36,797 nucleotides of DNA from Bacteroidota bacterium (GTDB lineage Bacteria > Bacteroidota > Bacteroidia > Bacteroidales > VadinHA17), in assembly GCA_003250475.1 (NCBI GenBank), contig QKGI01000093.1, forward strand, positions 1 to 36,797, in the 5' to 3' direction. How positions within the stretch are numbered: the stretch's first letter is position 1; each line of letters starts with the position of its first letter. The position numbers and the translations under genes are program-made. This document shows positions 1-36,797 of this stretch, one piece after another. A model generated the notes under the pieces. That model was not told where the DNA came from. It saw only the letters and a program-made list of their open reading frames with translations, and made no database searches.

Positions 1-1403
1 ATGATCTGATTCCTGAAATGCCGGTCAGTGTCAATGAGGTTGTTAACAGTCTTGCAGGCATGCAGTACGGTGGCATGGTCCTTTCCTCCTATAGATGAGC
101 CTATGCTTGCCAGTGAGGCTTTGGTAAGGCTTTTTGAGAAGTACATCGAGACCTGTCTTGCCTGTACTATCTCGCGCTTGCGTGTTTTGCCCTGCATCTG
201 GTCAACAGGTATCTTATAATATTCGCATACCACCTTCTGGATGTAATCAATCGTTATCTCCCTGCGCTGGGTGTTAACGAGCCTGTCAACCATCTGCCTG
301 GCCAGCTCAAGTGTAACCTCCTTGCGGTTAAGGGTAGACTGGGCATAGAGCGAAATAAGGCCTGATTCAAGCTCCCTGATATTCGATGATATGTTCTCTG
401 CCAGGAACTCAAAGATATCGTCAGGCAGCTCAATACCATCGTTATATGCCTTTTTCCTGAGTATGGCCAGCCTGGTCTCAAAGTCGGGCTTCTGAAGATC
501 TGCCAGCAGTCCCCATTTGAAACGCGAAAGAAGCCGCTGCTCCATTCCCTGCAGCTCTACCGGGGGTTTGTCACAGGTAAGGATCAGTTGCTTTCCGGAC
601 TGGTGAAGATGGTTGAAAATATGGAAGAAGGTATCCTGTGTCTTCTCTTTACCGGCAAACTCATGAACGTCATCAATAATGAGCACGTCAATCATCTGGT
701 AAAAGTGAAGGAAGTCATTCTTGTTGTTGTTCCTTATCGACTCAACGAACTGTGTCTGAAACTTGTTCGCATTTACATATAGAACGGTCTTGTCAGGGAA
801 CTTTTCCTTAACGAGGATACCAATAGCCTGCACCAGGTGAGTCTTTCCAAGCCCCGAATCACCGTATATCATCAGGGGGTTGAAAGCAGTACCGCCGGGA
901 TTGTTTCCAACGGCTATACCGGCAGAACGGGCAAGCCTGTTGCATTCACCCTCCACAAAGTTTGCAAACGTATAATCCGGATTCAGCCTCGGGTCAAAAT
1001 GAAGCTTCTTAATGCCCGGGATGATAAACGGGTTTCTTATGGCAGGCTGGGTAGCCTCAAAAGGAACCTGCATCGGTTTATTCTGAAGGTCAGCCTTATT
1101 CCTTGAGGGATACCTGACCGTGTAGGGTCTTCCATTGGTATAACCGGAGTTCTCCATAATTATGTTGTACTCCAGCTTGGCATCGTTGCCTATCTCACGC
1201 CTCAGAGTTTTTCGCAGAATGTCTATATACTGCTCTTCGAGATATTCGTAAAAGAAGGGACTGGGAACCTGAATGGTAAGAATATTTTTTTCGAGCCTGA
1301 GAGGAACAATAGGCTCGAACCATGTCTTGAAACTGGCCGAAGGAATAATATCACGAATTATTTCGAGACAGTTATTCCATACCTCATCATGTGACTTGTT
1401 CAT
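1..1403 (-). CDS. dnaA: Chromosomal replication initiator DnaA (3' end cut by window edge)
   Basis: DnaA binds DnaA boxes at the origin and melts it to start replication. My minus-strand translation from the ATG at 1403 is open for 467 codons to the window edge. It shows the domain I motif KTWFEPI, a linker, then the AAA+ domain with Walker A GDSGLGKT (near 870-845) and Walker B LIIDDVHEF, followed by the domain IV helix-turn-helix signature GGKDHATVLHACKTV (near 95-50). Only the last few residues are missing, since the signature normally lies close to the C-terminus. The gene sits downstream of the MCE gene on the same strand, but a 322-base AT-rich gap suggests it has its own promoter. Identity is secure. 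Confidence 0.97.
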   Translation of the reverse strand, partial: MNKSHDEVWNNCLEIIRDIIPSASFKTWFEPIVPLRLEKNILTIQVPSPFFYEYLEEQYIDILRKTLRREIGNDAKLEYNIIMENSGYTNGRPYTVRYPSRNKADLQNKPMQVPFEATQPAIRNPFIIPGIKKLHFDPRLNPDYTFANFVEGECNRLARSAGIAVGNNPGGTAFNPLMIYGDSGLGKTHLVQAIGILVKEKFPDKTVLYVNANKFQTQFVESIRNNNKNDFLHFYQMIDVLIIDDVHEFAGKEKTQDTFFHIFNHLHQSGKQLILTCDKPPVELQGMEQRLLSRFKWGLLADLQKPDFETRLAILRKKAYNDGIELPDDIFEFLAENISSNIRELESGLISLYAQSTLNRKEVTLELARQMVDRLVNTQRREITIDYIQKVVCEYYKIPVDQMQGKTRKREIVQARQVSMYFSKSLTKASLASIGSSIGGKDHATVLHACKTVNNLIDTDRHFRNQI

Positions 1404-1725
1404 TCAGATTGAAATTAAAAAATCGCTTTTTTTTCTGGGGCGGAAACCCGTGACAATATTTGTAAAAAAAAAGGTAAAAAAAAAAATTTTTTTCTCTTGA
1501 CTTTTACAATTATTCTTTACTGTTATGAGCATCAGGTTATTAAAAAGTCAATTATTGGTCAAATTTTATAACACACAGAATATCAGCCTTATATAGTGAA
1601 TAATATGTATGTCAGTATCTTATAAAAATGAGGACTTTCAGGTCTTTATCCCGGAGGTGGCTGTGTCACACCATAAGACAGCTGTAAATACCTGACAGTT
1701 TATTGTTTAGTATTATTCTAACAAT
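1404..1725. other. AT-rich intergenic region upstream of dnaA
   Basis: These 322 bases contain no convincing gene. The striking part is 1464-1493: nine A, then GGT, then eleven A followed by seven T, a strongly bent A/T tract 61-90 bases before the dnaA start. A loose promoter-like match, TAAAATTTG on the minus strand (1560-1568), has one base more between TA and TTTG than the usual TAnnTTTG. I saw no cluster of TTATCCACA-type DnaA boxes; the nearest strings (TTATCCCGG near 1647, TTATAACAC near 1566) are poor. It could hold the dnaA promoter and an upstream A-tract activator; an origin role is not supported. Confidence 0.55.
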
Positions 1726-2667
1726 TCATTCGGCCTTTTTGCCAAAAAGGGAGAAGTGTACATATCTTTTTGGATTTTCCTTCATATTCCTGAGTAAAAG
1801 ATCAAGGTCGTACAGGGTATTGTTAAGGTTTGTATAGAGACTGTCATTTGTAATGAATTTACCTGCCGAACCATCTCCCTTGCTCATGCTTTTCACAATT
1901 TCGTCAAGGCTGGCAAGGGAAGAGCGCAGTGAAGTCAGGGTGGAGTCAATACCTGCAGAGGCGACAGCGTCAGAAATCTGCTCAAGGTTTTTCAGGGTTG
2001 AATCGATGGTTGTACTGTTGGCTGACAGCATAGCCGTAAAGACCTTGATATCTTCTATGGCACCGATGAGATCATCCTTTTTACTGCCGGATATTTCACT
2101 GAGGGAAGCAGTAACGTCATTAACATTTGCCATGGTCGATTTTAAGTTGCCGGTCATCTGGGGGGTGAAGACATCATTTAGAGCCGAGATGACCGAATCA
2201 AGCTTCAGAATAATATCGGCTATATTATCTTCCAGGGGTGACAGTGCCTGACCGAGCTTATCGATGATGGACGTTGCCACATATCCCTGAATAGTATCAT
2301 GGTCGTGACACATCTCGTTACTCTCACCCATACGAAGGATGATCTTCATTCCCGCTATTAGTGTGGCGGTGGTGATCTCAGCCCTGGTATCCCTGGGAAT
2401 ATTGAAGTGCTTATCTACAGACAGCGAAACGAGGATTCGTCCTGACCCGTCATTTATCAGCTTTACATCCTGCACCACGCCGGCCTGGTATCCGTTTATC
2501 TCAACGGGATTCGACTCTGTCAGCCCGGCAATGTTGTCATATACAATGTGGTATGTGTCGGTACTTGTAAAGAGGGCTGTTCCCTTAAGAAACTGGTATA
2601 AAAGGATGAATGCAATTATAGTAATCAGCGCTACGCCTCCTACCTTTACCTCGTGAGATATCTTCAT
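1726..2667 (-). CDS. MCE/MlaD-family lipid transport protein
   Basis: A 313-residue single-pass membrane protein of the MCE (MlaD) family, which forms periplasmic rings that carry phospholipids between inner and outer membranes. After a short cytoplasmic tail (MKISHEVKVGG) comes one membrane segment at about residues 8-28 and then the MCE domain: the stretch around YHIVYDNIAGL, VEINGYQAGVV and the TLIAGMKIIL region. The last half is a long predicted helical or coiled-coil region rich in Ser, Leu and Asp, as in other MCE proteins with a C-terminal helix. The ATG at 2667 is preferred over a TTG at 2697 because the latter lies inside the amidase gene. It starts 7 bases after the amidase stop, so the two are probably co-transcribed. 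No MlaE or MlaF partner is in this window. Confidence 0.88.
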   Translation of the reverse strand: MKISHEVKVGGVALITIIAFILLYQFLKGTALFTSTDTYHIVYDNIAGLTESNPVEINGYQAGVVQDVKLINDGSGRILVSLSVDKHFNIPRDTRAEITTATLIAGMKIILRMGESNEMCHDHDTIQGYVATSIIDKLGQALSPLEDNIADIILKLDSVISALNDVFTPQMTGNLKSTMANVNDVTASLSEISGSKKDDLIGAIEDIKVFTAMLSANSTTIDSTLKNLEQISDAVASAGIDSTLTSLRSSLASLDEIVKSMSKGDGSAGKFITNDSLYTNLNNTLYDLDLLLRNMKENPKRYVHFSLFGKKAE

Positions 2668-2674
2668 GCTAATG

Positions 2675-4027
2675 TTATTTTCTTTTTTTTGTGTCAATGG
2701 CCTCCCTCAGAGGCATTATCCTTCCGTTCCTGACAGCAATCACAAATGCATCAGGAAACCTGGAAGTAAGAGTACGCCTGTAACGCAGCGCATCGTCGTA
2801 TACCCTGAAGCTGCCGGCAGCGTATTTTACTCTTTCACCTGCATCTATTTTTGTCACCTTATCAATACCGTCAAGCAGGCCCGGAGCAACCTCCCTGTTC
2901 TTTGGCATCGCAGATATCTGGACCATGAACAATATATCATCTCCCTCTTTTGCAGTTGCTTCCGCGGTGCTCCGGCTGACCACAGCATTATCCTGCGGTA
3001 CGGCAGGAGAGGAGGTCACCTGCCGGTCTCCTGAGGGATTATCTTTAACGGGAGTGGGGGAAGCCTGCACAGGCTCTTTTTCAGGCTGTACGGCTGCCGG
3101 GGCTTTCGCCTGGCTGCCGGCTAATGTGCCGTTGCCGGTGCTTCCCGTTGTCGGGCTGTTTTCGCTGGCTGCCGGTTTTTGTATGTTTGTTGCCACCGCA
3201 TTCCCGTTCCTGATCCCCGACCTGCTGTCGATAGACTCCTTGTAATCCCTGAATGCCCTGAAGATTGCCGATGCAAGGTAATCCTGCCCCTGGTCTGACA
3301 TGAGAAACTTCTCTTCCTCAGAATTCGAGAGATAGCCCAGCTCTACCAGGACCGACGGCATCGTCGCCCGCCACAAAACAATGAACCCTGCCTGTCTTAC
3401 ACCCCTGTCTTTCCTGCCTACCCTCTCCTTAAATTGTCTCTGTATCAGCGAGGCAAACTCAGTGCTTTGTTTAAGGTAGGTATTCTGCATCAGTGAGAAG
3501 ATTATGAATGACTCAACCGAGTTAGGGTCATAACCTTCATATTTGGTCTCATAGTTCTCCTCAAAGGTGATCACGGAGTTCTCCTTCATGGCAACCCGCA
3601 GGTTCGCCTCGTCCATCGTCTGGCCCAGGACATAAGTCTCGGCACCGGTAACCCGTTGGTCGGACCACCAGTTGGAATGTATAGAAATGAATATGTCGGC
3701 TTTGTTCTTGTTCGCCACATTTGCCCTCTCCTCCAGTCCGGGGTAAGTATCATCATCACGGGTATAAATAACCTTCACATCTTTAAGATATTCACTTATA
3801 TACTTCCCCGTTTTGAGTGCTACAGCAAGATTGATGTTCTTCTCCTTTGCCTTTGCCCCATGGGTACCCGGATCTCTTCCGCCATGACCTGCATCAATCA
3901 CTACGACCCATTCCCTGGCAGTGGTCAGCGGTTGAGACCATGCACGGAGTGGCATGGTAATTGAGGCCATCATTACGACAGCTGTCAGAATATCTCTTAA
4001 CCCTCTTTTTTTGGTCCTCTGCCGCAT
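2675..4027 (-). CDS. N-acetylmuramoyl-L-alanine amidase (Amidase_3) with SPOR-like C-terminus
   Basis: A zinc amidase that cuts the amide bond between MurNAc and the stem peptide of peptidoglycan, acting in the periplasm, commonly at cell separation. From the ATG at 4027 the protein has 450 residues: a signal peptide (about 1-31, ending near RAWSQ), then the catalytic domain with zinc ligands His48 (DAGHGG), Glu62 (KEKNINL) and His117 (SIHSNWW) and catalytic Glu229 (VLVELGYLSN). A Pro/Ala/Ser-rich linker (roughly 305-365) leads to a C-terminal module resembling SPOR, a domain that binds denuded glycan strands. A longer frame to 4123 would run through the lptD start and the promoter boxes, so it is rejected. 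The MCE gene follows 7 bases downstream, and lptD is divergent. Confidence 0.93.
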   Translation of the reverse strand: MRQRTKKRGLRDILTAVVMMASITMPLRAWSQPLTTAREWVVVIDAGHGGRDPGTHGAKAKEKNINLAVALKTGKYISEYLKDVKVIYTRDDDTYPGLEERANVANKNKADIFISIHSNWWSDQRVTGAETYVLGQTMDEANLRVAMKENSVITFEENYETKYEGYDPNSVESFIIFSLMQNTYLKQSTEFASLIQRQFKERVGRKDRGVRQAGFIVLWRATMPSVLVELGYLSNSEEEKFLMSDQGQDYLASAIFRAFRDYKESIDSRSGIRNGNAVATNIQKPAASENSPTTGSTGNGTLAGSQAKAPAAVQPEKEPVQASPTPVKDNPSGDRQVTSSPAVPQDNAVVSRSTAEATAKEGDDILFMVQISAMPKNREVAPGLLDGIDKVTKIDAGERVKYAAGSFRVYDDALRYRRTLTSRFPDAFVIAVRNGRIMPLREAIDTKKRK

Positions 4028-4048
4028 TACTGCTTTACGAATTTTAAT

Positions 4049-4056
4049 TAGTTTTG
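4049..4056 (+). promoter_or_regulatory. Bacteroidota -7 promoter box for lptD
   Basis: TAGTTTTG matches the Bacteroidota -7 consensus TAnnTTTG. It ends only 7 bases before the ATG at 4064 and 16 bases before the in-frame ATG at 4073. The mRNA is therefore either almost leaderless or starts translation at 4073. No clear -33 TTTG is visible. Confidence 0.5.
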
Positions 4057-4063
4057 TCGCTGC

Positions 4064-6850
4064 ATGGCGAATATGCTCAACAACTACGCAAAAATAGCAT
4101 TTAACTTGCATTTTCACGCACAAAGATTGTTTGTGTCAATTTTCATGCTGCTACTCTTTCATGCATCTCTGACCGCCCAGGAAGCAGTAATGCCTGATAC
4201 TACAGCCGTTGTCCCGGGGGACTCGCTTGATCTTAAGGATGCCGGACACATTGATATTACTGCCGGCATCGGAGATACTATTTTTGCTGATGAGCTGATA
4301 CCTTTACCCGATACGACAGGGGGCAAGGGCCCGCTGACCATCTCTCACGATGCTGTTGATGAACAGATAGTATATAATGCTGAGGGGTACATGAAGACGG
4401 ACCTCAGGACAAAGAAAGTATACCTTGTACAGAGTGCCAAAGTTACCTATGGGAGCATCGAGCTCACTGCCGATTCTATTGTCCTCGATATGGAGACCGG
4501 CTCGGTTTATGCCACAGGCAGGCCGGATTCTACAGGGATTATGCAGGGATTGCCTGTATATAAAGATGGTTCCGAGGAGTTTGAGTCGAAAGAGCTAACC
4601 TATAACTTCAAGTCGAAGAAGGGGGTTATCCGTAATGTCACCACCGAGCAGGAGGGTGGCTTTTTGCAGAGCCTGACGACAAAACGTCATGAGGACGGCA
4701 CTCTCCATGTCAACCGCAGTAAGTTTACCACCTGCGATGCAGAGGAGCCCCATTTCTACCTGGCGCTTCCCAGGGCAAAGGTTTACCCCGGGGAAAAGAT
4801 AGTCTCCGGTCCGGCCTATATGGTCATGGCTGACATTCCTCTGCCACTGATACTTCCTTTCGGATTTTTCCCCGTGCAGCAAAGAAGGGCCTCAGGTATA
4901 GTCATGCCCAAGTACGGACAGGAAGCCCGCAGGGGCTATTTCCTGTCAAACGGAGGCTACTATTTCGCCCTCAGCGATTACTTCGATCTTAAGCTTACAG
5001 GGACATTGTATACAAATGGCACCTGGCTGGCTGATGCAGCAACCACCTATAAGGTCAGGTACAGGTTCTCCGGTTCATTCGGGTTCAGCTATGCCAATAA
5101 CGTAACCAGCTACAAGGGGCTGCCGGACTACGGCACGTCGACCAACTACCGTATCAGCTGGTCACACTCGCAGGATTCAAAGGCCAGTCCCGGGTCACGC
5201 TTCTCGGCAAGCGTTAACATGAGCTCCAGCGGTTATGATAAGAATAACAGTTATGATGTCTCAGACCATGTTACCACTACCCGGCAGTCAAGCGTAAGTT
5301 ACTCAAAATCATGGGCTGGAACACCGTTCAGCTTCTCAACAAGCCTTAACCAGTCGCAGAACGTGCAGAACAAGACGATGATGCTTAACCTGCCCAAGGC
5401 CAGCTTCACGGTATCGCGTATCTACCCGCTCAAGCCAAAGAAGCTTGTTGGCAAATCAAAATGGTATCATGACCTGACGACACAGTATACCGCCTCACTA
5501 GACAACAAGATAGACACCTACGACAGTCTCTTCTTCACCAGTGCAATGTGGAAAAGCATGAAGAACGGGTTTAAGCATGAGATACCTTTGAGTCTGCAGA
5601 TCAGGCCATTCAATAACTTCTCCATCTCTCCCTCATTGCGTTACACGGGTGTTCTTTACACACAGAAGATAGAGAAGAGATGGGACCCCGGTTACTATGA
5701 TGAGGACAAGGGTCAGGTTATACCGTCGGTAGTGAATGATACCATCAGGGGTTTTACCTACGGACAGGCACTGGTGCCAACGATAAGCGCCTCGTTCAAT
5801 CCATCGTTGTACGGTACATTTCAGTTTACAAAGAAAGGAGCGAGGGTTGAGTCTATAAGACATGTCATGAAGCCGTCGGTAGGGTTCTCCTACTCGCCTG
5901 AGGCTGACCAGCTGGCAAGTGATATGTACAGAACCGTTCAGTACGACACCCTGGGTCACACGCGCGAGTACTCCATATACGAAGGGTCTATCTATGGCAC
6001 TCCCTCGACCGGCACCCGCTCCGGTACGGTAAACTTCAGCCTGTCAAACATTGTCGAGGCAAAGGTATACTCAAGGAATGATACTACAGGCAAACCACGG
6101 AAGATCAAGCTCATAGAGAACCTCTCTCTCAATACCTCCTATAATATCTTTTCAGACACCCTTAACTGGTCACCTGTGAGTATGTCGTTCCGTACCACCC
6201 TGGCCCAGAACATTAATATCCAGGCAAGCAGCAGCTTCAACCTGTATGGCCTCACCGATGCCGGAACAGTAAACAGGCATTTTGCCATAACGCAGGGGCA
6301 GGGTCTTGCCAGGATGACGAGCTTAAACATGAGTCTTGACATGGATCTGGGTCGACTACTGGGGGGCAAGGATAAGGACAGGCAGCAACCTGCCGGAGCC
6401 TCCGGCCAGCAGTCAGGAGGCAGGTCGCCGGGTGACCAGCGAGGCAGTTCAGATACAGGCCCCTCCGGGAACCTGCCCCTGGCAGACAACAAACTTGATG
6501 AGTTCGGATATGCCAGGTTTGACGTGCCCTGGTCGCTCCGGATGGCATATAACTTCAGCTATAGCAAGCCGGGTCTGACCTCAAACATTTCACAGACTCT
6601 CACCATGTCAGGTGATGTAAGGCTCACCTCAAAGATGGCCATCAACTACAGCACCGGCTATGACTTCAAACAGAATGAGATAACCATGACCAGGGTCGGG
6701 ATATCGCGTGACCTTCATTGCTGGGAGATGAGCTTCTCATGGATACCGACAGGTTACATGAAGAGCTGGAATTTCACCATAAGGGCCAAGGCAAGCATGC
6801 TGCAGGATCTGAAATATGAAAGACGTAAGGACTACCATGAGAATTACTAA
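4064..6850 (+). CDS. lptD: LptD/OstA-like LPS-assembly outer-membrane protein
   Basis: The outer-membrane beta-barrel that inserts lipopolysaccharide into the outer leaflet; here the large Bacteroidota form (928 residues). An N-terminal signal peptide ends near residue 39 (SLTAQ). The OstA/LptA-like jelly-roll follows at about 95-260 (VYNAEGYMKTDL, KVTYGSIELTADSIVLDM, YNFKSKKGVIRNV). After DIPLPLILPFGFFP the barrel strands run to the C-terminus. A Gly/Ser/Gln-rich stretch at about 765-805 looks like a surface loop. An in-frame ATG at 4073 is an equally plausible start given the promoter box at 4049-4056. It is divergent from the amidase gene and followed 19 bases later by ridA. Confidence 0.9.
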   Translation: MANMLNNYAKIAFNLHFHAQRLFVSIFMLLLFHASLTAQEAVMPDTTAVVPGDSLDLKDAGHIDITAGIGDTIFADELIPLPDTTGGKGPLTISHDAVDEQIVYNAEGYMKTDLRTKKVYLVQSAKVTYGSIELTADSIVLDMETGSVYATGRPDSTGIMQGLPVYKDGSEEFESKELTYNFKSKKGVIRNVTTEQEGGFLQSLTTKRHEDGTLHVNRSKFTTCDAEEPHFYLALPRAKVYPGEKIVSGPAYMVMADIPLPLILPFGFFPVQQRRASGIVMPKYGQEARRGYFLSNGGYYFALSDYFDLKLTGTLYTNGTWLADAATTYKVRYRFSGSFGFSYANNVTSYKGLPDYGTSTNYRISWSHSQDSKASPGSRFSASVNMSSSGYDKNNSYDVSDHVTTTRQSSVSYSKSWAGTPFSFSTSLNQSQNVQNKTMMLNLPKASFTVSRIYPLKPKKLVGKSKWYHDLTTQYTASLDNKIDTYDSLFFTSAMWKSMKNGFKHEIPLSLQIRPFNNFSISPSLRYTGVLYTQKIEKRWDPGYYDEDKGQVIPSVVNDTIRGFTYGQALVPTISASFNPSLYGTFQFTKKGARVESIRHVMKPSVGFSYSPEADQLASDMYRTVQYDTLGHTREYSIYEGSIYGTPSTGTRSGTVNFSLSNIVEAKVYSRNDTTGKPRKIKLIENLSLNTSYNIFSDTLNWSPVSMSFRTTLAQNINIQASSSFNLYGLTDAGTVNRHFAITQGQGLARMTSLNMSLDMDLGRLLGGKDKDRQQPAGASGQQSGGRSPGDQRGSSDTGPSGNLPLADNKLDEFGYARFDVPWSLRMAYNFSYSKPGLTSNISQTLTMSGDVRLTSKMAINYSTGYDFKQNEITMTRVGISRDLHCWEMSFSWIPTGYMKSWNFTIRAKASMLQDLKYERRKDYHENY
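4089..4096 (-). promoter_or_regulatory. Bacteroidota -7 promoter box for the amidase-MCE operon
   Basis: The plus strand reads CAAAAATA, so the minus strand reads TATTTTTG, matching TAnnTTTG. It lies inside the first codons of lptD and leaves a leader of roughly 55-60 bases before the amidase ATG at 4027. A TTTG on the minus strand at 4124-4121 is a possible -33 element, although the 24-base spacing is longer than usual. Confidence 0.5.
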
Positions 6851-6869
6851 CGACATAATATCATCAGGA

Positions 6870-7247
6870 ATGAAAAAAATTATCAGTACAACGGCCGCAC
6901 CGGGAGCCATTGGTCCCTACAGCCAGGCCGTGGAGGCAAATGGAACGTTATATATCTCCGGCCAGGTGGCAATTGATCCTGCCACCGGAAAACTGGTCGA
7001 GGGTGGGATAACCGAACAGACAACTCAGGTGCTCAGGAACATAAGGGCTATACTGACGGCTGCAGGATACACGGTTGATGATGTAGTCAAGTCGACATGC
7101 CTGCTGTCGGATATGGCTGACTTTAAGGCAATGAACGAGGTTTATGCCCGGTTCTACACCTCAGACCAGCCTGCCAGGGCAGCTTTTGCAGTCAAGGGAC
7201 TTCCCCTGGGGGCACTGGTTGAGATTGAAACGATAGCCGTCAAGTAA
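6870..7247 (+). CDS. ridA: RidA, reactive enamine/imine deaminase
   Basis: RidA (YjgF/YER057c/UK114 family) hydrolyses reactive 2-aminoacrylate-type enamines and imines released by PLP enzymes, protecting other PLP enzymes in the cytoplasm. The 125-residue protein is the normal family length. It shows the family N-terminus (STTAAPGAIGPYSQA), the GQVAIDPATGKL segment, substrate-binding Arg103 (PARAAFAV) and the PLGALVEIE motif near the end. The ATG at 6870 matches the family start; the open frame from 6816 would add 18 non-family residues overlapping lptD. It lies 19 bases after the lptD stop, so it is probably transcribed with it, and it is followed by a strong hairpin. Confidence 0.95.
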   Translation: MKKIISTTAAPGAIGPYSQAVEANGTLYISGQVAIDPATGKLVEGGITEQTTQVLRNIRAILTAAGYTVDDVVKSTCLLSDMADFKAMNEVYARFYTSDQPARAAFAVKGLPLGALVEIETIAVK

Positions 7248-7278
7248 CCGGAAGAAGATAACCCGCAAACATCTTATC

Positions 7279-7338
7279 CCAGGCTTATGTTCGCCTGGTG
7301 CAATAAACAGCAGAGGCGGGTCTGAAACCCGCCTCTGC
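7279..7338. terminator. Two-way terminator between ridA and rplI
   Basis: The main hairpin has a perfect 12-base-pair stem: GCAGAGGCGGGT (7310-7321), loop CTGAA, ACCCGCCTCTGC (7327-7338). A smaller hairpin, CCAGGC with GCCTGG (7279-7284 and 7293-7298), precedes it. It sits in the 118-base gap between two genes that converge, so it probably stops transcription from both sides. Neither flank has a long T-run. Confidence 0.75.
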
Positions 7339-7365
7339 ATGTATTGAGTCTTACTGAACCGTATC

Positions 7366-7812
7366 TTATTCGGCGACAACCTCAAAGTCGATGTCTACCC
7401 TGACATCACGGTGAAGCTTGATAACGGCCTTGTAGTTTCCTATCTCCTTAATGGCATCTTCTCCAAGAATGATATTCTTGCGGTCAATCTCAAATCCTTT
7501 TTCATTGAGAGCTTCAGCAAGCTGAATGGTGTTGACTGATCCGAAGATCTTTCCTGCCGAGCTTACCTTGGCACCGATGACCAGCTTGATATCTGCGAGT
7601 TTCTGTGCAAGCTTTTCAGCTTCCTGTCTGATCTTCTCTTCCTTGTGAGCCCTCTGCTTCAGGTTTTCATTATGCATCTTGAGCACAGAGTCGGAAGCCT
7701 GAACGGCATATCCCTTGGGAATAAGGTAGTTTCTTGCATATCCGGTCTTCACGGTAATAACGTCATTCTTCAGACCGAGTTTTTCCATATCCTGCATGAG
7801 AATTATCTTCAT
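7366..7812 (-). CDS. rplI: Ribosomal protein bL9
   Basis: Large-subunit protein that contacts 23S rRNA near the L1 stalk. At 148 residues it is normal length. The N-terminal RNA-binding domain has the classic start MKIILMQDMEKLG and the motif GYARNYLIPKGYA, followed by a long connecting helix (about 45-75) and the C-terminal domain, including GKIFGSVNTIQLAEAL. A strong Shine-Dalgarno sequence (AGGAGG) precedes the ATG at 7812. It is the last gene of rpsF-rpsR-rplI, 13 bases after rpsR. Confidence 0.98.
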   Translation of the reverse strand: MKIILMQDMEKLGLKNDVITVKTGYARNYLIPKGYAVQASDSVLKMHNENLKQRAHKEEKIRQEAEKLAQKLADIKLVIGAKVSSAGKIFGSVNTIQLAEALNEKGFEIDRKNIILGEDAIKEIGNYKAVIKLHRDVRVDIDFEVVAE

Positions 7813-7825
7813 ATCTCTTCCTCCT

Positions 7826-8095
7826 TTACTTTAAAAGATCAGCAACGTAGGGAAGCATGGCAAGGTGACGGGCACGCTTGATTGCTTTGGCCACTCTTCT
7901 CTGGTATTTGAGAGATGTGCCAGTTATACGACGGGGAAGGATTTTGCCCTGTTCGTTGAGAAACTTCTTGAGGAACTCGGGATCCTTGTAATCGATGTAC
8001 TTGATCTTGTTCTTCTTGAACCTGCAGTATTTCTTCTTCTTGATCTCAACTGTAGGAGGGGTAAGATACCTGATCTCTGAATTGTTCTGTGCCAT
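7826..8095 (-). CDS. rpsR: Ribosomal protein bS18
   Basis: Small-subunit platform protein that pairs with bS6 on 16S rRNA. At 89 residues it shows the family motifs [38 protein letters not shown] and [13 protein letters not shown]. The Shine-Dalgarno-like GGGAGG lies inside the end of rpsF, with only 2 bases between the genes, so translation is probably coupled. A single Cys is kept in the YCRF motif. Confidence 0.98.
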
Positions 8096-8097
8096 GT

Positions 8098-8451
8098 TTA
8101 TTCCTCCCTGACTTTTTCGGTTTCTTTCATCTTTCTTTTCTTCTCAGCATACTCTACAGCATACTTGTCCATACGGAAGGTCAGGAAACGGATGATTCTT
8201 TCATCCCTCCTGTACTGCACTTCTAACTTGTCAATCAACTCACCCTGCCCCCTGAACTCAATCAGATAATAAAAGCCGGTCGACTTTTTCTGGATGGGAT
8301 AAGCGAGTTTCTTCAGACCCCAGTTCTCTTCATGAATGATCTCACCTTCATTGTCAGTGATGATCTTCTTGAATTTCTGAACCGCTTCCTTCATCTGATT
8401 CTCAGACAAAACGGGAGTTGCAATGAAAACGGTTTCGTACTGATTCAACAT
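8098..8451 (-). CDS. rpsF: Ribosomal protein bS6
   Basis: Small-subunit platform protein forming a heterodimer with bS18. The 117-residue protein starts [17 protein letters not shown] and contains the family segment [22 protein letters not shown] and the basic stretch [12 protein letters not shown], with a Lys/Glu-rich tail. It leads the three-gene operon. Its -7 promoter box is at 8491-8498, back to back with the dnaX promoter. No ssb or priB gene lies between rpsF and rpsR. Confidence 0.98.
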
Positions 8452-8490
8452 CTCTTTTTAGTTTATAATTAGTGTTAATAAATCGGGTTG

Positions 8491-8498
8491 CAAAAGTA
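8491..8498 (-). promoter_or_regulatory. Bacteroidota -7 promoter box for rpsF-rpsR-rplI
   Basis: The plus strand CAAAAGTA reads TACTTTTG on the minus strand, matching TAnnTTTG. It lies 39 bases before the rpsF ATG. No -33 TTTG is found at the expected spacing; the upstream DNA is an A/T tract. Confidence 0.55.
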
Positions 8499-8541
8499 AA
8501 ACAATAAATCTTAAAAAAAAATATTCGCAAGACTATTTGAC

Positions 8542-8549
8542 TATATTTG
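8542..8549 (+). promoter_or_regulatory. Bacteroidota -7 promoter box for dnaX
   Basis: TATATTTG is an exact TAnnTTTG match 35 bases before the ATG at 8585. Because an upstream TTG at 8537 overlaps this box, the box argues against a start there. Confidence 0.6.
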
Positions 8550-8584
8550 TGAATGATAAACCAGAAAGACTGCTGAAACCCGAT

Positions 8585-10300
8585 ATGGATAACTTCATTG
8601 TCTCTGCCCGCAAATACAGGCCTGCCACTTTTGACATGGTTGTGGGACAGGATACCATCACAACTACTTTAAAGAACGCAATTAAGAACAACTTTCTTGC
8701 ACAGGCCTATCTTTTTTGTGGCCCCCGTGGTGTGGGCAAGACCACCTGTGCACGGATCTTTGCCAAGACCATTAACTGTTCAGAACCCGGTCCGGATGGT
8801 GAAGCATGCGATAAATGCGAATCCTGCACATCATTCAATTCACAGGCATCGTTTAATATTCATGAGCTTGACGCTGCCTCGAACAACAGTGTTGACGACA
8901 TACGTAACCTGACAGACCAGGTCAGGATACCGCCCCAGATCGGGAGGTTCAGTGTCTATATCATTGATGAGGTGCACATGCTTTCCACACAGGCCTTCAA
9001 CGCGTTCCTCAAGACGCTTGAAGAGCCGCCGTCGCATGCCATCTTCATCCTGGCGACAACCGAGAAACATAAGATCATACCCACGATCCTCTCACGGTGC
9101 CAGATCTTTGATTTTAACCGCATTAACGTTGACGATATAGTTCAGCGTCTTAGCTGGGTGGCCGGCAATGAGGGAGTCACTGCTGAACACGAGGCGCTTC
9201 ATGTTATTGCCACCAAGGCTGACGGTGCCATGCGTGACGCCCTGTCCATTTTTGACCAGATAGTGAGCTTCAGCGGTAAGAATATCACCTATGCCGACGT
9301 TATTGCCAACCTCAATGTGCTCGATTATGAGTATTTCTTTCGTATAACGGCATCCGCCATGCAGGGCGACGTAACCTCGGTACTCTTAACGTTCAACGAG
9401 ATCTTAATCAAGGGATTTGACGGTTACAACTTCATGGCAGGACTTAATAACCACCTCCGTGATCTCCTTGTCAGCCGCGACGAAGCCACGGTGAAACTCC
9501 TTGAGACCTCCCCGTCTATCAGGCAACGTTACAGGGAGCAGGCCGTTGATGCGCCTCTCTCATTTATTTACCAGGCACTGGAGATCGGTTCACAGTGCAT
9601 GCTTAACTTCCGCAGCAGCAAGAACCAGCGCCTCCACGTTGAGCTCGCCCTGCTCCGTATGTGTAACCTCTCTTCCGTGAGCCCGGCTGAGGAGGTAAAA
9701 AAAAAAGCTGAGCAAAAGCCTCTAGAGGAAGAGAAAGAGATTGAAATATCTCCCCCGGCACGTGAAACTGTTGCCCCGCCGGCCGACACGCCTAAACCGG
9801 CTGCCACCCAGTATAAGAGTGCTGACAGCCCTGATGATCCAAAGAAGATAAGCATCAGAAGTGCTATCTCAGGAAACAGGACGGCCGGGAACACCGTCAG
9901 CGAACCCATTCCTGAAACAGATCAGCCGGTTGCACACGAATTCACTGCCGATGAGCTTAATGAGGCGTGGAGTACCTTTGCAGCAGGGGTGAAAGAGGAG
10001 AGTCCAAGGATCTCCGTTACCCTGTCTGCCGTTTCTCCCGAGCTGCTGCCGGATAAGACAATTATCCTGAAGCTGGATAACTCGGCCCTCAAAGAGGCGT
10101 TTGACCATAACTACAGGGCAAGACTGGAGAGTCATCTCCGTAATACACTGCAAAATACCGGGATAAAGCTACAGACATCAGTGGAGGCCACTGAGAGAGG
10201 AGAGATACTCTATTCGCCGGAACAGAAATTCAATCATCTTGTCTCGAAAAACCCTTCGCTGAAGGACCTGAAGAAGACCTTTAACCTCGACTTTGAGTAG
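8585..10300 (+). CDS. dnaX: DNA polymerase III subunit gamma/tau
   Basis: The clamp-loader ATPase that, as tau, also ties polymerase cores to the helicase. From the ATG at 8585 it has 571 residues. Walker A GPRGVGKTT is at 46-54. Zinc ligands are Cys65, Cys75, Cys78 and Cys81. The DExx box is IIDEVHML, sensor 1 is ILATTEKHKI, and SRCQIF follows. After domain III (ending near 365) comes a Lys/Glu/Pro-rich linker (about 370-460) and a C-terminal tau-type domain. The junction is encoded by a run of ten A (9697-9706) that may produce a short gamma form (see the separate entry). A longer frame from TTG 8537 is rejected because it overlaps the promoter box. It is divergent from rpsF. Confidence 0.96.
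   Translation: MDNFIVSARKYRPATFDMVVGQDTITTTLKNAIKNNFLAQAYLFCGPRGVGKTTCARIFAKTINCSEPGPDGEACDKCESCTSFNSQASFNIHELDAASNNSVDDIRNLTDQVRIPPQIGRFSVYIIDEVHMLSTQAFNAFLKTLEEPPSHAIFILATTEKHKIIPTILSRCQIFDFNRINVDDIVQRLSWVAGNEGVTAEHEALHVIATKADGAMRDALSIFDQIVSFSGKNITYADVIANLNVLDYEYFFRITASAMQGDVTSVLLTFNEILIKGFDGYNFMAGLNNHLRDLLVSRDEATVKLLETSPSIRQRYREQAVDAPLSFIYQALEIGSQCMLNFRSSKNQRLHVELALLRMCNLSSVSPAEEVKKKAEQKPLEEEKEIEISPPARETVAPPADTPKPAATQYKSADSPDDPKKISIRSAISGNRTAGNTVSEPIPETDQPVAHEFTADELNEAWSTFAAGVKEESPRISVTLSAVSPELLPDKTIILKLDNSALKEAFDHNYRARLESHLRNTLQNTGIKLQTSVEATERGEILYSPEQKFNHLVSKNPSLKDLKKTFNLDFE
9690..9725 (+). promoter_or_regulatory. Candidate slippage/frameshift site in dnaX
   Basis: A perfect Shine-Dalgarno AGGAGG (9690-9695) and T are followed by ten A (9697-9706) and G. 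In frame this reads GTA AAA AAA AAA GCT (residues 371-375). In the -1 frame the next codons are AGC TGA (stop 9709-9711); in the +1 frame a TAG comes after five codons (9723-9725). Either slip would end the protein right after the ATPase/domain III part, giving a gamma-like product of about 375 residues. The palindrome CCTCTAGAGG lies just downstream (9719-9728). Confidence 0.65.
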
Positions 10301-10317
10301 AACAGAAACCGACTGAA

Positions 10318-11094
10318 TTGAGCGGGAGAAAGAATATAAAACAGGCTGCCGGTGTGGCTCCCGAAGACCCGGGCCTGACACCTTCGGCTGACCAGCTTCG
10401 CACTGTTGCCGCCGGCATTGCACACGACCTGAATACTGTAATAACAACCATATACGGGCTTAGCGAACTGGCCCTTGAGGATGTTGATGACAGCTCTGAA
10501 GCTGCCGTGACAATTAAAAAGATAATCCTTGCTGCCGACAGGGCAAGGTCTCTTACGGGACAACTGCATGATCTGAACCTGACAACGTCATACGAACCGG
10601 TAAAGGTCAGTGTGGCGGAGATAATAAATGAAACCATTGACCTGCTGACCCCTTCGGTTCCGCCTGATATTGAGGTTTCACATTGTATCAGGACTCCTGA
10701 CATCCTTGTTGAGGCAATCCCCGGTAAGCTTTTCAGAGTGTTTATGAACATCATTGTTAACTCCTTACAGTCAATGGAGGAAGGTGGAGGCAGGCTGGTA
10801 ATAACCATTGACAGTGTCAGGACAAATAAGGGGGAAAATGCCGGAGACGAAAAGGAGTTCGCCGTTATTCGTTTTGAAGATACGGGAAAAGGAATGGATG
10901 CCGCCACAATGGCCTATGCACGCACTCCTTTTTATACGGAACGTTCAGACAAAGGAGGAACAGGTCTGGGCCTCGCCGTAGTCGACAGGATTGTCAGAGA
11001 GCATGGCGGTACATTGAAGATCAGCCCGGCGAAGGAGAGCGGGACTGTGGTGGAGGTACTTCTTCCGGCTGTGGTTTTTGGCTCTGACCTTTAA
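10318..11094 (+). CDS. Sensorless histidine kinase
   Basis: A soluble two-component kinase of about 258 residues with no sensor or membrane domain. His36 in AAGIAHDLNTVITT is the likely phosphorylated residue, of the type found in PAS-linked hybrid kinases. The ATPase domain shows the N box (MNIIVNSLQSM), G1 (FEDTGKGMD), the F-like motif TPFYTERS and G2 (GGTGLGLAVV). There is no ATG before the H box: the frame opens after a stop at 10294 and the candidates are TTG 10318 or GTG 10354, so the start is uncertain. It lies 17 bases after dnaX and directly abuts the response regulator gene, its probable partner. Input probably comes from another protein. Confidence 0.8.
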   Translation: MSGRKNIKQAAGVAPEDPGLTPSADQLRTVAAGIAHDLNTVITTIYGLSELALEDVDDSSEAAVTIKKIILAADRARSLTGQLHDLNLTTSYEPVKVSVAEIINETIDLLTPSVPPDIEVSHCIRTPDILVEAIPGKLFRVFMNIIVNSLQSMEEGGGRLVITIDSVRTNKGENAGDEKEFAVIRFEDTGKGMDAATMAYARTPFYTERSDKGGTGLGLAVVDRIVREHGGTLKISPAKESGTVVEVLLPAVVFGSDL

Positions 11095-11502
11095 ATGCAT
11101 TACCTTCGGAATCAGAACAGAATAAAACAGAATCTCATGGCAGGAGTGATGATTGTTGAAGATGACGCGGCGCTGCGCGAATTGCTCAGGGACTCTCTTG
11201 AAAAACGGAAATATACTGTTATCACTGCAGCGGACGGGAGAGAGGCACTGGCAAAGTTCAGGCCCTCGGTGGTTGACCTTGTGATCACTGACCTGCTTAT
11301 GCCGGAGGAAGACGGCCTGATGGTGATAATGAAGATCAGGAAGATGAAACCCTCAGTCCGCATGATAGCAATAAGCGGAGGCGGCAAGGCAGGACCCGGG
11401 AGCTATCTCCAGATGGCAACCACACTGGGAGCTGACTGTGTGTTCTCAAAGCCTTTCCTGCCCTCAGAACTGGTCCAGAAGGTTAAAGAGATGCTCGGCT
11501 AA
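11095..11502 (+). CDS. Single-domain (CheY-like) response regulator
   Basis: A 135-residue receiver domain with no output domain. The acidic pocket is VEDD (about 21-24), the phospho-acceptor is Asp66 (VITDLLMPEEDG), the switch Ser is in IAISGGG and the conserved Lys is Lys119 (FSKPF). The ATG at 11095 follows the kinase stop codon without a gap, which suggests coupled translation. However, in-frame ATGs at 11137 (MAGVMIVEDD) and 11149, the latter preceded by AGGAG, fit the usual family length better. The partner is presumably the upstream sensorless kinase. The target is unknown and probably a protein rather than DNA. Confidence 0.88.
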   Translation: MHYLRNQNRIKQNLMAGVMIVEDDAALRELLRDSLEKRKYTVITAADGREALAKFRPSVVDLVITDLLMPEEDGLMVIMKIRKMKPSVRMIAISGGGKAGPGSYLQMATTLGADCVFSKPFLPSELVQKVKEMLG

Positions 11503-11559
11503 ACATTATTTGTTCCCTGGTGTTACAGAAAGAAAAATGAACCATTAAATATCAAAGAT

Positions 11560-12045
11560 ATGTTACCAAAGAAAGTAGAAGAACTCTGCAACAGGCAGAT
11601 CGAAAGAGAAGGTTACTCGTCAAATCTTTACCTGGCCATGGCATCATGGGCTGAGAACAAAGGCATGACAGGCATTGCCGGTTGGCTTTACGCACAGGCT
11701 GACGAAGAGCGGGGGCACATGCTCAAGTTCATCAAATACCTGAATGAGCGGGGCGGATCAGCTCTAATACCCGAATTCAAACAGCCTCCTGTAAAATACA
11801 AGGGTATTGATGAGATGTTTAAAGAGGTACTGAAGCATGAGCAGTATATTACCGCCAGCATTACAGACGTGCTTGAAGCCGCGATGGCTGAAAAGGACCA
11901 TGCGACTGTCAACTGGATACAATGGTTTGTCAAGGAACAGGTAGAGGAGGAGGGCAGCGTCCAGATAATTCTCGACAAACTAAGCCTTGCCGGTGAACAT
12001 GGCCTCTACTTCCTTGACAGAGATATCATGAGCCTGAGAGGATAA
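11560..12045 (+). CDS. ftnA: Non-heme ferritin
   Basis: Iron-storage protein forming a 24-subunit shell that oxidises Fe(II) and stores ferric mineral in the cytoplasm. At 161 residues it is the bacterial FtnA length. Ferroxidase-centre residues are visible: Glu in IEREGYSSNLYL, the EE..H pattern in ADEERGHMLKF, Glu in KHEQYITASI, and the E-Q-E pattern in FVKEQVEEEG. A four-helix ferritin pattern is clear. It lies 57 bases after the response regulator gene and is followed by a good terminator, so it may be a separate transcript. I saw no recognisable Fur box. Confidence 0.96.
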   Translation: MLPKKVEELCNRQIEREGYSSNLYLAMASWAENKGMTGIAGWLYAQADEERGHMLKFIKYLNERGGSALIPEFKQPPVKYKGIDEMFKEVLKHEQYITASITDVLEAAMAEKDHATVNWIQWFVKEQVEEEGSVQIILDKLSLAGEHGLYFLDRDIMSLRG

Positions 12046-12090
12046 TGTTTGGCTTTGAAAGCCTTCTCAAAGGTGGACGAAAGTTGGAAG

Positions 12091-12120
12091 GGCTGCAGCG
12101 AAATTTCGTTGCAGCCTTTT
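12091..12120 (+). terminator. Intrinsic terminator after ferritin
   Basis: GGCTGCAGCGAAA (12091-12103) pairs with TTTCGTTGCAGCC (12104-12116) with one G-T wobble, followed by TTTT. It lies 45 bases after the ferritin stop codon. Confidence 0.75.
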
Positions 12121-12165
12121 CCATGTTGTATCATTATTGCTGCAACCATCTGTCTGCCACGCATA

Positions 12166-12183
12166 TCAGGCAATTATGCCTGA
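12166..12183. repeat. Small hairpin in the secA upstream region
   Basis: TCAGGCA, loop ATTA, TGCCTGA: a perfect 7-base-pair stem about 100 bases before secA, with no T-run after it. It lies upstream of the secA promoter box, so it would act on DNA (a protein site) or on read-through RNA from ferritin. No function can be assigned. Confidence 0.35.
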
Positions 12184-12251
12184 ATATTAACCTCAAAAAT
12201 CATATATGATACAGGGTTAACTATTGTATGGGCCCCTTGCCGAAAAAATAT

Positions 12252-12259
12252 TAATTTTG
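12252..12259 (+). promoter_or_regulatory. Bacteroidota -7 promoter box for secA
   Basis: TAATTTTG is an exact TAnnTTTG match 23 bases before the secA ATG. The nearest upstream TTG (12224-12226) is 25 bases away, longer than normal spacing. Confidence 0.55.
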
Positions 12260-12282
12260 CGGATGTTTAAAAAAATCAGTAA

Positions 12283-15200
12283 ATGAGCATTGTTAGCAAT
12301 ATTCTGACACTCTTCCTCGGAAACAAGGAAGAGCGTGACCTGAAGGAGATTAATCCCTTTGTAGGTAAGATCCAGAAGGAAAGCGACGCTGTTGCTTCCA
12401 TGTCAAATGACGGGTTACGTGACAGGACAGACCAGCTTAAGAAGGAGATACGCGCATTCATCGCCGGGGAGGAGCAGCAGATACGTGAACTGAGGGCAGT
12501 CGCAGAGAATGAGGAGGATGTCAACCGCAAGGAGGAACTATATAACCAGATAGACAAGATAGACAAGCAGATCCTCGATAAGATAGAGGCCAAGCTGGAT
12601 GAGATACTACCTGTTGCTTTTGCCATTGTCAAGGAGACAGCCCGTCGTTTCAAGGAAAACGAGGAGCTTGAGGTTACTGCCAGGGACTGGGACCGCGACC
12701 TGGCTGCCATACGTCCTTCAATAACCGTTGAGGGCGACAAGGCTTACTGGAAAAACCACTGGATGGCAGGAGGGAACGAGATAGTCTGGGATATGGTTCA
12801 TTATGATGTACAGCTCATCGGAGGTGTGGCGCTCCATAAAGGCAAGATTTCCGAGATGGCTACCGGTGAGGGTAAGACCCTCGTCGCTACTCTCCCGGTC
12901 TTCCTCAATGCCCTGGCAGGAAGAGGAGTACACATAGTAACCGTGAACGACTATCTGTCAAAACGTGACTCTGAATGGATGGGCCCCCTTTATGAGTTCC
13001 ACGGTCTCTCGGTAGATTGTATTGACAAGCATGAGCCAAACTCCGCGGCTCGTCGAAAGGCATACAATTCTGATATTACATTCGGGACAAACAACGAGTT
13101 TGGCTTTGATTACCTGCGTGATAACATGGCAATCAATCCCGAGGACCTTGTACAGCGGAAGCATCACTATGCCATCGTTGACGAGGTGGACTCGGTGCTT
13201 ATTGATGATGCGAGAACCCCTCTTATCATCTCCGGGCCAACAGCCAAGAGTGATACGATACAATTTGATGAGTACAAGTATAAGGTCGAAAAGCTTGTCA
13301 GCGCACAACGCAAACTGGTCACTCAGCTCCTGGCAGAGTCGAAGAAGCTTATCAACGAAGGGGACAATGAGAAGGGCGGACTGCTGCTGCTGAGAGCCTA
13401 TAAAGGCCTCCCGAAGAACAGCGCACTCATTAAATACCTCAGTGAGGAGGGCGTCAGGACTCTTCTGCAGAAGACGGAGAACTTCTACATGCAGAATAAC
13501 TCAAAGGAGATGCCCAAGGTGACTGAGGAGCTCTATTTCGTTATTGATGAGAAAGCCAACTCCATCGAACTGACAGAGAAGGGCCACGACCTGATATCCA
13601 CCTCCGTGGAAGACGCAAGCTTCTTTGTTCTTCCTGACGTGGGGAGCATGATTGCAGATATCGAGAGGACTGTCAGGGACGAGGCCGAAAGGATGAAAGC
13701 CAAAGATGAGCTCCTGCAGGATTTTGCCGTAAAATCGGAACGTGTTCATACCATGACCCAGCTGATGAAAGCATACACCCTTTTTGAGAAGGATGTGGAG
13801 TATGTGGTCATGGACAACAAGGTAAAAATCGTCGACGAACAGACAGGCCGTATACTTGAAGGACGCCGTTATTCCGACGGACTGCACCAGGCCATAGAGG
13901 CCAAGGAGAATGTGAAGGTGGAGGCTGCCACACAGACCTATGCCACCATCACCCTGCAGAATTACTTCAGGATGTACCACAAGCTTGCCGGTATGACAGG
14001 AACGGCCGTCACCGAAGCAGGAGAGTTCTGGAACATATATAAGCTTGACGTGGTCGTCATACCGACAAATGTGCAGGTAATAAGAAACGACCATGAAGAC
14101 CTTGTTTATAAGACCAAACGCGAGAAATACAACGCGGTGATCGACGAGATCGTGAAACTGAACAAAGAGGGCAGGCCGGTGCTTGTCGGTACAACCTCGG
14201 TGGAGATCTCGGAGCTGCTAAGCCGTATGCTCAAGATGAAAGGTCTTAAGCATAATGTGCTGAACGCCAAGCTACACCAGCGTGAAGCCGAAATAGTGGC
14301 AGAAGCAGGTAAGACAGGTACCATTACCATTGCCACGAACATGGCTGGACGAGGCACAGACATTAAACTCACCGCTGAGGTTAAAAAGGCGGGGGGGCTT
14401 GCCATTATCGGAACGGAAAGACATGAGTCACGCCGTGTGGACAGACAGCTCAGGGGACGTGCAGGACGACAGGGTGACCCGGGCTCATCACAATTCTTTG
14501 TCTCCCTGGAGGATGATCTTATGCGCCTGTTCGGGTCAGAGAGGATATCAGGCATAATGGACAAACTGGGACTGAAAGACGGGGAGATGATTCAGCACCC
14601 GATGATCACCAAGTCGATAGAGAGAGCCCAGAAGAAGGTGGAAGAGAATAACTTCGGCATCAGAAAGAGGCTGCTTGAATATGATGACGTCATGAACTCG
14701 CAGCGGGAGGTGATATACAGCAAACGCCGCCATGCATTGCTGGGTGAGAGACTCAGCGTTGACATCGCCAACATGATGTACGATGTCACCGAGAACATCG
14801 TCAACACTTACAAGGACTACTCAGACTACGAGGAGTTCCAGTTTTCCCTCATCAGATCCCTGTCAATCGATTCTCCTGTGCCGAGGGAGGAGTTCAGCAA
14901 GATGGGCAACGAAGAGATCATTGACATATCCTATTCAAAGGTGCTTGATGCATACCGGCGTAAGAGCGAGATCATCGCTTCAACAGCCTATCCTGTGCTG
15001 AAAGATGTCTATGAGAGAATGTCTGCCACCTATGAGAATGTGGTAGTGCCTATCTCTGACGGGGCCCGGACATATAACGTCGTTACCAACCTCAAGGCAT
15101 CCGTTGAGAGCCAGGGCAGGGAGGTGCTTCGCTCATTTGAGAAGACATCCGTGCTGGCTACAATCGATGACGCATGGCGCGAGCATCTCCGTGAAATGGA

Positions 15201-15606
15201 CGATCTCAAGCAGTCGGTGCAAAATGCGACCTATGAACAGAAGGATCCACTGCTCATCTACAAGTTTGAATCATTTGAGCTCTTCAAAACAATGGTTAAT
15301 AAGGTAAATAACGATGTGGTAAGCCTGCTGATGAAAGGCACTATCCCTGTTTCGTCGCCCGATAATGTAAGGGAGGCACAGCGCCGTAAACAGGCAGACA
15401 CCAGCCGACTGAGGACCCAGAAGAGCGATTTTGACAGCTATCGCAGCGGTGGCGGAGGCTCCCCCGAACAGAGACAGAAGCAGACCACACCGGTAAGGGT
15501 GGAAAAGAAGGTTGGAAGGAATGACCCGTGCCCTTGCGGAAGCGGTAAGAAATACAAGCACTGCCACGGCCAGAACCTTGACGATTCTGCCGGTGCACAG
15601 GCATGA
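12283..15606 (+). CDS. secA: Preprotein translocase ATPase SecA
   Basis: The cytosolic motor that drives unfolded preproteins through SecYEG. The protein has 1,107 residues, longer than the roughly 900 of E. coli. This is typical of Bacteroidota, which carry an insertion between nucleotide-binding domain 1 and the cross-linking region (here about 320-400). Visible motifs are Walker [11 protein letters not shown] (about 192-201), the DEAD-type box [15 protein letters not shown], the domain 2 motifs [12 protein letters not shown] and [18 protein letters not shown], and a C-terminal zinc-binding SEC-C tail, [17 protein letters not shown]. It has its own promoter box and converges on dapA with only 5 bases between the stop codons. 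Confidence 0.98.
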
Positions 15607-15611
15607 CAAAA

Positions 15612-16502
15612 TCAGCCTTTCAGCTTCAGGTTTTCAAATGCTTTGACGATCCTGACCTGCATGGACCTGCTTACGGGTACCAGCGGCAACCTCAGGTAAT
15701 TCTGGCAGAGCCCCATATTGCTCATTATGGCCTTGATGCCACCAGGATTTCCTTCGGCAAAAAGCAGTTCGGTCATCTCAAGTAACTGCAATTGTGTCTC
15801 CCTGGCTGTCTTAAAGTTACCCTTAAGAGCCTGCTGAACCATCTCGGAACATTCCGCCGGGAAGGCGTTGGCCAGGACGGAGATGACGCCTGAACCTCCT
15901 GCTGCCGCAAAGGGCAGGATATCCACATCATTTCCTGCCATAACCATGAAATCCTCAGGCTTGTCTCTTATGATCTTCATCAGGCTCTCGAAATTCCCGG
16001 AACACTCCTTTATTCCGATTATGTTCTCGCAGTCCTGTGCAAGCTTGATACATGTCTCCGGCAGGATATTGGTACAGGTGCGCGACGGCACATTGTACAG
16101 AATAACGGGCACAGGACTGGCCATGGATATCTGCCTGAAGTGCTGGTAAAGTCCCTTCTGGCATGGCTTGTTATAATAGGGAGCAACAGAGAGGATAGCG
16201 TCAACACCGGTGAGGTCAGACTCCCTGATTGAACTTACTATCTCAGAGGTGTTGTTGCCTCCCATTCCGAGTACTATCGGAACCCTGCCATTAACAGCCT
16301 CCACGGTAAATGATATTAATGCACCCTTCTCGTCGGAGCTGAGGGTTGATGCCTCGCCTGTTGTGCCCAGCAGGATAATATAATTCACTCCTCCGGCTAT
16401 AAGGTGTTCAACTATACGCCCCATGGAGGCAAAGTCAATGCTCAGGTCACTTTTGAATGGGGTGATAACTGCAACACCCGTCCCCTTGAATTTCTTCATC
16501 AT
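15612..16502 (-). CDS. dapA: 4-hydroxy-tetrahydrodipicolinate synthase
   Basis: First committed enzyme of lysine and diaminopimelate synthesis, condensing pyruvate with aspartate semialdehyde. The 296-residue TIM barrel shows LLGTTGEASTL, the catalytic Tyr136 (LYNVPSRT) and the Schiff-base Lys165 (GIKECSG). The GTTGE and GNDVDILPFAAAGGSGVISV segments are typical. Two ATGs (16502 and 16499) are possible starts. It lies 29 bases after the DUF6913-like gene on the same strand and is probably in its operon. Its 3' end nearly touches secA. Confidence 0.97.
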   Translation of the reverse strand: MMKKFKGTGVAVITPFKSDLSIDFASMGRIVEHLIAGGVNYIILLGTTGEASTLSSDEKGALISFTVEAVNGRVPIVLGMGGNNTSEIVSSIRESDLTGVDAILSVAPYYNKPCQKGLYQHFRQISMASPVPVILYNVPSRTCTNILPETCIKLAQDCENIIGIKECSGNFESLMKIIRDKPEDFMVMAGNDVDILPFAAAGGSGVISVLANAFPAECSEMVQQALKGNFKTARETQLQLLEMTELLFAEGNPGGIKAIMSNMGLCQNYLRLPLVPVSRSMQVRIVKAFENLKLKG

Positions 16503-16531
16503 TAAACAATTTCTCTATTTGTTACTGGATT

Positions 16532-17098
16532 TTATGCCCTTGTCTCAGGGCTGCTGATCAATGACAGATAATGCATCGCCTGATCGATAAAATACGCAAT
16601 GCTGAAAGGTTTCTCCGTTTTTATCAGGAGATCATAAGGCGTCTTCTCAGGCTCACTGGTGATGTCAGGCCCTACCTTCATTACAGCCGGGGTCATTGCC
16701 ACAAGACACGTCAGCTGAAAAAGGTTCGAGGGATTAATATCAATGATCAGATCGAATTTTGTTGAATTGAAGGTCCTGGCATCTTCCGAGACGGGAAAGA
16801 ATGCCCAGTTGAGGTCCTTCCTCCTGAGGAACTTCATATAGGTCAGCCCTGTCAGCCTGTCAGGCACACTCTTGCCGGGTATCCATGTCATCACTTCCAC
16901 ACTCTTACCCATCTCAGTCAACTGCCTGTTCAGGGCTGCCAGATGTTGAAAATCCTTCTCGAAGGATGCATCCCACAAAATACCAACCTTTTTTACCGTT
17001 TCAAAGTTAAAATCCTGGTTCATCCTCCTCAGGGCGGAGAGGCGCCTGTTGAGTATTATCCTGCCGGCTTTTAATCTGAGATTGTAAAAAAGTTCCAT
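16532..17098 (-). CDS. Conserved hypothetical protein (DUF6913-like)
   Basis: A 188-residue protein without signal peptide or membrane segment. It resembles the small Bacteroidota family I know as DUF6913, often found beside dapA, but this is recalled rather than proved. Visible features are a basic N-terminus (MELFYNLRLKAGRIILNRR), an alternating strand/helix pattern starting at VKKVGILWDASF, the segment RKDLNWAFFP, and FDLIIDINPSNLFQLTCLVAMTP, which suggests a Rossmann-like fold. No catalytic motif is recognised. A promoter box (17106-17113) ends 7 bases before the ATG, so the mRNA may be almost leaderless; the next in-frame ATG is residue 26. Its position before dapA suggests shared transcription. 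Confidence 0.75.
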   Translation of the reverse strand: MELFYNLRLKAGRIILNRRLSALRRMNQDFNFETVKKVGILWDASFEKDFQHLAALNRQLTEMGKSVEVMTWIPGKSVPDRLTGLTYMKFLRRKDLNWAFFPVSEDARTFNSTKFDLIIDINPSNLFQLTCLVAMTPAVMKVGPDITSEPEKTPYDLLIKTEKPFSIAYFIDQAMHYLSLISSPETRA

Positions 17099-17105
17099 AA
17101 GAATA

Positions 17106-17113
17106 CAAACCTA
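17106..17113 (-). promoter_or_regulatory. Bacteroidota -7 promoter box before the DUF6913-like gene
   Basis: The plus strand CAAACCTA reads TAGGTTTG on the minus strand, matching TAnnTTTG. It sits in the 49-base gap after ligA and would drive the small protein and dapA. No -33 element is seen at normal spacing. Confidence 0.45.
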
Positions 17114-17147
17114 TATTTTTTTTGGCTTATGAGGGTTATGCAACCGA

Positions 17148-19166
<2,019 letters not shown>

Positions 19167-19186
19167 TCACTCGGAAAACATTAAAA

Positions 19187-20290
19187 TCAACTCCATACAC
19201 CCGGTATCTCCCTGCCGCAGGTACACTTACCGTTGCTGAGGGTGTTGGCAACTATCCTGTAACCGCTCCTGTCTATAACTTTCTCCTTGCAGTAGGGGCA
19301 AATGGTATCCTCAACCCCCGCCCCGGGAAGGTTTCCAAGATATACATATTTCAAACCTTCGCTATGCGCAATTGCGACAGCCTTCTGAAGTATGCCTGCA
19401 GGGGTGGGCGGGAGGTGCTCAAGCTTGTACTGGGGCTGGAAACGGCTGAAATGCAGCGGTGTGTCGGTAAAGCCATTTTCAGCGAGCCACCCGCACATCT
19501 GTCTTATCTCATCCGGCTTGTCGGTCCAGCCCGGGACAACCAGGTTGGTGATTTCCAGCCAGACACCCTCGTCGAGGTATGTCTTCAGGGTGTCGAGCAC
19601 AGGTTGAAGCTTACCGCCGTTGAGCTTCAGGTAGGTGCTGTCGGTGAACGACTTGAGATCGATATTTGCACCATCAATATAGCGGCATAGCTGCCGGAGT
19701 GGTTCTCTGTTAATATAGCCGTTGGAGACCATGATATTCTTTATGCCTTCTTCCCGGGCCAGCCTGGAGGTCTCATAGACATATTCATAAAAGGTAACCG
19801 GTTCGGAATAGGTATAGGCTATGGACCTGCAGCCCGCGGCTGCAGCCTGCGACACCACTGCCTCAGGTGGAAGATTATAGTTCCTTGTTTTATCCGGGGA
19901 TGTCTGTGAGATAGTCCAGTTCTGGCAGTTAAGACATGCCAGGTTACATCCTGCTGTGGCAATGGAAAAGGCTGATGATCCCGGGAGAAAGTGGTAAAGC
20001 GGCTTCTTCTCCACAGGGTCAATATTAACAGCACAGGGGTTTCCGAATGCCATGGTGTAAAGCTTTGACTTTCTGACGATCCTGTTGCGGCAGTCGCTTA
20101 ACTCTCCCTCTTTTAGTGTACATTCGTTTGGGCAGATACGGCAAACCACACCTCTCGCACTATCCTCCTGGAACATGGCAAGCCTCTCATGCGGGTCCGG
20201 CTTTGCGGCATCAACAGCAAAAGGAGAGATAAAGCCGGCAGCCATGGCAAGTGAACCCTGCCTGGCAAATGTCCTTCTTGATATCTTCAT
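19187..20290 (-). CDS. amrS: AmmeMemoRadiSam radical SAM enzyme with Tat-like leader
   Basis: A 367-residue radical SAM protein of the three-part AmmeMemoRadiSam system, whose relatives include glycyl-radical enzyme activases. The iron-sulfur cysteines are Cys115, Cys119 and Cys122 (AGCNLACLNCQNW). A Cys cluster precedes them (Cys50, Cys53, Cys57, Cys67), and the C-terminus has a rubredoxin-like pattern, CPYC ... CTCG. The N-terminus SRRTFARQG, followed by a hydrophobic stretch ending near AVDAA, looks like a twin-arginine signal, so a folded enzyme might be exported, which is unusual for this class. ATG 20290, with AAGGA upstream, is preferred over TTG 20305. It is the third gene of the amrBA-membrane protein-amrS run. 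The substrate is unknown. Confidence 0.9.
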   Translation of the reverse strand: MKISRRTFARQGSLAMAAGFISPFAVDAAKPDPHERLAMFQEDSARGVVCRICPNECTLKEGELSDCRNRIVRKSKLYTMAFGNPCAVNIDPVEKKPLYHFLPGSSAFSIATAGCNLACLNCQNWTISQTSPDKTRNYNLPPEAVVSQAAAAGCRSIAYTYSEPVTFYEYVYETSRLAREEGIKNIMVSNGYINREPLRQLCRYIDGANIDLKSFTDSTYLKLNGGKLQPVLDTLKTYLDEGVWLEITNLVVPGWTDKPDEIRQMCGWLAENGFTDTPLHFSRFQPQYKLEHLPPTPAGILQKAVAIAHSEGLKYVYLGNLPGAGVEDTICPYCKEKVIDRSGYRIVANTLSNGKCTCGREIPGVWS

Positions 20291-20337
20291 TTTCCTTTTT
20301 TCCAACTAAACCTCAATAGTGTTATCAAAGCGTAAAA

Positions 20338-22767
20338 CTAATGCCTAATCGTCACCGATACAACTATTCCGGACGCCAAAATAACAGCTGCCAGGATAAA
20401 ACTTGCATTGGCCGTTCCGGCCAACGGCACAAGCAGCGTGGCAACGGTAAGGTACCCGAGCGCTGAACCGGCAAGGTCTGCGGCATAGACTATCCCTGTT
20501 GTACTGCTGCCTGACGTACGGGCCGTGAGTATCCGGTATATCACTCCGGTGAAAAACCCTGCAAGCGGCAGGGCAATAAAAATAAATGCCAGAACCGGAC
20601 CGGGAGCCGAGGTCACGAGAGTCGGCGTCATGAGACCTGTCAGGGTAAAGAGAGCTGTAATCAACAAAGCAGGTATCTTCAGATCTGTAATAGCTGCTTT
20701 CCCCCGCCAGGAGGCTCCTGCCGCCAGTCCAGCCATCAGAAGAGACAGGATGACGGCCGACAGAATGTAGATGTTTCCAACAGCCATCTGCAGTATAAAT
20801 ATCATTATCATGCCAAAACCGGCGAGTCCGGCTGATGCTGTAAACATCATAAGACTGCCCCGGGTAGCAAAGATGAACGGTATTAGCACCAGCAACGCAA
20901 GGAGTGTTATAATGCCGCCTTTTACACCCATTTTCTCAAGAGAAAGGATATTTGCAAAAAGTGATGATACAGGCCTTGAGGCTGTATTCATGCCTGAACT
21001 GCTGTCGGTCTGAGACAACACCTGGTCTCTCCTGGCCCTGATTTCGTTGTCATCCAGATAGTCGCTGTTGACATAGTTACTTGCCAGGGACTGCTCTTCA
21101 GCAAGCCTTACTACCCCTGAGGTCAGCGGCTTATCAGAAGCAATGGCATAAAGGAGTGTGCCCGGAATAATCGTTACATGGCTGAACACGCCGGTCATGG
21201 CATTGTACAACGGCGAAAATCCTTTTCTGTAACTCTCAGGTGAATAGTTGTACCATGGCATAGGGGTACACATAAAGATGCCGTTCGCAGAAAGATGATC
21301 CTTAATAGTTCTGAAATATTCTGCAGTATAGAATCTGCTGACTGACAGGGTGGAAGGTGGCGGTATCAGCTGTAGCACGGCGTCATACATCTCCCCGCTT
21401 TCTCTCATGAAGGTGACAGGGTCAGTTCTCTCCACCCTGACCCTCATTGTGCCGCAGACCGTATCATGCGCTCCTTCTGCCTTGAGTAGTCCGGGGTCAG
21501 GCTCAAGATAACTTAGCTCCCGGATATCGTACTTGCTTAATTCCGCAAGATGTCTTTTCAGTCCGCCCGATATAAGGATTACCTTATCATATCCCTCTCT
21601 TTGAAGCATGGCGTAGTGAATATTCTCCTCGGCGGTGATCAGGTCGTTCATGAAGAAAAGCGGCCTGTGATCGTAGAATACGGTATTCTCTCCGCCATAA
21701 ACACCCATAGAGATATTTCCATATGGGGTGTCAATGCTTTTTTCAACCTTCACCCCACGCAGGAGCATTGATCTGAAAGCTTTATCAGGATGGATAACCA
21801 CCGATAGCACGGTAACAGGTATGAGAATTACCAGGGCTGCTCTTCCAACCACGGGCGGATAATCCATAAGCCAGGTAACAATGATTGTTGAGGTCAGGAG
21901 GATGAGTATATAAAGCTGATAGTTGGGGATACTGACAGTCACGGTCAGGGCTGTCAGGAGGCCGGCAGTAACTGATCCTGCCGTCTCGGTTCCGAAACTG
22001 CTCCCCGGCGTGGAAGCACCCGTTTTTTGCCTCATTGATGAGAAACGAACAAAAACCAGTGATGATATAAAGGTCACCGGGGCTATGCTGACAGCAACGA
22101 TTACAAGCATCTGCTGAAAGGAGGGGGTCTCGCCTGGACTGAGTATGAGAGAGTTCATTACCACGAACATGACGGGAGACAGAGCAGTACCTGAAATGAG
22201 TGTCCATATCATCCTCCGAATGTTAATTATCTGTGATCTGCTGCCTGCGAGGGCTCCGGCAGCGGCGATTATCAGCCATAACCAGAGAAAGAGTCCTGCA
22301 CCTGCCTCAGTGCCTCCTGCAAGGATGGCAGCTTCACGCATCATAATAAACTGGGAGGATGAGCTCAGGAAGCCTGTGAGGAAAAGCAGGGGCACCATAT
22401 TTTTCTGTGGAACCGGAGTTGCGCCGCGGGCTGCGTGCCCGGGACCGTCATTGAGGCCGTGCCCGCCTGATCTTAAGTAATAGCCGGTGTGCCATGTAAG
22501 GTGAATGATAGCGGCAAATGCCATCGCGATGCCCATCTCCACATGCCAGGGAAGAAGGCTTCCTGCCAGGGGAATATCCCATTTGTAGTTTATTTTAAGT
22601 GCCAGGAAGAGCCCTATCAGGGCGGTAGCTGTGAATGAACCCAGCAGTATCCAGTTCCAGAACCTGCGATGTGAGTTCCTGCCTGTGAAACCTGTGGAGC
22701 CAAGGTACAGGGAGAAGAGATAGACAAACAGCGTGGCCACTCCTATAGGCAGGACATGATAGGTCAT
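20338..22767 (-). CDS. Polytopic membrane protein with spermidine-synthase-like domain
   Basis: An 809-residue integral membrane protein. Residues 1-100 hold three helices with His75, His89 and His93 (spacing H-x13-H-x3-H), resembling di-heme b-type cytochrome or DUF4405-like helices (inference). Residues about 125-330 hold several more helices. A soluble SpeE-like domain follows (about 341-560) with the SAM-fold strand VILISGGLKRHL (396-407) and the acidic LEPDP (421-425), and the C-terminus has a second helical bundle. The catalytic DSTDP-type motif of aminopropyltransferases is replaced by QLIPPPSTLSVSRFYT, so polyamine synthesis is unlikely. It starts 8 bases after amrBA behind a strong AGGAGG and lies 47 bases before amrS, which implies a joint function. 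The function is unknown. Confidence 0.85.
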   Translation of the reverse strand: MTYHVLPIGVATLFVYLFSLYLGSTGFTGRNSHRRFWNWILLGSFTATALIGLFLALKINYKWDIPLAGSLLPWHVEMGIAMAFAAIIHLTWHTGYYLRSGGHGLNDGPGHAARGATPVPQKNMVPLLFLTGFLSSSSQFIMMREAAILAGGTEAGAGLFLWLWLIIAAAGALAGSRSQIINIRRMIWTLISGTALSPVMFVVMNSLILSPGETPSFQQMLVIVAVSIAPVTFISSLVFVRFSSMRQKTGASTPGSSFGTETAGSVTAGLLTALTVTVSIPNYQLYILILLTSTIIVTWLMDYPPVVGRAALVILIPVTVLSVVIHPDKAFRSMLLRGVKVEKSIDTPYGNISMGVYGGENTVFYDHRPLFFMNDLITAEENIHYAMLQREGYDKVILISGGLKRHLAELSKYDIRELSYLEPDPGLLKAEGAHDTVCGTMRVRVERTDPVTFMRESGEMYDAVLQLIPPPSTLSVSRFYTAEYFRTIKDHLSANGIFMCTPMPWYNYSPESYRKGFSPLYNAMTGVFSHVTIIPGTLLYAIASDKPLTSGVVRLAEEQSLASNYVNSDYLDDNEIRARRDQVLSQTDSSSGMNTASRPVSSLFANILSLEKMGVKGGIITLLALLVLIPFIFATRGSLMMFTASAGLAGFGMIMIFILQMAVGNIYILSAVILSLLMAGLAAGASWRGKAAITDLKIPALLITALFTLTGLMTPTLVTSAPGPVLAFIFIALPLAGFFTGVIYRILTARTSGSSTTGIVYAADLAGSALGYLTVATLLVPLAGTANASFILAAVILASGIVVSVTIRH

Positions 22768-22775
22768 TGCTCCTC

Positions 22776-24281
22776 CTATTCACCGAAGACATAGGCCTCG
22801 TAGACAAAGATCTCCGTATCCTTGTCCTTCCAGCCGTCCCATCCGATACCTGCTTTGTCACGGGCGCAGTATCCAAGGAATTGTTCAGTATTCCAGCCTC
22901 TCTCAACAGCCACCTGGGGCAGCAGAGTTCCTGACCTGAAGCCTTTCTTAAGATAAATCCCGTGTTTCCCTGTCTCTATCTCACTTATGCTGTTAATCTT
23001 CTTCATCGGGCCCAGCACTGAGATCTCAATATGTATAGACGGATACTCTGATTTTGAGAGTACAGGGAACCTCGGGTCGCCGAAAGCAGCTTCGACGGCC
23101 ATGTTTCCGATTACTTTCCACAGAGGGTCAGGTGATGTGAACCGGCCTATGCAACCACGCAGATCCCCCTCCTTTGTCAGTGTCACAAATGCGCCGAGGG
23201 GTTCTTTCAGGCGGGGGGTGAGTTTTGCCTGAGGTACCGGCCCGGGTTTGAGACCGTTCAGATGGGCAGTGATGGCCTCCCTGGCTATTGTTAACAGCGT
23301 CGCCTTTTCACCTGCGGTAAGAGTGAAGGCTTCCGAAGCATCAGCAGCCGGCTGTTCCTGTTGTTTCATCTCCGCCACAATAGCATTGTATCCGACAACC
23401 TCATCCCTGGCACCTCGTGGTGAATCTCCTGAATTGGAATATTCTACGTTGCGCATGACGATGCCCTCACTCTTTTCAGCGAGGTAGAGCAGCACGAGTC
23501 CTGCCGGCCAGCCGCACATGGCTGTGGCAAGATTTTCAGTGCCGGACGACTCTATCTTTCTTATTGTCTTCAGGAACCCTTCGGGATCACCATTAACTAT
23601 GGCATCACTGCTAAGCCTGTCGACACGGCGGGCATTATCATAGGAGGGATAATGCGAGAAGTCGCTGCTGATGACAAACAGGTTCCGGCTGTTGAACCAG
23701 GGTTGCAGACCTGAGGCAACAGCCTTGATAATGCTTGTATTGTGTGTACCGATCAGCACAGGGACAATCTTGGGAACATTTTTGAAATGATACTGGATGA
23801 ATGGCAGCTCTACCTCGAGTGAGTGTTCGGGAATATGAGCCACATCCTTCTCTATGAACCACTTGTTAGTCGATTTCAGCTTCTCCCCAAGCTCTTTGTT
23901 TACCTTCAGTGTGCCGAGAGGCGTCACCAGGTCACCTGATGTATAGACTGCCGCTCCTTCGAAAGCGTACCTGTGACTCACCCCGATAAGGAATATATTT
24001 TCATAACTGGCATCTGCCGGCACGGCGGCAAATCCGGCAGCGGCAGTGTGGCCGGAGAAAACATATCCGGCATGAGGAACAATGATGGCTCTTACTGACA
24101 CCCCGGATCCGGCTTTTTTACATGAGGCAAAGTAACCGGCAAGCTCACTTCTGAGTCTGTCGGCCCCGGCCGGATAGAAACTGCCGGCCACAACAGGCTG
24201 CCTGTCACGCCCGGCTCCTTGTCCGAATATGTTCATAAGCGGCATAATTAACATTATCAGGATGAGACAAACCGTTTTCAT
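22776..24281 (-). CDS. amrB: AmmeMemoRadiSam protein B-A fusion (Memo + AMMECR1) with signal peptide
   Basis: A 501-residue fusion. Residues 1-21 form a Sec-type signal peptide (hydrophobic, ending near NIFGQ). Residues about 28-305 form the Memo domain, related to LigB-type dioxygenases, which keeps the metal triad His70 (VPHAGY), His103 (GVSHR) and Cys256 (AMCGW) matching the His-His-Cys site of human MEMO1. After a Gln/Ala-rich linker, residues about 318-500 form the AMMECR1 domain with its hallmark LRGCIG (374-379). Memo and AMMECR1 are often separate genes; here they are fused and probably periplasmic or membrane-anchored. It starts 61 bases after siaC and is followed by the membrane protein and amrS. 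The reaction is unknown. Confidence 0.92.
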   Translation of the reverse strand: MKTVCLILIMLIMPLMNIFGQGAGRDRQPVVAGSFYPAGADRLRSELAGYFASCKKAGSGVSVRAIIVPHAGYVFSGHTAAAGFAAVPADASYENIFLIGVSHRYAFEGAAVYTSGDLVTPLGTLKVNKELGEKLKSTNKWFIEKDVAHIPEHSLEVELPFIQYHFKNVPKIVPVLIGTHNTSIIKAVASGLQPWFNSRNLFVISSDFSHYPSYDNARRVDRLSSDAIVNGDPEGFLKTIRKIESSGTENLATAMCGWPAGLVLLYLAEKSEGIVMRNVEYSNSGDSPRGARDEVVGYNAIVAEMKQQEQPAADASEAFTLTAGEKATLLTIAREAITAHLNGLKPGPVPQAKLTPRLKEPLGAFVTLTKEGDLRGCIGRFTSPDPLWKVIGNMAVEAAFGDPRFPVLSKSEYPSIHIEISVLGPMKKINSISEIETGKHGIYLKKGFRSGTLLPQVAVERGWNTEQFLGYCARDKAGIGWDGWKDKDTEIFVYEAYVFGE

Positions 24282-24342
24282 AAAACAGCCGTTACAACCA
24301 GTAAAGTTAAACTAAAAACCGTTAAAACTGACGATGAGAACC

Positions 24343-24801
24343 TCAGATAAGGACGATATTTTCCTTCAGGGTATTGCCGTCTTCGTCGACGCCATAGAGC
24401 CTTATGCCGACACTGCATGTGGCATCAGCCGTGACATCAAGAAACGGGGAGAGAGATTCTCTCACATCTTCCTCACCCATTGAGTCATATTCCTCTATGT
24501 CAAAGTAGAGATGGACAAAAAGAATATGATCATTCTTTTTAATCTTGGTGAGCACCTTCAATATCTTCCCCATCCAGATCACCGATGAAGTATTGAAGTA
24601 ATCGACATTGAATTTCAGGTTTGTACTCTCTGCGGGGTTTTTTGCATACTCGGAAGCCCACTTATACAGAGGTTCAAAAAAACCTGAGGCGTTCTCCGGC
24701 AAAGATTTGCCTGTAAACGTTAAATTACCTGATGCAGCGGCAAAACTAACCTGCGGTGTTTTAGATGTTGCATCAATTCGAATATCCTGTAATTTTACCA
24801 T
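24343..24801 (-). CDS. siaC: SiaC-family regulatory phosphoprotein (DUF1987)
   Basis: A 152-residue cytoplasmic protein of the SiaC family. In Pseudomonas, SiaC is phosphorylated by the kinase SiaB, dephosphorylated by SiaA, and binds a diguanylate cyclase when unphosphorylated. Family features seen are the Thr/Ser-rich start IDATSKTPQVSF, the SLPENASGFFEPLYKW segment and the conserved FNTSSVIWMGKIL motif, with a long helix after it. No siaA, siaB or GGDEF gene is in this window, so its partners must lie elsewhere. It is the first gene of a minus-strand run that continues with amrBA after 61 bases and is divergent from argS. Confidence 0.88.
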   Translation of the reverse strand: MVKLQDIRIDATSKTPQVSFAAASGNLTFTGKSLPENASGFFEPLYKWASEYAKNPAESTNLKFNVDYFNTSSVIWMGKILKVLTKIKKNDHILFVHLYFDIEEYDSMGEEDVRESLSPFLDVTADATCSVGIRLYGVDEDGNTLKENIVLI

Positions 24802-24908
24802 AGCCAGTCGTTTCTTCCCATGTCACCCATATGCTGCGGGGCTAACATGATAAAGGTAACCTGTTTTTTGCTAAGGTAATTCCGCATTCGTCAAAAAATA
24901 ACACACAG

Positions 24909-24938
24909 TTATCAACTTTTTTAGGCTATTTATCCACC
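24909..24938 (+). promoter_or_regulatory. Pair of DnaA-box-like sites between siaC and argS
   Basis: TTATCAACT (24909-24917, two mismatches to TTATCCACA) and TTATCCACC (24930-24938, one mismatch) lie in the same orientation with starts 21 bases apart, about two helical turns, next to an AT-rich tract. They could bind DnaA or be chance matches. Confidence 0.3.
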
Positions 24939-24980
24939 GGATGACATGCATTTTCAGGCAATTCGTATAGAAGGAAATAT

Positions 24981-24988
24981 TATCTTTG
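24981..24988 (+). promoter_or_regulatory. Bacteroidota -7 promoter box for argS
   Basis: TATCTTTG is an exact TAnnTTTG match 19 bases before the argS ATG. AGAGG lies just before the start codon as a weak Shine-Dalgarno sequence. Confidence 0.6.
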
Positions 24989-25007
24989 CAGCCATAATTA
25001 AAAGAGG

Positions 25008-26795
25008 ATGGAGAACCTGCTCAGAACGGGTATAAGAGAGGCTGTAAGGAGCCTTTACGGTAAGGATGCAAGCGACGATCAGCTGCAGATTCAGAAGACA
25101 AGGAAGGAATTTGAGGGTGATCTTACCCTGGTGGCTTTCCCGCTTGCCAGTCTTTCACAGCGATCACCTGAGAAGACAGCCGGGGAGATCGGCGAATACC
25201 TGGCTGCGCACCTTGATGCCGTCAGCGGATATAATGTCATCAAAGGGTTTCTGAATGTGACCATCGCACCTGCCGAATGGGCGCGGACCCTGCAGGAGAT
25301 ATCGGGCGTAACACGCTACGGATTCATGGTACCGGGACCGGAAGCAGAGACTGTCGTCATCGAGTATTCATCCCCTAACACGAACAAGCCGCTTCACCTC
25401 GGACATATAAGGAACAACCTGCTTGGATTCTCCCTTTCGAGGATATGTGAAGCTGCAGGGAACAATGTCATAAGGACGAACATAGTAAATGACCGCGGTA
25501 TACACATCTGCAAATCGATGGTGGCCTGGCAGAAATTCGCCAACGGAGCAACACCTGCCACAACGGGTAAAAAGGGCGATCATTTTGTAGGTGATTACTA
25601 TGTGCTTTTTGAAAAGCAGCTCAGGGAAGAGGCAGAGAAGCTTATTGCCGCCGGTGCAACGCCTGAGGAAGCCCGCGACAATGCCCCGCTGATGCAGGAG
25701 GCACGCAGGATGCTGGTGAAGTGGGAGGCGGGCGACCCTGATACGGTGAGCCTGTGGCAGATGATGAACTCATGGGTATATGAGGGCTTCGACGTGACAT
25801 ACCGTGCCCTCGGGGTGGAGTTCGACAAAATATACTATGAATCAGACACCTATAAGGTGGGCAAGGAGATTGTGCTACGCTCGCTCGGGGAGGGACACCT
25901 CGTACGCCGGGATGATGGCTCGGTGTGGATCGACCTGACAGCCGATAAGCTTGACCAGAAACTGCTGCTGAGATCTGACGGCACTGCTGTCTATATGACA
26001 CAAGACCTTGGAACGGCAGTAATAAGATATAATGATTACCACTTTAACAGGCACATATATGTTGTCGGTAATGAGCAGAACTATCACTTCCAGGTGCTTG
26101 CCCTGACCCTCCTCAGGATGGGATATGACTGGGCAGGGGGACTTCATCATTTCTCCTACGGCATGGTGGAGCTGCCTGAAGGAAAAATGAAGTCGAGGGA
26201 AGGTAAAGTGGTTGATGCCGACGACCTGATAGCCGAGATGACTGAAACAGCTACCGTGATGTCACAGGAGCTGGGTAAACTGGGAGGGTATAACGAGACG
26301 GAGAAGAGGAACATATGCAGGCAGATAGGACTGGGTGCTTTGAAATATTATATACTTAAAGTCGATCCCAGGAAGAATATGACGTTTAATCCTGCGGAAT
26401 CAATTGACTTCAACGGAAATACAGGGCCATTTATCCAGTATACCTATGCCCGTATCAGATCGGTTATGAAAAAGGCCGGGGAGACAGGCGTGAAAGCTGC
26501 AAATGAAACAGTTGGAGGCGTTATACCTAACCTGAAGGAGGTAAGCGTGATAAAACTGCTGAACGATTTCCCCGCACTGGTGAGGGAGGCAGCCACCGGA
26601 ATGAGTCCCGCCCTGATAGCAAACTACTGCTATGAACTGGCCAGGGAGTTCAACCAGTTCTATCACGATTTCACAATACTTGGTGAAAGCGATGAGATGC
26701 TGCGCAGCTTCAGGCTAAGGCTGTCAGAGATGACAGGAAAGGTGCTGGAGAGCGGACTATGGCTCCTGGGTATAGAGGCCCCGGAAAGAATGTAA
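25008..26795 (+). CDS. argS: Arginyl-tRNA synthetase
   Basis: Class I synthetase charging tRNA-Arg. At 595 residues it is normal length. The N-terminal Arg-S additional domain is followed by the HIGH-type motif SSPNTNKPLHLGHIRNN (from residue 121) and a KMSKS-type loop GKMKSREGKVV (about 392-402). The C-terminal DALR anticodon-binding domain includes IQYTYARIRSV and NQFYHDF. It has its own promoter box and is followed 18 bases later by ffh, probably in one transcript. Confidence 0.97.
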   Translation: MENLLRTGIREAVRSLYGKDASDDQLQIQKTRKEFEGDLTLVAFPLASLSQRSPEKTAGEIGEYLAAHLDAVSGYNVIKGFLNVTIAPAEWARTLQEISGVTRYGFMVPGPEAETVVIEYSSPNTNKPLHLGHIRNNLLGFSLSRICEAAGNNVIRTNIVNDRGIHICKSMVAWQKFANGATPATTGKKGDHFVGDYYVLFEKQLREEAEKLIAAGATPEEARDNAPLMQEARRMLVKWEAGDPDTVSLWQMMNSWVYEGFDVTYRALGVEFDKIYYESDTYKVGKEIVLRSLGEGHLVRRDDGSVWIDLTADKLDQKLLLRSDGTAVYMTQDLGTAVIRYNDYHFNRHIYVVGNEQNYHFQVLALTLLRMGYDWAGGLHHFSYGMVELPEGKMKSREGKVVDADDLIAEMTETATVMSQELGKLGGYNETEKRNICRQIGLGALKYYILKVDPRKNMTFNPAESIDFNGNTGPFIQYTYARIRSVMKKAGETGVKAANETVGGVIPNLKEVSVIKLLNDFPALVREAATGMSPALIANYCYELAREFNQFYHDFTILGESDEMLRSFRLRLSEMTGKVLESGLWLLGIEAPERM

Positions 26796-26813
26796 AAACT
26801 ATATAGGAGAATT

Positions 26814-28133
26814 ATGTTTGAAAGCCTGAGTGAAAGACTGGAGAGGTCATTCAAGATACTGAAGGGAGAGGGAGTAATCTCTGAAATAAATGTGTCGGAG
26901 ACGCTGAAGGATGTACGCCGGGCATTGCTCGACGCCGATGTTAACTTCAAGATAGCCAAACAGTTTACAGATACGGTAAAGCAGAAGGCGATAGGCCAGA
27001 ATGTGCTGAAGGCAGTCAAGCCTTCGCAGATGATGATCAAGATCGTTCATGACGAGCTTGTGCTGCTGATGGGAGGGGAAAGAACCGACATAAATATCAA
27101 GGCCAATCCTTCTGTCATCCTGATCGCCGGCCTCCAGGGGAGTGGAAAAACAACCTTCAGCGCCAAACTGGCAAAGCACCTGAAGAGCAAGCGGGGTAAG
27201 AACCCTATGCTGGTGGCCGGAGACGTTTACAGGCCCGCAGCAATTGAACAGCTCAAGGTTCTCGGCACACAGACCGAGGTGCCTGTCTATACTGAAGAGG
27301 GAAGCATGAATCCCGTCGACATAGCCCGTAATGCCATCAAAGAGGCAAAAAAAAGCGGTCATGACCTTGTCATCATAGACACGGCAGGCCGTCTGGCAGT
27401 CGATGAGGAGATGATGAATGAGATAGCAGCCGTAAAGAATGCGGTCAATCCTCATGAGACACTCTTTGTCGTCGATTCGATGACGGGCCAGGACGCTGTC
27501 AACACCGCTTTTGAGTTCAACGAGAGAATCGATTATGACGGGGTGGTGCTGACCAAGCTTGACGGTGACACAAGGGGAGGGGCAGCCCTCTCAATAAGAT
27601 CGGTCGTCAACAAGCCTGTGAAGTTCATCAGCGCCGGTGAGAAGATGGATGCCATAGATATCTTCTATCCGGAGAGAATGGCTGACAGGATACTGGGTAT
27701 GGGTGACATCGTCAGCCTTGTCGAGAAAGCACAGGAGCAGTATGACGAAGCAGAGGCCCGGAAACTACAGAAGAAGATCGCCAGGGACCAGTTCGACTTC
27801 AACGACTTCATCACGCAGATACAGCAGATAAAGAAGATGGGTAACATGAAGGACCTGATGGGCATGATCCCCGGTGTGAGCAAGGCTATCAAGAACCTGG
27901 ACATAGACGACAACGCCTTTAAGGGTATTGAAGCCATCATTGCCAGTATGACTCCTGCCGAGAGGTCAAACCCCGTGCTGCTTAACGGCAGCCGCAGAAA
28001 ACGTATTGCCGAAGGCAGCGGAACGACGGTGATGGATGTTAACAGGCTCCTGAAGCAGTTTGACGAGACGCGCAAAATAATGAAGATGGTGGCCAAGGGA
28101 GGCGACATCTCCAAACTTGCAGCACGACGATAA
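26814..28133 (+). CDS. ffh: Signal recognition particle GTPase Ffh
   Basis: The SRP54-type GTPase that, with SRP RNA, targets membrane proteins co-translationally to FtsY and SecYEG. The 439-residue protein shows the N domain, then G-domain motifs G1 GLQGSGKTTFSAKL (about 107), DTAGRL, TKLDGDTRGGAAL and FISAGEKMD. A Met-rich M domain with KKMGNMKDLMGMIPG follows, ending in the RNA-binding region around GSGTTVMDVNRLLKQF. An SRP RNA gene is not seen in this window. It follows argS and is separated from folD by a tandem-repeat block. Confidence 0.98.
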   Translation: MFESLSERLERSFKILKGEGVISEINVSETLKDVRRALLDADVNFKIAKQFTDTVKQKAIGQNVLKAVKPSQMMIKIVHDELVLLMGGERTDINIKANPSVILIAGLQGSGKTTFSAKLAKHLKSKRGKNPMLVAGDVYRPAAIEQLKVLGTQTEVPVYTEEGSMNPVDIARNAIKEAKKSGHDLVIIDTAGRLAVDEEMMNEIAAVKNAVNPHETLFVVDSMTGQDAVNTAFEFNERIDYDGVVLTKLDGDTRGGAALSIRSVVNKPVKFISAGEKMDAIDIFYPERMADRILGMGDIVSLVEKAQEQYDEAEARKLQKKIARDQFDFNDFITQIQQIKKMGNMKDLMGMIPGVSKAIKNLDIDDNAFKGIEAIIASMTPAERSNPVLLNGSRRKRIAEGSGTTVMDVNRLLKQFDETRKIMKMVAKGGDISKLAARR

Positions 28134-28175
28134 CAGGAGGGCAGGAGCCGGGGATGAGGCCACAGGACGTCCCAA

Positions 28176-28225
28176 CAGACCTTCAGACCTGAGACCTTCA
28201 GACTTGAGACTTGAGACCTTCAGAC
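28176..28225 (+). repeat. Tandem repeats, left array (7-8 bp units ending in GAC)
   Basis: Starting after CAGAC, the units are CTTCAGAC, CTGAGAC, CTTCAGAC, TTGAGAC, TTGAGAC, CTTCAGAC. Units of 8 and 7 bases are mixed, and all end in AGAC. The array is non-coding on the plus strand and begins about 40 bases after the ffh stop. Confidence 0.85.
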
Positions 28226-28232
28226 GGAGCCC

Positions 28233-28246
28233 CGCCCCGCGGGGCG
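28233..28246. repeat. GC-only 14-bp palindrome between the two arrays
   Basis: CGCCCCGCGGGGCG is a perfect palindrome made only of G and C, centred between two related tandem arrays in an otherwise mixed-composition gap. It has no loop of its own. It may be a protein site, a strong hairpin joined to flanking bases, or a product of repeat expansion. Confidence 0.7.
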
Positions 28247-28252
28247 ACAGAC

Positions 28253-28316
28253 TGCAAGACCGCATGACCGCATGACTGCAAGACTGCAAGACCGCAAGAC
28301 CGCAAGACCGCAAGAC
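28253..28316 (+). repeat. Tandem repeats, right array (eight 8-bp units)
   Basis: Eight head-to-tail units: TGCAAGAC, CGCATGAC, CGCATGAC, TGCAAGAC, TGCAAGAC, CGCAAGAC, CGCAAGAC, CGCAAGAC. Both arrays are preceded by ACAGAC, so they look related. The last unit ends 14 bases before the folD ATG, so the array occupies the place where a leader or promoter would be. Confidence 0.9.
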
Positions 28317-28330
28317 CAGAAAAAAAAGAT

Positions 28331-29197
28331 ATGTACCAGATCATCGATGGAAATGAAACCGCCGCAGCAATAAGAGGCGAGATAGCTGCTGCCGTCAGGG
28401 AGATGACGGCCCGCGGATCACGTGTGCCACACCTGGCTGCCATCCTCGTAGGTAATGACGGCGGAAGTGAAACTTATGTGTCTCACAAGGTGAAAGATTG
28501 TGCGGAGGTGGGCTTCCGGTCCACTCTCATCAGGATGGATGCCTCGGTGAGTGAGGAGGAACTGCTGGCGAAAGTTGACGAACTCAACAGAGACCCGGAA
28601 CTCGACGGTTTGATAGTACAGCTGCCGCTGCCGGATCATATATCTGAAAATAAAGTCATTGATGCCATCAACCCGGAAAAGGATGTCGACGGGTTCCATC
28701 CGGTAAATGTTGGCAGGATGGTAGCCGGACTGCCATCATTCGTGTCTGCAACACCTGCCGGCATCATGGAGCTGCTGAAGAGATACCATATACCTCTTAA
28801 AGGAGCGGAATGTGTGGTTGTGGGAAGAAGCAATATCGTCGGCAGGCCTGTGAGCATTCTGCTGTCACAGAAGGGTATCGACGCGACAGTCACCGTTGTG
28901 CACAGCCGCACACGCGATATGGCTGACATCATAAGGAGAGCCGATATCATCATAGCTGCCATCGGTAAGCCCGGATTCATTACATCCGACATGGTAAAGG
29001 AGGGTGCGGTAGTAATCGATGTGGGAACGACGCGGGTACCTGCTCCGGAGAAAAAAGCCGGGTGGAGACTCAGGGGAGATGTCGACTTTGAGAGCGTCGC
29101 TCCCAGGTGTGCTTATATAACACCTGTTCCCGGCGGTGTGGGACCGATGACAAGGGTGTCACTGCTGATCAACACCCTCAAAGCCTGCAAGAGATAA
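28331..29197 (+). CDS. folD: Methylenetetrahydrofolate dehydrogenase/cyclohydrolase
   Basis: Bifunctional folate enzyme interconverting 5,10-methylene-, methenyl- and 10-formyl-tetrahydrofolate in the cytoplasm. At 288 residues it is normal length. Catalytic Lys53 lies in YVSHKVKDC, the folate-binding motif is [11 protein letters not shown], and the nucleotide-binding signature is [13 protein letters not shown], with [10 protein letters not shown] near the C-terminus. No promoter box or Shine-Dalgarno is apparent; the upstream DNA is the 8-bp repeat array plus an A-run, so it may be transcribed from the argS-ffh promoter. It converges on the lipoprotein gene with a single base between the stop codons. 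Confidence 0.97.
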
Positions 29198-29198
29198 T

Positions 29199-30209
29199 TT
29201 AATCCTTTGGAAGTGTTAACCCTGTGAAATAGAGGTCATAACCACCTTTCCCCCCTGACCTGTCCGAAGAGAAGACAAGGTATCTGTTTTCAAACCTGAT
29301 ATCGGTTCCCAGCACCGGACGATATTCATTTGCCGCACTGTTGATGCGGGGCCCCAGGTTAACGGGAGCGCTCCATTTTCCCTTCCTGAATACGGAATAG
29401 TAGAGGTCGAACCCTCCGTAACCGCCCGGCATCTCTGAAGCAAAGACCATGTACCTGCCCCTGACAAACGGACATTTGTCGTCATAAACACTGTTTACAC
29501 TGTCAACGGCGTCAGGTGCTGCCGCCCCGGAGAGCAGCCACTCATCAAGGTTCATCACGGAAGGCCTCCTCATCATATAGATATCGAAATTACCGGCCCT
29601 GTCCGAGCAGAAATACCCGGTGTCGAGCGAACTGCTGAGAGAAAAGTAGGCATCATTGAATGATGAGTTAAACAGTGTCACCGGTACCGGCTCATCAATG
29701 ACAGTGGCTGGTGAGTAGACCGGGGTGTAGCTGGTATAGACAAGGTCCAGGCCGTGGCTATCGGTCGCGGTGGCTGCCACCATATATTCCAGGCCGTTCC
29801 GGCTGTTGAAGAAGCGGTAGGGACCGAACTCATTGCCACCGGTGTTGAACGCATTGACAAGCCTGTCGAGAAAGGCATCGGTATTCATCTCGGAATCAAG
29901 CATGAAGCTTCCTGTTGTCTGGCCAAAAACATACCATAGCATCCCATGCGTCAGGTCAAATTCACCACCGGAACTCTGCCTGTTCGAAGAAAAGACAACA
30001 GGATGGCTCGAGTTGATGCGTGATGCCTCTATGTCCATATTGTAATCGTCAAACTGAGTGTTGAGCCCATCCAGGGACATCACAGTATCCGGGAAGATTC
30101 CCATCTCGTAGTTGACCTTAAGTGGCTTATCCTGACATCCTGGTAATACAAGCAGAATGACAACCACCGGTATAAGTGCCCATAGTCTGCTTCCGGTCAT
30201 AAAAATCAT
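29199..30209 (-). CDS. Beta-propeller (PD40/WD40-like) lipoprotein
   Basis: A probable outer-membrane or periplasmic lipoprotein of 336 residues from the ATG at 30209 (ATG 30200 is also possible; TTG 30230 is less likely). The lipobox LVLPGC follows a hydrophobic signal. The rest is a WD40-like PD40 propeller, with blades ending in VVFSSNRQSSGGEFDL, GYFCSDRAGNFDIYMMR, MVFASEMPGGYGGFDLYYS and LVFSSDRSGGKGGYDLYF. Such propellers occur in TolB-like and OmpA-linked envelope proteins of Bacteroidota and usually bind proteins or glycans. No enzyme motif is seen. It is a lone minus-strand gene; a terminator-like hairpin lies just upstream (30253-30281) instead of a clear promoter. Confidence 0.85.
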   Translation of the reverse strand: MIFMTGSRLWALIPVVVILLVLPGCQDKPLKVNYEMGIFPDTVMSLDGLNTQFDDYNMDIEASRINSSHPVVFSSNRQSSGGEFDLTHGMLWYVFGQTTGSFMLDSEMNTDAFLDRLVNAFNTGGNEFGPYRFFNSRNGLEYMVAATATDSHGLDLVYTSYTPVYSPATVIDEPVPVTLFNSSFNDAYFSLSSSLDTGYFCSDRAGNFDIYMMRRPSVMNLDEWLLSGAAAPDAVDSVNSVYDDKCPFVRGRYMVFASEMPGGYGGFDLYYSVFRKGKWSAPVNLGPRINSAANEYRPVLGTDIRFENRYLVFSSDRSGGKGGYDLYFTGLTLPKD

Positions 30210-30252
30210 TTTAATAATAACGTCTTGCAAAGGGGTTTAATATGGGAAATAC

Positions 30253-30281
30253 AAAAAAAAACCGGACCATGGGCCCGGTTT
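30253..30281 (-). terminator. Orphan intrinsic terminator read on the minus strand
   Basis: On the minus strand AAACCGG (30281-30275), a 9-base loop and CCGGTTT (30265-30259) are followed by more T, giving nine T in a row in total. It faces no known minus-strand gene upstream, so it may end a small RNA or act as an attenuator before the lipoprotein gene. Confidence 0.6.
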
Positions 30282-30341
30282 CAGAAGGTAGAATTCAGGT
30301 TAATTCTAGGGTAATATTTGGTTTGAGGGTAATCTTCTGAA
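30280..30341. other. Structured intergenic segment with inverted and direct repeats
   Basis: Part of the 300-base gap between the lipoprotein and TPR genes. TTCAGAAG (30280-30287) is complementary to CTTCTGAA (30334-30341). Inside lies a 7-base-pair hairpin, TAGAATT/AATTCTA (30289-30295 and 30302-30308). AGGGTAAT occurs twice, at 30308-30315 and 30326-30333. It may be a folded RNA transcribed from the minus strand and ended by the adjacent terminator, or a protein-binding region. The rest of the gap to 30482 shows nothing recognisable. Confidence 0.4.
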
Positions 30342-30482
30342 CTCAATTATAAGATGAAAACCGGCGGCGGATGGTTGCGTGGGTAAGAAACTTTTTTCCA
30401 ATGCGCTGTTTATCATGTTTATAAAATGAACCCCCTGTTGATAATTGATTCGGGTAATATGCCAATCTTATCATTAATCTAT

Positions 30483-30490
30483 TACATTTG
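30483..30490 (+). promoter_or_regulatory. Bacteroidota -7 promoter box for the TPR gene operon
   Basis: TACATTTG is an exact TAnnTTTG match 19 bases before the ATG at 30510. It lies downstream of an in-frame ATG at 30426, which argues that the shorter protein is the real one. Confidence 0.55.
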
Positions 30491-30509
30491 CAGAATATTT
30501 TTCGGGGAG

Positions 30510-31916
30510 ATGGAAGAAGAGAAATACGGTTTTGTGAATGACAGTGAGGTGGAAGAGGCGGTTCTCCGGTTTGAAAGAATGCGGAACAACAAGGAGACCT
30601 GTTATTTCGATGTCATTGAGCTTGAGGCAATCATAGATTATTACCTGGAGGGAAACAACCCGGTGCATGCCTTTGAGGCAACGTCACTGGCATGTGAACT
30701 GCATCCCAACTCTGTTCCCATACTTATCAGGAAAGCACGTGTGCTGCTTGAAAAGGGCAGGGCAACAGAGGCTCTGACAATTTCAAAGAGACTTGAAAAT
30801 ATCGAGCCCGGCAACTGTGATATCTACCTGTGTAAAGCTACCGCACTGGCTATGCTGGGAGATATGGCCAATGCCCGGCGGGTGTTCGATATGGCACTGG
30901 CAACCGATGCTGAAGACCAGGAGACAATACTGTACAGCATCACCCTTGTTCTTCAGAACCTGAACTACCACGAGGAGATGATTCCTTATCTGCACATGCT
31001 GGCAGACCTGGAACCTGACTTCCCGGCACATATTTATGATCTTGCCTATGCCTACGACAAAAAAGGCGATCATAGAAACAGTGTAAAGTATTATAACATG
31101 TACCTCGAAGAGGATCCTTTCTCCGACAGTGCATGGTATAACCTTGGTATAATCTACAATAAGATAGGTGAATACGGCAAGTCAATTGAAGCTTATGATT
31201 ATGCCCTGGCCCTGAACCCGGAAAACACCTTTGCCCTCTTTAACAAGGCCAACATACTGAGTAACCTCGAGAAATACAGTGAGGCGATGGATGTTTACCG
31301 TGAGTTCGTTGAAGAAGAGCCTGACAGCCTTGAGGGACTGACATATCTTGCCGAATGCTATGACAAGACCGGTGACGAGGAGATGGCCCGCAAGTATTAC
31401 TCTGAAGCTATTGATATTACACCTGACTTTCCGGATCCCTGGTACGGACTCGGACTGCTTTCACTGTCGCGTAACAGACCCGCAGAGAGCATTGCTCCGC
31501 TGAAAAAGGCTATCGACATTGATCCGGAGAACCCTGATTACTGGTTTTCTCTGGGTAAAGCCTATATCATGATGGGCAATGTAAAGGAGGCCGTCCGGTC
31601 GTACAAAGAGACACTGCTGCTTGACGGATACTACGACGAGGCATGGATCGAGATTGGTATCCTTGTCATGATGACTGGGGCATATAAAGGCGCGATACGT
31701 CTTCTTAACAGGATAAAGAAAATCAGCGGTGACCTGCCTGGAATATATTTCCTTCTTGCATCATCATACCTTCACACCAACAACCTGACAGAAGCAGCCA
31801 GGGCATTAATTAAAGCGGTGAGACTTGATAATGAGCTTCTCGAGGAATACGCCGTGCTCCTCCCGGAGAAAAAACTTACCAATGCCATGAAAAGGCTGTT
31901 CAGGAAAACAAACTAA
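30510..31916 (+). CDS. Tetratricopeptide-repeat protein
   Basis: A 468-residue protein made almost wholly of TPR repeats, helical 34-residue modules that bind other proteins. Typical units include AWYNLGIIYNKIGEYGKSIE, TYLAECYDKTGDEEMARKYY, WYGLGLLSLSRNRPAESI and WFSLGKAYIMMGNVKEAV; roughly ten or more repeats span residues 45-440. There is no signal peptide or membrane segment, so it is probably cytoplasmic. The ATG at 30510 is chosen because a promoter box lies at 30483-30490; the longer frame from 30426 would include it. The next gene follows after 2 bases, so this leads an operon with the phosphosulfolactate synthase and aroE. The binding partner is unknown. Confidence 0.85.
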   Translation: MEEEKYGFVNDSEVEEAVLRFERMRNNKETCYFDVIELEAIIDYYLEGNNPVHAFEATSLACELHPNSVPILIRKARVLLEKGRATEALTISKRLENIEPGNCDIYLCKATALAMLGDMANARRVFDMALATDAEDQETILYSITLVLQNLNYHEEMIPYLHMLADLEPDFPAHIYDLAYAYDKKGDHRNSVKYYNMYLEEDPFSDSAWYNLGIIYNKIGEYGKSIEAYDYALALNPENTFALFNKANILSNLEKYSEAMDVYREFVEEEPDSLEGLTYLAECYDKTGDEEMARKYYSEAIDITPDFPDPWYGLGLLSLSRNRPAESIAPLKKAIDIDPENPDYWFSLGKAYIMMGNVKEAVRSYKETLLLDGYYDEAWIEIGILVMMTGAYKGAIRLLNRIKKISGDLPGIYFLLASSYLHTNNLTEAARALIKAVRLDNELLEEYAVLLPEKKLTNAMKRLFRKTN

Positions 31917-31918
31917 AC

Positions 31919-32698
31919 ATGAAAATAGCCAGACAACTGCTTTCACATATCCCGGAAAGACCCTCAAAGCCAAGGAACGAAGGACTTACAATGGTAATGG
32001 ACAAGGGACTTAGTCTCAGGGAAGCCCAGGACCTTGCAGAGGTGGGCAGTGAATATGTAGACTTTGTCAAACTTGGATTCGGCACTTCAATAATCACACC
32101 TGGTGTTGAGAAGAAGATACGTGCCTACCATGAGGCAGGTATAACGGTGTATCTGGGCGGGACTCTTTTCGAGGCGTTTATCATAAGAGGACTCTTCAGT
32201 GAATATGTTGCTATGTTGAAGGAATACGGTATCAGTATGGTTGAGATTTCAGACGGATCCTACGAATTTGAACATAGTGAAAAGCTTGAATATATAAGGG
32301 AGCTGTCGAAAGATTTCACTGTCATCTCCGAGGTAGGGTCAAAAAAGAAGAATATAATATACACTCCCGAACAATGGGTGGAGATGATGGAGTCGGAATT
32401 GTCTGCCGGATCCGTTAAGGTCATTGCCGAAGCCAGGGAATCGGGCACTATCGGTATCTATAATGACGATGGCTCGGTGAATATCGAACTTATCAAAACC
32501 ATCTCCAGGAAAATAGGTTTTCATAATGTGCTGTGGGAGGCTCCTTTGAAACAGCAGCAGGCCTGGTTTATCACTAACTTCGGGGCCAATGTAAATCTCG
32601 GCAATATAGCTCCCAATGAGATCATTGCGCTCGAATCACTCAGAGTGGGGCTTAGGAGTGACACCTTCTTCAGTTTTCTTCCGGAGAGCATGAGATGA
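31919..32698 (+). CDS. Phosphosulfolactate synthase family protein (ComA-like)
   Basis: A 259-residue TIM-barrel protein of the ComA family, which in methanogens adds sulfite to phosphoenolpyruvate to make phosphosulfolactate for coenzyme M. Family segments seen are LTMVMDKGLS, VDFVKLGFGTS, YLGGTLFEAF, MVEISDGS, VISEVGSKKK and VIAEARESGTIGIY. In Bacteroidota the product is unlikely to be coenzyme M; a role in sulfonate or sulfonolipid supply is only inference. It sits 2 bases after the TPR gene, and its stop overlaps the aroE ATG by 4 bases (ATGA), so the three genes are translated together. Confidence 0.88.
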   Translation: MKIARQLLSHIPERPSKPRNEGLTMVMDKGLSLREAQDLAEVGSEYVDFVKLGFGTSIITPGVEKKIRAYHEAGITVYLGGTLFEAFIIRGLFSEYVAMLKEYGISMVEISDGSYEFEHSEKLEYIRELSKDFTVISEVGSKKKNIIYTPEQWVEMMESELSAGSVKVIAEARESGTIGIYNDDGSVNIELIKTISRKIGFHNVLWEAPLKQQQAWFITNFGANVNLGNIAPNEIIALESLRVGLRSDTFFSFLPESMR

Positions 32699-33447
32699 AG
32701 CTGTTCGGAATAATAGGATACCCCCTGGGCCACTCATTCTCCCAGAAACACTTTACTGACAAATTTGCGAGGGAAGGACTCACCGGCCATGCCTACGGCA
32801 AGTATGAACTGCGGAGCATAGAGGAGCTGCCTTCTCTTCTTGATGGGGAGCCTGACCTCCGCGGGTTTAATGTGACAATACCCTATAAGGTTAAGGTGAT
32901 TGATTACCTTAATGAGATTGATGCTGTAGCTTCAGAGATTGGTGCCGTCAATACCGTCAGGGTCACCCGCAGGAACGGGAGACCATGGCTCAAGGGCTAT
33001 AATACGGATGCGCCCGCCTTCAGGGAATCACTGCTCAGGAACCTGCTTACGTTACCCGAATATGCAATTGTTCTGGGCACCGGGGGTGCCGCCAAGAGTG
33101 TTATGCATACCCTCCTGGATCTGAATATAATGACGGCACAGGTATCACGGCAACCCATCAGGGGAGGTTACTCCTACGAAGAGCTTCCGGGTGACGTCAT
33201 AGGTGAGGCAGGACTGATAGTAAATGCCACTCCCGTGGGTATGGCTCCGGCGACAGATGCCATGCCTCCCATAGACTATACTTATCTCAGAGAGGGTCAG
33301 ATGCTGTTCGATCTTATTTATAACCCGCCTGTCACTGCCTTCCTGGCAAAAGGGGAGGAGCATGGCTGCCAGACGGTTAACGGACAGGAGATGTTTCTCA
33401 TCCAGGCCGACCTGGCCTGGGGTATCTGGAACGAAGAGATCAGATAA
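32695..33447 (+). CDS. aroE: Shikimate dehydrogenase
   Basis: Reduces 3-dehydroshikimate to shikimate with NADPH in aromatic amino acid synthesis. The 250-residue protein has the substrate motif GYPLGHSFSQ, catalytic Lys65 (NVTIPYK) and Asp105 (NTDAPAF), the nucleotide loop VLGTGGAAKSV and NATPVGM. Its ATG overlaps the stop of the preceding gene by 4 bases. Its 3' end overlaps the end of the opposing truA gene by 8 bases. Confidence 0.96.
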   Translation: MKLFGIIGYPLGHSFSQKHFTDKFAREGLTGHAYGKYELRSIEELPSLLDGEPDLRGFNVTIPYKVKVIDYLNEIDAVASEIGAVNTVRVTRRNGRPWLKGYNTDAPAFRESLLRNLLTLPEYAIVLGTGGAAKSVMHTLLDLNIMTAQVSRQPIRGGYSYEELPGDVIGEAGLIVNATPVGMAPATDAMPPIDYTYLREGQMLFDLIYNPPVTAFLAKGEEHGCQTVNGQEMFLIQADLAWGIWNEEIR

Positions 33448-34192
33448 AAAGTTCTCCCGGATATTCTATTCCCGTCAGCGATAGTCCCTGTGCCGGTGCC
33501 GACTGGCCTGCAAGACCCCTGTCCCTACCTTTGAGTATCGATTCGAAATCAGCCACGGAAAGCTTACCTCTGCCCACAGGAATCAGGGTTCCTACGATAG
33601 CCCTTACCATATTGCGAAGAAACCTGTCGGCAGTAATGGTAAAGACCAGTCTCTGATCTTCCTCTTCCCAATGAGCAAAAGTGACCCTGCAGATAGTTGT
33701 TTTATTGCCGCCATGGAGACGGCTGAAGCTGGAAAAGTCGCTGTGCCTCAGCAATACGTCTGCCGCCTCGTTCATCTTTTGTAGATCCAGCTGCCAGTAA
33801 AGCAGCCACGCTGTCTCCGCCATAAAGGGATCTTTCTCCCTGGTGATAGTATACTGATAGGTTCGTGAGAGGGCATCAAACCTGGCATTTGCATCGGGCT
33901 TAACCATTACTATCCTCCTCACGGCAATGTCTGCCGGCAGGAGTCCGTTCAGGTTATAGAGCAGCTGGCTGTTGTCATGAAGATCGTCACGAACGGCATC
34001 AAAATGAGCGCAGAAAAAAGAGGCATGCACCCCTGTGTCGGTCCTTCCGGCACCGGTTACAGCGGTCGGGGATGCCAGCAATGTGCTTACTGCCTTTGCA
34101 AGGATGCCCTGGACGGTGTGCTTGCCTGGCTGTATCTGCCATCCGTTATAAGCAGAACCCCTGAATGATAAAAAAATAAAATAGCGCGCCAT
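33440..34192 (-). CDS. truA: tRNA pseudouridine synthase A
   Basis: Makes pseudouridine at positions 38-40 of the tRNA anticodon arm. From the ATG at 34192 it has 250 residues, starting ARYFIFLSFRGSAYNGWQIQ. Catalytic Asp52 lies in GAGRTDTGVHA, and the segments RTYQYTI, FSSFSRLHGGNKTT and FLRNMVRAIVGTL are typical. The TTG at 34210 is rejected because it overlaps the promoter box at 34208-34215. The gene is alone on the minus strand between aroE and ltaE. Confidence 0.96.
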   Translation of the reverse strand: MARYFIFLSFRGSAYNGWQIQPGKHTVQGILAKAVSTLLASPTAVTGAGRTDTGVHASFFCAHFDAVRDDLHDNSQLLYNLNGLLPADIAVRRIVMVKPDANARFDALSRTYQYTITREKDPFMAETAWLLYWQLDLQKMNEAADVLLRHSDFSSFSRLHGGNKTTICRVTFAHWEEEDQRLVFTITADRFLRNMVRAIVGTLIPVGRGKLSVADFESILKGRDRGLAGQSAPAQGLSLTGIEYPGELFI

Positions 34193-34207
34193 ATTGTCTG
34201 TAAAGCC

Positions 34208-34215
34208 CAAAGATA
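34208..34215 (-). promoter_or_regulatory. Bacteroidota -7 promoter box for truA
   Basis: The plus strand CAAAGATA reads TATCTTTG on the minus strand, matching TAnnTTTG and identical to the argS box. It ends 15 bases before the truA ATG at 34192. Confidence 0.55.
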
Positions 34216-34279
34216 GTTAAAGAACATTGTTGCTGCTGATCCTTTTAATTAAATTGCGCCGTTCAAAAAAAACGAATAT

Positions 34280-35335
34280 ATGAGCGAACCGGTTTTAAAA
34301 AGAGGATTTGCAAGCGACAATAATTCGGGTGTGCACCCGGCTGTGATGAAAGAGCTACTCCGTGTGAACAGGGGCCATGTGGTCGGGTACGGAGATGATC
34401 CGTTCACTGAGACGGCAAAGGAGATGCTCCGGAAAGAACTCGGCGGGGAGGCGGAAATATTTTTTGTCTTTACCGGCACAGGAGCAAATGTCCTGGGACT
34501 TGCCGGAGTGATGAAATCATGGAACTCAGTCATTACTTCAAGTACTGCTCATATTGAGTCGGACGAGTGTGGAGCCCCTGAGAAATTCACTGGCGGCAAG
34601 GTACTGACTGCAGATACCCCAGACGGAAAACTGAGACCGGACATCCTGGCAAGGCATATGCATGGCTTCGATTTTGAACATCACAGCCAGCCGAAAGTGA
34701 TATCTGTCTCCCAGGCAACAGAGATGGGTACCGTATATACACCGGATGAAGTGAAGGCACTGGCTGACTACGCTCATGCGAATAACCTGCTGCTCCATAT
34801 GGACGGCGCACGCCTGGCAAATGCAGCTGTGAGCCTTGGTCTGCCATTCAACGACTTCACCACTGCTGCCGGGGTCGATATACTTTCATTCGGGGGGACA
34901 AAAAACGGCATGATGTACGGTGAAGCCATCTGTTTTCTGAAGCCCGGACTGTCGGACGGATTCAAATATATCCGCAAACAGGGGATGCAGCTGGCTTCGA
35001 AGATGAGGTTCATTGCCGCACAGTACATTGCCTACCTCTCTAACAACCTGTGGAAGGATTGTGCCTCACACGCCAACAGGATGGCACGTGACCTCCAGAA
35101 GAAACTGCGGGAGGTAAACGGAATACGGATTACCCAGAAGGTTGAATCCAACGGGGTATTTGTTATTATGCCCGACAGGGTAGCCGCACGCCTGAGCCAG
35201 GAATATTTCTTCTATCCATGGAACGAACAGATTTCGGAATACAGACTCATGACCAGCTGGGACACATCTTCAGATGATGTGCGACAATTTGTTGACCGTC
35301 TGGAAGCTATCATGTCTGAAGAGAGAGTCTCCTAA
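34280..35335 (+). CDS. ltaE: Low-specificity L-threonine aldolase
   Basis: PLP-dependent enzyme cleaving L-threonine and L-allo-threonine to glycine and acetaldehyde. The 351-residue protein shows RGFASDNNSGVHP, the GTGANVLGL phosphate-binding region, stacking His91 (TAHIESDECGAPEKF), Asp175 (HMDGAR) and the Schiff-base Lys208 (FGGTKNGMM). The substrate type could be broader within the beta-eliminating lyase/aldolase group. No exact promoter box was found in the 87-base gap before it. It converges with the membrane protein gene, the last 4 bases overlapping. Confidence 0.93.
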   Translation: MSEPVLKRGFASDNNSGVHPAVMKELLRVNRGHVVGYGDDPFTETAKEMLRKELGGEAEIFFVFTGTGANVLGLAGVMKSWNSVITSSTAHIESDECGAPEKFTGGKVLTADTPDGKLRPDILARHMHGFDFEHHSQPKVISVSQATEMGTVYTPDEVKALADYAHANNLLLHMDGARLANAAVSLGLPFNDFTTAAGVDILSFGGTKNGMMYGEAICFLKPGLSDGFKYIRKQGMQLASKMRFIAAQYIAYLSNNLWKDCASHANRMARDLQKKLREVNGIRITQKVESNGVFVIMPDRVAARLSQEYFFYPWNEQISEYRLMTSWDTSSDDVRQFVDRLEAIMSEERVS

Positions 35336-36249
35336 CTTTTAAGGAACCTTACCAGGAGCAGGACTGAGAAGACAAGGACAGTGGAAAAAAGATAGAACGG
35401 AAACCAGAGGATAACCGTAACGGAATCGTTGCTGCCGGAGGTAGCGACTGTGACCAGAATCATTAAAGGGATCGAGATAAGCCATGTTGCAAGTCCGGAT
35501 TGAGCAATATCCTGCTTCTGCTTCTCATCATACAGGGAGAGTATCTTCCTCTTCGCCAGCCTGACAACCCAGTATATGTTAACAGTGAAGTAAGGAATGA
35601 TGATAGCTGCGCTGTAGAACCAGAAAAGCCACCTGTGCCATGCCTTTATTTGAAAGTCCTGCAGGGCTCCGAATGACCATGTGATGAACACCACTCCCGC
35701 CAGCCCGCAGATGATACCTATATATTGGGTTATCTCGAAAAGAACCTCATCAACTGCTTTTCCTGCAGGTACTTTAAGCGTTGCCAGGCTCCTCATAATC
35801 CTGATTATCGCAAGGAGCAGGGCAAAGAGGAAAAAGAGGCGGATAATGAGAGACAGGAAGAGAGTGGTCCATTCCATTGCACATTCGTAACCCATATCAA
35901 GGTACTCATGGCCGATATCCGACAAGGCCGCGAAATCAAATACAGTAGCAATAGCTGCCACTACCCCGGAGGCTATGACTGCCATGACTGTGATGTCTGT
36001 TCTTAATCCCCTCCTGAATGCCTTAAGGAGTAGTATGGCTGAAGAGACAAACAGCAGCACCCTTACTATATAACCAGCTCCCAGTAAATTACTTAACCGG
36101 TCGACATCCTGTGACCTCCCCCTTATCTCCAGGTAGGCGTAAATGTCATAGAAAAGCCACAGGAATGAAAGCGTAAGAAGCCCGAGGGTAATGAGTGAGA
36201 GAACCCGGAGCTGTTGTCCTTTTGCCGGCAATGAATTTTCCTTTTTCAT
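35332..36249 (-). CDS. Polytopic membrane protein of unknown function, paired with HTH regulator
   Basis: A 305-residue integral membrane protein with about eight hydrophobic segments, among them LSLITLGLLTLSFLWLFY, VLLFVSSAILLLKAF, LIIRLFFLFALLLAII and ILWFPFYLFSTVLVFSVLLL. Short charged loops separate them (GRSQDVDRLS, DEKQKQDIAQSG). I recognise no transporter or enzyme signature. It resembles, in context only, the small membrane proteins (DUF2975 and similar) encoded beside YozG-like HTH regulators. It starts 11 bases after the HTH gene and is surely co-transcribed with it from the operator-bearing promoter at 36504-36535. Confidence 0.75.
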   Translation of the reverse strand: MKKENSLPAKGQQLRVLSLITLGLLTLSFLWLFYDIYAYLEIRGRSQDVDRLSNLLGAGYIVRVLLFVSSAILLLKAFRRGLRTDITVMAVIASGVVAAIATVFDFAALSDIGHEYLDMGYECAMEWTTLFLSLIIRLFFLFALLLAIIRIMRSLATLKVPAGKAVDEVLFEITQYIGIICGLAGVVFITWSFGALQDFQIKAWHRWLFWFYSAAIIIPYFTVNIYWVVRLAKRKILSLYDEKQKQDIAQSGLATWLISIPLMILVTVATSGSNDSVTVILWFPFYLFSTVLVFSVLLLVRFLKS

Positions 36250-36260
36250 AGTTTCATGAA

Positions 36261-36482
36261 TTATTGGTTTTCCTGCAGATCATCTGTTACATAAAATACC
36301 TCCTCGACATTCTTGCCGAAAAACCTCGCTATCCTGAAGGCAAGCAACGTTGAGGGGACAAACTTCCCCTTCTCCACAGCATGGATTGTTTGTCTTGTTA
36401 CAGAAACAGATTCAGCAAGTTCCTCCTGCGACATTTCTCCGTGATCAAACCTTAGCTTCCTGATGTTGTTGTGCAAATGCAT
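36261..36482 (-). CDS. XRE-family helix-turn-helix regulator (YozG-like)
   Basis: A 73-residue one-domain DNA-binding protein. The helix-turn-helix is clear: MSQEELAESVSVTRQTIHAVEK, followed by GKFVPSTLLAFRIARFFGK and the C-terminal VEEVFYVTDD, typical of small Cro/CI or YozG-like regulators. The ATG at 36482 is chosen over TTG 36506 because the latter overlaps the promoter box. Two similar 16-bp sites sit over the promoter, so it probably represses its own operon, which includes the downstream membrane protein gene. Confidence 0.9.
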   Translation of the reverse strand: MHLHNNIRKLRFDHGEMSQEELAESVSVTRQTIHAVEKGKFVPSTLLAFRIARFFGKNVEEVFYVTDDLQENQ

Positions 36483-36487
36483 ATCTT

Positions 36488-36524
36488 GTAAACTATACAG
36501 TACCAAATGTAAAGTATAGTTTAC
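36488..36524. promoter_or_regulatory. Operator: 11-bp inverted repeat / two 16-bp half-sites
   Basis: GTAAACTATAC (36488-36498) and GTATAGTTTAC (36514-36524) form a perfect 11-base inverted repeat with a 15-base spacer. Read another way, there are two sites of the form GTAAAsTATAsTTTAC, at 36488-36503 (partial) and 36509-36524 (near-perfect palindrome). Their starts are 21 bases apart, about two helical turns. They flank and overlap the -7 box. Confidence 0.75.
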
Positions 36525-36535
36525 ATTAAAACAAA
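36504..36535 (-). promoter_or_regulatory. Full Bacteroidota promoter for the HTH-membrane protein operon
   Basis: Minus strand -33 TTTG (36535-36532), a 20-base spacer and -7 TACATTTG (36511-36504). It is the best complete match to the TTTG/TAnnTTTG consensus in the window. The box ends 21 bases before the ATG at 36482. Confidence 0.75.
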
Positions 36536-36586
36536 TAATTCTGTAAATAATTTGTCGTGTAGGTTAATTACCTGGGTGTGGGAGTA

Positions 36587-36797
36587 TCAATTGTCTTCAA
36601 CAGGCTCACACAGGAGCATGCTGTCTCCATAACTCAGAAACCGGTAACCGCCGGATAGTGCATGGTCGTATATAGCTTTCCATGAATTGCCGGTAAAGGC
36701 AGCCACGAGAAGGAGCAGGGTACTTCGCGGCTGGTGAAAGTTTGTGAGCATGCTGTTTACAATACGGAACCTGTACCCGGGAACAATTATTATATCT
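36587..36797 (-). CDS. queA: QueA, S-adenosylmethionine:tRNA ribosyltransferase-isomerase (3' end only)
   Basis: The last 69 codons of a gene that runs off the right edge. The translation contains [31 protein letters not shown] and [14 protein letters not shown], which match the C-terminus of QueA. The enzyme moves the ribose of SAM onto preQ1-tRNA, making epoxyqueuosine. The stop TGA is at 36589-36587. It lies about 50 bases upstream of the HTH operon promoter on the same strand. Confidence 0.93.

Follow-up and report, generated by a model that had tools for sequence, protein, structure and literature searches.

The locus described here raises the question of whether a complete radical SAM system can work outside the cytoplasm. 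Radical SAM enzymes require SAM, a low-potential electron, and an oxygen-labile cluster, and they are normally held to act inside the cell; to our knowledge, these requirements are all cytoplasmic goods. In a stretch of 36,797 nucleotides from a Bacteroidota bacterium (the window; contig QKGI01000093.1 of assembly GCA_003250475.1), three neighboring genes encode AmrBA, a fusion of Memo and AMMECR1; a polytopic membrane protein, called M below; and AmrS, the radical SAM enzyme of the AmmeMemoRadiSam system. The first-pass annotation proposed that the whole system may work at or outside the inner membrane, with M supplying electrons or holding the parts together. We consider the cassette, with a probability of about 0.6 and from comparisons of sequence, to be an extracytoplasmic variant of the AmmeMemoRadiSam system with M as the proposed electron carrier to AmrS. 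Phrase searches of the openly readable literature turned up no paper on an exported radical SAM enzyme, and the name AmmeMemoRadiSam appears once in each of five papers; an earlier description is possible.

Results

The cassette and its genome

The gene order on the minus strand is AmrBA, M, and AmrS, with gaps of 8 and 47 bases (the latter if AmrS starts at ATG 20290), and the coordinates, spacing, and domain calls previously given for three adjacent same-strand genes were all correct (Table 1). The cassette resembles the AmmeMemoRadiSam system (TIGR04335, TIGR04336, and TIGR04337) in all three parts: AmrBA passes TIGR04336 with 226 bits (cut-off 26) and TIGR04335 with 170 bits (cut-off 99), AmrS scores 344 bits against TIGR04337 (cut-off 220), and the radical SAM cysteines and Memo metal residues are intact. 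It differs from the leaderless type of this system, which nearly always occurs without M, by its Sec and Tat leaders and by the position of M between the two other genes.

Table 1. Features of the cassette in the window (TM, transmembrane helices)
Feature	Coordinates	Strand	Remark
AmrBA (501 aa), fusion of Memo and AMMECR1 behind a Sec-type signal peptide	22776..24281	-	
AmrBA Sec-type signal peptide codons MKTVCLILIMLIMPLMNIFGQ	24219..24281	-	called by rule, inspected by eye
Memo domain with metal-ligand residues H70, H103, C256	23379..24197	-	
AMMECR1 domain, sole one found in own genome	22785..23291	-	
M, 809-aa membrane protein; predicted 3+7 TM, SpeE-like domain, 7 TM	20338..22767	-	
N-terminal 3-TM heme-b-like module of M with invariant H33, H75, H89	22414..22767	-	
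SpeE-like domain in M; predicted to lie outside the cytoplasm; without the catalytic Asp	20977..21789	-	
AmrS, AmmeMemoRadiSam radical SAM enzyme, 372 aa from TTG 20305 (367 from ATG 20290)	19187..20305	-	
AmrS Tat-type leader SRRTFARQGSLAMAAGFISPFAVDAA	20204..20305	-	
Radical SAM CxxxCxxC; C115, C119, C122 (numbered from ATG 20290)	19925..19948	-	43/43 aligned AmrS

The assembly, in which the window is contig 68, comprises 168 contigs totaling 3.47 Mb at 97.8% completeness. Its closest named relatives are Bacteroidales assemblies, and it encodes TatC (230.8 bits). It contains a single M and a single AMMECR1 gene, that of the window, and thus the exported AmrBA is the sole AMMECR1 protein found there; the Memo family has two matches, the window AmrBA and a 64-bit match on another contig (C127). 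A second AmrS of 339 aa (C130:28417-29376; regions L026 and L113) has no leader. Among 20 regions from this genome and its relatives with such a short AmrS (L113-L132), M occurs in none and a Memo gene, leaderless, in four. Within the window's family (own genome included), 34 of 36 genomes have one AMMECR1 match and two have none. The best-scoring matches in relatives from the family and the order gave 29 new AMMECR1 loci; each encodes a Memo fusion whose N-terminus is of the Sec or lipoprotein type, and the lower-scoring matches outside these 29 include short unfused frames, such as the sole match of the family member G030 (221 aa). A gene for a substrate was not found in the neighborhood: neighbors common to many loci, read from the starts of their sequences, look syntenic among close Bacteroidales, and a by-eye listing of 28 chosen loci gave no neighbor recurring beyond close relatives.

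A probably exported Memo-AMMECR1 fusion with intact metal ligands

Both halves of AmrBA are clear in Pfam (Memo, PF01875, 5.5e-54; AMMECR1, PF01871, 1.9e-51), and the Sec-type signal peptide claimed for the fusion is borne out by its N-terminus, MKTVCLILIMLIMPLMNIFGQ, by rule and by eye. The iron ligands of MEMO1 are H49, H81, and C244 (PMC11081632). His70, His103, and Cys256 of AmrBA align with these three residues, and each is kept in 86 of 88 Memo rows, in line with the first-pass view that these conserved residues point to metal chemistry. The Memo domain has its His, His, and Cys metal ligands in common with human MEMO1 (7kq8 and 3bcz) and LigB-type extradiol dioxygenases; unlike these, it is predicted to be exported and is fused to AMMECR1.

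AmrS and its leader

AmrS may start at ATG 20290 or, as its relatives suggest, at TTG 20305. By eye, its leader (SRRTF...AVDAA) shows in frame a twin-arginine motif, a hydrophobic stretch, and a small-residue cleavage site. Of the 15 nearest relatives (L033-L047), all but L046, which a contig end truncates, have a readable AmrS, and all 14 of these carry [ST]RRxF at the same place. Our leader rule called a Tat-RR leader at the first ATG in 34 of 936 other long open reading frames, a background somewhat too low since AmrS was allowed several start codons. This background, the 14/14 conservation, and the survey pattern described below rule out a chance leader on AmrS. The NCBI Tat model TIGR01409 (cut-off 16.7 bits) matched four of eight AmrS leaders, namely L145 with 17.9 bits, which passes, and L074, L033, and L086 with 15.2, 15.1, and 13.8 bits; it matched neither the K-R leaders of L048 and L144 nor the R-R leaders of L076 and the window. 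The twin-arginine-like leader of the first-pass annotation therefore stands on its in-frame, conserved RR motif but is missed by TIGR01409.

The nearest solved relative of AmrS by sequence is the pyruvate formate-lyase activating enzyme (3c8f, 1.2e-18). Across 43 aligned rows, the CxxxCxxC motif and the other invariant columns are common to exported and leaderless forms, and two further cysteine sets are invariant (C50, C53, C57, and C67; C331, C334, C356, and C358). In three loci (L084, L098, and L094), the start of AmrS is overlapped or met by a small upstream open reading frame whose N-terminus resembles a signal, and recoding may join the two; a GGGAAAA heptamer is not present in the L094 DNA.

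The membrane protein M

M starts 8 bases past the AmrBA stop codon behind an AGGAGG, and its SpeE-like domain exceeds the Pfam cut-off (PF01564, 1.2e-5, 25.4 bits against 22.9), in agreement with the earlier description of a polytopic protein with a SpeE-like domain and a strong Shine-Dalgarno sequence. The domain has the SpeE fold and a sequence similarity of 3.4e-27 to the spermidine synthase 3anx, and its acids E422 and D449 are kept in 34/36 and 33/36 rows. These features would suit a functional polyamine aminopropyltransferase, which would provide the system with a polyamine outside the cytoplasm. However, position 467, which we take to be that of the catalytic Asp of spermidine synthase, is Asp in 2/36 rows only, and the second acidic position, 470, is D or E in 11/36. 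The loss of the catalytic Asp rules out M as a working aminopropyltransferase, M is not classed as SpeE, and we regard the polyamine explanation as scarcely credible. M thus differs from SpeE (3anx and 1uir) by the lost Asp and by the predicted position of the domain outside. This placement follows from the charge bias of the loops, since one loop set has a mean of 0.4-3.9 K+R and the other short loops have 0-1.0. We infer from this bias and the structure model that M exposes a nucleoside-binding SpeE-like domain on the outer side.

The helix bundle of the structure model has the MFS fold, and no curated MFS sequence model in Pfam or NCBIfam matches M up to an E value of 1; we accordingly describe M as MFS-like by fold alone and claim no transporter membership. 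Compared with MFS transporters (VMAT2, 8x3k), M has a predicted 7+7 helices instead of 12, plus the N-terminal heme-like module. The matches of the structure search barely cover residues 1-117 of this module. Its histidines H33, H75, and H89 are present in 22/22 rows of the N-terminal 118 residues and in 45/45 full-length M with the module; at many other loci, M begins about 115 residues later and the module is absent. The module of Bacteroidales M is heme-b-like with weak Pfam similarity to heme-b families: DUF4405 appears in 16 of 22 members (best 1.7e-4), and Ni_hydr_CYTB and Ferric_reduct in 7 each, and unrelated families appear as well (UPF0242 in 7, CrgA in 7, and DUF2231 in 4 of 22, best 1.8e-4). 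The N-terminus of the window M stays below every Pfam cut-off displayed (Ferric_reduct, 17.6 bits against 28; DUF4405, 10.5 against 26.7).

At two loci, the C-terminus of M carries electron transfer modules of the extracytosolic FMN_bind and Fer4_5 (NosR-NapH) type over cut-off (L097, 1.3e-9 and 7.8e-19; L102, 1.8e-9 and 1.7e-16); in Pfam, neither is listed for the window M. FMN-binding domains carry electrons across membranes in other systems, according to the eLife 2021 flavinylation paper (PMC8238504), in whose searchable text the terms AMMECR1, spermidine, and S-adenosyl are not mentioned. The flavin and heme modules on M differ from those of known electron transfer systems in being linked to AmmeMemoRadiSam. 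From these redox-like modules, we infer that M may be an electron conduit. The proposal that M supplies electrons thus gains from the invariant membrane histidines and from the fusions in two relatives, and this support is indirect.

Leaders, Memo signals, and M occur together

For a survey of AmrS homologs, 184 AmrS were classed with a home-made leader rule that yields false calls (e.g., L319). Seven were dropped, for a contig edge (L046, L053, and L064), an N in the assembly (L063), a frameshift (L091), or, as inferred, a length below 290 residues (L093 and L279), and the remaining 177 were thinned at 82% identity to 149. Inspection by eye moved L065, L075, L246, and L294 to the leader-bearing and L084 and L094 to the split-leader class, and set five Memo proteins as signal-like (L051, L060, L072, L101, and L248); L071 was kept as leaderless and not exported. 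The 149 AmrS comprised 34 with Tat RR, 29 with KR, and 1 with TR leaders, 3 with Sec-type leaders, 1 Sec-signal fusion, 2 split leaders, and 79 without a leader; this set is biased to the window's relatives, and L113-L132 and L133-L152 were selected for AmrS length (short and long, respectively), which makes their leader status a matter of choice and not of sampling.

M lies in the fetched locus of 49/68 leader-bearing, 2/2 split, and 2/79 leaderless AmrS. Some of the 19 leader-bearing loci without M are cut by a contig end, and one leaderless AmrS, the second tandem copy of L137, stands beside an exported AmrBA and shares the locus with M through its sister copy. A signal-like Memo N-terminus occurs beside leader-bearing AmrS in 45/45 cases (5 by eye) and beside leaderless AmrS in 5/20. 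The survey shows the co-occurrence of leader, AmrBA signal, and M that the first-pass annotation proposed to look for. Two phylum draws, less biased than the main set, gave the same picture: M in 4/15 leader-bearing and 0/27 leaderless AmrS of Desulfobacterota (40 regions, 42 AmrS, about every fourth of the matches listed plus two; L246 relabeled), and in 2/2 and 0/18 of Bacteroidota (20 regions, hand-picked from the matches listed; L294 relabeled). Cassettes without both leaders and M, which had been named as evidence against export, do exist. They make up a type of their own that lacks leaders and M alike, which fits the export reading and does not refute it.

An AmrS tree from a quick search, labeled with the leader relabels and without the split class, shows about 7 changes of the leader and 19 of M; among 5 independent starred pairs differing in leader, M differed the same way in 1.9, the opposite way in 0.1, and not at all in 3.0, which is not significant. 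Exported forms occur in Bacteroidota, Thermodesulfobacteriota, Planctomycetota, Acidobacteriota, Calditrichota, Aminicenantes, Fidelibacterota, and others. With this spread over phyla, the trait looks deep and not often regained. The Fisher p of 9e-21 for the association takes no account of such kinship.

Tests independent of linkage

A single AMMECR1 gene lies outside the fetched locus in each of nine Desulfobacterota genomes whose Tat-type AmrS has no AMMECR1 at that locus. Either its product or an adjoining Memo protein is signal-like in all nine (6 by rule, 3 by eye), and the separate AMMECR1 of G284 is itself without a signal.

TatC was found in none of the three genomes searched that have a Sec-type or Sec-fused AmrS (L078, L081, and L075; two of them, at 1.2 and 1.0 Mb, are small and perhaps incomplete, and one has 2.7 Mb), in 19/20 genomes with Tat-type leaders by the same search, and in 42/44 other genomes; Sec-type AmrS leaders also occur in L079 and L087. 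The absence in 3/3 Sec against 1/20 Tat genomes has a Fisher p of 0.002, in a comparison chosen after the list was seen. Among the relatives, TatC was found in 56/60 genomes. G021 (L028) and G233 have a Tat-type AmrS, and TatC was found in neither.

These patterns bear on the explanation that the leaders are no working signals and that the cassette is cytoplasmic or faces the cytoplasm. The failure of TIGR01409 on the window leader and the frequency of K-R variants in sister lineages (29 of 68 leaders) speak for it, but the leaders co-vary with AmrBA signals, M, and TatC, and several AmrBA have lipoprotein-like N-termini. We therefore hold this explanation to be very unlikely.

Discussion

The cassette would, in the reading that we prefer, export AmrBA by Sec and folded AmrS by Tat, as their leaders suggest. 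M would expose its SpeE-like domain on the same outer side and carry reducing equivalents across the membrane to AmrS, through the N-terminal heme-b-like helices in the window M and through fused FMN and Fe-S modules in planctomycete relatives. Less surely, the MFS bundle and the SpeE-like domain may deliver SAM or remove product. The first-pass proposal of a system at or outside the inner membrane is well backed by comparison, through the paired leaders, the leaderless paralog in the same genome, the Sec leaders in genomes where no TatC was found, and the predicted outside position of the SpeE-like domain. It is nevertheless upheld in part, with four loci (L085, L097, L102, and L243) as exceptions where an exported AmrBA stands beside a leaderless AmrS.

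Those four loci would be expected if the compartments were split, with AmrBA and M outside, AmrS cytoplasmic, its leader at most an anchor, and M passing the AmrS product out to AmrBA. The transporter fold of M would serve this arrangement, and neither a SAM supply nor the assembly of [4Fe-4S] clusters is known to us outside the cytoplasm. On the other hand, 68/149 AmrS have positive-start leaders, which predict an enzyme outside, and the leader type tracks the presence of TatC in the genomes searched. The fusion in L075, a single reading frame that encodes a Sec signal as well as Memo, AMMECR1, and AmrS, puts all of its parts on one side of the membrane. Split compartments consequently appear improbable to us.

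The want of a known external SAM source would also be met if AmrS were exported but did not turn over repeatedly, being preloaded for a single event or using its metal sites for binding only, and the extra conserved cysteine sets could be read in the same way. Against this, the CxxxCxxC motif and invariant columns are the same in exported and leaderless forms, so the catalytic constraint seems unchanged, and M offers SpeE-like and redox modules. We judge a single-event AmrS to be distinctly unlikely.

An extracytoplasmic AmrS, as we prefer to read it, would place demands on the envelope. Export of AmrS by a Sec-type signal would need cluster insertion outside, and the transporter fold predicted for M makes it a candidate source of SAM there. 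In a fuller version, M would pass electrons via heme or FMN/Fe-S and would also move SAM out through its MFS bundle, to dock on the SpeE-like domain outside. Along with AmrS exported by Tat and AmrBA exported by Sec, M would then make up a radical SAM pathway that is complete in itself outside the cytoplasm, acts on a lipid or quinone of the envelope by modifying it, and is spread over several phyla; taken as a whole, we find this version rather doubtful.

Burroughs et al. (2019) reportedly linked Memo to nucleotide-base and isoprenoid modification. A location outside would favor the isoprenoid over the nucleotide-base alternative in the exported branch, and the better candidates for the substrate are a membrane lipid, a quinone, or some other aromatic of the envelope, ahead of a nucleic acid base. 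PMC7159879, too, mentions Memo-Ammecr1 systems and a related radical SAM domain.

A conserved exported branch, if true, would mean that cells supply SAM, electrons, and the cluster outside, and M would represent a novel type of membrane partner joining MFS, SpeE-like, and redox modules. The branch would also narrow the AmmeMemoRadiSam reaction, making a nucleic acid base unlikely and envelope lipids, quinones, and aromatics testable. Through such constraints, the exported cassette could help reveal what the puzzling and widespread AmmeMemoRadiSam system does.

Additional AmrS copies and fused or overlapping reading frames

The window's genome encodes a second, leaderless AmrS, and no separate AMMECR1 belonging to it was found in that genome; two AmrS but one AMMECR1 were also observed in many relatives from the same family. 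Tandem AmrS pairs occur in three fetched loci, with a Tat-type leader on one copy and none on the other in L137 and L261, and on both copies in L273. In L075, a single open frame of ~830 residues combines a Sec signal, Memo, AMMECR1 and AmrS, and the TatC search of its genome (G072) returned no match.

Directly upstream of AmrBA lies a SiaC-family gene; of the 95 loci compared, 29 have a related ORF close to the cassette. In L242, a Tat-type AmrS that lacks partners in its locus is preceded, at a distance of ~1.4 kb, by a NapH-like gene. A pair of ORFs with haem-c motifs lies downstream of the cassette in L105, and two Desulfobacteraceae loci (L080 and L096) each have a small lipoprotein-like ORF immediately after AmrS, the two ORFs being related to each other.

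Features beside or related to the cassette
Locus	Coordinates	Feature
G000 (window's genome), contig C130 (L113)	28417-29376	Second AmrS
Window	24343-24801 (-)	SiaC-family gene, same strand as AmrBA; PF09345, 3.4e-23
L242	5788-6666	Resembles NapH-type Fe-S membrane protein (read by eye)
L105	7444-8819	Two ORFs, opposite strand; 4 and 2 CxxCH motifs
L080	7165-7698	Lipoprotein-like ORF, Cys-rich motif (read by eye)
L096	7121-7666	Lipoprotein-like ORF, Cys-rich motif (read by eye)
L075	~1315-3813	Single-frame fusion
L084	~660-915	Small overlapping ORF
L098	~5041-5297	Small overlapping ORF
L094	~330-560	Small overlapping ORF

In three further loci (L084, L098 and L094), the start of a leaderless AmrS is overlapped in a different frame by a small ORF whose own N-terminus is signal-like and whose last residues are similar to the AmrS N-terminus. 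These arrangements are candidates for a split leader or recoding.
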